Assembly: GCA_023264975.1 (NCBI GenBank)
Contig: JAHFUS010000001.1
Coordinates: 1 to 61,112, forward strand
Length of the DNA: 61,112 bases
Origin: Actinomycetes bacterium
GTDB lineage: Bacteria > Actinomycetota > Acidimicrobiia > Acidimicrobiales > GCA-2861595
Direction: 5' to 3'
Shown here: positions 1 through 61,112 of the stretch, in pieces
Numbering within the stretch: the first letter of the stretch is position 1
How the letters are laid out: the number at the start of each line of letters is the position of its first letter
Position numbers and translations under genes: made by a program
The notes under the pieces: generated by a model
Seen by the model: the letters and a program-made list of their open reading frames with translations, nothing else
Databases searched by the model: none
What the model was told of the DNA's origin: nothing

Positions 1-4
1 AAGT

Positions 5-63
5 GCCCTCCTGGTTGGGTTCCTGCTGCTCTCGATAAGCGCAGTTTCCCTTGCCAGGAGGGC
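5..63. repeat. Inverted repeat before the first gene, possible terminator of an upstream gene
   Basis: A perfect 10-bp inverted repeat pairs GCCCTCCTGG at 5-14 with CCAGGAGGGC at 54-63, and a short CCTTT follows. The 39-nt loop is long for an intrinsic terminator and the T run is weak. It could be a terminator for a gene to the left or a folded leader of the lipoprotein gene. Confidence 0.35.
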
Positions 64-105
64 CCTTTCGCGGATACGCGCCGATCAGCTCAGGTGGCTC
101 TGTGA

Positions 106-1644
106 ATGATCGGGGTTAAGCGTTCGCCCGTCCTTCTCGTCGCCGTCGCTCTGGTCGGCGCATGCTCCAGCGGCAGCTCCTCGACCAAGGAGTCGGCCCC
201 GGCCGCACGGCCCGGCCCGTTCACTCCCCCCTCCGGCACGCAGACCATCCCCACCGAGCCTGGCTCTTACAACTACAGCCCCGCGGTCATCGACGAGGGA
301 GACGTCATCAAGGTGTGGTGGTGCAGTGCCGTGCCCGAGGCCGCCACCGACAACATCTGGTACCAGGAGTACGACAAGAGAAACAAGACGGCCTCGAACC
401 GGCGCTCGGTCCTCCCGGTCGGCAAGACGGGGGACTGGGACACCTTCGGCGTGTGCCATCCGAGCGTGATCCGCGGATCCTGGCCCGGCGCGCCTGGCGG
501 TGGCGTCTTCACCTACGCCATGTACTACACGTCCACCAACGTCGCCCAGGGAGGCGGCTCGAACAACAGCACCGGCGTGGTCTTCTCCACCGACGGGATC
601 ACCTGGTCCGGCCAGCACGACAAGTACAACCCGATGATCAAGCAGAAGGTGCGGAACGTGGCGGGTACCTATGGCGCCGGACTGCCGGCAGCGTGGAGCC
701 GCGGCGGCTCCGCCGTCACGCTGTTCTGGATCGACACCACCTCCGTCAAGACCGATGACCCGAACAGCCCGGACGGTTACCGGTCGCAGGCCGTCGTCGC
801 CAACTCCGCCGACGGGAAGAAGTTCGACGCTCCCACCACGGTGAGCCAGAACGGCGCCCCGGCCTACTGGAAGAACGACTACGCGTTCGACGACTCCGCC
901 CAGCCGCCCATGGTGTACTCGGCCCAGGCCCTCAACTTCCGCCAAGGCAGGGGTCCGGACGACAAGAACGAGACCTTCAACTTCGGGCTCTACCGCATCC
1001 CGATGCAAGAGCTGCTGGCAGGCGGCGGCGCTTGGGAGCAGCTCGCCGTGGTCGACACGAACCTGACCGGGCTTCCACTCAACTTCGAGCCCGGGATCGT
1101 CCGCACGGGCGAGGGCAAGATCGCCGGCGACGTGGCCAAGGACGGACTGGAGGTGTGGTTCGGCGGAGGCGGCCAGACACCGTTCAGCTGGGGCCTGCAC
1201 TCCCTGAAGCTTGACGTGCGCGGGGGACGAGTTCCCCTTCGCCGCTACACCCAGGGGTCAGGCGGTGCCACGTCGTACTGGGTGACGACCGGGTTCGTAC
1301 CAACGTCGTTCCGTTCCACCCCCAAGCCGGTCACCCTCGGGTACCTCGACACCCGGCCGGCCGACGGCCTCGTCCCGTTGTACGCGTGCCAGCGAGGGCC
1401 ACTCACGACCACCCCGTCCGGCGAGCTGACCGGCGCCGGTGCCGACCGGTTCGTGTCGGTCGAGTCGTGCACCGGTGCAGAGCCGCTGGGTACGAACGGG
1501 TACATCTATCCGGCGGCCCCGAGTGGAGTGAAGACGAAGCCGCTCTACGCCTGCAAGGACGGCACTGCCCAGTTTGTCTCGAACGACCCGAAGTGCGAGG
1601 GCAAGAGCGTGGAGCGGTTGCTCGGCCACACCCGTTCCGAATAG
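106..1644 (+). CDS. Secreted lipoprotein with beta-propeller-like body
   Basis: This 512-residue protein opens with a lipoprotein signal peptide: basic residues, a hydrophobic stretch, then LVGAC with the lipidated Cys at residue 20, followed by a Ser/Thr/Pro-rich linker. It should be anchored outside the membrane. The body (about residues 45-390) has repeated short strands with Ser-x-Asp-Gly and Trp-rich turns, as in five- or six-bladed propellers of glycosidase or sialidase type, but I cannot identify catalytic residues. The last 110 residues hold two copies of a Cys-containing motif around PLYAC, about 90 residues apart, resembling the short repeats at the C-termini of some secreted actinobacterial proteins. 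It stands upstream of the polysaccharide genes, so a cell-surface glycan role is possible but unproven. Confidence 0.75.
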   Translation: MIGVKRSPVLLVAVALVGACSSGSSSTKESAPAARPGPFTPPSGTQTIPTEPGSYNYSPAVIDEGDVIKVWWCSAVPEAATDNIWYQEYDKRNKTASNRRSVLPVGKTGDWDTFGVCHPSVIRGSWPGAPGGGVFTYAMYYTSTNVAQGGGSNNSTGVVFSTDGITWSGQHDKYNPMIKQKVRNVAGTYGAGLPAAWSRGGSAVTLFWIDTTSVKTDDPNSPDGYRSQAVVANSADGKKFDAPTTVSQNGAPAYWKNDYAFDDSAQPPMVYSAQALNFRQGRGPDDKNETFNFGLYRIPMQELLAGGGAWEQLAVVDTNLTGLPLNFEPGIVRTGEGKIAGDVAKDGLEVWFGGGGQTPFSWGLHSLKLDVRGGRVPLRRYTQGSGGATSYWVTTGFVPTSFRSTPKPVTLGYLDTRPADGLVPLYACQRGPLTTTPSGELTGAGADRFVSVESCTGAEPLGTNGYIYPAAPSGVKTKPLYACKDGTAQFVSNDPKCEGKSVERLLGHTRSE

Positions 1645-1723
1645 TCCGGCGTCGAGGGGCCGTGCTAGAACGGCACCCCGTGCCCAGGGAGCGCGTCGGG
1701 TCCTGGACGTACGAAGGTCGTGA

Positions 1724-4700
1724 GTGGCCACCGGGGCGGGCGTTGTGAGCGGGCCGGACCCGCAGGGGGACGCACCGGTTCCGCCCGGGCGCAATCTCGT
1801 CGAGGGCGTCCGTCGGTTGCCCGGCGTGCTTCTGCCCCGCGGTAGCTGGCAGCGGCGCATGGGCGGGCTCGCCGGCGCCGCCGTGAACGAAGCGCGCTCG
1901 GCCTCGGTTCGCCTCAAGGAGCATTGGAACCACCAGCGGCCCGAAGGCGGGCTCCGGCCACCGGCGTACGGCGAGTGGTGCGCCGAGCACGACGTCTCGC
2001 CGCACACCCTGGCCAGACAGGGCGAAGCGGCCCGGAAGGCGCACGAGCCGATGCAGTTCCGCGTCGTCGTGCTCGACGGCCATGACGGCGACCTGACGTC
2101 CACCTTGGAGTCCCTTCAGCGGCAGTCGTGGGCCCATTGGGAGGCCACGGTCGTCTCACCGCGAGGATCAGGGGTGGAGTTCGGGGTGAGCGACTCCCGC
2201 GTCTCGGCATGGGAAGTCGCTTGCCGGGACCTGCGCTCCCAGCTCGGGCAGCTCTCCGCCGCCCTGTCCGGCCAACAGCGCGAAGGGAGCGAGGATCCCG
2301 GCGCGGCCCGGGCCTTCGTACTGTTCCTCGCCTCCGGCGACCTCCTCGCCCCCGACTGCCTCTACGAGGTGGCGACAGCGGCAGCGCGGGACCCGCTCAT
2401 CGACCTCGTCTACTGGGACGACGATCTGATCCAGCGGTCGCGCTCGCGGCGTGCGCCGCGGTTTCGGCCGTCGTGGTCGCCGGAGATGCTCCTCGGCGCC
2501 AACTTCGTGGGCCGGTCCTTCGCCATGCGCCTGTCGCGGTTCCACGCCGCCGGGGGCGTCCGCCCCGACCTCGGGGAGGCCGGCATCTGGGACCTGCTCC
2601 TGCGCAGCGACCTCGACGGCACCAGCGCATTCCGGCTTTCGCGCGTGCTCGGCCACCTTGCTCGGCGCCACGACGAGATCACAGTGGACGGGGTGCGGGC
2701 CGTCTCCGAGCGACTTGCATCCCTCGGCGTCCCTGGTCGGGCCGAGGCAGCCGGCGCAGTGGTGCGCGTCCGGTGGGCGCTCGACCCCTGGCCCGCGGTG
2801 TCGGTCGTAATCCCGACCCGCCACAACCGTCCGCTGCTGGGGCGATGCCTGAAGAGCATCGCCGCCACGGACTATCCCGCCCTTGAGATCGTCGTCATCG
2901 ACAACGGCGAGCGGACCGCCGACAACGAGGCGTGGTACCAGGACCAGTTCACCGGGCTGGATCTCCGTGTGGAGTGGTGGGATACGCCCTTCAACTACTC
3001 CGCAGTCAACAACCACGGCGCCCGGGAAGCCACCGGCGAGGTCCTCGTCTTCCTGAACGACGACACGGAGGTGCTGAGCCCCGACTGGCTGAAGGAGCTG
3101 GTCGGATGGGCCCAGCAGCCCGGCATCGGCACTGCCGGCCTCCAGCTCCTGGATGCCGAGGGTCGCATCCAGTTCGCCGGCACGATCATCGGCCTGGGAG
3201 GTTTCGCCGACCACGTCTTCCAGGGGATGGAACCGGGCTCCGACAGCCTCCTCGGGCCCACCGGCTGGTACCGCAACGTCCTCGCCGTCACGGGGGCGTG
3301 TATGGCTGTCCGGCGCGACCTGTTCGAGAGCGTCGGCGGCTTCGACGAGCGCTTCGCGCTGTGCGGCAGCGACGTGGCGTTGGGGCTTGATCTCAGGCTC
3401 TCCGGCCTGCGGAGCGTGTGCAGCCCGTTCTCGCCCCTCCGCCACCTGGAATCGGCAACACGGGGCGACGAGATCCCGCCCGACGACTTCTTCATGAGCT
3501 ACTGGCGGTACCAGGCGTGGCTGTTCGGCGGCGATCCGTACTTCTCGGACAGCCTCTCGCTCACGCACCGGGAGCCTACGCTGCGCCGTCGTACCGATCC
3601 GAGGGCGCCCGAACTCATCTCCGGGCCTCTGCAGCGCAGCTTTCAGGTCTTCCGCCAGCGCAGCGACGCCCAGGAGGCGGTCGGGTACGCCAGGGACTGC
3701 AGGGCCAGTTCACGCGACGTGGCCGCCAATCGCGCCCTGCACGAGCTCAACCGGGCGCCGTTTGAGCCCGAGACGGTGAACTGGTTCATCCCCGAGCTCG
3801 ACAGCCCCTTCTACGGCGGCATCAACACCGCCTTCCGGATCGCCGACCACCTGGCCCGCGAGCATGGTGTCGCCAACCGCTTCGTGGTGTGGGGCCGGGG
3901 CCCCGAGCGGTTCGTCCGATCCGCCATCAAGGCTGCGTTCCCGGCGATCGCGGACTCGCCGATCGTGTTCCACGACACCTGGCTCCCCGAGTCGTTCGCG
4001 GCCATTCCCGACGCCGACGTGTCCATCGCCACGCTGTGGCTCACCGCCTATCAGCTGACCAGGTTCCAGGGGACGCGCCGGAAGTTCTACCTGATCCAGG
4101 ACTTCGAACCGGTCTTCTACCCGGCCGGCACCATGTACGCGCTGGCCGAGGAGACCTACCGGCTCGGGCTGTACGGCCTGTGCAACACCGAGGTGCTCCA
4201 GCGCGTCTATGAGGGCGAGTACGGAGGTCGCGGCCATCACTTCACGCCCGCCCTCGACCCGACCGTCTTCCATGCCGAAGGTCGCCGGGACAGCCCGGCC
4301 GACGAGCCGGTGACGGTCTTCGTGTATGCACGGGCCGGCCATTGGCGGAACTGTTGGGAGCTTGCCTCGGTTGCCCTCCAGGAGCTGAAGGCGCGCCTGG
4401 GTGACCGGGTACGCATCGTGGCCGCCGGCTCATGGGCCGCTCCCGAGGGACGCGATCTCGACAGTGTGGTCAACCACCTCGGCCTCCTCGACTACCGCGC
4501 CACGGGCCCGCTGTACCGGACGTGCGACATCGGGTTGGCGCTGACCGTGTCCAAGCACCCGTCGTACCTTCCCCTCGAGCTCATGGCCTGCGGAGTGCCG
4601 GTGGTTGCCTTCGACAGCCCCAACTTCTCCTGGCTCCTCCGTAACGAGGAGAACTGCCTCCTCGTTGAACGGACGGTCGACGGCGTGGCCGACGCCCTCG

Positions 4701-4840
4701 ATCGCCTGGTGGTCGACACCGGCCTGCGCCGCCGCCTGGCGCGCCAGGGTCTTGCCGACATCAGCGCAGACCACTCCAGTTGGGACAAGGCCCTGGCCGG
4801 TGTGTACCGGTTCCTGTGTGACCCGGAAGGGATCGGCTGA
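1724..4840 (+). CDS. Two-enzyme glycosyltransferase: GT2 plus WsaF-like GT4
   Basis: A 1038-residue protein that appears to fuse two sugar transferases. A central GT-A domain (about residues 360-600) begins SVVIPTRHNRPLLGRCL and has a DXD-like NDDTEV, as in GT2 family O-antigen and rhamnan enzymes. An earlier weaker segment (about 105-330) looks like a degenerate GT2 copy. The C-terminal 350 residues start NWFIPELDSPFYGGINTAF and match the WsaF rhamnosyltransferase type (GT-B fold), including the late E-x-x-A-C-G-V-P-V motif. It should act at the cytoplasmic membrane on nucleotide sugars, building a surface polysaccharide with the next three genes. The GTG start at 1724 has GAAGG six bases upstream; GTG 1745 is an alternative. 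Confidence 0.85.
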   Translation: MATGAGVVSGPDPQGDAPVPPGRNLVEGVRRLPGVLLPRGSWQRRMGGLAGAAVNEARSASVRLKEHWNHQRPEGGLRPPAYGEWCAEHDVSPHTLARQGEAARKAHEPMQFRVVVLDGHDGDLTSTLESLQRQSWAHWEATVVSPRGSGVEFGVSDSRVSAWEVACRDLRSQLGQLSAALSGQQREGSEDPGAARAFVLFLASGDLLAPDCLYEVATAAARDPLIDLVYWDDDLIQRSRSRRAPRFRPSWSPEMLLGANFVGRSFAMRLSRFHAAGGVRPDLGEAGIWDLLLRSDLDGTSAFRLSRVLGHLARRHDEITVDGVRAVSERLASLGVPGRAEAAGAVVRVRWALDPWPAVSVVIPTRHNRPLLGRCLKSIAATDYPALEIVVIDNGERTADNEAWYQDQFTGLDLRVEWWDTPFNYSAVNNHGAREATGEVLVFLNDDTEVLSPDWLKELVGWAQQPGIGTAGLQLLDAEGRIQFAGTIIGLGGFADHVFQGMEPGSDSLLGPTGWYRNVLAVTGACMAVRRDLFESVGGFDERFALCGSDVALGLDLRLSGLRSVCSPFSPLRHLESATRGDEIPPDDFFMSYWRYQAWLFGGDPYFSDSLSLTHREPTLRRRTDPRAPELISGPLQRSFQVFRQRSDAQEAVGYARDCRASSRDVAANRALHELNRAPFEPETVNWFIPELDSPFYGGINTAFRIADHLAREHGVANRFVVWGRGPERFVRSAIKAAFPAIADSPIVFHDTWLPESFAAIPDADVSIATLWLTAYQLTRFQGTRRKFYLIQDFEPVFYPAGTMYALAEETYRLGLYGLCNTEVLQRVYEGEYGGRGHHFTPALDPTVFHAEGRRDSPADEPVTVFVYARAGHWRNCWELASVALQELKARLGDRVRIVAAGSWAAPEGRDLDSVVNHLGLLDYRATGPLYRTCDIGLALTVSKHPSYLPLELMACGVPVVAFDSPNFSWLLRNEENCLLVERTVDGVADALDRLVVDTGLRRRLARQGLADISADHSSWDKALAGVYRFLCDPEGIG

Positions 4841-4884
4841 CTCCGCTTCGCGGGTCACGGCGTCTCCACCTGGTCCTCCTCGCG

Positions 4885-6732
4885 ATGATCGCCGCGGCGG
4901 GCCTGGCGCGGGGCCTGTACTGGGCAGCGGTCACCGAGGTGTTCAACCCGGTGGACGAAGGAGCGCACTACGCGTACGTGGAGTCGATGGCGCTCCATCT
5001 CCGCCCGCCGGTGGTGGGGCGCGACCGGCTGTCGGCCGACACCTTGGACCTGGTGAAGCGTGTGCGGACCTCGTATTGGCGGGCCGCCCCGATTCCGCCG
5101 TCGCCCGATGACGAGCGCTGGGGTGCCGTCGCCGAGTCCTATGAAGGGGTCCAGGGACCGCTCTACTACCTGCTGATGGCGGTTCCCTACCGCCTGACCC
5201 GTTCCCATGGCGTGCTTTCGTCGGTCTACGGCGTCCGTGTCGGCTCGGTGCTCCTCTCCCTGCTCTCGGTCCCACTCGCGTACGCCCTGGCCCGTGAGCT
5301 GTTCCCCCGCCGCCGTGAGGTCTGGCTGGCGGCGCCGGCGCTCCTCGTCGTCCTCCAGGGCTTCAACGGCAATCTCGCCTCCGTCTCCAACGACGCGCTC
5401 GTCGTCCCGCTCGCCGGTGCCGCCCTGTTGGCGTTCTGTCGATCGGCGCGGCGCGGCTTCGACCTACGCGGGGCGCTGGTGACGGGCGCCCTGGTGGGCC
5501 TCGGTCTCGCCACCAAATCGAACATGGTGGCCCTGGTGCCGCTGATCGGGATCGGGGCCGTCGGTGTTACCGCTGCCCTGCGCCTGCCATGGGCCCGTCT
5601 GGTCCGCTGGACGGCGGCGGTGGGTGGCATGGCGGCCGTGGTGGTGTCCCCCTGGCTCGGCTGGAACCTTACGCGCTACGGCTCTCTCAGCCCTTCGGCT
5701 GAGGTGGACAGGATCACCGGGCCGATGCAGCCGAACCTGCCCTTCGACCTCGCCGGCATCCGTGAGCATCTGGTGAGCTCGACGGTGGGCTTCTGGGACT
5801 TCCAACTGGTGGGGCCCCGGCTGAACCGGTACATGCTCACGGTCACGATCGCTGCGGTCGTCGTCCTCCTGGCCGGCATGTCCGTGGGCTTTGCCCGTGG
5901 TCAGCGCCGGCAGGCGGCCGCGCTCGGCTGGCTGGGATCGTCGTACGCAGTGGTTGTCTCCACCATGATCGCCGTCATCTACGGCGTGTTCGCCGGCCGC
6001 AGCAGCACCGTCGGCCGCCACATGTACCCGGCCCTCATCGTCGTCGTGGTTGCCGTTGCCGGCGCCGCCTTCGTCGCCGGCCGACGGTACGGCGGGTGGC
6101 TGGCCCTGGCCGCCATGGCGAGCCTGGCGCTCGCCGCCGAGCCGCCGATGGTGCAGCACATGGTCGACACGACCTACACCAACTCGGTCATCGGGGCGCT
6201 GGCCCCCGTCGTGGACCAGGGATGGGGGGAGGGCCTGGTCGCCGCCTCGTCGATAAAGATGGACCCGCCGTGCCCGGCCGAGGCCTTCGGTGTCGGCCTG
6301 TCCGCACCGTCACCGCCGTCGCTCCGCGTGACGGGTTCCTCCGGTGCGCTCGACGCACCCTTCCTCGGGCTTCAGGGCTCGCCGGCGCAGCGCATAGCGG
6401 TGTACACCCTGCCCGCTCCCCTCGACCAGCCATTCGACCTCCTCCTCGGCGGGACCCCGGTCAGCGCCTCGGCCGACGACCGGGACCCCCATCTGTCGAT
6501 GCCGGGGGAGCCGGGCGATCCGGTGGCGCGGATCTTCTGCCGGGTCGAGCATCCAGAGGAAATGCGCTTCGCCCAGCTGTTCACGCCGGACCACCCGTCG
6601 TGGATTCGCCTCGGGCACGTCACCGCCTGGCCAACCGTATGGGCGTGGATCGGGCGCCTCGGCTTGCTCGCCGTGGTTGGCGGCGCGCTGATCGACCGAA
6701 GAGGCCGCGCTCGTACAGGCCTGCGCCGGTAG
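4885..6732 (+). CDS. Polytopic membrane protein, DUF2142/GT-C type
   Basis: A 615-residue protein with about ten to twelve hydrophobic segments and an early Asp-Glu-Gly-Ala-His motif (NPVDEGAHYAYVE) in the first extracytoplasmic loop. This arrangement is typical of DUF2142 proteins and related polyprenyl-phosphate-dependent GT-C transferases. About 130 residues after the transmembrane domain form a soluble beta-rich C-terminal region, and one more helix closes the protein. The first membrane helix seems to begin before the ATG used here, since the in-frame codons upstream to a stop at 4819 encode hydrophobic residues; a CTG start near 4837 is possible. It lies 44 bases after the glycosyltransferase and likely shares its transcript. 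The donor and acceptor sugars cannot be told from sequence. Confidence 0.8.
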   Translation: MIAAAGLARGLYWAAVTEVFNPVDEGAHYAYVESMALHLRPPVVGRDRLSADTLDLVKRVRTSYWRAAPIPPSPDDERWGAVAESYEGVQGPLYYLLMAVPYRLTRSHGVLSSVYGVRVGSVLLSLLSVPLAYALARELFPRRREVWLAAPALLVVLQGFNGNLASVSNDALVVPLAGAALLAFCRSARRGFDLRGALVTGALVGLGLATKSNMVALVPLIGIGAVGVTAALRLPWARLVRWTAAVGGMAAVVVSPWLGWNLTRYGSLSPSAEVDRITGPMQPNLPFDLAGIREHLVSSTVGFWDFQLVGPRLNRYMLTVTIAAVVVLLAGMSVGFARGQRRQAAALGWLGSSYAVVVSTMIAVIYGVFAGRSSTVGRHMYPALIVVVVAVAGAAFVAGRRYGGWLALAAMASLALAAEPPMVQHMVDTTYTNSVIGALAPVVDQGWGEGLVAASSIKMDPPCPAEAFGVGLSAPSPPSLRVTGSSGALDAPFLGLQGSPAQRIAVYTLPAPLDQPFDLLLGGTPVSASADDRDPHLSMPGEPGDPVARIFCRVEHPEEMRFAQLFTPDHPSWIRLGHVTAWPTVWAWIGRLGLLAVVGGALIDRRGRARTGLRR

Positions 6733-6746
6733 GCTCGGAGCCCAGG

Positions 6747-7460
6747 ATGGCCGACCTGCTCGTCATCGTTCCGGCGTTGAACGAGGTGGAGGCAATCGCC
6801 GCCGTCGTGGAAGGCACCCGCCGCGCCCTCGCCGCCACCGTCGTCGTGGTCGACGACGGTTCCACCGACGCCACGGCAGGTGCCGCCAGCGCCGCGGGCG
6901 GCGTGGTCCTGCGCCACCCGTTCAACCTGGGGGTCGGAGCGGCGGTGCGGACCGGCCTGCGCTACGCGGTGGAGAACGGCTATGAGACCGTGCTGCAACT
7001 CGACGGCGACGGCCAACACGATCCCGAGGACGCCCGCCTTTTGCTGGCCCGTCTCGAAGCGGGGGACGTCGACATCGTGGTCGGGTCGCGCTTCGAGCAC
7101 GGCTACGACCTCTCGCGCTCACGCCGGATAGTCATGCGATTGCTCTCCCGGTTCGTCTCCCGCCGCCTCGGGACCACCATCACCGACACGACCAGCGGCT
7201 TTCGGGCCTTCGCCGGCCCGGCTGTGGGCTACTTCGCCCGCGTCTACCCGACCGACTACCTGTCCGACACCGTCGAGGCGCTCCTCCTGGCCGGCGACGC
7301 CGACCTTCGGGTGGCCGAGGTCGCCGTGCACATGCGGCGGCGCACCACAGGAACCGCATCCGCCAACAGGTTCATGAGCGCCTTCCACGTCACCCGCCTC
7401 CTCCTCGTCGTGCTGGTGCACCGCTTCGGGCGGCATCGGGGCAAGGGCGGGGCCGACTGA
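6747..7460 (+). CDS. GT2 glycosyltransferase, dolichol/polyprenyl-phosphate sugar synthase type
   Basis: A 237-residue single-domain GT-A enzyme. It has LLVIVPALNE at the N-terminus, VVVVDDGSTD for nucleotide binding, the loop HPFNLGVGAAVRTG, and QLDGDGQHDP as the metal-binding DXD region. These are the hallmarks of the DPM1/DPMS and GtrB-like branch that loads a sugar onto polyprenyl phosphate. Its product is the usual donor for GT-C membrane enzymes such as the preceding gene. No C-terminal membrane helices are obvious. The ATG is preceded by GGAG and lies 14 bases after the upstream stop. The stop overlaps the next start by one base, so the two are translationally coupled. Confidence 0.92.
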   Translation: MADLLVIVPALNEVEAIAAVVEGTRRALAATVVVVDDGSTDATAGAASAAGGVVLRHPFNLGVGAAVRTGLRYAVENGYETVLQLDGDGQHDPEDARLLLARLEAGDVDIVVGSRFEHGYDLSRSRRIVMRLLSRFVSRRLGTTITDTTSGFRAFAGPAVGYFARVYPTDYLSDTVEALLLAGDADLRVAEVAVHMRRRTTGTASANRFMSAFHVTRLLLVVLVHRFGRHRGKGGAD

Positions 7461-7903
7461 TGCGCCGGCTCGACCTGTTCGTGCTCGTGGTGGCCGTGCT
7501 CAACGTGGCGGTGATGCTCGAGCTGGTGCGGCGGCGCCAGCTTCGGGAGAAGTACGCCCTCCTCTGGCTGGCGGTCGGTTTCGGTGGGATCGCGCTCGGC
7601 CTTGGTCGCACCGTGGTCGACCGGGTGGCGCACAGTTTGGGAGTGGACTACGGGCCGAGCGCCGTCTTCCTCTTCGCCATCCTGTTCCTGCTCCTCGTGT
7701 GCATGCACCTGTCGTGGGAGGTGTCGCGGCTAGAGGAACGCACCGGCGTCCTGGCCGAGGAGTTGGCACTGATGCGCAGCCGCGAGTCGACCGCGGAGCG
7801 GCCCGCTCCCCCGGCGCAGCCGGTCATCGCCGCGGTCGATCCGTATGGTCCCGAGCCCGGGCACTCGTTCGGCGAGCCGACGCCTCCCATCGTGAGCCCG
7901 TGA
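7460..7903 (+). CDS. DUF2304 membrane protein
   Basis: A 147-residue membrane protein with three hydrophobic helices: about residues 5-23 (LFVLVVAVLNVAVMLELV), 32-50 and 68-88. A charged helix that probably forms a coiled coil (EVSRLEERTGVLAEELALM) and a Pro-rich tail follow. Size, helix order and position next to a DPM1-type glycosyltransferase match DUF2304, a family regularly paired with polyprenyl-phosphate glycosyltransferases, so an accessory or anchoring role is likely. Start and stop overlap both neighbours, by 1 and 4 bases. Confidence 0.85.
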   Translation: MRRLDLFVLVVAVLNVAVMLELVRRRQLREKYALLWLAVGFGGIALGLGRTVVDRVAHSLGVDYGPSAVFLFAILFLLLVCMHLSWEVSRLEERTGVLAEELALMRSRESTAERPAPPAQPVIAAVDPYGPEPGHSFGEPTPPIVSP

Positions 7904-9837
7904 CGGCCCGGGTGGAGGGAAAGCCGGTGTGGTTCCCGGGCGACCAGTCCGCCACCAATCTCGGGCGCTTCATGGCGGCCGAGGGAATCGCCGGCTTCGA
8001 GGCCCTGCGGGCCCGCTCGGTGGACGAGCCCGAGTGGTTCTGGGACGCCGTCGTCCGCTTCCTCGACGTGCCCTTCGCCACGCCCTACGCGTCGGTGCTC
8101 GACACCAGCCGGGGGCCGGAGTGGGCCACCTGGTTCAACGGCGGACGGATGAACGTGGCCGACCTGTGCGTCGACCGCCACGCCGCCGCCCGGCCCGATG
8201 GGGCGGCATTGGTGTGGGAGGGCGAGGACGGCGAGGTGCGCCGGTGGACGTGGGCCGAACTGCGGGCCGAGGCGGACGGGCTGGCCGCCCTGCTGACCTC
8301 CCACGGCGTGGGCGAAGGCGACCGGGTCGGGATCTTCCTGCCCATGCTGCCCGAGACGGTGGCCGCCCTGTTCGGCGTCATGAAGGTGGGGGCCATCTTC
8401 CTGCCGTTGTTCAGCGGGTACGGCGCGCCCGCGGTGGTGGAGCGCCTGAACGACGCCGGGGCCAAGGCGCTCATCACGGCCGACGGCACCGTGCGCCGGG
8501 GCAAGGTCGTCGACATGGGCGCGGTGGCGACCGAGGCGGCGGCGTCGGTGCCCGCCCTGGAGACGGTGGTGGTGGTGCGCCGCCTCGGCGCGGCGCGTGC
8601 CGGCGGCGTCGTGCCCCCCGGATCGATCGACTGGCCGGGGCCGGCCACCGAGCCGTTTCCCACCCGCATGGTGGACAGTGAGCACACGCTGTTCCTCGCT
8701 TACACGTCGGGCACCACGGGCCGGCCCAAGGGCACGGTGGCCGCCCACGCCGGGTTCGCCGTCAAGGTGGCGGAGGAGGCGGCATTCCAGTTCGACATGG
8801 GCGCCGACGACACCCTGTTCTGGCTGACCGACATGGGCTGGATCATGGGCCCGTGGGAGGTGGTGGCCACGCTGGCCAACGGCGCCACCGTCGCCCTGTT
8901 CGACGGCGCGCCCGACTGGCCCGGCCCCGACCGCCTGTGGGCCTACCTCGAGCGCCACCGTGTCACCATGGTCGGCCTCAGCCCCACGTTCATCCGCGCT
9001 CTCATGCCGGGCGGCGAGGAGCCGGTGCGGGCGCACGACCTTTCCGCCCTGCGGGTGCTGGCATCGACGGGCGAGCCGTGGAACCTCGACCCGTGGTACT
9101 GGTACTTCGACGTGGTTGGCGGCGGCCGCTGCCCGATCATCAACGTGTCGGGTGGCACCGAGGTGGGCGCGTGCTTCCTCACGCCCCATCCGGTGGAGCC
9201 GATCAAGCCGATGTCACTCGGCGGCCCGGGCCTCGGGATGGCCATGGACGTCTACGGCGACGACGGCAAGCCGGTTCGGGGCAAGGTGGGCGAGCTGGTC
9301 TGCACCAAGCCGTGGCCGGGCATGACCAGGGGCCTCTACAACGACCCCGAACGCTACATCGAGACGTACTGGAGCCGGTGGCCCGGTGTGTGGGTGCACG
9401 GCGACTGGGCGTCGATCGACGAGGATGGCGCATGGTTCCTCCACGGGCGCAGCGACGACACCATCAAGCTGGCCGGAAAGCGCCTCGGGCCGGCTGAGGT
9501 GGAGTCGGCTTTGGTGTCGCACCCGCTGGTGGTGGAGGCTGCTGCGGTGGGAGTGCCGCACGACGTGAAGGGCGAAGCCCTGTGGTGCTTCGTGGTGCTC
9601 GTCCCGGGCGCCGACGGCACCGACGCGCTGCGCGCCGAGCTCACCGACCTGGTGGGGGAGCAGCTGGGCCACCCGTTCCGCCCTTCTTCGGTGCGCTTCA
9701 CCGCCGCGCTGCCAAAGACGCGCAACGCCAAGGTGCTGCGCCGGGCCGTGCGGGCGGTGGCGCTGGGCCTGAATCCCGGCGATCTGTCGTCCCTCGAGGA
9801 CACCGCCGCCCTGGCCGCCATCGGAGCGGCCTCGTGA
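7900..9837 (+). CDS. AMP-forming acyl-CoA synthetase, acetyl/acetoacetyl-CoA synthetase-like
   Basis: A 645-residue adenylate-forming enzyme that should activate a short carboxylic acid with ATP and CoA. The phosphate-binding loop is LAYTSGTTGRPKGTV, the aromatic motif region is NVSGGTEVG, and the hinge/ribose region is HGDWASIDEDG followed by GRSDDTIKLAGKRLGPAEVE. The C-terminus keeps the catalytic-lysine region KTRNAKVLRR. The N-terminal extension (WFPG, then a WFNGG motif) is of the acetyl/propionyl/acetoacetyl-CoA synthetase type, not the long-chain type. GTG 7900 overlaps the previous stop by four bases and is preferred over an in-frame start 201 bases upstream inside the DUF2304 gene. 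Whether it works with the glycan genes is unclear; the overlap may be only transcriptional economy. Confidence 0.88.
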   Translation: MTARVEGKPVWFPGDQSATNLGRFMAAEGIAGFEALRARSVDEPEWFWDAVVRFLDVPFATPYASVLDTSRGPEWATWFNGGRMNVADLCVDRHAAARPDGAALVWEGEDGEVRRWTWAELRAEADGLAALLTSHGVGEGDRVGIFLPMLPETVAALFGVMKVGAIFLPLFSGYGAPAVVERLNDAGAKALITADGTVRRGKVVDMGAVATEAAASVPALETVVVVRRLGAARAGGVVPPGSIDWPGPATEPFPTRMVDSEHTLFLAYTSGTTGRPKGTVAAHAGFAVKVAEEAAFQFDMGADDTLFWLTDMGWIMGPWEVVATLANGATVALFDGAPDWPGPDRLWAYLERHRVTMVGLSPTFIRALMPGGEEPVRAHDLSALRVLASTGEPWNLDPWYWYFDVVGGGRCPIINVSGGTEVGACFLTPHPVEPIKPMSLGGPGLGMAMDVYGDDGKPVRGKVGELVCTKPWPGMTRGLYNDPERYIETYWSRWPGVWVHGDWASIDEDGAWFLHGRSDDTIKLAGKRLGPAEVESALVSHPLVVEAAAVGVPHDVKGEALWCFVVLVPGADGTDALRAELTDLVGEQLGHPFRPSSVRFTAALPKTRNAKVLRRAVRAVALGLNPGDLSSLEDTAALAAIGAAS

Positions 9838-9874
9838 GCGGCAAAGGCCGCCGTCGCAGGGGGATGATGGGCCG

Positions 9875-10480
9875 GTGATCCGCCAGGTACCGGTCGAGCT
9901 CCGCGGCCGCCGGGTGACCCTGCGCCCGATGGTGTCCCAGGACTTCGAGCAGTGGCGCGAGGTCCGCCGGCGTTGCCGGACGTGGCTCACCAGGTGGGAG
10001 CCCCGCGCCTCGCCGGACCACCCCGACGTGGTGGAGGACCACCGTGCGTTCTCGGCCCGCTGCAGCGCCCGGGACCGAGAGCGGCAGATGGGCAGCGGCT
10101 ACGGCTTCGGCATCTTCGTGGACGGCCGCTTCGCCGGGGAGATCAACCTGAACGGCGTCCAGCGGGGCGCCTTCCAGAACGCCTACGTCGGCTACTGGAT
10201 CGACCAGGCGCGGGCGGGCCGCGGCTACACGCCCGAGGCCGCCGTGGTTGCGTTCCGGTTCGCCTTCGAGAACCTTGATCTGCACCGGCTGCAGATCGCC
10301 GTCATCCCCCGCAACACGGCCAGCCGGCGGGTGGCCATGAAGCTCGACCTGCGCGACGAGGGCACCGCCGTCCGCTACCTGGAGATCGACGGCACGTGGG
10401 AGGACCACGTGCGCTACGCCATCACCTCCGAGGACTGGGCCGAGCGGCGTGAGGGCTACCTAAAGCAGTGGATCCTGTAG
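9875..10480 (+). CDS. GNAT acetyltransferase, RimJ/RimL type
   Basis: A 201-residue single GNAT domain. It begins LRGRRVTLRPM, has the GYWIDQARAGRGYTPEA acetyl-CoA loop and the VIPRNTASRRVAMKL helix typical of RimJ/RimL N-terminal alanine acetyltransferases. Members modify ribosomal proteins, other proteins or small amines; the substrate here is unknown. The GTG start has AGGGGGA about ten bases upstream. It lies 37 bases after the CoA-ligase gene and may be co-transcribed with it. Confidence 0.88.
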   Translation: MIRQVPVELRGRRVTLRPMVSQDFEQWREVRRRCRTWLTRWEPRASPDHPDVVEDHRAFSARCSARDRERQMGSGYGFGIFVDGRFAGEINLNGVQRGAFQNAYVGYWIDQARAGRGYTPEAAVVAFRFAFENLDLHRLQIAVIPRNTASRRVAMKLDLRDEGTAVRYLEIDGTWEDHVRYAITSEDWAERREGYLKQWIL

Positions 10481-10601
10481 CGAGGCGCTCGTGATCCGTC
10501 CGCCGCGTCCGGGCAGCTGACCCCACCGTGACGGGCGGGGAGGCCGTGCGGAAGGAGTGACGGCGTGCGCCGGCGAGCTGCACCTCGGGCAGGATGGACC
10601 G

Positions 10602-11090
10602 GTGGAGATCCGCCCCGTCACCCCCGGCGAGATGACGGAGGCGGGGGCGGTCACCGTCGCCGCCTACGGCACGGTCGACGACATCGTGCTCAGCGACGGC
10701 TACGCAGCCGACCTGCGGGACGTGGCCACCCGCACCACCGGCGCCACCGTGCTGGTGGCCGTCGAGGACGGCCGGGTGCTCGGCACCGTCACCTTGGTGG
10801 AGGACCCCTCCTCACGGTGGTCCGAGGGCCTGGCCGAAGGGGAGTTCGGCATCCGCATGCTGGGCGTGGCGCCCGAGGCGAGAGGCCGGGGGGTCGGCAC
10901 CGCCCTGCTGGTCGCCTGCCTCGACCGGGCACGGCAGGCCGGCGCGGTCAGGGCGGTCCTGCACTCCACCGCGTCCATGACGGCCGCCCACCGCATCTAC
11001 ATGCGGGCCGGCTTCGTACGCCGACCGGGGCGGGACGTGGTCCTCTCGGCCGACCTCGCCATCATGGCCTTCACCCTCGAGCTGCGTTGA
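10602..11090 (+). CDS. GNAT acetyltransferase
   Basis: A compact 162-residue GNAT protein. It starts IRPVTPGEMTEAGAVTVAAY, has the central strand RMLGVAPEARGRG with the Arg/Gly acetyl-CoA loop GRGVGTALLVACL, and the helix ASMTAAHRIYMRAGF. The GTG at 10602 leaves a normal N-terminus and has AGGATGG upstream; an in-frame GTG at 10557 would add 15 unconserved residues. The substrate is unknown. It is unrelated in detail to the preceding RimL-type enzyme. Confidence 0.82.
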   Translation: MEIRPVTPGEMTEAGAVTVAAYGTVDDIVLSDGYAADLRDVATRTTGATVLVAVEDGRVLGTVTLVEDPSSRWSEGLAEGEFGIRMLGVAPEARGRGVGTALLVACLDRARQAGAVRAVLHSTASMTAAHRIYMRAGFVRRPGRDVVLSADLAIMAFTLELR

Positions 11091-11213
11091 CGGTCTCATC
11101 ACTGTCGACCGGTGACCCCTCGGCTGGGCGTCTGGCGTACGGTGGGCCACCCCCTCGCTCGTCCCTGATCAGGGTGGGTTCCTCGGGCGCACCGGGTACC
11201 GTGGCCGCACAAC

Positions 11214-11300
11214 GCCCGGGTGGCGGAACTGGCCAGACGCGGGGGGCTTAAACCCCTCTGGGGCCTCGGCCCCATGTGGGTTCGAATCCCACCCCGGGCA
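11214..11300 (+). tRNA. tRNA-Leu (UAA)
   Basis: The acceptor stem pairs GCCCGGG at 11214-11220 with CCCGGGC at 11293-11299, and A at 11300 is the discriminator. The anticodon loop CTTAAAC (11247-11253) gives anticodon TAA. A long variable arm follows, as expected for a class II tRNA, then a T arm with GGTTCGAATCC. CCA is not encoded. A TACCGT hexamer at 11197-11202 sits where a -10 element would be. The stop of the opposing phosphatase gene is only six bases past its 3' end. Confidence 0.96.
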
Positions 11301-11306
11301 CCGGCA

Positions 11307-14300
11307 TCAGCGGGGCGGTTCGAGCGAGCCCTGGGGCCGGTACCTGATGCAGCGGAACAGGGTGCCCCGCGAGCCCGAGCGCACGACGGACTGGTCGGCC
11401 AGGCTGCTGACGATGTGCATGCCCCGGCCGTCCATGGCGTCGTCGGGGGGGACGGCGAGGGGCAGCAGGCGACCGCCGAAGCCCTCGCCGTCGTCGGACA
11501 CGTCGACCGTCACCTTGTCGGGGTCGACGCTCACGTGGACGTCGACGGCGGCGCGGGCGGCCCGCTCGGCGTTGGTGGTCAGCTCGTTGGCGATCATGAG
11601 GATGTCGCCGGCCAGCTCTGGCGCTTCCGCCAGATGCACCCCCAGCCATTCCCGTAGTCGTTGGCGGGTACGGGGGACGGCTCGAGGGCCGGGGACGAAG
11701 TGCTCGTGGAACATGCCCGGCGGCCGGCGGATGACGAGGATGGCGGTGTCGTCGCGCGGCCGCCCGCCGGCAAACTCGAAGAGTGCTGACTCGATTGCGT
11801 CGGCCACCGCCTCTGCGTTCCTGCCGGCGCACTGTTTCAGGGTGGCCTCGAGAAGGCCGTCGGCGAAGGCGCCGGAGGGCGAGCGCGCCTCGACCACGCC
11901 GTCGGTGTAGAGCACCAGGATCTCCTCGGGACCGAGCGTGGTGGAGACGTTTTTGAGCTCGGGGTTGGCGAACAGGCCGATGGCCATGCCCGGTTCGCCC
12001 ACTGATCGAACGTCGCCGTCTCTGCCGACCAGCATGGGTAGCGGCTGACCCCCGCACGACAGGGCGAAGTGCACCCCGGCCGAGTCGTGGTGGATGAGGG
12101 CCAGAGCAACTGTGCAGAAGCGCTCGCCGACGCCGTCGTCGAGGATCGAGTTGTTCAGAACCTCGAGCACCCCGGAAGGTCCGCTCCCGCCGCCCGCCGC
12201 CGTGCGCACGGTGTAGCGGGCCAGGGCGGTGAGCGAGGCGGCGGGGACGCCCTTGCCGCTCACGTCACCGATGACGACGCCCCAGCGCCCGCCGCCGGCG
12301 GCGAACACGTCGTAGAAGTCCCCGCCCACCTCGACCTCGTCACCGAGGGGGCGGTAGCGGGCTGCGACCTCCAGTCCGGGCAGCACCGGCACCTCAGGCG
12401 GGAGGAGACTGCGCTGGAGGGTGTGGGCGATGGCCGTGCGGGCCAGGTGGGCGCGGCTGTTGGTGATGGCGGTGGCGGTCCGTCCTGCCACGTCCTCGAG
12501 GAAGGCAACGTCGACCGGGCCGAACTGCCGCCCGGACGAGCCCATGGCGACCACCAGGACGCCCAGGGCCTCGTCACGGCCGAGCAGCGGCACCGCCAAC
12601 GCGGAGCGGCACCCGGAGTCGTCCGATGTGCCGGGCGTGGCGCCGTCGGCCGCCCAGGCCCGGCGGTGCTCCTCCTCGACGCGGGCCACCAGTCGGGGCG
12701 TTCCACCGGCGGCGACCTCCAGCAGCTGGGTCGCCCCGAAGCACCACGGTGGCCGGTCGGGACGCTGCCCCTCTGCCCCGCCGTCGAGGTCGGTCGCCGC
12801 CATCGCCACGGTGCGCAGGACGCCGTCCTCCATGAGGTGGACCGACACGCCGTCGGCCACCTCAGGGACGGCGAGCCGGGCCATGGAGTCGAGCGCCTGC
12901 TCGTAGTCGAGGGTCGACCCCAGCAGGCGGCTGGCCTCGGCCAGGAAGCTCTGGTGTTGGGCGCGGGCGTGTTCGCCTTCGTAGAACTGGGCCCGGTCGA
13001 GCGCCTGGGCGGCCTGCTGGCCGAGGGCGGTGAGGAAGGAGGTGTCGGTGTCGTCGAAGCTGCGCTCCTCGGACCAGGCGATGGCGATGGCGCCCAGCCT
13101 GCGCTCGCCGATGAGGAGCGGCACGACCGCGAAGGAGACGTTGGGGGTGGGCACGCCCGACAGCGCGGGATAGCGCTCGTCGCGCTCGTGGACCGAGCGG
13201 AGGAGGACCAGCCTGCCCTCGCGTAGAGCCTCGCTGGCGGGCAGGGGCGCGTCGAGGGCGAACGTCTGGTAGCGATCGAGGGCGCTGAGGCTGAGACCGA
13301 CATGTCGGATCACAGAGAGCCGGTCGCCGTCCTCGTTCAGGATGCACACCGCCCCGCTGGCCGCTTCCATGGCCTTGGTGCCCTGCTCGACGATGACCTC
13401 GGCCACGTCGGGCGTGGTACGGGCATCGGAGAGGCCTGCCGTGACGGCCTGGAGGCGGGCCACGCGGCCCACTGCCCGCTCGGCCGCCTGCCTGGCCTTC
13501 TGCTCGGCCGCCAGCAGTCGACCGCGCTCCTCCTCGGCGAGCTTGCGCTCGGTGATGTCGACCGCCACGCCGCGGGTGCCGGCGATGACCCCGTTGTCGT
13601 CGTGGAACACGGCACCCCGGCGGGCCAGCCAGCGGACCTGCCCGTCGGGACGTACGACGCGGTGCTCGAGTTCGTAGGTGCCGTCCTCCGACAGTGCCCG
13701 CTCGACTTCGCCGATCACCCACTCGCGGTCGTCGGGGTGCACCAGATGGACCCACTCATCGAAGTCCCCGTCGCCGGGCTCGTCCCCGAGGCCGTAGAGG
13801 TTCTGGAGCTTGCGGTCCCTGGTCACCAGCCCGGTGCGCATCTCCCAGACCCACGTGCCCATGTTCCCGGCGGCCAGGGCCAGGCGGAGGTCCTCCCGGC
13901 TGCGCAGCAGTTCCTGCGCCTCGGCCCGGCGCTCGGTGACGTCGGTGCAGGCGCCGGCGTAGGCCGACGCCCCAGGCGGGTCGGACATGGAGGGAACGGG
14001 CACCCCGCGGTCGAGCATCCACCGCCACGTCCCGTCATGGTGGCGGAGGCGGAACTCCACTTCGAACGAGCGGTGGGCGGCAGCCGCCTCGCGGTGGGCG
14101 GCCTGCAGTCGCTCCCGGTCGTCGGGGTGCACAGCTTGGAGCCATCCCTCGCCGGCCGTCTGGCCGAGCGTCATGCCCGTGAAGGCGAGCCACGGGGCAT
14201 TGAACTGCATGCCGTTGACGCCATCGCCGGACATCCACAAGAGCACGGGCGCCAGGTCGGCCAACCCCCCGGTGTCTGGGCGGCCGTGTGCCCCGTCCCT

Positions 14301-14333
14301 GCCTCCCGCCCCGCTCTCCGACCGGGCAACCAC
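11307..14333 (-). CDS. PAS-PAS-GAF-GAF-SpoIIE phosphatase-HATPase signalling protein
   Basis: A 1008-residue cytoplasmic multi-domain regulator. Order, approximate: PAS 25-145, PAS/PAC 150-275 (HRVVRPDGQVRWLARRG), GAF 295-450, GAF 455-625, a SpoIIE/RsbU PP2C-type phosphatase 650-860 (GGDFYDVFAAGG, GDVSGKGVPAA), and a C-terminal RsbW-type ATPase 875-990 (ANELTTNAERAA, VSDDGEGFGG). It should sense signals through PAS/GAF, dephosphorylate an anti-sigma-factor antagonist, and possibly phosphorylate or bind partners through the kinase module. No RsbV/RsbW partner gene lies nearby. The GTG start is supported by AGGAGG six bases upstream (14340-14345 on the complement). It ends six bases from tRNA-Leu. 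Confidence 0.93.
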   Translation of the reverse strand: MVARSESGAGGRDGAHGRPDTGGLADLAPVLLWMSGDGVNGMQFNAPWLAFTGMTLGQTAGEGWLQAVHPDDRERLQAAHREAAAAHRSFEVEFRLRHHDGTWRWMLDRGVPVPSMSDPPGASAYAGACTDVTERRAEAQELLRSREDLRLALAAGNMGTWVWEMRTGLVTRDRKLQNLYGLGDEPGDGDFDEWVHLVHPDDREWVIGEVERALSEDGTYELEHRVVRPDGQVRWLARRGAVFHDDNGVIAGTRGVAVDITERKLAEEERGRLLAAEQKARQAAERAVGRVARLQAVTAGLSDARTTPDVAEVIVEQGTKAMEAASGAVCILNEDGDRLSVIRHVGLSLSALDRYQTFALDAPLPASEALREGRLVLLRSVHERDERYPALSGVPTPNVSFAVVPLLIGERRLGAIAIAWSEERSFDDTDTSFLTALGQQAAQALDRAQFYEGEHARAQHQSFLAEASRLLGSTLDYEQALDSMARLAVPEVADGVSVHLMEDGVLRTVAMAATDLDGGAEGQRPDRPPWCFGATQLLEVAAGGTPRLVARVEEEHRRAWAADGATPGTSDDSGCRSALAVPLLGRDEALGVLVVAMGSSGRQFGPVDVAFLEDVAGRTATAITNSRAHLARTAIAHTLQRSLLPPEVPVLPGLEVAARYRPLGDEVEVGGDFYDVFAAGGGRWGVVIGDVSGKGVPAASLTALARYTVRTAAGGGSGPSGVLEVLNNSILDDGVGERFCTVALALIHHDSAGVHFALSCGGQPLPMLVGRDGDVRSVGEPGMAIGLFANPELKNVSTTLGPEEILVLYTDGVVEARSPSGAFADGLLEATLKQCAGRNAEAVADAIESALFEFAGGRPRDDTAILVIRRPPGMFHEHFVPGPRAVPRTRQRLREWLGVHLAEAPELAGDILMIANELTTNAERAARAAVDVHVSVDPDKVTVDVSDDGEGFGGRLLPLAVPPDDAMDGRGMHIVSSLADQSVVRSGSRGTLFRCIRYRPQGSLEPPR

Positions 14334-14501
14334 CTGCTGCCTCCTCGACCCCAGCAGATCGTCTCGTCGGGGTACCGGGTGGCCGCCCCTCGGGTAGAGG
14401 CGCCGCCACGGCGCCCGACTGCATGCTCCACCTCTTTGTAGCAGTGCCGCGGGCTGGCCAGAACCCCCAAGATGGGCGGGTCTCCGTCGCAGGGTCGCCG
14501 T

Positions 14502-15254
14502 TCAGGGCTCGAGGTCGGCCGCCGCCTCGGGCTCGAGGCCCTCCAGCGGCTCCACCGGGCGGCGTCCCCGCTCGACCCGCCACACGCTGAACGCCGCTGT
14601 CGAGGCCGCCAGCCAGGCAAGCCCCAGGGCGTAGCCGCCGATCACGTCGCTGACGTAGTGCACGCCCAGGGCCAGCCGGGAGAAGCCGATGGCCAGGACC
14701 AGCACCACGACGCCGGCCACGGCCGGCCGCCGGGCCTTGGGCGCCAGGGCGGGCATGAGCACGAGGAGGAGGGCGCCGTAGGCGATGGTCGACGACATGG
14801 CGTGGCCGGACGGGAAGCTTTGGCCGTGGGCGGTGGCGACGGGCGCATCGAGGGACGGGCGGTCACGGTCGACGGCGATCTTCACGGCGGTGTCGATCAG
14901 GCCGCCGGTGAGGGTGGTGGCGACCAGGAACACGGCCAGGCGGACGCGGTGCCGGCGCAACACGTAGACGACGGCGACGACCACGATCACCGTCAGCCAC
15001 GGGGGGCTGCCCACGAAGCTGATGGCCTCCAGGATCCGTACCGCCGCCGGTGATCCCCGGGCCCAGTCGTGCAGATCGTTGGCGGCGGCGGTGTCCACCC
15101 GCACGAGGGGCCCGCGGCGCACCACCTGGTCGACCAGGATGCCGAACGGGACGGCCACGAGCACCAGTGCCACCGCCAGCAGGGTGAGGCGCAGGCCGTA
15201 GCGGTTCTCCGGGTCGAGCCGGCGCAGCACCGGATCCGGGAGGGCGGCTCGCAT
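14502..15254 (-). CDS. PAP2-family phosphatase (membrane)
   Basis: A 250-residue membrane protein with about six helices and the complete acid-phosphatase signature. C1 is KIAVDRDRP, C2 is SFPSGHAMS, and C3 is SRLALGVHYVSDVIGG. The family removes phosphate from lipid or polyprenyl pyrophosphates such as phosphatidate or undecaprenyl pyrophosphate, with active sites facing outward. The ATG at 15254 is chosen because the long in-frame extension upstream is basic, Pro-rich and overlaps the next gene. Recycling of a lipid carrier for the glycan genes is possible but not shown. Confidence 0.9.
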   Translation of the reverse strand: MRAALPDPVLRRLDPENRYGLRLTLLAVALVLVAVPFGILVDQVVRRGPLVRVDTAAANDLHDWARGSPAAVRILEAISFVGSPPWLTVIVVVAVVYVLRRHRVRLAVFLVATTLTGGLIDTAVKIAVDRDRPSLDAPVATAHGQSFPSGHAMSSTIAYGALLLVLMPALAPKARRPAVAGVVVLVLAIGFSRLALGVHYVSDVIGGYALGLAWLAASTAAFSVWRVERGRRPVEPLEGLEPEAAADLEP

Positions 15255-15394
15255 CCTGCTCTCCGTGTACCGGTGGTGGGCCGACGCCAAACCTGGGCGG
15301 CCGGCCCGGCCGGTCAGGGCTCCTAGAGAAGCCGGGCGTGCGCCCGCTGAGATGCGCTCAGATGGACGCCCTGCGGGTGGCCGGGACCGGCTAG

Positions 15395-15958
15395 CTAGCG
15401 ACGGGTCCGCAGGGACTTGTGCATGCGGAGGCCGAGGAAGGCGCAGTACATACCGGACAGGACGATGAGATTGATGGCGAAGTGGAACCACACCGGGTTC
15501 ACCCAGATGGTGAGCGTGCCTTCGGGTGGATTGCCCCCCGACTGGATGTATTCGATGAGGCGAACCGTGTGGTCGAACACGTGGTACGTCTGCACGACCA
15601 AGGCGACGACCATGGCGTACCAGCCCCACCGGTAGTTGACCTTGAGCCAGGCGCGGGTGCGCTTGCCGGCGCCGATGACGACGGCGAACAACCCGTAGAG
15701 CAGGAGGGCGTTGGCGCCGAAGTGGACGTACTCGAAGTCGACTCCGTTGATCAGGGTGTGCGCCGAGGGGTGGTGGAGGATGTTGAGTTGCACCGTCTCG
15801 ATGGCGTGCTCGAGCTGGTGGAACGTCTGGTAGCAGAGCAGGAGCAGGAAGAACCGGGCCGTCATGGTGCGCACGGGCGACAGCGGGACCACGGGGCTGG
15901 GCATCCGGTCGCCCGGTCCCGGCGCCTCCTCGTGGGTGGTGGTGACGGCGGCGCTCAC
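15395..15958 (-). CDS. Four-helix membrane protein with paired His motifs, unknown function
   Basis: A 187-residue membrane protein with four predicted helices. Two helices carry similar motifs: FHQLEHAIETVQ in the first and YHVFDHTVRLIEYIQ in the third. A further FHFAINLIVL lies in the last helix and FEYVHFGANALLLYG in the second. The spacing of His with Glu/Asp suggests a metal or haem site inside the membrane, but I do not recognise the family. GTG 15958 gives a short cytoplasmic N-terminus; an earlier start at 16045 would add 29 residues of low-complexity sequence. Confidence 0.65.
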   Translation of the reverse strand: MSAAVTTTHEEAPGPGDRMPSPVVPLSPVRTMTARFFLLLLCYQTFHQLEHAIETVQLNILHHPSAHTLINGVDFEYVHFGANALLLYGLFAVVIGAGKRTRAWLKVNYRWGWYAMVVALVVQTYHVFDHTVRLIEYIQSGGNPPEGTLTIWVNPVWFHFAINLIVLSGMYCAFLGLRMHKSLRTRR

Positions 15959-16140
15959 GCGCCCGACCCCCGCTGTGCCATCCCTACAGCCTGACATATC
16001 TGCGCTCGTTCCCGAACATCGGGCGTGGCCTCGCGCTCCTGCCAAGCGGGTCGTTTCCTTGCGGTGTCGGCGGGACCCCGCGGCGGCCTCCCTCGTGCGG
16101 CGGGGCGGGCCCGATCACCGCCACGTACACTGCCCGGGCC

Positions 16141-16488
16141 ATGGGCACGAGGGTCTACTTCAACCCGTCATGCTCCAAGTGCAGGACGGTGCAGGGCATC
16201 CTGAGCGACAAGGGCGTGGAGGCGGAGTACGTCCGTTACCTCGACGCCGCGCCCACCCGGGAGACGCTGGTGGAGGTCATGCGCCTGCTCGGCATCGACG
16301 ACCCCCGCCGGATGATGCGCACGGGCGAGGCCGTCTACGCCGATTTGGGCCTGGCGTCGGTCTCACCCGACGGTCTTCTCGACGCCATGGTGGCCAACCC
16401 CGTCCTCATCGAGCGCCCCATCGTGGTCCATGACGGCAAGGCTGTCATCGCCCGCCCTGCCGAGCGGGTCCTGAGCCTTTTCGAGTAG
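16141..16488 (+). CDS. ArsC-family thioredoxin-fold protein (arsenate reductase-like)
   Basis: A 115-residue ArsC/Spx-fold protein. It starts VYFNPSCSKCRTVQ with the catalytic-type Cys in the first loop, and ends with RPIVVHDGKAVIARPAERV, which holds the conserved Arg-Pro of the glutaredoxin-linked ArsC family. The N-terminal motif is CSKC, a potential dithiol, where classical plasmid-type ArsC has a single Cys here; this resembles YffB/ArsC-like proteins of uncertain substrate. No arsenite exporter is adjacent, so arsenate reduction is only one option. The ATG directly follows the TACACT-containing upstream gap. Confidence 0.85.
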   Translation: MGTRVYFNPSCSKCRTVQGILSDKGVEAEYVRYLDAAPTRETLVEVMRLLGIDDPRRMMRTGEAVYADLGLASVSPDGLLDAMVANPVLIERPIVVHDGKAVIARPAERVLSLFE

Positions 16489-16489
16489 A

Positions 16490-16532
16490 GAACCCGCCTT
16501 TCGGCGAGTTGTCATCCAGGAACGGCGGGTTC
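16490..16532. terminator. Inverted repeat between convergent ArsC-like and epimerase genes
   Basis: GAACCCGCC at 16490-16498 pairs perfectly with GGCGGGTTC at 16524-16532 across a 25-nt loop. It straddles the two convergent stops and could end both transcripts, although the right arm lies inside the epimerase tail and there is no T run. Confidence 0.35.
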
Positions 16533-17546
16533 GGCGGCCAGGGCGGCGACGCCGGTGGCGAAGGGGACGGCGGCTTCGAAACCGAGGACCTCGCGGGCCC
16601 GGCGGGCCGATGCGACGACGTGGCGGACGTCGCCCAGGCGCCACCTGCCCGTGATGACGGGGTCGAGGCGGTGGCCGTCGGCGACGGCGCCGGCGAGGGC
16701 GGCGGCCAGGTCGCCCACGGTGTGGACGTGGCCGCTCGCCACGTTGAAGGCGCCCGGCGTGGGCTCAGGCGAGGTGAGGGCGAGCAGGTTGGCCCGGGCG
16801 ACGTCGGTGACGTGGACGAAATCCCGGCGCTGACCACCGTCCTCGAAGACCTGCGGCGCCCGGCCTGCGACCAGGGCGGAGCGGAAGATGCTGGCCACGC
16901 CGGCGTAGGGCGTGCCGGCGGGCATCCGGGGGCCGTAGACGTTGTGGTAGCGGAGGGCGGTGACGGGCGCGCCGGTCTCGCGGCCCCAGGCCGCGCACAG
17001 GTGCTCCTGGTGGAGCTTGGTGGCGGCGTAGACGTTGCGGGGGTCGCTCGGAGCGTCCTCGTCGACCTCGCCCTGGCCCAGCGGTTCGGCGCACGTCGGG
17101 CAGCGGGGCTCGAACTGGCCGGCGTCGAGGTCGGCGGGGGTGCGGGGCGGCGCCCGCACAGGCCCGTGGGCGGCGCACAGGGACAGGCCCTCGCCGTACA
17201 CCACCATGCTGCTGGCGAGGACAAGGCGGCCGCGGAAGCCGTCGCGGTGAAGGGCCTGGAGCAGCTCGGCCGTTCCGGTGTCGTTGTCGGCCACGTAGTC
17301 GGCGACGTCGCCCATGTCGACGCCGAGGCCGACTCGGGCGGCCTGGTGGCACACCGCGTCGATGCCGTCGAGGGCGCCGTCCCACGAGGCCCGGTGGCGG
17401 ATGTCGGCCTGCCGGTACTCGGCCCCGACGTTCGGGTGGGCCGGGGCGGCCCGGTCGAGGACCAGGGCCCCGTGGCCGGCGTCGACCAGCGCGTCCACCA
17501 CGTGGGAGCCGACGAACCCCGACCCGCCGGTGACGAGGGCCCTCAC
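16512..17546 (-). CDS. NAD-dependent sugar epimerase/dehydratase with a Cys/His insertion
   Basis: A 344-residue extended short-chain dehydrogenase. It has ALVTGGSGFVGSHVVDAL for NAD binding, SSMVVYGEG with the catalytic Ser/Thr region, and YAATKLHQE as the YxxxK active site. Its HNVYGPRMP sequence is typical of UDP-glucose/UDP-galacturonate epimerases. An insertion of about 45 residues after the VVYGEG strand contains LCAAHG and later RCPTCAEPLG, a CxxH...CxxC arrangement that could bind zinc. The GTG start overlaps the histidine-kinase stop by four bases, making it the last gene of a four-gene operon. The sugar substrate is unknown. Confidence 0.88.
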   Translation of the reverse strand: MRALVTGGSGFVGSHVVDALVDAGHGALVLDRAAPAHPNVGAEYRQADIRHRASWDGALDGIDAVCHQAARVGLGVDMGDVADYVADNDTGTAELLQALHRDGFRGRLVLASSMVVYGEGLSLCAAHGPVRAPPRTPADLDAGQFEPRCPTCAEPLGQGEVDEDAPSDPRNVYAATKLHQEHLCAAWGRETGAPVTALRYHNVYGPRMPAGTPYAGVASIFRSALVAGRAPQVFEDGGQRRDFVHVTDVARANLLALTSPEPTPGAFNVASGHVHTVGDLAAALAGAVADGHRLDPVITGRWRLGDVRHVVASARRAREVLGFEAAVPFATGVAALAAEPAVPG

Positions 17547-18793
17547 GCGCCGGCGCCGGCGCCGGCCGGCGCCCCCGCCCCGGGAAGGGGCAGGCGGACG
17601 GTGAAGCGGCAGCCGCCGTCTTCGTTGCCCACCTCGATGTCGCCCCGGTGGGCCTCGACGATGCCTCGGGCGATGGCGAGCCCGAGGCCAGCGCCGCCAT
17701 CGTGCTCGGGCGTGCGGGCGGTGTCGCCCCGGAAGGCCAGGTCGAAGACCCGGTCCAGCTCGGCGGGCGGGATGCCGCCGCACGAGTCGTGCACGGACAC
17801 CACGGCGTGGTCGCCCACCACGCCGGCGTCGAGGCGCACCTCGCCTTCCGGCGGGGTGTGGCGGATGGCGTTGTCGAGCAGGTTGCGCAGCACCCGCAGC
17901 ACGTCGGGCGTGGCCACCTCGAGATCCGGCGCCACGCCCTGTAGCGAACCGGCGAGGAGCACGCCCTTGGCCGACGCCACCGGCGATGCGCCGGCCAGCG
18001 CGTCGGAGACGAGATCGGAGAGCGAAGCCATCTCGAGGTGCAGTTCGAGGGTCCCGGCCTGGATGCGGCTGAGTTCGAACAGGTCGTCCACCAGGCCGGC
18101 CAGGCGGTCGACCTCGAGGCGCATGGTGCGGTGGTAGCGGTCGACGGTGACGTCGTCGGTGACCACGCCGTCCTCCAGGGCCTCCACCATGGCCCGGATG
18201 CCGGCAAGGGGCGTGCGCAGGTCGTGCGACACCCACGCCACCAGCTCGCGGCGGGAGGCGTCGAGCGCCCGCTCCCGGGCCCGGGCCGCTTCCAGCCGGC
18301 TCGACATGTCCTCCAGCCGGCGACCCAGGGCGGCCAGCTCCTCGGGGGCGGCCGGGTCGCCGTCGGACGTGGCGGGCGTGCCGCCATCGCCGATGCGCTG
18401 CATGACGTCGCCCAGCGAGCGGCTGGCGGCGACGAGGCGGTCGCCCAGCACGAGGGCGGCGATGAGGCCGACGGTGCCGGCGGACACCAGGATCACGAGC
18501 AGGGCGCCGTAGTCGTGGGTGGACAGGAACATGGCGTCGGCGGCGGCGGTGGCGCCCACGCCCACGGCCACCACCGAGGTGAGGGCCACCACCACGGCCT
18601 GGGCGCGGGTGGAACGCCGGCGCAACGTGTGCAGCAGGCCGGTGCCGGCCACGCCTGCGATGGCGGCGCCGCCCATGGCGGTGGCGACAAGCTCGACGGC
18701 ATCGGACGCGGGGGTGCCCACCAGGGCGGCGACGGCGGCCGCCAGCACCAGGCCGGCGGCGGCCACGATGGCGGCGACGGGGGTGGGCCTCAT
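17543..18793 (-). CDS. Sensor histidine kinase
   Basis: A 416-residue membrane sensor. The N-terminal 150 residues hold about five hydrophobic helices in place of a clear extracytoplasmic domain, so the signal is probably sensed in or near the membrane. A linker helix, then the H-box VSHDLRTPL with phospho-acceptor His190, and the ATP-binding boxes LLDNAIRHTPPEG (N), DSCGGIPPAE (G1) and GGAGLGLAIARGIVEAH (G2) follow. The tail is Ala/Gly/Pro-rich. The ATG overlaps the response-regulator stop as ATGA and the stop overlaps the epimerase GTG, so the four genes should be made together. Confidence 0.93.
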   Translation of the reverse strand: MRPTPVAAIVAAAGLVLAAAVAALVGTPASDAVELVATAMGGAAIAGVAGTGLLHTLRRRSTRAQAVVVALTSVVAVGVGATAAADAMFLSTHDYGALLVILVSAGTVGLIAALVLGDRLVAASRSLGDVMQRIGDGGTPATSDGDPAAPEELAALGRRLEDMSSRLEAARARERALDASRRELVAWVSHDLRTPLAGIRAMVEALEDGVVTDDVTVDRYHRTMRLEVDRLAGLVDDLFELSRIQAGTLELHLEMASLSDLVSDALAGASPVASAKGVLLAGSLQGVAPDLEVATPDVLRVLRNLLDNAIRHTPPEGEVRLDAGVVGDHAVVSVHDSCGGIPPAELDRVFDLAFRGDTARTPEHDGGAGLGLAIARGIVEAHRGDIEVGNEDGGCRFTVRLPLPGAGAPAGAGAGA

Positions 18794-19512
18794 GGCTCGA
18801 ACCGGTAGCCCACGCCCCACACGGTGACGATGTGGGCGGGCGCCGACGGGTCGGGCTCCACCTTCTCCCGCAGGCGGCGGACGTGGACGGTGACGGTGGC
18901 GGTGTCGCCGAAGGTCCAGCCCCACACGTGCTCGAACAGTTCTTCCCGGCGGAACACCTGGCCGGGGTGGCGGACGAGGAAGGCCAGCAGGTCGAACTCC
19001 CGCACGGTGACTGCGACCTCCCGGCCGCTGACCCGCACGACGTGGGCGGCGGTGTCTACCTCGACCTCGCCACCGCGCAGGACAGGATCACCGCCTCCGG
19101 CCCCGTCGCCGTCGGTCACGTCCGGCATCACGCCCTGAGCCCGGCGCAGCACGGCCTTCACCCGGGCCGTGAGCTCCCGGGGCGAGAACGGCTTCACCAC
19201 GTAGTCGTCGGCGCCGAGCTCGAGCCCGGCCACCCGGTCGCCTTCGTCGCCCCTGGCCGTGAGCATCACGACCGGCACATGGGGGGTGCCGGCGGCCCGG
19301 AGGCGGCGGCACACCTCCAGCCCGTCGATGCCGGGGAGCATCAGGTCGAGCACCACCAGGTCGGGCGACGACGCGGCGGCGCTGACGAGCGCCGCCTCCC
19401 CGTCGCCCACGGTGTCGACCGCGAAACCCTCGCGCTCCAGGTAGCGGGTGAGCACCTCGGCCACGGTGACGTCGTCGTCGACCACGAGGATGCGGGCGGG
19501 GGCGGTGGTCAC
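18790..19512 (-). CDS. OmpR-family response regulator
   Basis: A 240-residue regulator. The receiver domain has the acidic pocket VVDDD (12-14), phospho-acceptor Asp56 in VVLDLMLPG, and the switch Lys in YVVKPFSPRE. A winged-helix OmpR/PhoB DNA-binding domain follows (about 140-240), ending VHVRRLREKVEPD and VWGVGYRFEP. Its GTG start overlaps the stop of the GT-C gene by four bases, and its stop overlaps the kinase ATG, a strong sign that it is the cognate partner of that kinase. It may control its own operon and the divergent one through the 112-bp intergenic region at 20964-21075. Confidence 0.94.
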   Translation of the reverse strand: MTTAPARILVVDDDVTVAEVLTRYLEREGFAVDTVGDGEAALVSAAASSPDLVVLDLMLPGIDGLEVCRRLRAAGTPHVPVVMLTARGDEGDRVAGLELGADDYVVKPFSPRELTARVKAVLRRAQGVMPDVTDGDGAGGGDPVLRGGEVEVDTAAHVVRVSGREVAVTVREFDLLAFLVRHPGQVFRREELFEHVWGWTFGDTATVTVHVRRLREKVEPDPSAPAHIVTVWGVGYRFEP

Positions 19513-20963
19513 CAGGGCGACCGCAGGAGGACCTGGAGGGTGATGGCGGTGGCCAGGTTGGCCGCCAGCCAAGGACGGGCCCTGGCGCCAAGGGAGCAGC
19601 AGGCGATGGCGACCCATGGCGCGAACGGCAGCCAGATGCGCTCGACCTCGCCCTTGGAGAGGCCGCTCACGTCGGCCAGTGCGACGGCGAGTAGGGCGGC
19701 GCCGGCCAGGAGCCACACCCGCCGGTCACGGAGTCGGCCGAGGGCGGCGGCGGTGGCAGGCCCGACGACAACGGCGAAGACGGCCAGGTTGGCGAAGACG
19801 AAGTAGCCGTAGGGGCGAATGGTGGCTGCGCCCCGTTCGTAGGCGGCGCGGGCGGCGGTCAGCCCGTCGAGCCACCAGAAGCCGCCGGCGACGAAGGCGA
19901 GGGCGACGGCGGCCATGGCGACGGCCGCGGTGGCGACGACGTCGACGCGGCGCCGGTACAGGCACACGGCAGCGGGGACGGCAAGCAGCAGGGCCAGGCC
20001 GTAGCTGAGGAAGAGGGTGGCGCCGAGCAGGAGGCCGCCGACCGCTCCCAGAGCGGTGGAGCGGCGCCCTTGTCGGCCGGTGGCCAGGACGACCAGAGCG
20101 ATGCCCCAGGCCGCCACGCCGGCGAACAGGGCATCGGACGACGTGGCCAGGAACACGGCGGCCGGGGTCAGGGCGACGAACGGGGCAGCCCGGCGGGCGG
20201 CGCCTTCGCCGGCCAACTCCCGCAGTGCGACCAGCGCCGCCACACCGGCCGCCGCGCCGGCGACGAGCACGAGGACGGCGGCCGGGCCGGCGCCTCCGAG
20301 GCCGAGGCGGTCGAACCCCCAGAGGAGGAGGACCATGCCCGGCGGGTGGCTCTTCACGTGGGTCGGATAGGTGGGGACGGCGTCGACGAAGCCCCGAAGG
20401 AAGGCGCCGGCCGAACGGGCCCTCGGGAGGACGGCGAGGTACTCGTAGCGGGTTGCCAGCGGGGCGGAGATCGACCGGGCCCCGTCGGCCCATGCCAGCG
20501 CCACCGACCACGCCAGTGCGCCCGCGCCCGACACCACCAGCATCGTCCGCCACCGCAGCCGGGCAGCCAGCGGGGGGCCGGCGGCCAGCCCGGCGGCGGC
20601 GAGGGCGAGCGCCGGTACCAGGCGCCAACCGAGGACGGCCTCCCACGTTCCGACGAAAGGCGCAGCGCCGATGTGGGCGTTCGGGTCGTCCCGCACCCCA
20701 CCGCCCGCCAGCACGGCGGCGGCCACCAGCCCCGCCCACGCCAGCGGCCCCACCCACCCCGCCGCCCGCCTGCCCGTGGCCCGGGTGTGGGCTGCGCCCT
20801 CTGGGGCCTGCGGCACCAACGGTGGCGGAGCCACCGATGCCTTGCCGGCTGTTCTGCGGAGCAGCGCGTTCTGGTCGGTGGAACGGAACGATTTTGGCGA
20901 CGCCTCACCGACCAGTTGTCCCGGCCCCGGGGCGGGACCGACCGGCGAGGGACGGGTGGGCAC
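19509..20963 (-). CDS. Polytopic GT-C type glycosyltransferase
   Basis: A 484-residue integral membrane protein with roughly twelve helices. The loop PTHVKSHPPGMVLLLW and the late motif GLSKGEVERIWLPFAPW are of the type seen in actinobacterial mannosyl/arabinosyl-like GT-C enzymes that use polyprenyl-phosphate sugars. GTG 20963 is the first reasonable start before the first helix. It heads the operon with the two-component pair and the epimerase, and is divergent from a DPM1-like GT2 at 21076 that could make its lipid-linked donor. Substrate and acceptor are unknown. Confidence 0.82.
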   Translation of the reverse strand: MPTRPSPVGPAPGPGQLVGEASPKSFRSTDQNALLRRTAGKASVAPPPLVPQAPEGAAHTRATGRRAAGWVGPLAWAGLVAAAVLAGGGVRDDPNAHIGAAPFVGTWEAVLGWRLVPALALAAAGLAAGPPLAARLRWRTMLVVSGAGALAWSVALAWADGARSISAPLATRYEYLAVLPRARSAGAFLRGFVDAVPTYPTHVKSHPPGMVLLLWGFDRLGLGGAGPAAVLVLVAGAAAGVAALVALRELAGEGAARRAAPFVALTPAAVFLATSSDALFAGVAAWGIALVVLATGRQGRRSTALGAVGGLLLGATLFLSYGLALLLAVPAAVCLYRRRVDVVATAAVAMAAVALAFVAGGFWWLDGLTAARAAYERGAATIRPYGYFVFANLAVFAVVVGPATAAALGRLRDRRVWLLAGAALLAVALADVSGLSKGEVERIWLPFAPWVAIACCSLGARARPWLAANLATAITLQVLLRSPW

Positions 20964-21075
20964 CTTCCGAGCGTACGGGCGGGGCCCGCGCCCACGGCGG
21001 CGGCGGGACTTGAGTTTCGCGAACCGTAAGCACGATTCGGCCGCCCACCGGCCGGGCGGGCCGTACGTTTCCGCC
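20964..21075. promoter_or_regulatory. Shared divergent promoter region of two coupled operons
   Basis: Only 112 bp separate the divergent starts at 20963 and 21076, so both operons must be transcribed from here. The segment includes a short lower-GC patch, TTTCGCGAACCGTAAGCACG around 21014-21033, within otherwise GC-rich DNA. I cannot assign -35/-10 boxes with confidence. It is the natural place to look for binding by the response regulator. Confidence 0.4.
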
Positions 21076-21723
21076 ATGCCCGATGTGGTGCTTCCCGTCC
21101 TCGACGAAGCCGAGGCCCTTCCCTGGGTGCTCGGCCGCATGCCGGCCGGCTACGACCCGATCGTGGTCGACAACGGGTCGACGGACGGCTCGGCCGACCT
21201 TGCCCGACGGCTCGGCGCCCGGGTGGTGGACGAGCCCCGCCGGGGCTTCGGCGCCGCCTGCTTCGCCGGCCTGGTAGCGGCCACCGCCGACGTCGTGTGC
21301 TTCATGGACTGCGACGCGTCGCTCGACCCGGTCGAGATCCCGCTCGTCGCCGATCCCGTGGCCGGCGGGTCCGCCGACATGGTGCTCGGGGCCCGCTGCC
21401 CCGAGCCCGGTGCGTGGCCGCTGCACGCCCGCCTCGGTAACCGGGTGCTGGCTGCCGGCCTGCGGCGAAGAGCCGGCGTGCCCGTCACCGACCTCGGCCC
21501 CATGCGGGCGGCGTCACGGGAGGGACTCCTGGGCCTCGGCATCGAGGACCGCCGCTTCGGCTGGCCCCTCGAGATGGTGCTGCGGGCGGCCCGGGCGGGC
21601 TGGCGCATCACGGAGGTGCCCGTGGTGTACCGGGCCCGCTCCGGCCGATCGAAGGTCACGGGAACGCTGCGTGGCACCGTGCGGACGACTCGGGACATGG
21701 CGGCCGCGGCGAGGCGGTCATGA
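21076..21723 (+). CDS. GT2 glycosyltransferase, short DPM1-like
   Basis: A 215-residue GT-A enzyme. It has DVVLPVLDEAEALPWVL, IVVDNGSTDGSADLA, the loop EPRRGFGAACFAGL and the metal motif FMDCDASLDP. These match the small polyprenyl-phosphate or soluble GT2 enzymes found with DUF2064 genes. A C-terminal SGRSKVTGTLRGTVR motif matches the SK(I/V)xG signature of DPM1-like proteins. The start is ATG 21076 and the stop overlaps the next ATG (ATGA). Confidence 0.9.
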   Translation: MPDVVLPVLDEAEALPWVLGRMPAGYDPIVVDNGSTDGSADLARRLGARVVDEPRRGFGAACFAGLVAATADVVCFMDCDASLDPVEIPLVADPVAGGSADMVLGARCPEPGAWPLHARLGNRVLAAGLRRRAGVPVTDLGPMRAASREGLLGLGIEDRRFGWPLEMVLRAARAGWRITEVPVVYRARSGRSKVTGTLRGTVRTTRDMAAAARRS

Positions 21724-22355
21724 ACCTCATCGTCATGGCCAAGGCGCCCGTGCCGGGGCGCTGCAAGACGAGGCTCTGCCCGCCGTGCACACCGGCGGAG
21801 GCCGCTGCGGTGGCCGAGGCGGCGCTCGCCGACACCCTGGAGACGGTGGCGGAGACGGGCGCCCGTCCTGTTCTCGCCCTTGACGGGTCGCCCGGCCCTT
21901 GGCTCCCCGCCGGCTTCCGCGTGTTGCCGCAGAGGGGTGGCGGCCTCGACGAGCGGTTGGCCAACGCGTGGGACGACGCGGGCGGGCCCGCCGTCCAGAT
22001 CGGCATGGACACGCCGCAGGTGACCGTCGCCCTCCTGGAGTCGGCCATCGCCGCGCTGGAGGCGCCGGGTACCGGTGCCGTTCTCGGGCCGGCCGTGGAC
22101 GGTGGCTGGTGGGCCCTCGGGATGCACGTGGCGCACCGGCGGGCGCTGATCGGCGTGCCGATGAGCACGCCGTTCACCGGGGCGATCCAGCGCCGCCGCC
22201 TCGTGGCCCTCGGCCTGCGCGTGGGCACTCTGCCCGAGTTGCGCGACGTCGACCGCTTCGACGACGCGCTGGCCGTCGCCGCCGACGCGCCGCGGTCGCG
22301 ATTCGCACGGGCCGTGGCCGGGTCGGGCATCGCCGGCGAGGCGGTGGCGTCGTGA
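21720..22355 (+). CDS. DUF2064 (TIGR04282-type) nucleotidyl/glycosyltransferase-like protein
   Basis: A 211-residue GT-A-like protein starting LIVMAKAPVPGRCKTRLCPP, the signature N-terminus of DUF2064/TIGR04282. That family is related to CofC-type guanylyltransferases and to glycosyltransferases proposed for arsenosugar synthesis. GMDTPQVT and VLGPAVDGGWWALG are the other family motifs. It overlaps the GT2 gene by four bases. Family members are repeatedly found in operons with a GT2, a methyltransferase and a molybdopterin oxidoreductase, as here, yet the product is unknown. Confidence 0.88.
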   Translation: MNLIVMAKAPVPGRCKTRLCPPCTPAEAAAVAEAALADTLETVAETGARPVLALDGSPGPWLPAGFRVLPQRGGGLDERLANAWDDAGGPAVQIGMDTPQVTVALLESAIAALEAPGTGAVLGPAVDGGWWALGMHVAHRRALIGVPMSTPFTGAIQRRRLVALGLRVGTLPELRDVDRFDDALAVAADAPRSRFARAVAGSGIAGEAVAS

Positions 22356-22392
22356 GTGGCCCGCGAGGACGGTCCGAAGGGATGGTGCACCA

Positions 22393-22998
22393 ATGAGGGT
22401 GACCGCCGAGTCGGCGCCACCCGTCCTTCGGGTCAGCAACGGCACGGTGTTGACGCTGGCCCTCGACCGCTGGCAGCGCAGTCCCGCAGCCGAGGAGGGC
22501 GAGGTGCTGGACCGGGCGCTGGCGCCGGTGCTCGACGTCGGGTGCGGTCCCGGCCGCCACACGCTGGAGCTGGCCTCCCGTGGCGTGATGGCCCTCGGTG
22601 TGGACGCCTCGCCTGCCGCCGTGCGCATGGCCCGCCGGATCGGTGCGCCGGTCCTAGAACGCTCGATCTTCGGCCGTGTTCCCGGCGCCGGCCGGTGGCG
22701 GACGGCCCTCCTGCTCGACGGCAACATCGGCATCGGCGGCGATGCCGTCGCCCTCCTGCGACGGGTGGCGGCGCTCCTCGGCCCGGCCGGTCGCGCCATG
22801 GTGGAGGTCGAGCCGCCCGGCGTCTCGAGCCGGGTCATCCGGGCCCGTGTGGAGCGGGGGGCCGAGCACGGGCCCTGGTTCCAGTGGGCCCTCGTAGGGG
22901 CGGACGGCGTGGACGCGGTCGGCCGCCTGGCCGGCTTCGCCCGCGCCGAGGTGTGGTCCGGCGCAGGGCGCTGGTTCGCCCAACTCGACCGCCGATGA
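22393..22998 (+). CDS. Class I SAM-dependent methyltransferase
   Basis: A 201-residue Rossmann methyltransferase with motif I VLDVGCGPGRHTLEL and the acidic end of strand 2 GVDASPAAVRMA. The substrate-binding part is short. It lies 37 bases after the DUF2064 gene and its stop overlaps the ATG of the next gene. The substrate is presumably the product of the preceding transferases, but this is inference from position only. Confidence 0.87.
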   Translation: MRVTAESAPPVLRVSNGTVLTLALDRWQRSPAAEEGEVLDRALAPVLDVGCGPGRHTLELASRGVMALGVDASPAAVRMARRIGAPVLERSIFGRVPGAGRWRTALLLDGNIGIGGDAVALLRRVAALLGPAGRAMVEVEPPGVSSRVIRARVERGAEHGPWFQWALVGADGVDAVGRLAGFARAEVWSGAGRWFAQLDRR

Positions 22999-24257
22999 GC
23001 GAGCCGGCGGCGCCCGCGGGCGACGGCTCAGGCCGGGCCGACGATGCCGCGCCCGTCCCGCACGGGCCGGCGCCTGCGTCGGCGCCACCCGGCGGGCGCG
23101 CCAGGCGGGCGATGCCCCGCCCGCCGGTGACGTCCGAGACCTTCGCCAGCCCGCTCCATGACCGGCGGGCGGCGGCGTGGTTGGGCCTGTCCCTCGGCAT
23201 CGCCTTCACCACCTGTTTCCTCACCGGGCTGCTGTCCCACCTCATCCAGTACCCGCCGGGGTGGTTCGCCTGGCCCGCCCGGCCCGCCGGCCTGTACCGG
23301 ATCACCCAGGGACTGCACGTGGCCACGGGTATCGCCGCCGTGCCCCTGCTGCTGGCCAAGCTCTGGGTGGTCTACCCGAGCTTCTGGTCGTGGCCTCCCC
23401 TGCGCACGGTCACCCACGCGGTCGAGCGCATCAGCCTGGTGCCGTTGGTGGGTGGCTCGCTGTTCACGCTCTTCAGCGGCGTGGCCAACATCGCCCGCTG
23501 GTACCCGTGGCACTTCAACTTCCCCGCCACCCACTACTGGGTGGCGTGGATCACCATCGGCGGCCTGGTGGCGCACATCGGCGCCAAGCTGCCGGTGTCG
23601 GCCGAGGTCATCCGCCGGCGCCGGCCGGCGGATGCACCTGCCGACGTCGAGCATGCGGGGCTGTCCCGCCGTGGCCTGCTCGGCGCCGCGTTCGCCGCCT
23701 CCGGGTTGCTGACGCTGGTGACGCTGGGCCAGACGCTCCGCCCCCTCGACCGCCTCGGCTTCCTGGCGCCCCGTCGCCCCAAGAACGGCCCGCAGGGGTT
23801 GCCCGTGAACAAGACGGCCACCGGCGCCAAGGTCGTGGACGCCGCCAACGATCCCGAGTTCCGCCTGACGGTGAAGGGCCGTGGCGTCACCCGCCCGCTG
23901 TCGCTCACCCTGGCCGACCTGCGGGCCATGCCCCAGCACGAGGCGGTGCTGCCCATCGCCTGCGTCGAGGGCTGGAGCTCCACCGCCACGTGGTCGGGGG
24001 TGCGGGTGCGCGACCTGCTCGAGTTGGCGGGGGCCAAAAAGGGCTCCACCGTCAGGGTCGAGTCGCTCCAGCCGCGCGGCGCGTACCGGGCCTCGACGCT
24101 GAACGAGCACCACGCCGCCGACGTCGACACGCTCCTCGCCCTCGACCTGTTCGGTGAGCCGCTCCACATCGACCACGGGTTCCCGGTGCGCCTGATCGGC
24201 CCCAACCGGCCCGGCGTCCTCCAGACCAAGTGGGTCACCAGGCTGGTGGTCAAGTGA
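22995..24257 (+). CDS. Membrane-anchored molybdopterin oxidoreductase with cytochrome b-like N-terminus
   Basis: A 420-residue fusion. After a Pro/Ala-rich 45-residue N-terminus, about four membrane helices carry His residues suited to haem (GLLSHLIQY, GLHVATGIAA, HAVERISL, HYWVAWITIGGLVAHIG). A fifth helix with an Arg-Arg start (SRRGLLGAAFAASGLLTLV) leads to a sulfite oxidase/YedY-type molybdopterin domain. The Mo-ligand Cys is residue 323 in PIACVEGWSSTATWSG, and a heme-b to Mo electron path is likely. The domain should lie outside the membrane. It overlaps both neighbours by four bases. The reaction is unknown; sulfite oxidation is not implied, since YedY relatives reduce sulfoxides. Confidence 0.88.
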   Translation: MSEPAAPAGDGSGRADDAAPVPHGPAPASAPPGGRARRAMPRPPVTSETFASPLHDRRAAAWLGLSLGIAFTTCFLTGLLSHLIQYPPGWFAWPARPAGLYRITQGLHVATGIAAVPLLLAKLWVVYPSFWSWPPLRTVTHAVERISLVPLVGGSLFTLFSGVANIARWYPWHFNFPATHYWVAWITIGGLVAHIGAKLPVSAEVIRRRRPADAPADVEHAGLSRRGLLGAAFAASGLLTLVTLGQTLRPLDRLGFLAPRRPKNGPQGLPVNKTATGAKVVDAANDPEFRLTVKGRGVTRPLSLTLADLRAMPQHEAVLPIACVEGWSSTATWSGVRVRDLLELAGAKKGSTVRVESLQPRGAYRASTLNEHHAADVDTLLALDLFGEPLHIDHGFPVRLIGPNRPGVLQTKWVTRLVVK

Positions 24258-24700
24258 CGCCGGGCGATCGGCACAAGGAAGAGGCCCCGCCCGGCCGGTT
24301 GTTCTGGCCCGCCGCCGCTGTCGGCTGGGTGGTGATGACCATCGGGGCGTGGGGTCTCGTCTCCGATCCACACAAGACGCGGCCGGCGGAGTCGATCCGG
24401 TTCGTGGTAGGCGCCGCCATCGTGCACGACCTTCTGCTCGCCCCGGCGGTGATCCTGGCCGGGTGGGGCCTGGCCAAGATCGTCCCTGAGCGGGCACGGG
24501 GGCCGGTGCAGGCGGCGCTGATCGTGTCGGGCATGGTGGCGCTGTTTTCGGTGCCGTTCGTGCGGGGGTACGGGCGGGTATCCACCAACCCGTCGATCCT
24601 GCCCCGAAACTACGGCGGCGGACTGGCCGTCATCCTGGCGGCCGTCTGGGTGATCGCCGCCGCCGCCATCGCCCGCCGCTGTTGGCGCTCCCGGGCGTAG
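24254..24700 (+). CDS. Small membrane protein closing the molybdoenzyme operon
   Basis: A 148-residue protein with four predicted helices and conserved-looking polar motifs SDPHKTRPAESIRFVVGA, AAIVHDLLLAPAVIL and RGYGRVSTNPSILPRNY. I do not recognise a named family. GTG 24254 overlaps the oxidoreductase stop by four bases, so the two proteins are co-produced and may form a complex in the membrane. A His-Asp in the second helix could be a quinone or haem contact. Confidence 0.7.
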   Translation: MTPGDRHKEEAPPGRLFWPAAAVGWVVMTIGAWGLVSDPHKTRPAESIRFVVGAAIVHDLLLAPAVILAGWGLAKIVPERARGPVQAALIVSGMVALFSVPFVRGYGRVSTNPSILPRNYGGGLAVILAAVWVIAAAAIARRCWRSRA

Positions 24701-24736
24701 AGCGCCGACCACCCCGGCGAATCGGCGGCGGCCGCT

Positions 24737-26398
24737 CTATGGGGCGACGTCGAGGGTGTGGCGGAAGCGCTGGATGCGCTGGCCGGGGCCGGCGGCGCCA
24801 AGGGTGGAGGCGGTCATCTCGACCAGGAGGTGGCCAAAGCCGGCGGTCCCGCCGGTGATCTGGACGGCCCCGTGGGCGTCCGCGAGCGACACCCGGAGCG
24901 GGCCGGCGGCCAGGAGGCCGGCCGGCCTGGACGACACCACCACCGAGACGGGAGCCGCGCCGGCGCCCCGGTCGAGCGACTCGTCCACCAGCTCGATGCC
25001 GACGTCCACCGTGACCGAGCGGCCGGCGTACAACCGCACAGGCGGGCCGTCGATGCCGTGGACCCAGGTCTCGTCCACGTCGATCGGTGTGACCGCGGCG
25101 GTGGAGGGGTCGACTAGCACGATGCGGTGGTTGCCGGTGTCGGCCACGACCAGGCGGCCGTCGCCCAGCACGTCGATGCCGCCCGGCCGGCGCAGACCCT
25201 GGGCCCCCAGCGTCCGCAGCCGGCCGTCCTCCCACACCCGGATGGCGTCGTTGTAGGTGTCGGCCACGTAGATCGGCGCGTCGGCGATCCGGGGGTCGGC
25301 GGCGACACCGAGCGGGAACTGGAGGCCGGCCACATCACCGGGCCCGTCGGCGTCGCCGCAACCGAGGCGACCGTCCCCCACCAGAGTCGACACCGCTCCG
25401 CCCCGGCGCTCTTCCACCACGGTGCGCAGGGCACTGCCGCCGGCGTCGACGAACACCACACCGGCGGCCGTGTAGGTGACCCCTGACGGCTGCGACAGTT
25501 CGGCCTTCTCGACGGTCCCGTCCATCGCCCCCTCGGCGCCGGTACCGGCCACCAGTCGGGCCCGCAGCTCGCCTGGCCGCACCCTCATGAGGCGGTTGCC
25601 GCCCGCCTCGGCGATGACCCAGGAGCGGCCGTCGCTCACCAGGTCCCACGGGGACACGACGCTGTCGGCCAGCACCTCGCCGTCGGTGCGCACCACCCGG
25701 TCGGCGAGGGTGTCGCACACCACCACGCCGCTCAGGTCGAAGCGCACGCCCTGGGGGCGCAGGAAGCCGGTGTGGGCCTCCAGCACGACGCCGTCGAGCG
25801 AGCAGACGAGGACCTGGTCGTGGGCCGTGTCGGCCACCGCCAGCAGGCGGCCGTCGGGAGAACACGCCACCTTGCCGGGAAAGGCCAGCGGCCCCTTCGG
25901 GAGGAGCGGCGGGTCGAGCACCACCGGGCGGCGCCGTACCCGGCCCGTGACCGTCGATCCCTCCAGCACCTCGGTGACCGCCGCCTCCAGGACCTCGCCG
26001 CAATCGTCACCCGAGACCATCCCGGTGATCTCGCCGGCCGGCGAGACCAGGACGACCGTGGGCCACTCCTCGGCGCCGTAGGCCTCCCACAGCGCCAGGG
26101 TGGCGTCGTCGACGACGGGGTGGGCGATGGCCAACGCAGCCACCGCGTCGGCCACCGTGGCGTGATCCGCCTCCGCCGGGAACCGGGGCGTGTGCACGCC
26201 GATCACCACCAGCTCGTCGGCGAACAGCTCCTGGATCGGGCGCAGGTCGTCGATCAGGCGCTGGCACTCCGCACTCGAGGCCGACCAGAAGTGCAGGAGC
26301 ACCGCCTTGCCCCTGAGGCGGGCCATCGTGAGTGGCCTGGCCACGCCGAACCACCCATCGCCACCGTCGAGTTCGGGAGCAGGGATGCGGCCGGCCAC
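24737..26398 (-). CDS. NHLRC2-like protein: thioredoxin-like domain plus NHL propeller
   Basis: A 553-residue protein. Residues 1-150 form a thioredoxin-like domain (GKAVLLHFWSASSAECQRLI, then EEWPTVVLVSPAGEI). A six-bladed NHL propeller follows, with DGRLLAVADTAHDQVLVCSLDG, GIDVLGDGRLVVADTGNHR and similar blades, and a C-terminal beta domain of about 100 residues completes it. This is the NHLRC2 architecture. The usual CxxC is replaced by SSAEC, keeping only one Cys, so it is unlikely to be a standard disulfide reductase. No signal peptide is seen. The GTG start lies nine bases after the NlpC gene stop, so both may be co-transcribed. Confidence 0.87.
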   Translation of the reverse strand: MAGRIPAPELDGGDGWFGVARPLTMARLRGKAVLLHFWSASSAECQRLIDDLRPIQELFADELVVIGVHTPRFPAEADHATVADAVAALAIAHPVVDDATLALWEAYGAEEWPTVVLVSPAGEITGMVSGDDCGEVLEAAVTEVLEGSTVTGRVRRRPVVLDPPLLPKGPLAFPGKVACSPDGRLLAVADTAHDQVLVCSLDGVVLEAHTGFLRPQGVRFDLSGVVVCDTLADRVVRTDGEVLADSVVSPWDLVSDGRSWVIAEAGGNRLMRVRPGELRARLVAGTGAEGAMDGTVEKAELSQPSGVTYTAAGVVFVDAGGSALRTVVEERRGGAVSTLVGDGRLGCGDADGPGDVAGLQFPLGVAADPRIADAPIYVADTYNDAIRVWEDGRLRTLGAQGLRRPGGIDVLGDGRLVVADTGNHRIVLVDPSTAAVTPIDVDETWVHGIDGPPVRLYAGRSVTVDVGIELVDESLDRGAGAAPVSVVVSSRPAGLLAAGPLRVSLADAHGAVQITGGTAGFGHLLVEMTASTLGAAGPGQRIQRFRHTLDVAP

Positions 26399-26407
26399 CC
26401 GGGGGTT

Positions 26408-27631
26408 CTACCCGACGCGCCCCACGCCGACGAGGTCGCGACGCAAGATCGACGCCATGCGGACGGGCGTCCCGGTCTCGGACGCCTCCACCATCAGCCC
26501 GTCGCCGGCGTAGATGCCGACGTGGTGGATGGGCGTGCCGTAAAAGATGAGGTCGCCCACTTCGATCTGCGACACGGGCACGCGGATGGTGGTGGCGTAC
26601 TGGGCGACCGACGAGTGGGGAAGGACCCGGCCGGCCGCTCGCCAGGCGAAGCTGGTGAGGCCCGAGCAGTCGAAGCTGTCCGGGCCCGGCGAGCCGTACT
26701 CGTACGGCTTGCCCAGATGGCGCCTGGCCTCGGCGACGGCGGTGGTGCCTCCCGGCGCCGGCGGGCGGGTCGGTTCCTCGTCGGCCGGCGGACCCCCCTC
26801 GTCGCTGCCGACGAGGGGGACGTTGATCGACGGGAGGCGGGGGGCCGTGGTGGTCGTGGCGCGCCTCGCCGCCTCCTCCCGCTCGCCCTCGGCCCTAGTC
26901 GCGGCGCGCGCCGCCTCCTCGCGCGCCTGGCGGGCGGCCAGCTCGGCCCGGGCCCGCCTCTCCTCCTCGGCCGCCCGGCGGGCCTGCTCGGCCGCCACCA
27001 GCTCCCCCAGCTCCCCCTGCACCCGCTCCAGGGTGGCCTTGCGCTCGGCCGCCGCCGCCGCCGCCGCCTTGCGCCGGGCGGTCACGTCGTCGAGCACGGC
27101 CTTGGCCGACTGCTGGGCGGCGTCGAGGTGGGCCCGCTGCACGCGGCGCTGCTCCTGGGCGGCGTCGAGCATGTCGGCGGTGGCCACCTCGGTGCCGGCG
27201 ACGGACGAGACGTACGCCCGGCGAACCACCAGGTCGTTGGCCGACCCGCTTTCGAGCAGCTGCTGGATGGGCAGCTCGCCGGCGCCCCGACCGCCGCCCA
27301 CGTAGGACGCCACCGCCCGGTCCTTCAGGCGGCCCCGCACGGCGGCGACCTCCTTGTCGGCGGCCGCCAGCTCGGCCTCGGCGTCGCTTACCTGCCGGGC
27401 CAGCTTGTCGGCCGCGATCTGGGCCTGGTTCAAGTTCTCGGCCAGGATGCTCACCCGCTCGCCCTGCGCCTCGAGTTCCTCGGCCACCTTCGCCGCCTCG
27501 GCCTGCTTGTCGGCGATGTCGTCGGCGAGCGCTACCCGGCCTCCGGGGAGGCCGAACGTGGTGGACAGCAGGAGGGCGCACAGCGCGATGCCCAGCCACC
27601 GATGACGCGGGGTCGTCCCGGAGCGATGCAT
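26408..27631 (-). CDS. Secreted NlpC/P60 peptidoglycan endopeptidase, RipA-like
   Basis: A 407-residue secreted enzyme with a Sec signal peptide (cleavage near VALA-DD). A long Ala/Glu/Arg-rich coiled coil (about residues 35-245), a Pro-rich linker, and a C-terminal NlpC/P60 domain (about 295-405) follow. Catalytic Cys322 sits in [12 protein letters not shown] and His370 in [11 protein letters not shown]. It should cleave the stem peptide of peptidoglycan during division, as RipA/RpfB-associated hydrolases do; the coiled coil probably inhibits it or tethers it to a FtsEX-like partner. ATG 27631 is chosen; TTG 27643 is possible. Confidence 0.92.
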
Positions 27632-27714
27632 GGTCGGAACCAAACGGTAACCGCCAGAAGTCCCTGAGGGGCGAACATCGGGGATGCGGCCGGCGCGAAC
27701 TACCGTGCCGAGGC

Positions 27715-29094
27715 ATGAGCGGGTACCGCATCGAGCACGACACGATGGGCGAGATCCGCATCGCCGGCGACGCCCGCTGGGGGGCGTCCACCCAGCGTGC
27801 GGTCGAGAACTTCCCCATCTCCGGGCAGGGCATCGAACCCTCGCTCCGGGTCGCCCTGGCCGAGATCAAGGCGGCCGCCGCACATGCCAACGCCGACCTC
27901 GGGGTTCTCGACGCCGACATGGCGGCCGCCATCGCCGGCGCCGCCCGCGAGGTGGCCGAGGGCGGTTACGCCGACCAGTTCCCGGTGGACGTGTTCCAGA
28001 CCGGCTCGGGGACGTCGTCGAACATGAACATGAACGAGGTGGTGGCCGGCCTGGCCACCGAGCGCCTCGGCCGGCCGGTGCACCCCAACGACCACGTGAA
28101 CGCCTCGCAGTCCACCAATGACGTGTTCCCCACCGCCATCCACCTGGCCGCCGCCACCTTGGTGACCGCCACGCTGGGGCCGGCGCTCGAACGGCTGGCC
28201 GCTGCACTCCGGGAAAAGCAGGCGGAGTTCGCCGAGGTGGTGAAGTCCGGTCGCACCCACCTCATGGACGCCACGCCGGTCACCCTCGGCCAGGAGTTCG
28301 GCGGCTGGGCGCGGGCCGTCGAACTCGGCATGGAGCGGCTGACGTCAGCGCTTCCCCACCTCCTGGAGCTGCCCCTCGGGGGCACCGCAGTGGGCACGGG
28401 GATCAACGCTCCTCCCGGATTCGCACCGAAGGCCATCGCCCACCTGGCCGAGCGCACCGGGCTGGCGGTGCGGGAGGCGGCCGACCACTTCGAGGCCCAG
28501 GGCGGCAGGGATGCCCTGGTCGAGCTGAGCGGCGCCCTGCGCACCGTGGCCGTGTCGCTCTACAAGCTGGCCAACGACCTGCGCTGGCTGGCCAGCGGGC
28601 CCCGCACCGGCCTGGCCGAGATCCGCCTGCCCGACCTCCAGCCGGGCTCGTCGATCATGCCGGGCAAGGTGAACCCGGTCATTCCCGAGGCGGTCGCCCA
28701 GGTGGTGGCCCAGGTGGTGGGCAACGACGCTGCCGTCGTCTTCGCCGGGGCGGCCGGGAACCTCGAGCTCAACCTGATGATGCCGGTGATGGCCCGCAAC
28801 ATCCTCGAGTCCGTCCGCCTCCTTGCGTCCGCCGTCGGGCTGCTGGCCGGTTCGTGCGTGGCCGGCATCGAGGCCGACGTGGAGCGGTGCAGGGCCTACG
28901 CCGAGTCGTCCCCGTCCCTCGGCACCGCCCTCAACTCCCACATCGGGTACGAAAAGGCGACCGACGTGGTGAAGGAGTCGACCAGGACGGGGCGCTCCAT
29001 CCGCGAGATCGTGCTGGAGCGAGGCTGGATGACCGGCGAGGAACTCGACCGGGCCCTCGACGTACTCGGCCTCACCCGCGGGGGCGTGCAGTAG
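27715..29094 (+). CDS. fumC: Class II fumarate hydratase
   Basis: A 459-residue fumarase of the usual class II length. It interconverts fumarate and malate in the TCA cycle as a cytoplasmic tetramer. The N-terminal [20 protein letters not shown], the [15 protein letters not shown] loop, the [15 protein letters not shown] motif, and the signature [11 protein letters not shown] at residues 311-321 are all present. The Thr/His pair of [17 protein letters not shown] matches fumarase over aspartase. It is divergent from the NlpC gene across an 83-bp gap. Confidence 0.95.
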
Positions 29095-29135
29095 CCGGTC
29101 GGGTTCTCCGGGCACGGACGACACTGTGCCGGTCG

Positions 29136-29151
29136 CCGCTGTGCACAGCGG
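29136..29151. terminator. Perfect 16-bp palindrome between convergent genes
   Basis: CCGCTGTGCACAGCGG is a perfect palindrome between the fumC stop and the stop of the opposing thioredoxin-like gene. As a hairpin the innermost bases would have to open. It may serve both transcripts, though no T run follows on either strand. Confidence 0.35.
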
Positions 29152-29155
29152 TGCG

Positions 29156-29662
29156 TCAGCCGGAGGAGGGGGAGCCCGGGTAGGGCCCGGGGTCCCCGTT
29201 GATCGGGATGGTGGGTGGCGTCCAGGCCATCATCTTGGCCAGCGACGTGCAGAGGTCCCGCCACTCCTTGGGATCCCATCCCTCGGCTGCGGCGATCACC
29301 GACCCGTCGGTGCCCACGTGCACCAGGGCGGGCAGGCGCTCCAGGCCGAACGCCTTGATGGCGGTGCGGTCGGGGTCCGAGAAGGTGAGGATCGCCTTGG
29401 AGAGGGGGCCGAGGAACTGCCGGCACTCGTCGGGCGTGCCGGCGACGACCCAGGCGATGCGGCAGTCCGCCTCCTGGAAGCCGGTGAGGACCCGGGCCGC
29501 GGTGGGCAGCAGCCACGCGCTCTCGTAGGTGAACGGGTCGAGGGCTACGAACACGAGATGGAAGGTGGTCAGCCACGCCTCCACGCTGCGCGGCGGACCG
29601 TTCAGCGGGGACAGGGTCAAGTCGAGCGGCGGGGCGCTGGCCACGGCGGCAAGGTAGCCCAC
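29156..29662 (-). CDS. Thioredoxin-fold protein without catalytic cysteines, unknown role
   Basis: A protein of about 168 residues with a thioredoxin-like or AhpC/TSA-like pattern. A strand-helix start (TTFHLVFVALDPFTYESAWL), DCRIAWVVAG, a redox-loop equivalent lacking CxxC, and the cis-Pro region LERLPALVHVGTDGSV are visible. A C-terminal Pro/Gly tail follows. Related proteins of this size occur in actinobacteria without known function. The start could be GTG 29662 (GGGA upstream) or GTG 29644. It is convergent with fumC. Confidence 0.65.
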   Translation of the reverse strand: MGYLAAVASAPPLDLTLSPLNGPPRSVEAWLTTFHLVFVALDPFTYESAWLLPTAARVLTGFQEADCRIAWVVAGTPDECRQFLGPLSKAILTFSDPDRTAIKAFGLERLPALVHVGTDGSVIAAAEGWDPKEWRDLCTSLAKMMAWTPPTIPINGDPGPYPGSPSSG

Positions 29663-29738
29663 CTCATTTCCCGGAGCGAGACGACCGGACGCGGGCGACC
29701 GGCCCAAGCCTGCCGGGCGGCGGTAGCGTCGTCCGCCG

Positions 29739-30542
29739 ATGCATCCCATGGAGCGCTTGCGGTCGGTTGCCCGGGCCACCGGGGCGGGGCCGGGCCTGCT
29801 CGTGCAGGAGGCGGCGGGTGCCATCGGTGCCCTGGGTGACGATCCGTCCGGCCTGGTCACCGCCTGCCGGCGCCTGGTCGAACGCCATCCCGCCGTGGGG
29901 CCCATGTGGTGGCTCGCCTCTCGGGTGCTGTGCGCTGCGGACCCCATGGCCGAGGCGTGGCGGGCGTCGGCCGAGCTCGACGCCGACCCCACCGCCGGCC
30001 TGCTTTGCGCTGCGGTCCCCGAGGACGCGTCGGTGGTGCTCGTGGGCTGGCCCGAGCAGGCGGTGGACGGCCTGCGCCGGCGGGGCGACGTGGAGATCCT
30101 GCTGGTGTCGAGCGGCGGCGAGTCGGCCGGCCTGGCCCGGCGCCTGCGGCGGGCCGACCTCGTCGTGGAGGACGTCGGCGACGCCGGCCTCGGTGCGGCG
30201 GTGGCGGACGCCGACCTGGTCATCCTCGAGGCCGGCGCCCTCGGGCCCGGGTCGTTCGTGGCCGCACCCGGTTCCCGGGCCGCGGCGGCCGTCGCCCGAG
30301 CGGCCGGGATCCCCGTGTGGGTGATGGCGGGCGTGGGCCGGGCCCTGCCCGCCCGGATGTGGCGCGCGGTGGAGGCGTCGCTGGCCCGAACGACGCTGGC
30401 GGTGTGGGAGCGGTCCGAGGAAGTGGTGCCGCTCGGCCTGTGCGACCAGATCGTGGGCCCATCGGGCGTGCGCGCGGCTTGCGACGATGATCCGCAGACG
30501 GCCTGCCCGGTCGCGCCGGAGCTGCTTCGGGCACCTCTGTAG
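29739..30542 (+). CDS. ISOCOT-fold (IF-2B alpha-like) protein
   Basis: A 267-residue protein. An N-terminal helical part is followed by alternating strands and helices in the pattern of the eIF-2B/ISOCOT sugar-phosphate isomerase fold. Motifs are VEILLVSSGGESAGLARRLR, DLVVEDVGDAGLGAAVADADLV, ILEAGALGPGSFVAAPGSRAAAAVA and IPVWVMAGVGRALP. The two-Asp ADADLVILEAGALG and GSRAAAAVAR motifs match the substrate loops of methylthioribose-1-phosphate isomerase relatives, but the protein is shorter. The substrate is unknown. It ends 82 bases before the sigma-factor gene. Confidence 0.6.
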   Translation: MHPMERLRSVARATGAGPGLLVQEAAGAIGALGDDPSGLVTACRRLVERHPAVGPMWWLASRVLCAADPMAEAWRASAELDADPTAGLLCAAVPEDASVVLVGWPEQAVDGLRRRGDVEILLVSSGGESAGLARRLRRADLVVEDVGDAGLGAAVADADLVILEAGALGPGSFVAAPGSRAAAAVARAAGIPVWVMAGVGRALPARMWRAVEASLARTTLAVWERSEEVVPLGLCDQIVGPSGVRAACDDDPQTACPVAPELLRAPL

Positions 30543-30551
30543 GGACGCGCT

Positions 30552-30580
30552 ATGGAAAATCCAACAGATCCCTGTAATCT
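30552..30580 (+). promoter_or_regulatory. Possible promoter of the sigma-factor gene
   Basis: An unusually AT-rich patch lies between the ISOCOT gene and the sigma factor. It contains TAATCT at 30575-30580 as a -10-like hexamer and ATGGAA at 30552-30557 as a poor -35 with 17-bp spacing. The base composition supports a promoter more than the hexamers do. Confidence 0.35.
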
Positions 30581-30624
30581 GTACGTGCACCACGGGGGTG
30601 GGTCCTCGAGCGGAGGGATGTCGG

Positions 30625-31560
30625 GTGGTCAGCGAGCGCAGCGCTCGGAGCGGTGAGGAGGACGGCGTCCGGCTGTACCTCAACGACATCGCCCGTCATC
30701 CACTTCTCACCAAGGCCGACGAAGCCCATCTGGCAGGCCTGATCAAGCAGGGCAAGGACGCCGCCACCGAGCTCGAGTGCGGCAGCGACGCCGCCGAGCA
30801 GAACCGGGTCGAGCTGCTCGGCGTGGTGAAGGCGGGCGAGGACGCCGCGTCGAAGTTCGTGAAGTCCAACCTGCGGCTGGTGGTCTCGATCGCCAAGGGC
30901 TACCGGGCGTCCGGCCTCCCGCTGCTGGACCTCATCCAGGAGGGCAATATGGGCCTCATCCGGGCCGTCGAGCGCTTCGACGCCTCCCGGGGGTTCAAGT
31001 TCTCCACCTATGCCACGTGGTGGGTCCGCCAGGCCATCACTCGGGGTATCGCCAACACCAGCCGCACGATCCGCCTCCCGGTCCACGCCGTCGACCAGCT
31101 CCTGCGCCTGCGCAAGGCGGTGGCGGCGTACGAGATGCAGCACGGCCACCCACCGGCGCCGTGCGAGTTGATCGACGCCCTAACCATGCCGCTGGCCAAG
31201 ATCGAGGAGTTGCTGCCCTATCTGGTCGACCCGGTTTCGCTCTCCGAGCCACGGGGCGACATGGGCGACACCGAGCTGGGCGAGCTGGTGGTCGACGCCG
31301 CCGCGCTGGCGCCGGACCAGTCGGCCCTCGCCTCCATGCTTCCCGCCCAGGTGGCAGCCCTGCTCGACCGTCTGGACCCCCGCGAGCGCGAGATCCTCAC
31401 CCTGCGCTACGGCCTCGACCGGGGCGAGCCCCGCACGCTGGCCGAGGTGGCCGCCAAGTTCGGTGTCAGCCGGGAGCGCATCCGCCACATCGAGTCGAAG
31501 GCCATCACCAAGCTGCGCGACTTCAGCGGTGGCAGCCTGCGCGACCTCATCTCTGCCTAG
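30625..31560 (+). CDS. Sigma-70 family RNA polymerase sigma factor (group 1/2, RpoD/HrdB-like)
   Basis: A 311-residue sigma factor lacking region 1.1. Region 1.2 is DGVRLYLNDIARHPLLTKADE, region 2 has NLRLVVSIAKGYR, GLPLLDLIQEGNMGLIRAVE and FKFSTYATWWVRQAITR (2.3-2.4 promoter melting and -10 recognition), region 3 starts RTIRLPVH, and region 4.2 is TLAEVAAKFGVSRERIRHIE. Such near-complete region 2.4 and 4.2 sequences indicate -10/-35 recognition close to that of the housekeeping factor. A short insertion of about 25 residues (GSDAAEQNRVELLGVV) lies between regions 1.2 and 2.1. GTG 30625 follows GGAGGG by seven bases. A strong terminator lies downstream. Confidence 0.93.
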   Translation: MVSERSARSGEEDGVRLYLNDIARHPLLTKADEAHLAGLIKQGKDAATELECGSDAAEQNRVELLGVVKAGEDAASKFVKSNLRLVVSIAKGYRASGLPLLDLIQEGNMGLIRAVERFDASRGFKFSTYATWWVRQAITRGIANTSRTIRLPVHAVDQLLRLRKAVAAYEMQHGHPPAPCELIDALTMPLAKIEELLPYLVDPVSLSEPRGDMGDTELGELVVDAAALAPDQSALASMLPAQVAALLDRLDPREREILTLRYGLDRGEPRTLAEVAAKFGVSRERIRHIESKAITKLRDFSGGSLRDLISA

Positions 31561-31573
31561 TAGCTGTTTCGCG

Positions 31574-31594
31574 CTCGGAACCGGAGGTTCCGAG
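31574..31594 (+). terminator. Hairpin just after the sigma-factor gene
   Basis: CTCGGAACC at 31574-31582 pairs perfectly with GGTTCCGAG at 31586-31594 around a 3-nt loop. TTTT follows at 31601-31604. It looks like a first terminator, 13 bases after the stop. Confidence 0.6.
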
Positions 31595-31607
31595 GCGAGC
31601 TTTTCGG

Positions 31608-31642
31608 GCGAGGGGTGGCCGGCGAGGCCGGCCACCCCTCGC
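31608..31642 (+). terminator. Strong intrinsic terminator after the sigma-factor gene
   Basis: A perfect 16-bp stem, 31608-31623 with 31627-31642, has a GAG loop and is followed by TCTGTTTCCTCTTT. The second hairpin in tandem after the sigma-factor gene, it should give efficient termination and may also act on the convergent aminotransferase transcript. Confidence 0.8.
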
Positions 31643-31699
31643 TCTGTTTCCTCTTTGGTGCCGGCATCCGGGGCGGCCGCCTGCGGCGGCGGGGCGGCC

Positions 31700-31756
31700 G
31701 CCGGCAACACCGGCCCGCCGGCCTCGCGGCAAACACCGGCTCGCCGGCAACACCAG
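31700..31756. repeat. Three imperfect GGCAACACC-centred repeats
   Basis: GGCAACACC or GGCAAACACC occurs at 31703-31711, 31728-31737 and 31746-31754, each flanked by CGCCGG- or CGCGG-type sequence. The block lies in the 217-bp gap between the convergent sigma-factor and aminotransferase genes, beyond the terminators. No gene is seen there; the repeats may be only low-complexity drift. Confidence 0.35.
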
Positions 31757-31777
31757 TCGGTTGCCTGGTCGCTCTGG

Positions 31778-32941
31778 CTACTTCTGGCCCGCTGTCACTG
31801 CGGTCACCAGCGCGTCGATGTCGTCGGTGGTGTTGTAGCCGTGCGGTGATATCCGCACGCCGCCGGCGCGGGGGGCGCACACGATGCCCTCGCCCCGCAG
31901 TGCGGCGGTGAGCAGCACAGGGTCGGCACCGTCGACCGAGAAGGTGACGATGCCCGACCGCCCCGCCTCGGAGCCGTCACTCAGCACAGTGGCGCCGCCG
32001 GCCGCCAGGCCCTCCCGCAGGCGCTCGCACAGGGCGCTCACGTGGGCCCAGATCCGGTCGACCCCGGCTTCGGCCAGGAGATCGATCGAGGCTCCCATGG
32101 CGTGGATGCCGGTGAGGTTGGCCGAGCCGCCCTCCAGGCGGCAGGCGCCGTCAGCCCACACCAGGTCCAGGTTGTCCCAGTCCTCCCGGTGGGCCACCGA
32201 CGCCCAGCCCGGCTCCAGCGGCCGCAGGCGGTCGAGCACGGAGCCGCGCACGTAGAGGATGCCCACGCCGAGGGGCCCGAGGAGCCACTTGTGCGAGTCG
32301 GCCATGGCAAAGTCGACGCCCCAGGCCTCGAGGTCGGCGGGCACCACGCCGAGACCCTGGATGACGTCGGCACACAGCAGGGCGCCGACGTCGGCGCACA
32401 GCTGGGCCAGGACCGCCAGGTCCGTGCGCCACCCCCGGCCGAACTGCACCCAGCTGGCGGCCACGACCTTGGGCGGCGGGCCGGCCGCAACCACCTCTGC
32501 GTAGGCGTCGATCGGCAGAGTCCGTCCGCGCCCGGAGGTGGGCACCAGGTCGACCAGCACGCCCTGGTAGCGCAGGGCCAGCCACGGGTACAGCGTCGAA
32601 GGGAACTCGAGGTCGGGCACCACCACCCGGTCGCCCGGCGCCCAGGCGAGCCCATTGGCCACGAAGCCCAGGCCCTCGGTGGTGTTCTTCACGAAGGCCA
32701 CGTCGGCGGTGGGCACGCCCATGAGTCGGGCCGCCGCCGCCCGGACCTCCTCGCCCCTCGCTTCGTGGGCTTCGAACGCGACAGTGCCCCCCTCCGACGC
32801 CTCGACCGCGCACCGGTGCATGGCAGCGACGGCGGGGCCCGACGGCGGGGAGGTGCCGGCGTGGTTCAGGTAGTTCCAATGAGCGGTGACCGGGAAGTCG
32901 GCACGATCGAGGGGCGTATCCACCGCCCGAGTCTCGTCCAC
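31778..32941 (-). CDS. Class V aminotransferase (cysteine desulfurase/epimerase-like)
   Basis: A 387-residue PLP fold type I enzyme. It has YLNHAGTSPPSGPAVAAM at the N-terminus, FVKNTTEGLGFVANGL, ADVIQGLGVVP with the Asp that binds the pyridine nitrogen, and the PLP-lysine loop ADSHKWLLGPLG. The family covers cysteine desulfurases, isopenicillin-N epimerases and kynureninase-like enzymes. The Cys-containing mobile loop of IscS-type desulfurases is not evident, so desulfurase activity is uncertain. It is convergent with the sigma factor. Its 5' side abuts the integrase with a 109-bp gap. Confidence 0.87.
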   Translation of the reverse strand: MDETRAVDTPLDRADFPVTAHWNYLNHAGTSPPSGPAVAAMHRCAVEASEGGTVAFEAHEARGEEVRAAAARLMGVPTADVAFVKNTTEGLGFVANGLAWAPGDRVVVPDLEFPSTLYPWLALRYQGVLVDLVPTSGRGRTLPIDAYAEVVAAGPPPKVVAASWVQFGRGWRTDLAVLAQLCADVGALLCADVIQGLGVVPADLEAWGVDFAMADSHKWLLGPLGVGILYVRGSVLDRLRPLEPGWASVAHREDWDNLDLVWADGACRLEGGSANLTGIHAMGASIDLLAEAGVDRIWAHVSALCERLREGLAAGGATVLSDGSEAGRSGIVTFSVDGADPVLLTAALRGEGIVCAPRAGGVRISPHGYNTTDDIDALVTAVTAGQK

Positions 32942-33050
32942 CCGTTACCTCACTTTCCGCTGGTCATTCGCCTGCGGAACCGCGAGGTGCGCGTTCGACG
33001 CGACTGGTACGAGGACTGGCGGGCGCAGTTCGAAGGCCGGCAACCGCGCA

Positions 33051-34565
33051 TCAACTCGGCGCGAGCGTCATCTCCAGCCGCCGAACGCCTTCGTCCTCTC
33101 GACCCGGAGCGACGCCCTGGTAGACGTCGAGGAAAACGGAGAGGCTCTTGTGCCCGGACCAGCGTTGGCACACGGTGGCATCGACGCCGCTTCGGAGCCA
33201 CCACGAGCAAGCGGCGTGCCGCAGATCGTGCCGACGAAGTCTCGACAGCTTCGGTTGGCGTGCATCGTCCGCCGGGATGTCGGTCCTGGCCGGGAACATC
33301 TCTGCTGTCGCTGGCCTCCACACGTCGCGGGCGAACATCGTCAGGTCGAAGGGTCTCCCCCCGCGATGGAACACGAGGCCGTCGGGACCGATGCCAAAGG
33401 TCCTGTGATGATCTGCGAGTCGTCGCACAAGTAGCGAGGGCACGGGCACTCGTCGAGTCTCTGCGATGTCTCGATCCTTGAGCGGGCCCCATTCAGCGTC
33501 TTCGTCCGGGTCCAACCACCGTGCTGAGATCCGTCGGCGACTTCGCCGGACCGTGAGCCATCCCGCCGACTCGTCGTCAGGCAATTCGACGTCCTCCCAG
33601 AGAAGGCCGACGCCCTCACTGGGGCGCAGTCCGCACATGGCCATGGCGAGGACATAGCACTCGACGACCCCGCCCCAGGGACCCTCGCCGCAGAGGTCGG
33701 CGAGGGCGACTGCCTGTGGGATGTCGAGCACGACGTCCTTGTCGACGGCGATAGCGATGCGACCACCTTCACCCATACCCGTTCGACTCCTCAGCTTGCG
33801 CGGAGCCTCGACCGCGAGCCATGGGTTTGCGGTGACCGCCAGGTCCTGACGGCTCACGGCCCAGGACCAGCACGCGCGCAAGGGCTGTGTGTAGCGCACG
33901 ATCGTTGACGGCGAAACCCGGCGGCTCGGGTCCCGTCGGTTGGTGGAAAGCTGCGCGACGAACGACTCGACGTCCGCGATCGTCACGTCCTCGGCGCAGA
34001 TTGAGTTCTGGCGGAGCAACGCCAGGCCATCCCCCTGGCGGGGCGTGAGTACGAGGTTGCAATGAGGCGGCGAGAAGCTCGCGCTGTCGAGATAATCGTC
34101 GACCGCATCCAGACCGCCCTCGTCCAGCCGCGCCTCCGGTCGTAGGAGGAATCGACGAGCCCGATTGAGCGAGCCCGCAGCAAGGATCTTCGTCTTCGGC
34201 TCCCAGTCCGGGTGGGCCCAGAAGAAGGCCTCGGTCATTTCGAAGACGGATGCCGGGGGCGGCTTCGGCGGTAGCGGGGAGCTCGGCTCGGCCACGAAGC
34301 GTTTCGATCGCAGATCGAACGGGAGACTTGCCGCATGGCCGCGCTCCAGCTCCTCCTTCCAGCTCTCAGCGAGTCCCGCTCGGTCGAAGCGCTTGGCCCA
34401 CTGGATGCCGTTCGCCCGTCCCTCCACATCCCACCGGGGCTCCTGCTCGGCGACCCGCTCCCCCGTGCGCCGGTCGACGACCTTGACCGACGTCGTGGCC
34501 CGATTGATCCAGCAGGCGAAGGCCCTCGGTACGAATGGCTCGGGGTAGTTCGCTCGCGGCATCAC
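33051..34565 (-). CDS. int: Tyrosine site-specific recombinase (integrase)
   Basis: A 504-residue phage-type integrase. An N-terminal arm-binding-like part is followed by a core-binding SAM-like domain (VTIADVESFVAQLSTNRRD, STIVRYTQPLRACWSWAV) and the catalytic domain. The catalytic Arg is in CGLRPSEGVGLLWEDVEL, the HxxR box is RRHDLRHAACSWWL, and GHKSLSVFLDVYQG holds the final His and the nucleophilic Tyr. All pentad elements except the Lys are readable, so it may be active. Base composition is visibly lower in GC than its neighbours, a sign of transfer. GTG 34565 is immediately followed by an in-frame ATG at 34562. The tRNA-Ser gene starts 219 bp beyond its 5' end. No excisionase or other phage gene is seen. 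Confidence 0.9.
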   Translation of the reverse strand: MMPRANYPEPFVPRAFACWINRATTSVKVVDRRTGERVAEQEPRWDVEGRANGIQWAKRFDRAGLAESWKEELERGHAASLPFDLRSKRFVAEPSSPLPPKPPPASVFEMTEAFFWAHPDWEPKTKILAAGSLNRARRFLLRPEARLDEGGLDAVDDYLDSASFSPPHCNLVLTPRQGDGLALLRQNSICAEDVTIADVESFVAQLSTNRRDPSRRVSPSTIVRYTQPLRACWSWAVSRQDLAVTANPWLAVEAPRKLRSRTGMGEGGRIAIAVDKDVVLDIPQAVALADLCGEGPWGGVVECYVLAMAMCGLRPSEGVGLLWEDVELPDDESAGWLTVRRSRRRISARWLDPDEDAEWGPLKDRDIAETRRVPVPSLLVRRLADHHRTFGIGPDGLVFHRGGRPFDLTMFARDVWRPATAEMFPARTDIPADDARQPKLSRLRRHDLRHAACSWWLRSGVDATVCQRWSGHKSLSVFLDVYQGVAPGREDEGVRRLEMTLAPS

Positions 34566-34784
34566 GCGCCTCGCTTGGTGGCGCCCTTGGCGCTGGAGTG
34601 GAATCAGAGTGGGAACAATCTATCCGGTCCGCTCCGGCGTGGTGGCGACCCGCCCCCCCAGACTGCCGATCGACCGGCCTTTCATCGGGATCCCGGACGC
34701 CGAGCCTATGCCTCCTGACCTGCTGATATGCTGATTCCAACCGCCGCGGGCATCTGGTACAGCCATCGCCTACACTGGTGGCCG

Positions 34785-34876
34785 GGAGAGGTGCGAGAGC
34801 GGCCGAATCGGACTCACTGCTAATGAGTTGACCTGGGAAACTGGGTCCGAGGGTTCAAATCCCTCCCTCTCCGCCA
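34785..34876 (+). tRNA. tRNA-Ser (GCU)
   Basis: The acceptor stem GGAGAGG (34785-34791) pairs with CCTCTCC (34866-34872). Discriminator G is at 34873 and an encoded CCA at 34874-34876. The anticodon stem ACTCA/TGAGT encloses CTGCTAA with anticodon GCT at 34819-34821, and a class II variable arm follows. A TACACT at 34771-34776 is a plausible -10. It is the likely chromosomal attachment neighbourhood for the adjacent integrase, although no second copy of its 3' end is visible in the window. Confidence 0.96.
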
Positions 34877-34892
34877 AGTCGGCCGCTCGGCG

Positions 34893-35043
34893 TCATCCGC
34901 ATCCGGCGACGGGCTTCCTGCCGAGTTCCGAACGGACCGTTCGCTCGAGGCCACGAGCACCGCTGGATCACCGGCACGGCGAGACCCCTCGACGGCGCGG
35001 ATCTCGGCGCCGGTGACGCGCCGCGCGGCGTCGACCAGAGCAT
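34893..35043 (-). pseudogene. Frameshifted C-terminal remnant of a UDP-glucose 4-epimerase (galE-like)
   Basis: Reading the minus strand from 35043 gives HALVDAARRVTGAEIRAVEG then SRRAGDPAVLVASSER. This matches the C-terminal third of GalE-type epimerases (the EVVEAARRVTG...RRPGDPAVLVASS region). After ASSER the frame fails, and the family-like continuation VRSELGRKPVAGCG appears in another frame before a stop at 34893-34895. There is no start and no N-terminal domain. The fragment sits between tRNA-Ser and the transporter operon in otherwise gene-free DNA, so it is most likely what is left of a chromosomal gene cut by an insertion or deletion. Confidence 0.75.
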
Positions 35044-35089
35044 GTCTCGGCGCAGGTTGGCGCTCCCGGGCCCATCCCGGCGATGGATG

Positions 35090-36763
35090 TCAGCGGAGTG
35101 ATCGCCGCGCCCAGGCGCTGATCCCGTCGACAACCAGCGACACGACGATCAGCGCGACGACGGTGCCGAGCATGCCGTTGAAGTCGAACGCCGCCCGCTG
35201 CTGCTCGAGGAGGCGGCCGAGCCCGCCGGCGCCCACCACGCCGACCACAACCGTCTCTCGCACCGCCACCTCCCACCGGTAGAGCGAGTAGGCGGCGAAA
35301 CGGGCGAAGGCCACCGGCACGACGCCGTATGCGAAGGCCTGCGCGCCACCGGCACCGATAGCGCGCAGGGCCGCCTCCGGGCGAGGGTCGAGGTTCTCGA
35401 CCACCTCGCCGGTGAGGCGCCCGAGGATGCCGAAGTTGTAGATCCCGAGGGCCACGGCGCCAGGCAGCGGGCCGGGGAAGAGCACGAAGAGCACGAGCAG
35501 CGCCCACACCGGCGGCGGAATGGCTCGGGTGACCAGCAGTAGCAGGCGGGCGCCGGTCGCCAGGAGGCGGCGGGCCCGGGTACGTCCGCCCCGGGCCGCC
35601 ACGAAGGCGACCAGGATGGCGAGCGAGCTGGCCAGCGCGATGGCGAGCAGCGACATCTGCACCGTGTCCACCGCCTGGCGGCCGAGCTCGGCCCATCCCC
35701 CGGCTGGGAGCGACGGCGGCCACGAGTCGCGGGCCAGATCAGCCAGCAGGGACCGGGTGCGGCCGGCCACGAGCCTCCCGAGGTCTGGGCCGAGGTGGAC
35801 GACACTCGCCACCACCAGCACCACGCCGGCGGCGGCGGACCGGCGCACCAACCGGGGCGCCCCCCGCCGGCGCAGGGTGGCCCCCCACAGGTCGGCGAGG
35901 GCGCTCACGATGACAAGGGCGTAGATCAGCGTCCACATCTCGCCGTACCGGAGGGACTGGAAGCTGAGGCTGAGCTGGAACCCGAGCCCGCCGGCGCCGA
36001 TCATCCCAAGGATGACGGCGGACCGCACCGAGCACTCAAGCCGGTAGAAGGCGTACGACACGAGGTCGGGCAGGGTGCGGGGGAACACCGCGTACACGAG
36101 GGCGCTGAGCCGGCCCGCGCCGGCGGCGCGCAGCGCGTCGTACGGGCCTTGTGCCGAATCGTCGATCAGCTCGGAGTACACCTTTGCCGTGATCGCCCCG
36201 AAGGGAATGGCGATGGCGAGCACGCCCACCATCGGGTCGCGCCCGAGGACGTGTACCAGGAACAGGCCCCACACCGCCTCGTGCACGCCGCGCGGCAGGC
36301 CGAACAGGACCCGCCCGGCGAACCAGCCCGGCCGCACACCGTGCGCCGCCCCGGCCCGCCCGGGCCGCGACCGGCGCCACCACGTCTCGCTGGTGAGCAC
36401 GCCCCCGATGCAGCCGATGACCACCGACAGCGCCGCTCCGAGCACTGCGAAGGCGATCGTCGTCCATGTGGCCGACCACGTGGTGCGGAGGAAGGCGCCC
36501 GACAGCTCGGGGTGGACGGCGGCCTTCCAGAACCGGCTCATCAGCGTCCAGCCACCCGGGTTCACCAGCGCCCGCCGGCCCACGCCGGCCGACCACAGCG
36601 CCCATACGACCGCAACGACGAGCGCGACCAGCCACGCCCGCCGCCCCGACCACCCCCCGACCCGGCGCGAGCGGCCCTTCTCCAGTGGGACGAGGTGCTC
36701 GTCCTCGGGGAAGAGGCCGACCTCGCGCTCGGTGAGGTCCGTCAGCCCCCGGGCGGCGCCCAT
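35090..36763 (-). CDS. phnE: Fused double PhnE-type ABC transporter permease
   Basis: A 557-residue permease made of two tandem PhnE/MetI-like halves, each with about five to six helices. Each half has the cytoplasmic EAA loop (ELIDDSAQGPYDALRAAGAG in the first; EVVENLDPRPEAALRAIGAG in the second) and the MIGAGGLG or VVGAGGLG helix. Many organisms encode two separate PhnE subunits; here both lie in one chain, giving a complete heterodimer-like channel. The ATG 36763 is two bases after the ATPase stop. It completes an oxyanion importer with the two upstream genes. Confidence 0.9.
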   Translation of the reverse strand: MGAARGLTDLTEREVGLFPEDEHLVPLEKGRSRRVGGWSGRRAWLVALVVAVVWALWSAGVGRRALVNPGGWTLMSRFWKAAVHPELSGAFLRTTWSATWTTIAFAVLGAALSVVIGCIGGVLTSETWWRRSRPGRAGAAHGVRPGWFAGRVLFGLPRGVHEAVWGLFLVHVLGRDPMVGVLAIAIPFGAITAKVYSELIDDSAQGPYDALRAAGAGRLSALVYAVFPRTLPDLVSYAFYRLECSVRSAVILGMIGAGGLGFQLSLSFQSLRYGEMWTLIYALVIVSALADLWGATLRRRGAPRLVRRSAAAGVVLVVASVVHLGPDLGRLVAGRTRSLLADLARDSWPPSLPAGGWAELGRQAVDTVQMSLLAIALASSLAILVAFVAARGGRTRARRLLATGARLLLLVTRAIPPPVWALLVLFVLFPGPLPGAVALGIYNFGILGRLTGEVVENLDPRPEAALRAIGAGGAQAFAYGVVPVAFARFAAYSLYRWEVAVRETVVVGVVGAGGLGRLLEQQRAAFDFNGMLGTVVALIVVSLVVDGISAWARRSLR

Positions 36764-36765
36764 CC

Positions 36766-37515
36766 TCAGGTCCCGATTCGGTACAGCTCGGTGCCCACGT
36801 CGGCCGTGACGTCGGCGGCGGGGAGGTCGAACACCACCCGCCCCGCCCGAAGGCCGACCACCCGGTCGCAGCGCCGCCGGGCCAGGTCGAAGTCGTGAAG
36901 GCTCACGAGGAGGGCCCGGCCGTGATCGGCGGCTGCGGCACCGAGGAGGTCCATCACCTCGTCGGCCCGGGCCGGGTCGAGGCTGGCCACCGGCTCGTCG
37001 GCCAGGATGAGCTCGGGTTGCTGGACCAGGACCCGGGCCAGCGCCACCCGTTGCTGCTCGCCCCCGGACAGCCGATCGGTGCGCTCCTGGAGCTTGTCGG
37101 CGATGCCGACCTCGGTCAGGGCCTGACGAGCCGAGTCCACGTCCAGGGGACGCAGCAGCGACCGCAGCGCCTGCCAGGTGGACCACGACCCGAGGCGCCC
37201 GGCGTTCACGTTGTGCACGACGCGCAGCGGCCCCACCAGGTGCAGCTGCTGGTACACGGTGCCGACGCGGCGTCGCAGCGCCTGCAGCTCGGCGGCCGTG
37301 GCCCGGCCCACGTCGCACCCGAGCACGGACACCGACCCGCTGGTGGGCGCGACGGTGCCCGTGCACAGGTTCAACACGGTGGTCTTGCCCGCGCCGCTCG
37401 GCCCGACCAGCGCCACCCGCTGGCCGGGGGCCACGTCGAGGTCGACGGCGTCCAGCGCAGGGTGGGCGCCGTAGACGACACCCACCCCGCTCAGAGACAC
37501 GGCCGCAGTGGTCAT
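36766..37515 (-). CDS. phnC: ABC transporter ATPase, PhnC type
   Basis: A 249-residue ABC ATPase. It has Walker A GPSGAGKTTV, a Q-loop in YQQLHLVGPL, signature LSGGEQQRVALARVL, Walker B LILADEPVASLDP and a switch His in LLVSLHDFDLARR. VGTVYQQLHLVGPLRVVHNV matches the PhnC/SsuB-like oxyanion ATPases more than amino-acid transporters. Its ATG overlaps the binding-protein stop as ATGA. It supplies energy to the adjacent fused permease. Confidence 0.92.
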   Translation of the reverse strand: MTTAAVSLSGVGVVYGAHPALDAVDLDVAPGQRVALVGPSGAGKTTVLNLCTGTVAPTSGSVSVLGCDVGRATAAELQALRRRVGTVYQQLHLVGPLRVVHNVNAGRLGSWSTWQALRSLLRPLDVDSARQALTEVGIADKLQERTDRLSGGEQQRVALARVLVQQPELILADEPVASLDPARADEVMDLLGAAAADHGRALLVSLHDFDLARRRCDRVVGLRAGRVVFDLPAADVTADVGTELYRIGT

Positions 37516-38486
37516 CCGGCGATGAGGTTGAGCTTGCGCCCGATCTCCTCGATCTCAGTGTAGTTCCCGGCGCTGGTGGCAATGAACTTCTTGGCGCCGT
37601 AGAGGTCGAGGAGCTTGGCGTGGGTCGGGTTGGTGTAGTCGAGGGCCAACAGCGCATCGGACACCCTGGCAGTGAACCCGGCACCGAAGCGCTCGTCGGT
37701 GTCAGGCCCGGCCATCCAGTGGTAGTCGTGGTACGGCGGGCTGACCAGGAGTTCGACGACCTTGGTGGTGTCGACGGTGCCCGCATCCTTGCGCTTCTTC
37801 CACACCTGCAGGTTCAGCGCACCGGCGTCGTACGTACCGGCCTGCACCAGGTCGATGGTCTTGTCGTGGGACCCGGAGAAGCCCGCAGGGCCGGAGAAGT
37901 CGGTGGCGCTGGACAGGCCGGCCTGGTCGAGGAAGTACTCCGGCATGAGCCGCCCCGAGGTGGACGACTCGCTGCCGAAAGTGAAGCGTTTGCCCTTGAG
38001 CTCGGCGAGCTCCTTCACGTCGCTCACCGCCGCCAGCTTGGCGCCGGCGTTGGCGATGAACACCGTCTGGAAGGCGTCGTCGATGTCGCGCTGGGCCAGC
38101 AGCACCGCTCCGGGCGTCTGCAGGCGGGCCTGCACGCCGGTGAGGCCGCCGAAGAACACCATGTCGAGGTCGCCCGTCTTGAACAGGCTGACCGACGCCG
38201 CGTAATCGGTGACGGGCACGTACTCGACCTTGCGATCGAGGGCTGTCGACAAGTACACGGCCATCGCCGTGTTGATGGTGGTGAGCTTGGACGGGTCCTG
38301 GTCGGGGATGGCGCTGATCTTCAGCACCCGGTTCGGGTCGGGGGCGGCGGTCGACGTGGTGGTCGCGTCGCCGTCCGCGCCGGCGGCCGTGGTGGTGGGT
38401 TTGTCGTCGCCACAGGCGGCGACGGCGAGCACAAGCAGGGCGAGTACGGCGACAAGGGCGCGCGGGCGCCGTCGGGACAGTGTCAT
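37512..38486 (-). CDS. PhnD-like substrate-binding lipoprotein, putative selenate/oxyanion transporter subfamily
   Basis: A 324-residue binding protein with a lipobox (VLAVAAC, lipidated Cys25), a Thr-rich linker, then a PhnD/periplasmic binding fold. Motifs SAIPDQDPSKL, PVTDYAASVSLFKTGDLDMV, FGGLTGVQAR, SSTSGRLMPEYFL and SPPYHDYHWMAG match, from memory, the PhnD branch annotated as putative selenate ABC transporter binding proteins better than true phosphonate PhnD. It is the first gene of a three-gene operon. A 7-codon leader ORF and strong hairpins lie in the 130-190 bases upstream. The ligand is not proven; phosphonate, selenate, selenite or a sulfur oxyanion are all possible. Confidence 0.85.
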   Translation of the reverse strand: MTLSRRRPRALVAVLALLVLAVAACGDDKPTTTAAGADGDATTTSTAAPDPNRVLKISAIPDQDPSKLTTINTAMAVYLSTALDRKVEYVPVTDYAASVSLFKTGDLDMVFFGGLTGVQARLQTPGAVLLAQRDIDDAFQTVFIANAGAKLAAVSDVKELAELKGKRFTFGSESSTSGRLMPEYFLDQAGLSSATDFSGPAGFSGSHDKTIDLVQAGTYDAGALNLQVWKKRKDAGTVDTTKVVELLVSPPYHDYHWMAGPDTDERFGAGFTARVSDALLALDYTNPTHAKLLDLYGAKKFIATSAGNYTEIEEIGRKLNLIAG

Positions 38487-38586
38487 CGGGGATCCTCCGT
38501 AGTGATGTGCGGGCAGAGGACCGCAACGGAGTCTCCGGTGATCGAGCGCGCTAGGGCACTGAGGCGGAGGGGCCGCTGCGGTCGGT

Positions 38587-38604
38587 GGCGCCCGACCGGG
38601 CGCC
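38587..38604 (-). promoter_or_regulatory. Second leader hairpin upstream of the oxyanion transporter
   Basis: On the minus strand GGCGCCC pairs with GGGCGCC around a GGTC loop. It begins 12 bases after the UGA of the leader ORF, placing the loop about 20 bases downstream of that codon. It could be part of an attenuator or a translation-coupled switch. Confidence 0.5.
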
Positions 38605-38606
38605 GG

Positions 38607-38625
38607 CGTCGCTGGATCAGCGACG
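38607..38625 (-). promoter_or_regulatory. First leader hairpin, overlapping the leader ORF stop
   Basis: On the minus strand CGTCGCTG pairs perfectly with CAGCGACG around an ATC loop. The left arm contains the last codons and most of the UGA of the leader ORF, so a ribosome on the leader would melt this stem. This geometry is typical of leader-peptide control. Confidence 0.55.
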
Positions 38626-38640
38626 CGCGAGCAGCGGCAT
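38617..38640 (-). CDS. Seven-codon leader ORF (MPLLARR) before the oxyanion transporter operon
   Basis: ATG at 38640 is preceded by GAAGGGAGAGTT, a very good ribosome-binding site, and reads Met-Pro-Leu-Leu-Ala-Arg-Arg then UGA at 38617-38619. If UGA were read through, the frame would continue for 22 further codons to a TAG. The stop codon is embedded in a perfect 8-bp stem and followed by a second stem. Short leader ORFs with strong ribosome sites are common before sulfur-assimilation genes in actinobacteria; this one lacks the Cys codons those usually have. A regulatory role for the phnDCE-like operon is inferred from position. Confidence 0.5.
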   Translation of the reverse strand: MPLLARR

Positions 38641-38666
38641 AACTCTCCCTTCGTCCTTAACTCAAG

Positions 38667-38679
38667 TGAGCCGGGCTCA
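38667..38679. promoter_or_regulatory. Palindromic operator candidate upstream of the leader ORF
   Basis: TGAGCCGGGCTCA is an interrupted palindrome with two perfect 6-bp arms around one base, 27 bases before the leader ATG. On the minus strand it directly follows TAACCT (38684-38679), a reasonable -10. The placement fits a repressor operator at the start of the transporter transcript. Confidence 0.45.
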
Positions 38680-38881
38680 GGTTAGTCCGCACCGCGTTCG
38701 CTGAGGGTGACGGGCGGCGATGAGATCGGTGCGGATCGGTCGCCGCCCCGGCCCGCGGGGGAACGAGCCGAGGAGCGGCGACGCCGTGCCTCGCAGCAGT
38801 GCGGCCGGCACGGGAGCTTGGAGGAGGAAGCCCGCGCGACCGGCGGCCTCCGCCGGCGAAGCAGGCGACGGGCGCCTGGAG

Positions 38882-39184
38882 TCATCCGGCCTGACGCCGG
38901 CGGGCGGCGAGCCAGCCCCTGCGCATACTGCGCCGTTCATCCTCGGTGATACCACCCCAGATGCCGGCCTCTTGCTTGGTGTCGAGGGCGAACTCGAGGC
39001 ACGCGCTCGTGACCGGGCAGCGTCCGCACACGGATCGGGCGGCTTCGATGGTGCCGACGGCAACGCCGGTCCCGCCGGCCGGGAAGAACAAGTCCGGGTC
39101 GGCGAGCCGGCACGCCGCACGGTCGCGCCACGTCGCGTCGACATCGCGCACCGTCTGGAAGCCCGCGGGCTGGCCAGTGGTCAT
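38882..39184 (-). CDS. WhiB-family iron-sulfur transcription regulator
   Basis: A 100-residue WhiB-like protein. The four cluster-binding Cys are in RAACRLAD, SVCGRC and SACLEFA. The GIWGG turn and the basic C-terminal tail ERRSMRRGWLAARRRQ complete the family pattern. It should bind a [4Fe-4S] cluster sensitive to oxygen, NO or thiols and act with the sigma factor's region 4. ATG 39184 is chosen over an upstream in-frame start since it gives the standard WhiB N-terminus. A near-consensus promoter and a leader hairpin lie upstream. Confidence 0.93.
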   Translation of the reverse strand: MTTGQPAGFQTVRDVDATWRDRAACRLADPDLFFPAGGTGVAVGTIEAARSVCGRCPVTSACLEFALDTKQEAGIWGGITEDERRSMRRGWLAARRRQAG

Positions 39185-39238
39185 CGCCCTTCTCCCCTCA
39201 AAGCCGCCCAGGTGACTGACGCTGCCGGGTCCGGGGCA

Positions 39239-39259
39239 GGTAGGGAGTTTGGCCCTACC
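39239..39259 (-). promoter_or_regulatory. Hairpin in the whiB leader
   Basis: GGTAGGG at 39239-39245 and CCCTACC at 39253-39259 form a perfect 7-bp stem with a 7-nt loop, about 55 bases upstream of the whiB ATG. It lies between the promoter and the gene and could affect mRNA stability or be a protein-binding dyad. Confidence 0.45.
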
Positions 39260-39299
39260 GGACAGTTGCCCACACCGGAGCACTTATCCCACGTCTGCG

Positions 39300-39328
39300 A
39301 CGGTATGCTCAAACGCGACGGCTGTCAA
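39300..39328 (-). promoter_or_regulatory. Promoter of whiB
   Basis: On the minus strand TTGACA (39328-39323), a 17-bp spacer and TACCGT (39305-39300) form a near-consensus housekeeping promoter with the TANNNT -10 usual in actinobacteria. The predicted leader is about 110 nt. Confidence 0.7.
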
Positions 39329-39429
39329 TCGCCCCCGCTTGACGACGTAGATGCTGACCCGGTCGGGCCCGGCTATCTCCACCATGCGTCGGGTGAAGTC
39401 CGTCGGGCTTCTCCTCGTTGGTCGAATGG

Positions 39430-40251
39430 TCAGAAGATGGCGAGCAGGGCGCGGGCGCCCGTGTAGATGGCGAGGGCGACCAGCAGCGCTGCGAAGGCGC
39501 GCTGCAGCGACTCGGGCTCGACCCGGTCGGCGACCCGCTTGCCGGAGCCCACCCCGGCGGTGGCCGCCGCAGTGAAGACCAGGATGGTTGTCCAGTCGAC
39601 GCTGCCGGCCCCGGCCCGGGCGGCGAGGGCGACCGCCGTGTTGACGGCGATAACGAGCAGCGACGTCCCGATGGCCACACCCATCGGGAACTCGAGCACC
39701 AGGACCAGGGCGGGGACGATCACGAACCCGCCGCCGACACCAAACAGGCCGGTCAGGAAACCCACGGCGGTGCCGACGGCGCCGATCCTCGCCATCCGGC
39801 CCGGTGCCAGAGTCCGCGTGCGGGTCCGGACGGAACCGCCTCGCGGCGTCTCGGCCAGGGCGCCCGCCTCGCCGCCGCGGGTGCAGCTCGGGCAGCCAAC
39901 GACGATCCGCCAGGCGGCGACGAGGATGAGCCCCGCGAAGGCAAGGAGCAGCACGTCGCCGTCGAGGCGCCGGTTCAAGGCCGATCCGGCGACGGACCCG
40001 CCGATACCGACGATACCGAACACCAGCCCCTGGGCGACCCTGACCCGTCCGGCCCGCCAGTGTCCGTAGGCGCCGATCAGTGAAGCGACCCCGACCACCA
40101 CCAGCGACGTTGTCGTGGCCGCTGACGGTGTCTGACCGGCGACGAAGACGAGCACGGGGACGGCCAGGATCGATCCGCCCCCTCCGAGGGCGCCGAGTGA
40201 CACGCCGACGAGGAACCCCAGCGGTGACGCCAGCAGCGCCCGGGTACTCAC
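39430..40251 (-). CDS. TauE/SafE-family sulfur-anion exporter
   Basis: A 273-residue permease with about eight helices in two repeats. Each repeat begins with the family's Gly-rich turn: FLVGVSLGALGGGGSILAVP and FLTGLFGVGGGFVIVPAL. TauE/SafE proteins export sulfite, sulfonates or related organosulfur anions. A central cytoplasmic loop has CPSCTRGG, a possible thiol site. The GTG start is 31 bases after the stop of the MBL-rhodanese gene, so it is the third gene of a rhodanese/dioxygenase/exporter operon and would remove sulfite or thiosulfate formed by it. Confidence 0.9.
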   Translation of the reverse strand: MSTRALLASPLGFLVGVSLGALGGGGSILAVPVLVFVAGQTPSAATTTSLVVVGVASLIGAYGHWRAGRVRVAQGLVFGIVGIGGSVAGSALNRRLDGDVLLLAFAGLILVAAWRIVVGCPSCTRGGEAGALAETPRGGSVRTRTRTLAPGRMARIGAVGTAVGFLTGLFGVGGGFVIVPALVLVLEFPMGVAIGTSLLVIAVNTAVALAARAGAGSVDWTTILVFTAAATAGVGSGKRVADRVEPESLQRAFAALLVALAIYTGARALLAIF

Positions 40252-40282
40252 CGGCCTTCCGGACGCGGTGTCGATCGCATTG

Positions 40283-41650
40283 TCAGCTCTCGCTGCTGGT
40301 GACCCCGAGGGAGTCGTGCTTGGCGGCGGCGGCCCATTCGTCGTCGACAGCCACCACCGAGCGGCCGGCCCGGTCCAGCAGCGACGCCGCGATCGAGGCC
40401 CGGTAGCCGGAGGCGCAGTGGACCCACACCTGGGCGTCGGGCAACTCGTCGAGGCGTTCCTCGAGCTCGTGCAGGGGGATGTGCAGGGCGCCGTCGACGC
40501 GCCCCTCGGCCCACTCGTCGTTGCGGCGGACGTCCACCACGACGACGGCTTCGTCGACGCGGGCGTCGGCGAGATCGGCAAAGGTAGCGGTCCGGTAGGA
40601 GCGGATGTCACCGCCCGAGGCCCACGTTTCGATGCCGCCGTCGGCGCCGGCGGCGGGCCGGTCGATACCGATGCGGACCATCTGGCGCTGCGCCTCCGCG
40701 ACCTGTTCAGCGGTGTCGCCGACGAGGATGACCGGGGTGCCCCAGCGCAGCGTCCACCCCAGGTAGGTGGCGAAAGAGTCCCCAACCTCCAGGTTGACAG
40801 TGCCGGCGAGGTGGTCGCCGGCGAACGCCGTCCGCGACCGCAGATCCACGACCCACTCGCCGGCGTCGATCCGGCGGCGGATCTCGGCCGGGTCGACCCG
40901 CTCCGGCGGGGAGAGATCGACCGGCGCCGGGCCGGCGCGGTTGATGGGGGCCATGTGGGCGTAGTAGCGGGGGTACGCGGCCAGGCCGCTTAGGAGCTTG
41001 GCGACGAATGCGTCCTCGTCGTCGAGGGTCAACGCCAGATTCGACCGGCGTTCCTGGCCGATGGTGCTCGCGTCCGAACCGCTCGACGCCGACGAGGAGC
41101 AGAAGCTCCCGAACCCATGTGTCGGGTGCACGCCGACCTCGCCCGGCAGCTCCCTGGCCAGGCGGCGCACCGAGCGGAACTGGGCCCGGGTCAACTCCTC
41201 GGTGGTCTCGGTGCTGATTAGGTCGGTGCGCCCGACGGTGCCGTAGAGCATCGACCCGCCGGTGAAGGCCGCCACCGGCTCGCCGTCGTGCACCACCACA
41301 TAGGACAGGTGGTGCGGAGTGTGGCCGGGCGTGTGCGCCGCCCGCACGATCAGGTCGCCGACCACGAAGTCGTCGCCGCCCCGCGCCCCGGTGTGCTCAT
41401 AGGCGACCTCGTCGGCGGCGGCCAGCACGTAGGCGGCACCGGTGCGGCGAGCCAGCTCGAGACCGCCGGTCACGTAGTCATTGTGTAGGTGCGTCTCGAA
41501 CACGTGCGTGAGCCGCAGGTCGCGCTCGGTGAGCGGCGCCAAGATGCGGTCGATATCGCGCTGGGGGTCGATGACCGCGGCCACATCGCCGTCCACGAGC
41601 ATGTAGCTGCGGTCGCCCAACGCTGAGGTCTCGATCGTGATGATCTCCAT
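40283..41650 (-). CDS. MBL-fold persulfide dioxygenase fused to two rhodanese domains
   Basis: A 455-residue protein. The N-terminal 240 residues form a metallo-beta-lactamase-fold ETHE1-like domain (ETHLHNDYVTGG, AAHTPGHTPHHLSYVV, GVHPTHGFGSFCSSS). Two rhodanese repeats follow: the first (about 265-360) lacks a catalytic Cys, while the second has VWVHCASGYRAS with the active Cys. Such fusions (CstB or PRF type) oxidise glutathione, CoA or other low-molecular-weight persulfides and pass sulfane sulfur to sulfite, giving thiosulfate. The ATG has GGGAG upstream. It lies 13 bases after the stand-alone rhodanese and before TauE, downstream of a CstR-type operator. Confidence 0.92.
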   Translation of the reverse strand: MEIITIETSALGDRSYMLVDGDVAAVIDPQRDIDRILAPLTERDLRLTHVFETHLHNDYVTGGLELARRTGAAYVLAAADEVAYEHTGARGGDDFVVGDLIVRAAHTPGHTPHHLSYVVVHDGEPVAAFTGGSMLYGTVGRTDLISTETTEELTRAQFRSVRRLARELPGEVGVHPTHGFGSFCSSSASSGSDASTIGQERRSNLALTLDDEDAFVAKLLSGLAAYPRYYAHMAPINRAGPAPVDLSPPERVDPAEIRRRIDAGEWVVDLRSRTAFAGDHLAGTVNLEVGDSFATYLGWTLRWGTPVILVGDTAEQVAEAQRQMVRIGIDRPAAGADGGIETWASGGDIRSYRTATFADLADARVDEAVVVVDVRRNDEWAEGRVDGALHIPLHELEERLDELPDAQVWVHCASGYRASIAASLLDRAGRSVVAVDDEWAAAAKHDSLGVTSSES

Positions 41651-41663
41651 CTCTCCCGCTCCG

Positions 41664-42008
41664 TCAGGCGACGGTGCCGGCGGTGCCGTCTCCGCGCACC
41701 ACCGGCAGGTCCGCTTCGGCCCACGCCGTCATCCCACCGGCGACGTTGCGAACGTCGGTCCCGCACGCCGCCAGGACCTCGGTCGCCTTGGCCGACCGGG
41801 CGCCGCTGCGGCACACGGCCAGAACCTGCCGACCGTCGAAGCGAGAGGCGGCGTCGCTCACATCGGCCAGCGGGACGTGGATGGCGCCCGGCGCGTGGCC
41901 GGCGGCCCATTCATCGTCCTCGCGGACATCCACCAGGATCGCCCCCTGGTCCTGCAGGCCAGCCGCTGCTTTCGGGGTGACCTCGTCGTTGTTCTGGCGT
42001 CGGAACAC
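41664..42008 (-). CDS. Single-domain rhodanese
   Basis: A 114-residue rhodanese. It has GAILVDVREDDEWAAGHAPG, HVPLADVSD, and the active loop VLAVCRSGARSAKA with catalytic Cys. It would carry sulfane sulfur in the cytoplasm. Two adjacent GTG codons (42011 and 42008) are possible starts. AGGAGG at 42015-42020 on the complement gives six-base spacing to GTG 42008, which decides the start. It is the first gene of the operon that continues into the dioxygenase fusion and TauE. Its promoter region faces the CstR-like regulator gene. Confidence 0.92.
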   Translation of the reverse strand: MFRRQNNDEVTPKAAAGLQDQGAILVDVREDDEWAAGHAPGAIHVPLADVSDAASRFDGRQVLAVCRSGARSAKATEVLAACGTDVRNVAGGMTAWAEADLPVVRGDGTAGTVA

Positions 42009-42018
42009 CACACACCTC

Positions 42019-42050
42019 CTGCTCGGGTACCACACGCTGCTCGGGTACCA
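42019..42050. repeat. Direct repeat upstream of the rhodanese gene
   Basis: CTGCTCGGGTACCA occurs at 42019-42032 and 42037-42050, 18 bp apart. It overlaps the ribosome-binding site of the rhodanese gene on the minus strand and lies between that gene and the CstR operator. A second regulator site or a slippage duplication are both possible. Confidence 0.6.
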
Positions 42051-42058
42051 ACGCCAAC

Positions 42059-42080
42059 GGTATACCCCCATGGGTATACC
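42059..42080. promoter_or_regulatory. CstR/CsoR-type operator, perfect palindrome
   Basis: GGTATACCC CCAT GGGTATACC is a perfect 9-bp inverted repeat with a 4-bp centre, the known shape of CsoR/CstR operators (ATACCC-N4-GGGTAT). It is centred between the divergent rhodanese and CstR-like genes and should let the regulator repress both operons until persulfide or copper is sensed. Confidence 0.9.
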
Positions 42081-42123
42081 GCCAAACGGTAGGATAGGCG
42101 AGCAAGACCCGTCACCGCTCGTA

Positions 42124-42143
42124 GGAATACCCCCACCCGTACC
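42124..42143. promoter_or_regulatory. Degenerate second CstR-like site next to the regulator gene
   Basis: GGAATACCCCCACCCGTACC resembles the perfect operator at 42059-42080 with several mismatches and lies 20 bp before the regulator ATG. It may give weaker autoregulation. Confidence 0.4.
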
Positions 42144-42163
42144 TCTCGTTTGAGAAAGGCACC

Positions 42164-42433
42164 ATGGACCTCACCGTACAGACCATCGACGACCTGCTCA
42201 AGCGGCTCCGCCGGATCGAGGGCCAGGTGCGCGGCATCCAGCAGATGCTCCTGGACGGCCGCGAATGCCGCGACGTCGTCACCCAGATCTCCGCCGCCAG
42301 CAAGGCCCTCGACCAGGCCGGCTTCAAACTCGTCGCCTCCGGACTCACCTACTGCCTCAACGACCCCGAACGAGCCGCCCGTGAGGGCTACGACATCGAC
42401 GACGTCCAGAAGATGTTCATGAAGCTGGCGTAG
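42164..42433 (+). CDS. cstR: CstR-like persulfide-sensing repressor (CsoR/RcnR family)
   Basis: An 89-residue all-helical CsoR/RcnR-family protein. It has DLLKRLRRIEGQVRGIQQML with the conserved RIEGQVRG, and two Cys at positions 35 (RECRDVVTQ) and 64 (LTYCLND). Copper-sensing CsoR proteins need a His four residues before the second Cys; here that position is Gly60, so copper binding is unlikely and the paired-Cys pattern of the persulfide sensor CstR is met. The dioxygenase/rhodanese/TauE operon beside it and the perfect operator agree. It probably binds as a tetramer and derepresses when the two Cys form a di- or trisulfide bridge. Confidence 0.92.
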   Translation: MDLTVQTIDDLLKRLRRIEGQVRGIQQMLLDGRECRDVVTQISAASKALDQAGFKLVASGLTYCLNDPERAAREGYDIDDVQKMFMKLA

Positions 42434-42525
42434 CCGCCTCCTGCGCGCCGCCGCTTGTCGGACACGGGCGCAGGCCGTCCGAAGCCGACGATGACGAGCG
42501 TGAGGATCACCCGCGTGCGCATCCG

Positions 42526-42546
42526 GAACCGCTCGGCAAGCGGTTC
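42526..42546. terminator. Hairpin between convergent cstR and methyltransferase genes
   Basis: GAACCGCT at 42526-42533 pairs perfectly with AGCGGTTC at 42539-42546 around CGGCA, in the 164-bp gap between the convergent stops. There is no T run; it may end both transcripts. Confidence 0.45.
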
Positions 42547-42597
42547 AAGTCTCGCCTCGCCGTTGCGGGAGATCGTTCCGGCTCGTGGCACGGTCGG

Positions 42598-43389
42598 TCA
42601 TGCAAAGGCGCCGTCGGGTTCGCGGTGCTTGGTCGCGAGAATGCTGATGCTCTTGACGCCGAAGGTGTCGGTGGCGCCTTGGGCCGAGTCGGAGATGAAA
42701 TGGTACGCAGGGTTCTCCTGGACGGTCTCGACCTGGAGCCCGGCGGCCTCGATGGCGCCGCGGTAGTCGTCCTGTTGCATGGCGCCGCCGATGCAGGAGG
42801 ACCAGAGGTTGACGTCGCACACGATCGCCTCGGTGAGCGGACGCTCGGTGACGATATCGGAGATGGACATGCGGCCGCCGGGCTCGAGGATTCGGGCGAT
42901 CTCGCGGAACACCGCCACCTTGTCGCTGCAGAGGTTGATCACACCGTTGCTGATGACTGCGCTGGCAGATTCGTCGGGGACGGGGGCGTGTTCGATGTAG
43001 CCGCGCTCGAACCGGGCGTTGGCGAATCCGTCGCGGTCGGCGAGCCGGCGCGCCTTGGCCAGCTGGGCGTCGGTCATGTCGATCCCGATCACCTCGCCGT
43101 CGGCACCGACATGGCGGGCGGCGAGGAAGGCGTCCATCCCCGAGCCGCTACCGAGGTCGACGACCCGGTCGCCCGGCTGGAGGTCGGCGAGGGCGAGGTG
43201 GTGGCCGACGCCGGCGAAGGAGTCGATGGCTTCGGGTGGGACCTGGTCGAGGTCGCCCGTCGGGTAGCCGAGGCGGGCCGCGAGCCCGTAGCCCATCTCG
43301 AAGTGGAACGTGCCGTGCGGCTCGTCGGCCACGGCCTGGTACATCGCCTTGACCTTGTCGCGCAGGCCCTCGACGTCGATGCTGGTCAT
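42598..43389 (-). CDS. ArsM-like SAM-dependent methyltransferase without the canonical Cys set
   Basis: A 263-residue methyltransferase with GDRVVDLGSGSGMDAFLAA as motif I. It has ArsM-like features: GTFHFEMGY near the N-terminus, ISNGVINLCSDKVAVFREI and NLWSSCIGGAMQQDDY. Arsenite methyltransferases use Cys before motif I and Cys in SNCVINLS; here the first is absent and the second has moved (INLC). The late LW-x-x-C is kept. The substrate may therefore not be arsenite; selenite, sulfide or another thiophile is conceivable. The second of two ATGs (43389) is preferred, with GAGAGGG six bases upstream. It lies 18 bases after the DsrE-like gene. Confidence 0.85.
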   Translation of the reverse strand: MTSIDVEGLRDKVKAMYQAVADEPHGTFHFEMGYGLAARLGYPTGDLDQVPPEAIDSFAGVGHHLALADLQPGDRVVDLGSGSGMDAFLAARHVGADGEVIGIDMTDAQLAKARRLADRDGFANARFERGYIEHAPVPDESASAVISNGVINLCSDKVAVFREIARILEPGGRMSISDIVTERPLTEAIVCDVNLWSSCIGGAMQQDDYRGAIEAAGLQVETVQENPAYHFISDSAQGATDTFGVKSISILATKHREPDGAFA

Positions 43390-43407
43390 GCTCATCCCTC
43401 TCGGTTG

Positions 43408-43773
43408 TCAGTAGCTGAAGGTGGTGGCGGGTTCGTCGCCGATCCAGTTCCACATGGGCGCGGTGCCCTGGATCTCGGCGCCGGTGATGAGGCGGTCCTT
43501 GTCGAGGTGCTTGGCGTTGAAGCAGATCGGGCAGACGTAGTAGTTGCCGCCGGCGGCCTCGTAGCGCTTCATCAGATCGGTGATGGAGGGGCAGCCGTCG
43601 CAGGCGACGCCGACGGCGGTGCCGTCGACTGCAAGGCGGACGGCTTCTTTGGTGAGGAACATGAGCGTGGGCCGGCCCGATTCAGCGGCGCCGACGGCGA
43701 CAAGCAGGGCGACCGTCACCTTCTCGCTGTCCTCGAGTCCTGTGCTCAGGCTGATGACTGCCTTGCCGGCCAT
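43408..43773 (-). CDS. DsrE-family sulfur-relay protein
   Basis: A 121-residue DsrE/TusD-like protein. VISLSTGLEDSEKVTVALLVAVGAA and the loop LMFLTKEAVRLAV follow the family. Two Cys pairs, ACDGCPSITDL and YYVCPICFNAK, offer persulfide or metal sites; the first lies at the usual sulfur-carrier position. It begins AAGGGAGAAGGTC-ATG. It forms an operon with the ArsM-like methyltransferase and may hand sulfane sulfur (or a heavier chalcogen) on to a partner. Confidence 0.85.
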   Translation of the reverse strand: MAGKAVISLSTGLEDSEKVTVALLVAVGAAESGRPTLMFLTKEAVRLAVDGTAVGVACDGCPSITDLMKRYEAAGGNYYVCPICFNAKHLDKDRLITGAEIQGTAPMWNWIGDEPATTFSY

Positions 43774-43853
43774 GACCTTCTCCCTTGTTGTCCGTGTTCC
43801 GTCTTGTCGTAAACGGTACGGATGGGGGCGGGCGGTGTCGTCGGGGGTTCCCC

Positions 43854-45461
43854 CTACAGATCGAGTGGTTCGAGGGTGCCGAGCAGGCCGTGCTGCAGCG
43901 CGAACAGCGTGGCAGTCGATCGGGTGCTGGCGCCGGTCTTGGTGTAGATCCGCTCGATGTGGGTCTCGGCCGTCTTCGGTGCGATCGCGAGCTGTCGGGC
44001 GACCTGGCGGGTCGACCCGCCACGGGCGATGAGGATCAGCACCTCGATCTCGCGTGGGGTGAGCCCGGCCGGTCCGCTGCGGCGCTTGCCGCGCGCCTGG
44101 CCGGCGGCGGCCAGGACGGCGTCGACGGCCTCGGCATCGAGGCGCCCGGCCCGCACGTCGGCACGGAGCTCGCTCACCGCCTGCGTCGGTGCGAGTGCCG
44201 GCCGGTGGGCGCGGGGTTCGGTCATGGCCTGGAACCCGCAGGCCGCCGCCAGCAGCCGGGCGGTGGCCGGGATCGCGGTGGCGGTGAGCCCGCGGGGGTA
44301 GCCGGAGCCGTCGCCGCGTTCGTGGGTGAGCGATGCGATGGCGCCGACGCGGGCCAGCGGCGCCGGCCGGGCGAGCATCCGGTCGGCGTAGTACGGGTGC
44401 ATCCGCAGCCGCTCCCGTTCCGCGGCGGTGAGCGGTCCGGGCTTGTCCAGGATGGTGGCGGGGATGCCGTGCAAGCCGAGGTCATGGACCAGGCCTGCAC
44501 GACGCACGGCCGTGATCTCCGCAGCGGGGAGGCCGCGTTCGGTGGCGGCGAGGGCGACGAGCTCGGCGACGGCCCGGGAATGGCCGGCCCTGGACGCAGA
44601 ACGCAGGTCGGTGAAGTCTGCGATCGCTTCGAGGGCGTTGTCGAGCTTTTCCTCGCTCAGTCGCTGCTGGAGCGCGGGTTCGGCATCGATGAGCGCGGCC
44701 CAGTCGTGTTCGGCGTCAGGCTCGCCCAGGACGTCGGTGGCCCGGGCGCAGAACTCGTCCACGAGGCTGGGATCGAAGTGCTTGCCCCGCTTGGCTCGGG
44801 CGATCTCGACGGCCGCGTCGACGCCACCGGCACGGTGGTGGACCTCGACGGTGTCGGCGAGGTGGAACAGGCGCATCGTCAGGGCGATCGCCTCGCCACC
44901 GACATCGCCCGGCACACCTTTGCCGTCCCAGCGGGTGAACACCTGGTGCAGCGGCGCACACACGTCCTCGCCGAGCTCGAACCGCTCGGCCATGCGGGAG
45001 GTGGTGAGGCAGTGCGACATCAGGCCCCGCTGGACTGCCTTCCCACCCGTGATGACGAGGTTGGCACCGACCCGGATCCGGCGGAGGGCGGGGCTTCCCG
45101 AGCCGACGTGGCGGAGCATGAAGCCGAGCATCGGGAGCCCGGCGAAGTCGACGTCGTAGCTGTCGGCCCGGAAGGCGATGTCGTCACCGAACAGGGCCGC
45201 GACCTCTGGGGTGTCGGCCACACAACCCACCCACGCCAGCGTGACCGCGTAGTAGAGGGCGCTGCGCCCGCCCGCCTCGACCCCTACATGCTCGCCGAGC
45301 GCGGCCGCGATGCGCCAAGCCCTCAGCACGTGATCCATCGGTTGACCGAGACCGAGGTCGGTGGCGAGAGAGAACGAGCCGACGAGGTCGGCCAACCGGA
45401 TGCCGCTGTCGGCGGGCCCCTTCGACGGGGCCGGTCGCGAGTTGGTCACCGCCACGGCCAC
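43854..45461 (-). CDS. HD-GYP-type protein with a C-terminal LuxR DNA-binding domain
   Basis: A 535-residue regulator. The N-terminal half has a helical HD-related region (LMSHCLTTSRMAERFELGEDV, RWDGKGVPGDVGGEAIAL). The middle has a second HD-GYP-like domain (AGLVHDLGLHGIPATILDK, HERGDGSGYPRGLTATAIP), and the last 65 residues are a LuxR/GerE helix-turn-helix (LTPREIEVLILIARGGST, KTAETHIERIYTKTG). HD-GYP domains hydrolyse cyclic di-GMP; the first copy lacks several ligand residues. Joining HD-GYP to LuxR is unusual. It is co-directional with the DsrE/methyltransferase pair 80 bases downstream and probably controls it. GTG 45461 and two near in-frame GTGs are possible starts. Confidence 0.85.
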   Translation of the reverse strand: MAVAVTNSRPAPSKGPADSGIRLADLVGSFSLATDLGLGQPMDHVLRAWRIAAALGEHVGVEAGGRSALYYAVTLAWVGCVADTPEVAALFGDDIAFRADSYDVDFAGLPMLGFMLRHVGSGSPALRRIRVGANLVITGGKAVQRGLMSHCLTTSRMAERFELGEDVCAPLHQVFTRWDGKGVPGDVGGEAIALTMRLFHLADTVEVHHRAGGVDAAVEIARAKRGKHFDPSLVDEFCARATDVLGEPDAEHDWAALIDAEPALQQRLSEEKLDNALEAIADFTDLRSASRAGHSRAVAELVALAATERGLPAAEITAVRRAGLVHDLGLHGIPATILDKPGPLTAAERERLRMHPYYADRMLARPAPLARVGAIASLTHERGDGSGYPRGLTATAIPATARLLAAACGFQAMTEPRAHRPALAPTQAVSELRADVRAGRLDAEAVDAVLAAAGQARGKRRSGPAGLTPREIEVLILIARGGSTRQVARQLAIAPKTAETHIERIYTKTGASTRSTATLFALQHGLLGTLEPLDL

Positions 45462-45551
45462 CGCGTTCGCGTTTGTGGGGTGAACCCCTGACGACGGCCG
45501 CCGTCGGGGCCCGTACGGTCGCTCATGAGGATCTCGGAACAGGAGAACGCC

Positions 45552-45977
45552 GTGTCAACCACGCAGGACCCCGCCACGCACCCTTCGGCACGCTGGTCGG
45601 TAGGGGGTGTGTTCCTGGAGGCGCTCGCCACCCGCGACTACGCGCAGATGGCGTCCACGCTCAGCGGCGACGTGCGGTTCCGGGCGATGCTCCCCCCCGG
45701 CCCCATGGACTGGAACGGCGCCGACGAGGTGGCCGGGGTGTTCAGCTCGTGGTTCGCCACCGCCGAGGACTTCGAGCTGATCGACGCCTCGGTCGGCGAG
45801 GTCGGCGGCCGGTTGCACCTGTCGTGGCGCCTGCGGGTGCGTCCCGCGCCGTTCGGGATCGGCGACGGCTGGCACGTAATCGAGCAGCAGGCCTACGCCG
45901 ACGCGGCCGACTCCATCGACACCCTCGACCTGCTGTGCTCGGGCTTTCGACCCGAGCGCACCACCGATCGCATCTAG
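45552..45977 (+). CDS. NTF2/SnoaL-like protein
   Basis: A 141-residue protein with the NTF2 cone fold pattern: GGVFLEALATRDYAQMASTLSGDVRFRAMLP, a loop with WNGADEVAGVFSSWF, and alternating strands HLSWRLRVRPA and WHVIEQQAYAD. GTG 45552 is chosen, with AGGAG six bases upstream, over an in-frame ATG at 45525. Members bind or modify small hydrophobic ligands; none is identifiable here. It is divergent from the HD-GYP/LuxR gene and may be controlled by it. Confidence 0.78.
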   Translation: MSTTQDPATHPSARWSVGGVFLEALATRDYAQMASTLSGDVRFRAMLPPGPMDWNGADEVAGVFSSWFATAEDFELIDASVGEVGGRLHLSWRLRVRPAPFGIGDGWHVIEQQAYADAADSIDTLDLLCSGFRPERTTDRI

Positions 45978-46087
45978 CCGACGCCGGGAGCATGGCCCCT
46001 CACGCACACGGGTGGCGCCGAGGGCGGCGAGGCAGTCGGCCTCGGTATCGACGTTGTCGGCGTCGGTCATGTGGGTCCTTCCATCGG

Positions 46088-46762
46088 TCATGCACCGGCC
46101 GCGACGGGGAGTCCGGCGCGGCGCCATTCCGGGAAGCCGTCCTCGAGGCGGGCGGCATGGAAGCCGCGCTTGCGGAGCTCGCGGACGGCCTCGTCCGCGT
46201 AGACGCAGTACGGGCCCCGGCAGTAGGCGACGACCTGACTGTCGGCCGGGAGCGCCTTGAGATGCTTGCGCAGCTCGGTGATCGGGACCGACCGTGCCCC
46301 GGCGATGTGCCCCGCGGTGAACTCGGCCTCTGGGCGGACGTCGAGCACCACGAGCGTTCGATCCCTGAGGCGGGCGGCGAGCTCGGCGCGGTCGACGGTG
46401 TCGATGCCGTCGCGATCCCCGAGGTAGGCGGCGGCCAGCTTCTCAAAGCCGGCGCCGTGGGCTTCGGCGACATCTCGCACCGCCGCCCAGAGCTCAGCGA
46501 CCCGATCGCTGGCGACGCGGTAGTGGATGCGGGTGCCGTCGCGTCGCGTCGTCACCAGCCCGGCCCGAGCCAGCGCCCGCAGATGGTGCGACGTGTTGGC
46601 GACGCTCTGGTCGAGCTCGCCGGCGATCTCCTCGACCGAGCGCTCCCCCTGCGCGAGCACGTCGACGATTTCGGCCCGCCGGCCCGAGCCGAGCGCTTTG
46701 GCGACCTCGGCGAGCCCGTCGAACAGCGCATCCTTGGCGGCCCGGTCACCCATGGGCCCCAT
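46088..46762 (-). CDS. ArsR-type repressor fused to a rhodanese domain
   Basis: A protein of about 224 residues. Residues 10-100 are an ArsR winged helix (GRRAEIVDVLAQGERSVEEI, SVANTSHHLRALARAGLVTT). Residues 125-220 are a rhodanese with the catalytic loop QVVAYCRGPYCVYADEAV. Such fusions can sense sulfane sulfur by persulfidation of the rhodanese or of Cys in the DNA-binding part, but no ArsR-type metal site Cys pair is visible. Start ATG 46762 or 46753; a TTG 46789 is less likely. It is divergent from a damaged gene and the second MBL-rhodanese/MFS operon, with a dyad between. Confidence 0.88.
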   Translation of the reverse strand: MGPMGDRAAKDALFDGLAEVAKALGSGRRAEIVDVLAQGERSVEEIAGELDQSVANTSHHLRALARAGLVTTRRDGTRIHYRVASDRVAELWAAVRDVAEAHGAGFEKLAAAYLGDRDGIDTVDRAELAARLRDRTLVVLDVRPEAEFTAGHIAGARSVPITELRKHLKALPADSQVVAYCRGPYCVYADEAVRELRKRGFHAARLEDGFPEWRRAGLPVAAGA

Positions 46763-46783
46763 CCTGACGACTACCGGGGCACC

Positions 46784-46810
46784 TGTCAATGTTCAAACGA
46801 CTACTTGACA
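46784..46810. promoter_or_regulatory. Dyad in the promoter region of the ArsR-rhodanese gene
   Basis: TGTCAA at 46784-46789 and TTGACA at 46805-46810 form an inverted pair; within them TCAA (46793-46796) and TTGA (46805-46808) form a smaller one. The patch is clearly AT-rich. TTGACA is also a consensus -35 on the plus strand, although I find no convincing -10. It is the expected operator of the ArsR-type regulator. Confidence 0.5.
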
Positions 46811-46867
46811 ATTATCTCCGCCGGCATGAGACTGCTCAGGTCACCACTTGAGTGGAGGAGGTGGGCG

Positions 46868-47163
46868 ATGCCTGACCTGGACAGTGCTTCGGGCGAGACC
46901 GCCGGGCGGGTGGGCGGGCCGCGACGGCCAGCGGATCAAGGGGTCGACGGGTCCGGTCGGTCCCAGACCGGGACCGGACCGTTCGAGATGATGACGGCCG
47001 CGGGTTCCTCACCGACCAGGGCCTCTTGCACACCGTCGCGGTCATGGCCCGCGTGGTGCGCCGGCCGGCGAACATCCGCACGGTGATGTGGTTGGTGCCC
47101 CGCATTGCCAAGGCCGTCCCCTACCTGGGCTACATCTTCGTGGCCGGAGACAAGCCGGCGTGA
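46868..47163 (+). pseudogene. Apparently frameshifted gene upstream of the second MBL-rhodanese
   Basis: A perfect ribosome site (GGAGGAGGTGGGCG) precedes ATG 46868, which reads MPDLDSASGETAGRVGGP and runs to a stop at 47084-47086. In another frame, from about 46990, comes protein-like sequence GFLTDQGLLHTVAVMARVV, then WLVPRIAKAVPYLGYIFVAG. This second frame ends with TGA at 47161-47163, overlapping the next gene's GTG by four bases as real operon partners do. Start and end therefore look genuine but lie in different frames. The C-terminal part is of a kind I associate with small methyltransferases or oxidoreductases, without certainty. Confidence 0.55.
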
Positions 47164-48518
47164 GCGAACCGCGGTTGGACATCATCGCCGTCGTCGACGA
47201 GGGTCTCGGTCACTCCTCCTACGTCGTCGCGCTCGGAGACGGCTCCGCGCTCGTCGTCGACCCGGCCCGCCTCCCGGACCGGCAACGCCGGCTCGCCACG
47301 GAACGCGGCTGGACACTGCGATGGACTGCGGACAGCCACTCGCACGCCGACTACATCTCGGGCAGCCCCGAGCTCGCTACCCAGGGCGCGACCTTCCTCG
47401 CATCGCGAGGCGCCGACCTCGAGGTAGCGCACAGGCCGATCGAACCCGGCGAGGCGGTGGTGGTGGCCTCCGGTACCGAGCTTCGGGCCATCCCCACCCC
47501 GGGCCACACGCCCGATCACCTCGCGTACCTGCTCACTGTCGACGGACAGGCCGAGGCCCTGTTCTCCGGCGGGTCGCTCATGGTCGGCGCCCTAGGACGG
47601 ACCGACCTGCTCGGCGACGAGCGTTGCGATGAACTGACCCGGTCGTTGTTCCGGGCACTTCGCACCGAGGTGATGACGCTGCCCGACGACCTTGCCGTGT
47701 ACCCGACGCACGGGGCCGGGTCGTTCTGCTCCGCACCGGCCCGTGCCGGCCGCACGACCACGATCGGGATAGAGCGGGCCACCAATCCGCTGCTCGCGAT
47801 CGACGACGAGGACCGCTTCGTCGCCGAGATGCTCGCCGGTCTCGGCACGTTCCCCGGCTATTTCCGCGAGCTCCCCGAACGCAACCGCCGCGGTCCACGT
47901 CTCTACTCCGCACCCCCCACCCTCCCCCGCCTCGACGTCGCCGCAGTCCGGACGAGGCTCTCCGAAGGGGCGGCGCTCGTCGACGCCCGACGCATCGACG
48001 CGTTCGCCGCCGCGCACGTGACCGGGTCGATGTCGATCGAGCACCGACCGGTGTTCGCGAGCTGGCTCGGTTGGCTCGTCGCGCTCGACCGGCCGATCGT
48101 GTTCGTCCTCGACGACACCACCGACCGCGACGCGCTGGTCCGCCAGTCCCTCACGGTCGGCCACGAGAACCTGCTCGGCGAGCTCGACGGCGGCGTCGAC
48201 GCCTGGGCGGTAGCCGGCCTCCCCGTCGAGCAGACGACGATCGTCGGTCCGGGCGAGGTGCGCGGAACATTGCTCGACGTGCGTCAGTCCCTCGAATGGG
48301 CGGCTGGGCACGTGCCCGGCTCGGTCCACGTCGAGCTGGCTTCGCTGGCCTCGACCCCAACGGATGATCGTCCGGTCACGGTGCTGTGCGGGCACGGCGA
48401 GCGGGCCATGACCGGGGCCAGCATCCTCCAGGCCGCCGGCCACTCCGGCGTTGCGGTGCTCCGGGGTGGACCGGGCGACGTTGCCGCCGCCATGGGAACG
48501 ACCCTCGAGACCGGATGA
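47160..48518 (+). CDS. MBL-fold hydrolase/persulfide dioxygenase-like protein with two rhodanese domains
   Basis: A 452-residue protein with the same architecture as the gene at 40283-41650 but clearly diverged. The MBL domain has DSHSHADYISG (HxHxD metal motif), AIPTPGHTPDHLAYLL and YPTHGAGSFCSAP. The first rhodanese (about 265-355) lacks a Cys, and the second has VTVLCGHGERAMTGAS with the active Cys. It should oxidise persulfides or shuttle sulfane sulfur. GTG 47160 overlaps the upstream stop by four bases, and its stop overlaps the MFS start as ATGA. Its presence alongside a second copy argues for different substrates or different inducers (ArsR-rhodanese here, CstR there). Confidence 0.9.
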   Translation: MSEPRLDIIAVVDEGLGHSSYVVALGDGSALVVDPARLPDRQRRLATERGWTLRWTADSHSHADYISGSPELATQGATFLASRGADLEVAHRPIEPGEAVVVASGTELRAIPTPGHTPDHLAYLLTVDGQAEALFSGGSLMVGALGRTDLLGDERCDELTRSLFRALRTEVMTLPDDLAVYPTHGAGSFCSAPARAGRTTTIGIERATNPLLAIDDEDRFVAEMLAGLGTFPGYFRELPERNRRGPRLYSAPPTLPRLDVAAVRTRLSEGAALVDARRIDAFAAAHVTGSMSIEHRPVFASWLGWLVALDRPIVFVLDDTTDRDALVRQSLTVGHENLLGELDGGVDAWAVAGLPVEQTTIVGPGEVRGTLLDVRQSLEWAAGHVPGSVHVELASLASTPTDDRPVTVLCGHGERAMTGASILQAAGHSGVAVLRGGPGDVAAAMGTTLETG

Positions 48519-49789
48519 GCACGCTCACCGATCGCCCGATGGTGCCGGTGCGGCTCGGGCTACGGGAGAACCTGGCGCAGTTCAGCCTCCTCGTCGCCGT
48601 CAACGCGCTGGTCGGCGGGATGATCGGCCAGGAACGCACCGTCCTACCGCTGCTCGCCGAGCGCGAGTTCGGGCTGACCGCGTTCACCGCCGGACTCACC
48701 TTCATCGCCGCGTTCGGTGCGGTGAAAGCGGTCACGAACTTCGTCGCCGGCACGCTCGCGGACCACTTCGGTCGCAAACCCGTGCTCGTGGCCGGCTGGA
48801 TCATCGGGGTTCCGGTGCCCATGCTCCTGATCTGGGCCCCGACCTGGGGATGGGTCGTCGCCGCCAACGTCCTGCTCGGCATCAACCAGGGCCTCACCTG
48901 GTCCACCACCGTGATCATGAAGATCGACCTCGTCGGCCCGGCCCGCCGCGGGCTCGCCATGGGGTTCAACGAAGCTGCCGGCTACGGCGCCGTCGCCCTC
49001 ACCGCCCTGGCCACCGGCTACATCGCAGACAACGCCGGCCTGCGCCCCGAGCCCTTCTACCTCGGCATCGCCTTCGCCTCCCTGGGCCTGGGCCTCTCGA
49101 CCCTGTTCGTGCGCGAGACACGCGGTCACGCCGAGCACGAAGCCCGCAACCACGACCACCAGGACGAGCTCAGCACCGGCGAGGTGTTCCGGCGGACCAG
49201 CTTCACCGACCGGGCGCTGTCGTCGTGCAGCCAGGCCGGGATGGTGAACAATCTCAACGACGGCCTCGCCTGGGGGCTGCTGCCGATCCTCTTCGCCGAC
49301 GCCGGCCTCGGCCTCAGCCGCATCGGCGTGCTCGCCGCACTCTACCCCGGCGTGTGGGGGCTCGGTCAGCTCGTCACCGGTGGCCTGTCCGACCGAGTCG
49401 GCCGCAAGCCCCTCATCGCCGGCGGGATGCTCACCCAGGCCGCCGCGATCGGCTGGATCGCCGCCACCACCGGATTCGCCCCTTGGGCGCTCGGCGCCGT
49501 CATCCTCGGGGCGGGGACGGCGATGGTGTACCCGACCCTGATCGCGGCGGTCGGCGACGTCGCCCACCCGTCCTGGCGGGCCCGGTCCGTGGGCGTCTAC
49601 CGGCTGTGGCGCGACGGCGGCTTTGCCGTCGGTGCCCTGCTCGCCGGGGTAATCGCCGACTGGTTCTCGATCACCGCCGCGATCTGGGCCGTCGCCGCGC
49701 TCACCGCGCTCTCCGGTGTCGTCGTGGTGGTGCGGATGTACGAGACCCACCCACCGGGCCTCAGCGAGGCGAGACCGCGACCCCGATGA
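48515..49789 (+). CDS. Major facilitator superfamily transporter
   Basis: A 424-residue MFS protein with about twelve helices. The loop 2-3 motif is GTLADHFGRKPVLVAG and the symmetric loop 8-9 motif GGLSDRVGRKPLIAGG. A His-rich loop GHAEHEARNHDHQDE between the halves could bind metal or sense pH. It begins by ATGA overlap with the MBL-rhodanese gene, so it is part of that operon and may export the product, plausibly thiosulfate, sulfite or a conjugate. The substrate is not identifiable from sequence. Confidence 0.88.
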   Translation: MSTLTDRPMVPVRLGLRENLAQFSLLVAVNALVGGMIGQERTVLPLLAEREFGLTAFTAGLTFIAAFGAVKAVTNFVAGTLADHFGRKPVLVAGWIIGVPVPMLLIWAPTWGWVVAANVLLGINQGLTWSTTVIMKIDLVGPARRGLAMGFNEAAGYGAVALTALATGYIADNAGLRPEPFYLGIAFASLGLGLSTLFVRETRGHAEHEARNHDHQDELSTGEVFRRTSFTDRALSSCSQAGMVNNLNDGLAWGLLPILFADAGLGLSRIGVLAALYPGVWGLGQLVTGGLSDRVGRKPLIAGGMLTQAAAIGWIAATTGFAPWALGAVILGAGTAMVYPTLIAAVGDVAHPSWRARSVGVYRLWRDGGFAVGALLAGVIADWFSITAAIWAVAALTALSGVVVVVRMYETHPPGLSEARPRPR

Positions 49790-49920
49790 GATCGGACAGC
49801 CGTGACGCGGGGGCGTCACCGGCGAGCACCAGCGACGTGATCCCGAGGTCGTGGGTGCCCGGCGCCGGCATCGCCGTGGACCAGTCGAGGGCCGTCTGAA
49901 GCCGCGCCGGCGCGCCGGCG
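49761..49920 (-). pseudogene. Orphan C-terminal gene fragment opposing the MFS transporter
   Basis: Minus-strand codons read LQTALDWSTAMPAPGTHDLG then ITSLVLAGDAPASRLSDLIG and a stop at 49761-49763. Third positions are almost all G or C, so the stretch looks coding, yet no upstream start or rest of a gene exists before the divergent SARP gene at 49921. It overlaps the MFS 3' end by 29 bp. I do not recognise the family. It looks like the tail of a gene lost at a rearrangement junction. Confidence 0.45.
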
Positions 49921-52900
49921 GTGGACAATGTCGAGGTGCGTGTCCGGCTGCTCGGGTCATTCGATGTCGAGGGGGTGCCCGAGCGTCGGCTGGGCAGCCG
50001 CAAGGGGCGGGTCCTGCTGAAGGTGCTCGCGCTGGCACGGGGCGTACCGGTTTCCGTCGACCGCATCGCGGACATCCTCTGGGGTGACGACCAGCCGGCC
50101 CGTCCGGCCGACCAGGTCGGCGTGCTGGCCTCCCGGCTCCGTGGCGTGCTCGGGGCCGATTGCATCACCCGATCCGACGCCGGCTACTCCCTCGTCGCCG
50201 ACTGGCTGGACGTGGAGGAGCTCCTCGATCTGGCCGCCGTCTCGGCCGAGGCGCTGGCGACCGGGCGTCTCGGGGCGGCGAGGGCGGCGGCCGGCGCCGC
50301 CCTCGCCCTTGTCCGTGGTCCGCTGCTGCCCGACCTGGACGGCGCCTGGATCGAGTCCGAGCGGGCCGCAGTGAAGGCCACCATCACGCGCGTCCAGCGG
50401 CTGGCCGTCGACGCTGCGGCCGCAGCCGGTGACCACGGCGCCGCCGCGGGGCTGGCGGAGCAGGCCCTGGCCGGCGATCCGTACGACGAGACGGTGCTCC
50501 GGGCCCTGATGGCCGCCCACCTCGGGTCGGGGCGGCCGGCGTCGGCACTGGCCGCCTACGCCAGGGTCCGGAACCGGTTGGCCGAGGACCTCGGGGTGCC
50601 CCCCACGGCGGAGACCGAGGCGGTGTACCTGCGGGCGCTGGCCGCGGCGGACGGCGACGTGTCGCCGGGCATGCCCGCACAGCGGTGGGCGCCGGAGGGT
50701 CTGGTCGGCCGGGCCCGGGAGCTGGCGTCACTCGACGCCGCGCTGGAGGCGGCCGCGGCCGGGAGCGGGACCATCGTGGTGGTGGAGGGGCACGCCGGGA
50801 TCGGCAAGACGACACTGGTCAACGGATGGACCCGAGCGGTCGAGAGGGACGCCGTGGTGCTGCGGGGCCAGTGCGACGAGCTGGGGCGGGACCTTCCGCT
50901 CCAGCCGGTGACCGACGCCCTGGCCGACCACCTCCGGATGATCGGCACGGAGAGGGCCGGCGCTCTCGTCGGTGACGCCGCCACAGTGCTCAGCCCGGTG
51001 CTGGGGCCGATCGTCGGGGCGTCCGCGACCGTGGTGACCGACACCGGCGCGGCCCGGGCCAGACTCTTCACCGCCCTGGTGGAGGTGCTCGACCGCGTCG
51101 GTGGGGGCGGGCCGGCCGTGCTCCTCATCGAGGACCTTCACCAAGCCGGCTCGGGCACACTCGCCTGGCTCGCCTTCGCCCGCCGGCGCTGCCGGCACAC
51201 CCTCCTCCTGGTGACCACCCGGCCGGGCGGCGCCAAGGGCCTCGACCCGACACACCGGATCGAGCTCGGGCCGCTCGGTCGGGATGCCGTGTCCGAGCTC
51301 GTGGGCGACGAGCGCGCCGGCGTCCTGTTCGAACGCAGCGGGGGGCATCCGTTGCTGCTTGCCGCGCTGGCCGCGGAGCCGGACGGCGTGGAGCTGCCCG
51401 CCACGTTGAGGGACGCAGTGGCCTCCCGCGTCGACTCCCTGGGCGAGCAGGCCGGCCTGCTGTTGCGGGCGGCGGCGGTGCTCGGGCCTGAGTGCGACCT
51501 CGAGCTGCTGGCGCAGGTGGTCGGCGTACCCGTGGTCGACGTGCTCGGCCACCTGGAGACGGCGTCGCTGGCCGGCCTCATCACCGAGCGCGGGAGCCGC
51601 TTCGTCTTCCGTCACCAGCTCATCCGGGAAGCGTTGGAGGCGGCCACGGGCGCCACCCGGCGTGCCCTGGTCCACCAGCAGGCGGCCCGGTTCCTGGCGG
51701 CGCGTCCCCATGCCGATCCGCTCGCCGTTGCCGTGCACGCCCGGGCGGGAGGAGACAACCGCCTGGCGTCATCGTCGTTCGTGGTCGCGGCGGTTGCTGC
51801 CGCGGCCCGGTTCGACCTCAACGCGGCGGAGGAGCACCTGGCGGCCGCCCTCGACCTCGACGAGAGCGCCGACGCGTACACGGCCCGGGCCCGCGTACGC
51901 ATGAGCCGGGTCGCACTGGAGCCGGCGGCGGCCGATGCCGAGCGGGCCGTCGCACTCGGAGGCGGCGCGGTCGCCCTGGAGGTGGCGGGGTGGGTCGCCT
52001 ACTACCGGCGCCTGTACGACGATGCCCGCGCATACGCCGACCAGGCGGCGGCCCGCGCCGGCGACGGGGCGGTGAGGATCAGTGCCCTCGCCCTGGCCGG
52101 GCGGATCAGGCACGGCGAAGGGGACCTGGCCGGAGCCGCCGCCCTCCTCGGCGACATGGGCGACGGGCCACCGGCCGTGCGGGGCGTCGCCGACGTGTGG
52201 CTGGCCCAGGCCCGCCTCCACCAGGGCCGGCCACTCGACGCCCTCGACGCACTTGCCCGGCCCATGGTGGAACCTGACTCCCTCGGCCACCCCTGGGCCC
52301 CGCTGCACCTGCGTTTCAACCGGGTCATGGCCCTCGGCCAGCTGGGCCGGGTGTCGGAGGCGCTGCGCGTCGCCGCCGAGCTCGACGCGGTCGTCGGGCG
52401 GGAGGGCCGGGTCGGGGCGAGGTTTCAGGCACCGGCGGCGAACGTGGGGGCATGGATCCTGCGGTGGTCGGGGCGGGGCGACGAGGCCGACGACCGGAAC
52501 CGGGCGGCCCTGGAGGCGACGGGCGGGGCCTCCGGGCCCTCCGCCGACGCCCTGGCCGAGGGCCACTACGTGGCGCTGCTCGACCTGGCCGACGGCCACG
52601 TCCTCCGGGACGAATGGACGGAGACGGCGGCCCTCGCCGCCCGCTTGGCGGCGCTCGACAACTGGCGGGGGACGATGGCGTGGCACCAGCGCCACCGCCT
52701 CGGCCTGTTGCGGGCCCGCCTGGCGCTGGCGGACGGCGATGCCGGGGAGGCCGCCCACCTGGCCCGGACGGTTGGCGACGACGCCGCCCGCCGCGGGGCC
52801 TGGCGCTACGAGCTCCTCGCCCGTGCCGTCGCCGGGCTGGCCGACCCCGGTATCGACGCCCGGGAGCTGGACCCGGTGGTCGAGGGCCTGGGCCGGTGCG

Positions 52901-53061
52901 CGGTGGTGGACGGGTGGCCGGTGGTGGCCGCCCTGGCTGCGGCCCGCCGCTGCAACGCGTGGCGGGTCGAGGCCGAACGCCTGGCGGCGAGAGTGGTCGA
53001 CGAGGCCGGCGACGCCGCGGGCCCGGCCCGCCGATTCGCCGAGCGAGTGCTCACGGGCTGA
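49921..53061 (+). CDS. SARP-type transcriptional regulator with AAA and TPR-like domains
   Basis: A 1046-residue regulator. Residues 5-95 are an OmpR-like winged helix (VRLLGSFDVEGVPERRLGSR, DQVGVLASRLRGVLG). Residues 100-245 are a bacterial transcriptional activator domain (WLDVEELLDLAAVSAEAL, RVRNRLAEDLGVPP). A STAND/AAA ATPase follows with Walker A GHAGIGKTTLVNGW near residue 290 and Walker B-like AVLLIEDLHQA. About 450 residues of TPR-like helices complete it. This is the AfsR/SARP-LAL layout that activates secondary-metabolism or stress genes in response to ATP. No biosynthetic cluster is next to it. GTG 49921 is used. Its 3' end overlaps the opposing methyltransferase by 11 bp. Confidence 0.9.
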   Translation: MDNVEVRVRLLGSFDVEGVPERRLGSRKGRVLLKVLALARGVPVSVDRIADILWGDDQPARPADQVGVLASRLRGVLGADCITRSDAGYSLVADWLDVEELLDLAAVSAEALATGRLGAARAAAGAALALVRGPLLPDLDGAWIESERAAVKATITRVQRLAVDAAAAAGDHGAAAGLAEQALAGDPYDETVLRALMAAHLGSGRPASALAAYARVRNRLAEDLGVPPTAETEAVYLRALAAADGDVSPGMPAQRWAPEGLVGRARELASLDAALEAAAAGSGTIVVVEGHAGIGKTTLVNGWTRAVERDAVVLRGQCDELGRDLPLQPVTDALADHLRMIGTERAGALVGDAATVLSPVLGPIVGASATVVTDTGAARARLFTALVEVLDRVGGGGPAVLLIEDLHQAGSGTLAWLAFARRRCRHTLLLVTTRPGGAKGLDPTHRIELGPLGRDAVSELVGDERAGVLFERSGGHPLLLAALAAEPDGVELPATLRDAVASRVDSLGEQAGLLLRAAAVLGPECDLELLAQVVGVPVVDVLGHLETASLAGLITERGSRFVFRHQLIREALEAATGATRRALVHQQAARFLAARPHADPLAVAVHARAGGDNRLASSSFVVAAVAAAARFDLNAAEEHLAAALDLDESADAYTARARVRMSRVALEPAAADAERAVALGGGAVALEVAGWVAYYRRLYDDARAYADQAAARAGDGAVRISALALAGRIRHGEGDLAGAAALLGDMGDGPPAVRGVADVWLAQARLHQGRPLDALDALARPMVEPDSLGHPWAPLHLRFNRVMALGQLGRVSEALRVAAELDAVVGREGRVGARFQAPAANVGAWILRWSGRGDEADDRNRAALEATGGASGPSADALAEGHYVALLDLADGHVLRDEWTETAALAARLAALDNWRGTMAWHQRHRLGLLRARLALADGDAGEAAHLARTVGDDAARRGAWRYELLARAVAGLADPGIDARELDPVVEGLGRCAVVDGWPVVAALAAARRCNAWRVEAERLAARVVDEAGDAAGPARRFAERVLTG

Positions 53062-53845
53062 CGGCAGTTACGACCAGGATGGAGCGAATGAGGGGCGGGG
53101 GCCGATCGCCCAGCCGGCGAACGGCGTCCGCTGCCAGGGCATCGCGTTCGGCGGGCGGGAGCCGGGCCACGAACGGGGCGTGCTGGGCGAGGCCGAGCCT
53201 CCACTCGACGAGGTCGTGAGCATCGAGGTCGGGGAACGGCACGTGGACCACCTCGACCGACGCGTCGAGGCCGGCGGCGGCGGCGGCGGCGTTGCCGTGC
53301 TCCATCGTGGCCAGCCCCGCAGTGGCCCCGGCCCGCATGGTCACGTACCACGGATCGGGCGTCCATCCCCGGGCCGAGAGAGCCGCCTCGACTGCCGCCT
53401 TCACCGGATGGGCGTCGTCGGCCGCATACGACGCCACCAGCAGGGCCCCGCCTCGTCGGGTGACTCGGGCCATCTCGCGGAGCCCGGCGGCCGGTCCGGG
53501 AAGGTGGTTGAGGGAGAAGGCGGCGACGGCGGCATCGAAGGCGTCGTCGGCGAAGGGCAGTGCGACGGCATCCCCAGCCGCCGCCGGCGGGCGGTCGGCG
53601 GCGTGGTGGGCCAGCATCCCGAAGGCGGCGTCCACAGCGACGACCGCACCGGCGCCGGCGGCGAGGACGGCGCGGGTGGCCGCCCCCGTCCCCGCGCCGA
53701 CATCGAGCACCCGGGCGCCTTCCAGCGGCACCGGAGAACCGGCCACCAGCACCTGGGCCAGCCGGTCGTAGATGCGGCCCGGGCCCTGCTGCCACGCCCC
53801 GCCGGTGGCGGAGTAGGCAGCGGCCAGGTCGCCGGTCAGAGCCAC
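53051..53845 (-). CDS. Class I SAM-dependent methyltransferase
   Basis: A 264-residue methyltransferase of the ubiE/BioC-like type, with GARVLDVGAGTGAATRAVLA (motif I), VAVDAAFGMLAHHA, GDAVALPFADDAFDAAVAAF and the post-motif Gly-Pro loop. It should methylate a small molecule. Its stop overlaps the end of the SARP gene, and its start overlaps the following gene by ten bases, so it is the third gene in a minus-strand run with the APH-like and NTF2-like genes. Confidence 0.87.
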   Translation of the reverse strand: MALTGDLAAAYSATGGAWQQGPGRIYDRLAQVLVAGSPVPLEGARVLDVGAGTGAATRAVLAAGAGAVVAVDAAFGMLAHHAADRPPAAAGDAVALPFADDAFDAAVAAFSLNHLPGPAAGLREMARVTRRGGALLVASYAADDAHPVKAAVEAALSARGWTPDPWYVTMRAGATAGLATMEHGNAAAAAAGLDASVEVVHVPFPDLDAHDLVEWRLGLAQHAPFVARLPPAERDALAADAVRRLGDRPPPLIRSILVVTAVSP

Positions 53846-54852
53846 GCCGCGCCGGCCGCCGCCGCGTCACACCACCACCCCAGTTCCCCGTCCTCGCCGA
53901 ACGCCTTCTCCCAGCCGAACTGGACGACCGCCCCCAGCAGGCACAGCCCGAGCTGGCGGTCCCACCACGGCGCCGTCTCGACCCCGTGGCGCTCGAGGGC
54001 CTGCCGGAAGGCGGTGGTGGTCGCCTCCTTCGAGATGGGCAACCGGGCGCGGTCGAGCGCAAGGTGCCAGGTCAGCTCGTGGCAGGCCGGTCCCTCGCCG
54101 ACGTAGGCCCAGTCGATCAGCACGGTGCGGCCGTCGGCAGTCCTGCCGGCGTTGGACGCCTTGACGTCGCCGTGCAGGAGGCACGACGGCGTCCGGCGCA
54201 GTGCGTCGGCCAGCGGTGCCGGGTCGTGGCGCAGGTCGTCGACGAGGCGGACGAGCGGGGCGGGGGCCCGGTCGGCGAAGCGCCCCCAACCCTCGTCCGC
54301 CAGCCGGGGGGCCCGCTCCGGCCAGCCCAGCGCCCGCTCGCCGTCGAGGGCGGCGTGGCCGAACCACGCCCACCTGGTGGCGTAGGGGAGCAGGCCGGGA
54401 CCGGACACCGGGTCGTCCCGCCAGCCCCACGTGGCGGCGCAGAACCCGGCCAGGTGATCGATGAACGCGGCGTGCTGCTCGGCGTCGATCAGCGCCTCAC
54501 CCTGGGGGAGCAGCTCGGCCGTCACGTCCCGCATCAGGAGGGCGGCGCCCCACCCGTTGCGACCGTGGCCGAGCGCAGCACCTACCACGGCGTGGTCGAC
54601 CAGGTCGGGGGCGGCGTCGAGGAGCCCGGCGGCCCAGGCCCGCACCGGCCGGCACCCGAGGTCCCCCGACACCCGCATGGTGAAGTCGTCATCGAGATGC
54701 AGGTACTTCACGACGTGGGCGACGCCGTCGATCCAGACCCGCTCGAAGGCGGCCGAGGAGCGGCCGTCGGGATTGGCGAACGGCTCGCGCCGTTGCGCGC
54801 CGGCCAGTAGCTGCTCGACGGACGGGGCCAGCGCCGGCACGTCAACCAGCAT
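53836..54852 (-). CDS. APH-fold phosphotransferase
   Basis: A 338-residue protein with aminoglycoside/choline kinase fold. The ATP-binding lobe has VVKYLHLDDDFTMR, the catalytic loop is CLLHGDVKASNAG (Asp as base, Asn for Mg), and VLIDWAYVGEGPACHE is the DFG-equivalent Mg motif. The substrate may be an alcohol or amino sugar; it is not a recognised resistance enzyme. ATG 54852 is preferred over an upstream start overlapping the next gene further. It overlaps the NTF2-like gene by 11 bases and the methyltransferase by ten. Confidence 0.85.
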   Translation of the reverse strand: MLVDVPALAPSVEQLLAGAQRREPFANPDGRSSAAFERVWIDGVAHVVKYLHLDDDFTMRVSGDLGCRPVRAWAAGLLDAAPDLVDHAVVGAALGHGRNGWGAALLMRDVTAELLPQGEALIDAEQHAAFIDHLAGFCAATWGWRDDPVSGPGLLPYATRWAWFGHAALDGERALGWPERAPRLADEGWGRFADRAPAPLVRLVDDLRHDPAPLADALRRTPSCLLHGDVKASNAGRTADGRTVLIDWAYVGEGPACHELTWHLALDRARLPISKEATTTAFRQALERHGVETAPWWDRQLGLCLLGAVVQFGWEKAFGEDGELGWWCDAAAAGAAWL

Positions 54853-55270
54853 TGTCGGCCGCCGCCATCTTGGCGAGGAGAGCCGCATCCCACTGGCCCC
54901 CGCAGAAGAACCGGTCGGCGGCGATCCGTCCCGAGGCGTCGAACCGCAGGACGTGGATGTGGTGGGCGGCGTGGGGCACCCCTCGGACCAACCAGGTGAG
55001 GAGGTAGGTCACCACCTCGCCGCCGTCCAGGGCGAGCCGCTCGAGCTCCTCGAAGGTGCCGGGGTGCCGGAACCAGGCGTCGTACTGGTCGCAGAGCCGG
55101 CCGGCGCCCCGCAGCGGGAAACGCCACCCGGGGACGGTGGCGTCGAGGGCGGCGTCGGCGGCGAAGAGCTCGTTGGGGACGCCGTCGCCACTCGCGATGG
55201 CCTCGAGGAAGCGGTCCACCGTTCGGCTACCGAGGACGTCGACGTCGGTCGAGATGCTGTTCACGGTCAT
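54842..55270 (-). CDS. NTF2/SnoaL-like protein
   Basis: A 142-residue NTF2-fold protein. It has RTVDRFLEAIASGDGVPNEL, an Asp-rich first loop (AADAALDATVPGW), and HHIHVLRFDASGRIAADRFF before the last strand. ATG 55270 has GGAGG eight bases upstream. It is the first gene of the NTF2/APH/methyltransferase run and is divergent from the AhpD-like gene, with a repeat-rich control region of 163 bp between. The function is unknown. Confidence 0.78.
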   Translation of the reverse strand: MTVNSISTDVDVLGSRTVDRFLEAIASGDGVPNELFAADAALDATVPGWRFPLRGAGRLCDQYDAWFRHPGTFEELERLALDGGEVVTYLLTWLVRGVPHAAHHIHVLRFDASGRIAADRFFCGGQWDAALLAKMAAADNAG

Positions 55271-55289
55271 GGCTACATCCTCCGTCCCG

Positions 55290-55356
55290 CTCCCTGCAGG
55301 AACCCTGCACCACCGGCTTGGCGCATCCCGCCGCCCTCGGGGTTCGTTGCAGGGAG
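55290..55356. promoter_or_regulatory. CCCTGCA repeat array between divergent NTF2-like and AhpD-like genes
   Basis: CCCTGCA occurs at 55292-55298 and 55303-55309 (11 bp apart, one helical turn). The inverted form TGCAGGG is at 55348-55354; CTCCCTGCA and TGCAGGGAG at 55290-55298 and 55348-55356 are a perfect 9-bp pair. It looks like multiple binding sites for one regulator of both divergent genes. Confidence 0.6.
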
Positions 55357-55433
55357 TCTGCATGGTCCGGTCCGTACGGTCGGTCCCGGTACCGTAAGGG
55401 CGGTCCCGACCACCGGACTAGGAGGACGATCGA

Positions 55434-55823
55434 ATGGCGAGGACGGATGTCCATCGGGAGATGAAGGAGATGTTCGGCGAGGTGATCGGGTTCGTGGACC
55501 TGATCCCCGACCAGTTCATCGACGCCGAATGGGAGCTCATCAAGGGGGTCCAGTTCGGCGAGACCCTCATCCCGAACAAGTACAAGGAGCTGATGGGGCT
55601 GGCCGTCTCCGCCGCCACCCGCTGCCGCTTCTGCGCCCTGTTCCACACCGAGTCGGCCAGGCTGTTCGGCGCCACCGACGACGAGATCGAGGAGGCGATG
55701 CACTACACGAAACTCGTCATCGGGTGGAGCACCTACATCAACGGGATGCAGGTCGACTACGACGAGTTCAAGGCCCAGGTCGACCGCGTCGTGGACCACG
55801 TCAAGGCGACGGCGGCGGCCTGA
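55434..55823 (+). CDS. AhpD/CMD-like protein with CxxC
   Basis: A 129-residue helical protein of the carboxymuconolactone decarboxylase/AhpD superfamily. The redox motif is RCRFCALFHTESARLFG, with CxxC and the following His and Glu typical of the AhpD alkylhydroperoxidase-like members. MGLAVSAATRC precedes it. It may act as a disulfide reductase or peroxidase. ATG 55434 has AGGAGG eight bases upstream. It is paired with the small gene just after its stop. Confidence 0.87.
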   Translation: MARTDVHREMKEMFGEVIGFVDLIPDQFIDAEWELIKGVQFGETLIPNKYKELMGLAVSAATRCRFCALFHTESARLFGATDDEIEEAMHYTKLVIGWSTYINGMQVDYDEFKAQVDRVVDHVKATAAA

Positions 55824-55824
55824 G

Positions 55825-56028
55825 ATGCGACTGGGTTGGGACCGGCCCGGGGTCGTCCGGGCCACGCTGAAGGTGGAGGAGCTGGCCGCCCTCGTGGCCG
55901 GCGCCCGGATGGCGGCGGCGGCACTGGCCGGCCAGTCGGCCGAGCAGGCCGCTGAGCTGGACCGGGTGCTGGTCGGCTTCGACCGAGCAGTGGCCCACCT
56001 CGGGCCGGTCCCCGACCCGGCCCGCTGA
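55825..56028 (+). CDS. Small hypothetical protein in the AhpD-like operon
   Basis: A 67-residue, Ala-rich helical protein starting MRLGWDRPGVVRATLKVEEL. The ATG is one base after the AhpD-like stop and the codons keep GC-rich third positions, both arguing for a real coupled gene. No family is recognised. Confidence 0.55.
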   Translation: MRLGWDRPGVVRATLKVEELAALVAGARMAAAALAGQSAEQAAELDRVLVGFDRAVAHLGPVPDPAR

Positions 56029-56036
56029 GGCGGGCG

Positions 56037-57596
56037 CTAGCGGCGGCTCAGGGCTGAGGCGGCGATCATCGCCACGCCCATGCCCATCGCCAGACCGACG
56101 CCCACGTAGACACCGCTCGGCGTCTCCTTCCTGGAAGTGGTGGAGGTGAGGGCGGTGCCATCCAGACCGACCGAGGCCATGTAGACGTCCTCGGCCTGGT
56201 TCGTCACGTTGCCGTTACGGGTGTCCTGCCAAGCGAAGTACGCGCCTTCCCTGGTCGAGGTGATTCCGACCGGGCCGGCCGAACCGATGCTGTTGGAGAA
56301 CACGCCGATCGTGCGATCGGAGCTGCGGTCCGACACCCGCATGCTCGGCGTGAATGTGGCGCCACCGTCGGTGGACGAGGCGTAGAACACGTCGGTGGAC
56401 GCAGTGTCCGACTCGGGGTCAGCGGCGGCGATCGGGCTCAGCCTGGTGTCGTACCAGGCAACGTCGAGCCTGCCGTTCGGCGAAAGCGACATGCCGGGGT
56501 AGAGGTGGTTGTTGCCCTTGCCGGCGTCGTCGTTGACCGTGCGGCGCTTGCTCCAGGTGGCGCCGCCGTCGGTGGAGCTGCGCAGGTAGATCTCCGAGCG
56601 GTCGGCATCCTTCAGCGCCGCGTTCTTCGGCGTGGCGCTCCCGAACCAGGTGACGTACAGCGTCGTGGAGTCGGGGTCGGCGACGAGCACGGGCGTCCGG
56701 TAGGACCGGTCGTTCCCCGGGTCGACCACGGTGTGCTTCCACGTCTTGCCGTGATCGGTGGAGCTGTAGTGGTTGATGGGCCGCAACGGGGTCGGATCGG
56801 GGAGCTGGTAGGTGCGACCCCAGTTGACGGCGTGGACCGTGCCCCGACCGTCGACCGCCAGCCAGGGATGGTCGGCTCCGAGCGGGCTGGTGATCTCGAC
56901 CGGATCACCGAACGTGCGGCCACCGTCGGACGATGCGGCGATGGGGTTCTTCAGCTTCTGCGTCTTGCTCGAGAATGCGCCCTGGCGCCACCCGACGTAG
57001 ACATAGTTCGGGTCGTGCGGGTCGACGGCGCCGACGACGCCCTTGCTGTAGTTGTCGGGAGCGCCCTCGGCGAAGCGGTGGACCGTCGCCGTCGTAAAGC
57101 TTCGCCCACTGTCGCTCGACCGGGCGAGGTAGATGTTGCGCACGATGGCGTCCCGGTCGTCCTCGGTGGTGACGACCCGCTGCTTGGTGAGGTCGGCCGG
57201 GTCGTTCGCTGCGAAGGGGATGTACAGCGTGCCGTCGGAGCCGAAGAAGACGTTGAAGTAGGCGCCGTACTCGGCACCGATGGAACAGTCGGTGAACGGC
57301 TTGACCATCATGTTGCCGCCGGCGAACCAGCTGCGGCCGGCGTCGGTCGAGATGTGGACGACACACTCACGCGTGCCGCGTGCATCGACCTCGGCCACCA
57401 CCAGTTCGCCGTTGCGCGGGTTGCGGGCGATGAGCGGAGAGTTGTGAGCACGCACCGGCGACGGCGTGGCGGTGACCTGGACCGCGGCGGTCACCACCGG
57501 CGGCCGCGTGGCTCCCTGCCCTAGCGCGCCCGGCGCCAGCAACGTCAACCCGACCCCGAACAGGCCGATGCCCGCGCCGAGCAGTCTCCACCTCAT
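56037..57596 (-). CDS. Secreted, membrane-anchored BNR/sialidase-like propeller protein
   Basis: A 519-residue protein. It has a signal peptide (MRWRLLGAGIGLFGVGLTLL, Ala-Leu-Gly cleavage region), a large propeller with repeated Asp-box sequences (STDAGRSWF, SSDSGRSF, SSDGGRTF, STDHGKTW, SSTDGGATWS, SSTDGGATFT), and a C-terminal helix GVGLAMGMGVAMIAASAL before Arg-Arg. It should be exported and anchored. Typical sialidase catalytic residues cannot be assigned, so a binding or structural role is as likely. It lies 66 bases downstream of the beta-sandwich protein on the same strand and is probably co-expressed with it. Confidence 0.85.
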   Translation of the reverse strand: MRWRLLGAGIGLFGVGLTLLAPGALGQGATRPPVVTAAVQVTATPSPVRAHNSPLIARNPRNGELVVAEVDARGTRECVVHISTDAGRSWFAGGNMMVKPFTDCSIGAEYGAYFNVFFGSDGTLYIPFAANDPADLTKQRVVTTEDDRDAIVRNIYLARSSDSGRSFTTATVHRFAEGAPDNYSKGVVGAVDPHDPNYVYVGWRQGAFSSKTQKLKNPIAASSDGGRTFGDPVEITSPLGADHPWLAVDGRGTVHAVNWGRTYQLPDPTPLRPINHYSSTDHGKTWKHTVVDPGNDRSYRTPVLVADPDSTTLYVTWFGSATPKNAALKDADRSEIYLRSSTDGGATWSKRRTVNDDAGKGNNHLYPGMSLSPNGRLDVAWYDTRLSPIAAADPESDTASTDVFYASSTDGGATFTPSMRVSDRSSDRTIGVFSNSIGSAGPVGITSTREGAYFAWQDTRNGNVTNQAEDVYMASVGLDGTALTSTTSRKETPSGVYVGVGLAMGMGVAMIAASALSRR

Positions 57597-57662
57597 GGTC
57601 TTGTTCCCTTCTACGCGTCGAGTGACGGTGGCTGACGGGTACGGCTCGGAGCCGGCCGGGGC

Positions 57663-58253
57663 TCAGTCCTTCGCAGACGGCGCTTCCGCCGTGACCGGGA
57701 CGGGCTGGCGGCGGGTCTGGCGGACGACGGCCATGAAGCCGGCGCCGAACAGGACCAGGCCCAGCGTGCCGAGGCCGAGGGCCAGGGTCACGGCGCTCGA
57801 CGAGCCCGACCCGGCGGTAGAGAAGGGCCGGCTGCTCACAGCCGGAGCGGCGATGGGCTGGGTGCCCGCGCCGAGGACCTGGAAGGCGGCCCGGGCCGGC
57901 GTTCCGTAGCGGTCCTTTCCTTCGGCGTCGAGCTGGCGGGCGACCAGGACGTAGGTGCCGGGCTGGCTGTCGGGGATGGCGAAAGACGCAGCGACGTTGC
58001 CTGCCGAGTCCGGCACGGCCTGGGCGACCACTGGACCGTCGAGCGCGTTCCAGTGCAGCACGACCGGGGGAGCCGCCGCCTCAGCGGTGGACACCTGGAA
58101 CGAGGACCCGGTGACCGTGATCGGGTCGCCGACCGCGCCCGAGGCCTTGCTCAGGTTGAGGGTCGCGAGGCTGGTGCAGGCGAAGCTCGTGGCACCGAGA
58201 GCGACCACTCCCAGCACGACCGTCGAGAACGCGAGAGCGGCAGTCCTTTTCAT
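57663..58253 (-). CDS. Secreted membrane-anchored beta-sandwich protein
   Basis: A 196-residue exported protein. A signal peptide ends near FACTS, where ATSFAC could also be a lipobox-like site. About 100 residues of IPT/TIG- or Big-like beta-sandwich follow (GDPITVTGSSFQVS, SQPGTYVLVARQLD), then a Ser/Pro linker and a C-terminal helix (VTLALGLGTLGLVLFGAGFM) with basic residues. The layout is like the propeller protein downstream, and both likely sit on the outer face of the membrane. ATG 58253 has a GGGAGGA ribosome site. Confidence 0.78.
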   Translation of the reverse strand: MKRTAALAFSTVVLGVVALGATSFACTSLATLNLSKASGAVGDPITVTGSSFQVSTAEAAAPPVVLHWNALDGPVVAQAVPDSAGNVAASFAIPDSQPGTYVLVARQLDAEGKDRYGTPARAAFQVLGAGTQPIAAPAVSSRPFSTAGSGSSSAVTLALGLGTLGLVLFGAGFMAVVRQTRRQPVPVTAEAPSAKD

Positions 58254-58326
58254 GGTTCCTCCCCGAATCCGACCCTTGTCCGCCAGTCTTTCAGACGGCC
58301 CACCCCGCTACAAGGGTGTCGGTTGC

Positions 58327-60300
58327 CTATAGGCGGAGGTCATCTACCGGCGGCGGAATGGTGGTGCCGGCGGCAAGGAGCGGCATAACCGGCCGAACTG
58401 GCTCGGGGTCGGACGGCCCGGGGACGCTGGGTACGGCGGGGGCGGCCGGTGCGAGCAACCGTTCGAGTGCTGTGCCGTCGAGGCTCTCGACCTCGATCAG
58501 CGTGGTTGCCACGGCGTCGAGGACGCTACGGAAGCGGCGCAGGATGTCGAGGGCATCGGCGGCGGACGACCGCACGATGTACTGGACCTCGGCGTCGACC
58601 TCCGACATGATCCGCTCCGACCATCGGGCGCCGCCGAACCCGTCGACGGCGTCCTCGGCCAGGGGGCGGAACGAGATCGGGCCCAGCCGCTCGCCCATCC
58701 CGTGTTCGGTCACCATCCGGCGGGCCAGGCGTGTGGCCGTCTCCAGGTCGCTGGTGGCGCCGCTGGACTGCTCGCCGGTGGCCAGCTCCTCGGCCGCCCG
58801 TCCGCCGAGCGCGGCCGTGATTCGCGCCACCAGCTGCGAGCTGGTGACGGCCGCCTGATCGCCGTCGAGCTCCCACCAGGTGAACCCGCCGCCGTGGCCG
58901 CGGGCGATGATCGACAGCTTCGCCACCCGGTCGGACCCCAGGGCGGCGGCAACTACCGCATGGCCCGCCTCGTGGTAGGCGATGCGCAGCCGATCGGCTG
59001 GGCTCAGCACCCGCGAATGGCGCTCCGGCCCGGCGACCACCCGCTCGATGGCGTCGGTGAGGTGGCCCTGGGTGATCGAAGGGCTGGCCCGCCGAGCGGC
59101 CAGTAGGGCCGCTTCGTTGACCACATTGGCCAGGTCGGCACCGGAGAAGCCGGGCGTGCGCCGGGCGATGGCGGCCAGGTCGACGTCGTCGCCGAACGGC
59201 TTGCCGCGGGCGTGGATGCGCAGGATCCCCGTCCGGCCCCGCACGTCCGGCCGTTCGACCGCTATGCGCCGGTCGAACCGGCCCGGGCGCAGCAGCGCCG
59301 AGTCGAGGATGTCCGGGCGGTTCGTGGCGGCGAGGACGACGACGCCGCTGCCCGAGTCGAACCCGTCCAGCTCGACCAATAGCTGGTTGAGGCTGGCCTC
59401 GCGCTCGTCGCTGCCCCCGACTGACGCCATGGACCGGCTGCGCCCGACGGCGTCCAGCTCGTCGATGAAGACGATGCACGGCAGGTCCTGCTTGGCGACG
59501 GCGAAGAAGTCGCGGATCCGGGCCGCGCCCACGCCGACGAACATCTCCACGAAGTCGGAGCCGGCGATGGAGAAGAACGGCACGCCGGCCTCGCCGGCCA
59601 GCGCCCTGGCCAGCAGGGTCTTTCCGCAACCGGGCGGCCCGGTGAGGAGGATGCCCTTGGGCACGTTGGCGCCCATGGCCACGAAGCGGGTCGGGTCGTC
59701 GAGGTAGTCCCGGATCTCCACGACCTCCTCGATCGCCTCGTCCAGGCCGGCTACGTCGTCGAACGTGATTCTCGACGCGCCCCCCTCCTGGCGACGGGCC
59801 CGGGAACGGCCGAAGCCGGTAAGAGCGTCGCTGCCCCGACCCACCAGCAGGAAAAGGATGAACAGCCCGTCGACGACGACGAGGGCGGGTAGGAGGACCG
59901 TGACCGGCCCGACCAGGTTCTTGAACGGCTGCTGCTTGACGCGCGTGGGCACGCCGGCCTCGTCCAGCGTGCCGGTGAGGCGGGCGAACAACGTCTCCCG
60001 CCCGCCGGCGAAGGCCAGCCAGTAGCGGCCCTGGTCGTAGGTGCCGACGATGCGGTTGTCCGACTCCAGGATCGTGGCGTCCTGCACCCGGCCGTCGCCC
60101 ACGAGGTCCTCGAACTGGTCGATGCGCAGTTCCATACCTGGCGTTCGGGGGCTCGAGAGCCACAGCACCGTGCCGTACAGGGTGAGCAGGAGCGGCAGGG
60201 CGAGCCCGCACAGGATCAGTGCCCGGCGGCGGCCGTCGGGGCCGTCCCGCTCGTCCGGGCGGCCCTTCTTCCGCTGCTTCGGCGAGGTCGGCGCCCCCAC
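58327..60300 (-). CDS. ftsH: FtsH-type membrane AAA metalloprotease
   Basis: A 657-residue FtsH-like protease. Two membrane helices (about 28-48 and 132-153) flank an extracytoplasmic loop. The AAA domain has Walker A GPPGCGKT at 221-228, Walker [12 protein letters not shown], the pore-loop region [18 protein letters not shown], and [23 protein letters not shown]. The zinc HEAGH is at 443-447, and the third ligand Asp is in [16 protein letters not shown]. The C-terminus is Pro-rich. It extracts and degrades membrane proteins with ATP. The N-terminal region diverges from the housekeeping FtsH. GTG 60300 lies two bases after the Kelch gene stop. Confidence 0.93.
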
Positions 60301-60302
60301 GG

Positions 60303-61112
60303 TCAGCCCTTCGCCGGAGCGCCGGACGCCGGTTCGTACACGTCGACACATCCCTGGGCGACTGGCGGCCGGCCAGGGAAAGCGCCGTCGCCCGCCACCT
60401 GCATCACGCGGCCGTCGGTCAGCCGGACCGCGGCGTGCTCACTTCTGGGGCAGGCCATGCGGCCGGCATCGTTCCACGCCTCTCCGTCCGCGTCGAGCAC
60501 CTCGGCATCGGCCAGCGATCGGCGCACGCCGCGGTCGACGGACTCACCACCGGCCACGAGCACGCCACCGCCGGCCAGTGTGATGGCCGTGGCCCCCGCG
60601 CGGGCCCGGTTCAGGGCGCCCGTGGGTCTCCACGACCCGGTGGTGGGATCGAAGACCTCGGCGGACGCGATGGCGGCGTCGGCGAGCGGGCCGCCGGAGC
60701 CGCCGACGACGACGATGCGGTGGTCCGCCAGCTCGGCCGCGGCGTGGTTGGTGCGCGCCTCGTGCAGCGGCGAGGACAGCACGAAGGCTCGTGCAGCCGG
60801 GTCGTAGACCTCGGTTGCGGCCGTGGGAGCCGGGCCCGTGCCGCCGGGCGCCGGCGCCAGCCCGCCCGCCACCAGGACCCTGCCGTCGGCGAGTAGGGAC
60901 GCGGTGTGCTCGAAGCGGGCGACCGCCATAGCGGGACCGGTCGCCCAGGTGGCGGCGGCCGGGTCGTAGATCTCGGTAGACGCCAGGGGCGTGACGGCCT
61001 GGCCCGTGCCGGAGGCGTCCTCCCCGAGGGACGTGCCCCCGGCAGCGAGGACGCGGCCGTCGCCCAGGAGGGTGAGCGTGTGGCCGAGCCGCGCCGTCCC
61101 CATCGGAGCGGT
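60303..61112 (-). CDS. Kelch-repeat protein, 5' end beyond the window
   Basis: A Kelch-type propeller of at least 270 residues. About six repeats share the pattern ARFEHTASLLADGRVLVAGG ... TEVYDPA, with DGRVLAAGG and the closing Tyr-Asp-Pro. The residue pattern continues up to the right edge (a Pro precedes the ATG at 61103), so the gene is truncated there and that ATG is not the start. It may be secreted or cytoplasmic; the N-terminus is not visible. It directly precedes the FtsH gene (two-base gap), suggesting an adaptor, substrate or regulator relationship. Confidence 0.85.
   Translation of the reverse strand, partial: TAPMGTARLGHTLTLLGDGRVLAAGGTSLGEDASGTGQAVTPLASTEIYDPAAATWATGPAMAVARFEHTASLLADGRVLVAGGLAPAPGGTGPAPTAATEVYDPAARAFVLSSPLHEARTNHAAAELADHRIVVVGGSGGPLADAAIASAEVFDPTTGSWRPTGALNRARAGATAITLAGGGVLVAGGESVDRGVRRSLADAEVLDADGEAWNDAGRMACPRSEHAAVRLTDGRVMQVAGDGAFPGRPPVAQGCVDVYEPASGAPAKG

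Follow-up and report, generated by a model that had tools for sequence, protein, structure and literature searches.

The closest described system to the locus analysed here is the ScCsoR (SCO0620) circuit of Streptomyces coelicolor. This circuit, published in 2020, combines a CsoR-like repressor, a rhodanese, a persulfide dioxygenase and TauE with the operator ATACCn6GGTAT (PMC7533328). Experiments in S. coelicolor tested the repression, its relief by polysulfide and the requirement for both cysteines, and CsoR-like genes were reported near pdo genes in 773 Streptomyces genomes (PMC7533328). ScCsoR was reported to form Cys37-SSH alone (PMC7533328), whereas di- to tetrasulfide bridges are described for Staphylococcus CstR (PMC9774590). 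The Staphylococcus cst locus, taken here from the S. saprophyticus plasmid NZ_CP035295, has the order tauE-cstR // cstA-cstB-sqr. The copper-sensing CsoR of S. lividans has the consensus ATATACCCCTNAGGGGTATAT; TAC-X9-GTA is described as shared by several CsoR sites, and the dyad with a spacing of seven bases (N7) corresponds to the type-2 consensus (PMC3902906). In a single notation, ATACCn6GGTAT becomes TACC-N6-GGTA and the S. lividans consensus becomes TACC-N7-GGTA. A further two-cysteine CsoR-family regulator of sulfur oxidation is TTHA1953 from Thermus thermophilus, for which an operator and the response to several reagents have been described (PMC10318464).

The window, a stretch of 61,112 nucleotides from an Actinomycetes bacterium (contig JAHFUS010000001.1), contains a CsoR-family repressor of 89 aa on the plus strand (42164..42433). 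With 83.5 bits against PF02583, the CsoR/RcnR family model (curated cut-off 22.8), the assignment of the protein to this family is certain on its profile score. The repressor is of the ScCsoR/CstR type, with the residues Cys35, Gly60 and Cys64. A rhodanese, a dioxygenase and a TauE gene had been proposed to lie alongside, and all three were recovered on the minus strand by their domains. From head to tail, the divergent operon consists of a single-domain rhodanese (41664..42008, 114 aa, with Cys66 and Cys82; PF00581, 65.6 bits), a CstB-like protein predicted to be a persulfide dioxygenase-sulfurtransferase (40283..41650, 455 aa, with Cys184 and Cys412; PF00753 followed by two PF00581 stretches) and a TauE/SafE-family exporter (39430..40251, 273 aa, from its probable start codon; PF01925, 162.3 bits). 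Since the gaps between them are only 13 and 31 bp, the three genes probably form one transcript. The rhodanese probably starts at the GTG at 42008, judging by an AGGAGG motif at 42020-42015.

The 455-aa protein was 30.7% identical to the annotated S. saprophyticus CstB over 420 columns, and its best matching PDB chains, 3tp9 and 3r2u, aligned over almost the full length. It possesses the CstB architecture of an MBL domain, a rhodanese domain without cysteine and a rhodanese domain with one, the middle domain being cysteine-free because there is no cysteine between positions 184 and 412. Cys184 and Cys412 aligned with Cys201, the MBL-domain cysteine of CstB, and with Cys408. CstB Cys20 had no counterpart in this protein, nor in two named actinobacterial relatives. 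The protein is thus CstB-like, and its persulfide dioxygenase-sulfurtransferase activity is predicted.

Convergent with the repressor, the minus strand (42598-43773) carries an ArsM-like methyltransferase (223.8 bits, below the cut-off of 263) and a DsrE-like protein narrowly below its Pfam cut-off. Beyond them lies an HD-domain protein with a LuxR-type helix-turn-helix at its C-terminus (43854-45461, minus strand). Further along, an ArsR-type regulator with a fused rhodanese domain (46088-46759, minus strand) lies beside a second CstB-like MBL-rhodanese protein (47166-48518, plus strand), which was 37.2% identical to the first. These two genes are possibly a second sulfur-responsive unit. The second CstB-like gene was considered as a member of the circuit and set aside, as it stands beside the ArsR-rhodanese fusion and no ATACC-N6-GGTAT occurs in the window besides the operator of the repressor locus.

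That operator, GGTATACCCCCATGGGTATACC, occupies 42059..42080 in the intergenic region and is a perfect palindrome of 22 bp, GGTATACCC-CCAT-GGGTATACC, with no mismatch to GGTATACCC-N4-GGGTATACC and a TACC-N6-GGTA dyad at its heart. The ScCsoR motif ATACCn6GGTAT was found within it, at 42062-42077 in the divergent promoter region. A 22-bp palindrome centred between the divergent genes had been claimed in the initial annotation; the palindrome is indeed perfect and intergenic, but it is off-centre, with 50 bp to the probable GTG of the rhodanese and 83 bp to the ATG of the repressor (42164). Its description there as a CstR-type operator agreed with its N6 spacing, which matches sulfur-type and not copper-type sites. 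Even with three mismatches allowed, the window contained no second match to the palindrome, and none of 100 shuffled sequences gave any. In the 3.78-Mb genome, the inner 18 bp (TATACCC-N4-GGGTATA) occurred once with up to two mismatches permitted, and the reversed-pattern control not at all. The short core TACCC-N4-GGGTA was at chance level genome-wide, with three places against five for its reversed control, and the other two places fell within long open frames. Together, the uniqueness of the full palindrome and the intragenic position of these two matches suggest one operator serving two transcripts; a wider regulon was rejected on the same grounds.

A search of 41950-42200 with the sigma-70 consensus did not find a sigma-70-type promoter around the operator. 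Two copies of CTGCTCGGGTACC, 18 bp apart, were observed in the rhodanese leader (42019-42049) beside the probable ribosome-binding site, and GGAATACCCCCACCCGTACC (42124-42143), upstream of the repressor gene, resembles a degenerate second half-operator. A TACC-N7-GGTA dyad, of copper spacing and lacking the G/C tracts, was present at 42077-42091, where it re-uses the right-hand TACC of the operator. It may be a chance occurrence, since the genome holds 17 such tract-less dyads and the reversed control 21.

The overlapping N7 dyad is one of the few features that would suit a copper sensor, in which Cu(I) would be bound by the two cysteines without a histidine and the sulfur genes would belong to a copper response. 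The repressor also belongs to the same protein family as the copper sensors, has a related operator and matched the RicR (copper-sensor) model with 57.9 bits, far below the cut-off of 175. However, the annotated Staphylococcus CstR matched this model equally weakly (55.9 bits). Alignment with the PDB chains 4m1p and 4adz placed Gly60 at the position of their histidine and confirmed Cys35 and Cys64, bearing out the residue pattern proposed at the outset, so that the repressor has Cys35-Gly60-Cys64 in place of the Cys-His-Cys copper ligand set. Likewise, the palindrome has N6 spacing and not the N7 dyad (TAC-X9-GTA) of copper CsoR, apart from the tract-less dyad at its right end, and no copper gene was detected among the neighbours examined. 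A family search of the 98.2%-complete genome recovered one other PF02583 member (C1:59136-59372), which is of the C-H-C type, has an N7 dyad just upstream and scored 101.1 bits against RicR. The post of copper regulator thus seems filled by this paralogue, which most likely performs copper sensing in the same cell, and a copper-sensing role for the window repressor is very unlikely. It shares with copper CsoR (S. lividans 4adz and the paralogue) the family, the fold, both cysteines and a TAC/GTA dyad with G/C tracts, and differs in the histidine, the N7 spacing and the copper genes that often stand alongside (21/42). A formaldehyde sensor resembling FrmR, or a nickel/cobalt sensor resembling RcnR, is less credible still: the matches to these models (28.6 and 28.2 bits) fell far short of the required 133 and 138 bits, and no formaldehyde or Ni/Co efflux gene was found among the neighbours examined. 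NCBIfam returned no CstR model, even for the annotated CstR.

The spacing of the two cysteines, 29 residues, and the lack of the copper histidine are shared with CstR (Cys31 and Cys60 in S. saprophyticus cstR). However, the Asn that occupied the histidine position in all six readable Bacillota relatives is replaced by Gly60. The window locus further resembles the Staphylococcus cst locus in its N6 operator, its divergent sulfur genes, TauE and CstB, and differs in that the latter has cstA and sqr in the operon and TauE beside the repressor. A complete Staphylococcus-like cst circuit, as initially annotated, was therefore not recovered: there is no cstA-like multidomain protein among the ORFs examined next to the repressor, no clear sqr, and Gly instead of the Asn of the six Bacillota CstR-type proteins. 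The Staphylococcus SQR query gave no match in the 98.2%-complete genome in a search run without a positive control. With the NCBIfam SQR model, a single fragment scored 20.9 bits against a cut-off of 525, and matches below the cut-off were present likewise in 14 out of 14 control genomes.

The likeness to the S. coelicolor circuit is closer. Besides sharing its parts and its operator, that circuit has a rhodanese gene that diverges from the repressor gene, a distance of 29 residues between the two cysteines and, in the Streptomyces plasmid relatives, Gly at the histidine position; the ScCsoR residues were compared through the published numbering and through these relatives. Two named relatives on Streptomyces plasmids carry Cys37-Gly62-Cys66, and Cys37 and Cys66 correspond to the numbering of the two cysteines that ScCsoR needs (PMC7533328). 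In S. coelicolor, the dioxygenase and tauE share a transcript driven by a separate promoter that bears two sites (PMC7533328), while in the window the dioxygenase and tauE come after the rhodanese and there is a single operator. Judged by sequence, the nearest match is the ScCsoR circuit and not the complete Staphylococcus cst operon, the locus being placed there by its shared set of parts, the Cys37/Cys66 numbering and a common set of 84 rows in the tree. By analogy, it would work like CstR and yet would not be a Staphylococcus-type CstR. This kind of circuit was already known from Streptomyces, and the initial annotation was in substance right about the likely function and wrong about the nearest relative and the novelty.

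The tree in question comprised 189 proteins over 93 columns. The smallest supported set containing the window protein had 84 rows, all of them non-His (SH-aLRT 95), and the Streptomyces SAT1 relative likewise had a set of equal size and support. The window protein and its Streptomyces relatives are accordingly found in a common clade, as far as a quick tree with few resolved forks can place them. Staphylococcus CstR had no supported place near the window protein in this tree. Many forks were not resolved, and the histidine label requires five changes.

Of 296 genomes from the phylum that were searched with the protein, 214 had a match, the best besides the window's own being 73% identical. In a scan of named records (best 80 loci), MAGs of Acidimicrobiia, Acidimicrobiaceae and Microthrixaceae were on top, and Ferrithrix thermotolerans reached 62%. 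On these matches the host probably belongs in or near Acidimicrobiia. The assignment of such a circuit to an actinobacterium was supported. Two MAG contigs titled Bifidobacterium breve (L093 and L097) carried repressors 60-63% identical to that of the window; their titles look wrong.

Neighbouring genes were surveyed in 40 regions, the 80 named loci, the paralogue and the window. The 40 regions consisted of the first 20 places of the list of relatives, in order, with 13 more and 7 His-type regions that we chose ourselves. One representative was kept per identical 64-column core, leaving 118 distinct CsoR-family genes (59 C-G-C, 42 C-H-C and 17 other). CstB, a rhodanese or TauE was detected within 6 kb of 41 of the 75 non-His genes and of one of the 42 His genes. 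For a nearby P-type ATPase motif, the counts were 3/75 and 21/42, respectively; these figures favour look-alikes and miss other genes, since the window's own proteins were used for detection and many contigs were short. L040, the lone His gene close to a sulfur gene, has a Gly gene on the same contig. In one actinobacterial genome (G050; L050, L051 and L053), three or more Gly-type repressors were present, each accompanied by an N6 operator at its gene and an N6 pair about 2.3 kb upstream, and no CstB-like neighbour was detected beside these repressors.

The spacing of the dyad followed the residue class. Within 1.5 kb of non-His repressors, N6 was found for 60/79 (first set) and 27/34 (second, less similar set), and N7 was found near 33/45 and 14/23 His repressors. 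The reverse combinations were rare (N7 near non-His, 6/79 and 3/34; N6 near His, 3/45 and 0/23). In these counts, identical aligned proteins were dropped and four rows, two per set, in which a Cys was missing or unaligned, were classed apart. The window and its paralogue belong to the first set, as do three plasmid loci from named records (L154-L156). The second comprises the next 60 places down the list of relatives, skipping places already used and one at a contig end (G070); Gly is less dominant there, its 34 non-His proteins including 12 with Gly and 12 with Arg. When whole loci were counted, with duplicates kept and the two loci with both classes (L040 and L095) set aside, N6 was present in 63/75 non-His and 4/45 His loci, N7 in 6/75 and 38/45, and every other spacing (N2-N5 and N8-N12) in at most 8/75 and 4/45. 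For C-G-C proteins alone, N6 was found in 53 out of 61 (first set) and 12 out of 12 (second set).

Named plasmid regions, chosen by hand for variety (3 of 387 and 9 of 413 matching records), gave N6 within 3 kb at all six readable Asn-type Bacillota loci, N7 at both copper loci and N6 in all three Gly-type actinobacterial loci (L154-L156, also counted in the first set). One of the Asn-type loci (L225) had a distant N7 dyad in addition to N6. A CstR-like gene with internal stops was observed, unannotated, on a B. subtilis plasmid (L222:3001-3239), where N6 dyads remain. Twelve genomes contained both classes. Six of these had N6 at the non-His and N7 at the His gene, including that of the window with its Gly repressor and His paralogue; five had no dyad on one or both sides, and the remaining one, G058, showed N7 at the Gly gene and no dyad at the His gene. 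Other exceptions were two C-T-C loci with N7 (L102 and L103), a C-H-C locus with N6 (L115) and three C-S-C loci with both. About one third of the His proteins (12/45 and 9/23) lacked an N7 dyad. Six C-F-C proteins, from Thermaceae records, had neither spacing, in keeping with the different operator described for TTHA1953, TACNNTACNNNNGTANNGTA (PMC10318464). Since the rule tracks two large clades, it reflects one or a few old evolutionary events seen many times, and the 189-protein tree offers only two independent pairs on supported branches for judging the link between residue and spacing.

These results suggest that sulfur sensors and copper sensors of this family are set apart by a one-base difference in the DNA switch. 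It is about an even chance that paralogues are kept apart on DNA by this 1-bp difference in dyad spacing (N6 or N7), together with Gly in place of the Asn wedge in the actinobacterial branch. The residue four positions before the second cysteine was Gly in ScCsoR-type relatives and Asn in Staphylococcus-type CstR, and it is the position at which Asn is exchanged for Ala between the PDB chains 7mq1 and 7mq3. Fakhoury in 2021 reportedly described an Asn "wedge" between the two cysteines of CstR. As a hypothesis, Gly in place of this wedge could explain why ScCsoR reportedly stops at the Cys37 persulfide and CstR proceeds to bridges. The N6/N7 rule was not found in print by literature searches, which did not extend to key CstR papers.

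We consider it highly probable that the repressor is an autorepressor of the RHOD-PDO-TauE operon that is released by persulfide or polysulfide. The parts and their order, the residue pattern, the operator with its spacing and the clade are present in the sequence; DNA binding, effector, chemistry and enzyme activity would follow published work on relatives. The reduced repressor would bind the N6 palindrome at 42059-42080 and keep its own gene and the divergent rhodanese-CstB-like-TauE operon off. Persulfide or polysulfide would modify Cys35, with Cys64 as its partner, and the repressor would dissociate from its site. The rhodanese and the CstB-like enzyme would then transfer and oxidise sulfane sulfur, TauE would export the oxidised product, and, with the signal lowered, newly made repressor would close the loop. 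The exact and unique operator identical to the ScCsoR site, the C-G-C pattern, the set of genes, the neighbours across the class, the spacing by class and the C-H-C paralogue all argue for this sulfane-sulfur reading, while the behaviour of TTHA1953, the unsupported placement of CstR, the overlapping N7 dyad and the lack of a sigma-70 site count against it.

The behaviour of TTHA1953 would suit a general thiol-oxidant sensor, which would form inter-subunit disulfides in response to peroxide, disulfide stress or electrophiles and for which sulfane sulfur would be one of several triggers. Binding of TTHA1953 to DNA was kept with NaHS and was lost with H2O2 and Cu(II) under non-reducing conditions (PMC10318464), and the CstR regulon of S. 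aureus is reported to be quinone-induced as well (PMC6798810). TTHA1953 differs from the window repressor not only in its operator and in this lack of release by NaHS, but also in having sox targets distant from its gene (PMC10318464). The genes controlled in the window, however, are specific for sulfane sulfur and sulfite, and the related repressor of S. coelicolor was released by polysulfide alone (PMC7533328). A general thiol-oxidant sensor is therefore unlikely, and release by sulfane sulfur remains the preferred reading.

The locus carries a sulfane-sulfur circuit of the S. coelicolor type into Acidimicrobiia-like actinobacteria, among which relatives sharing this operator are common. For the CsoR family, many records of which say only "metal-sensitive transcriptional regulator", the fourth residue ahead of the second cysteine, together with the number of bases within the dyad, offers a cheap rule to tell sulfur from copper sensors. 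This rule and the Gly/Asn contrast are the part that a specialist might not expect, and they raise the question of whether one base pair would insulate two paralogues in a shared cytoplasm.
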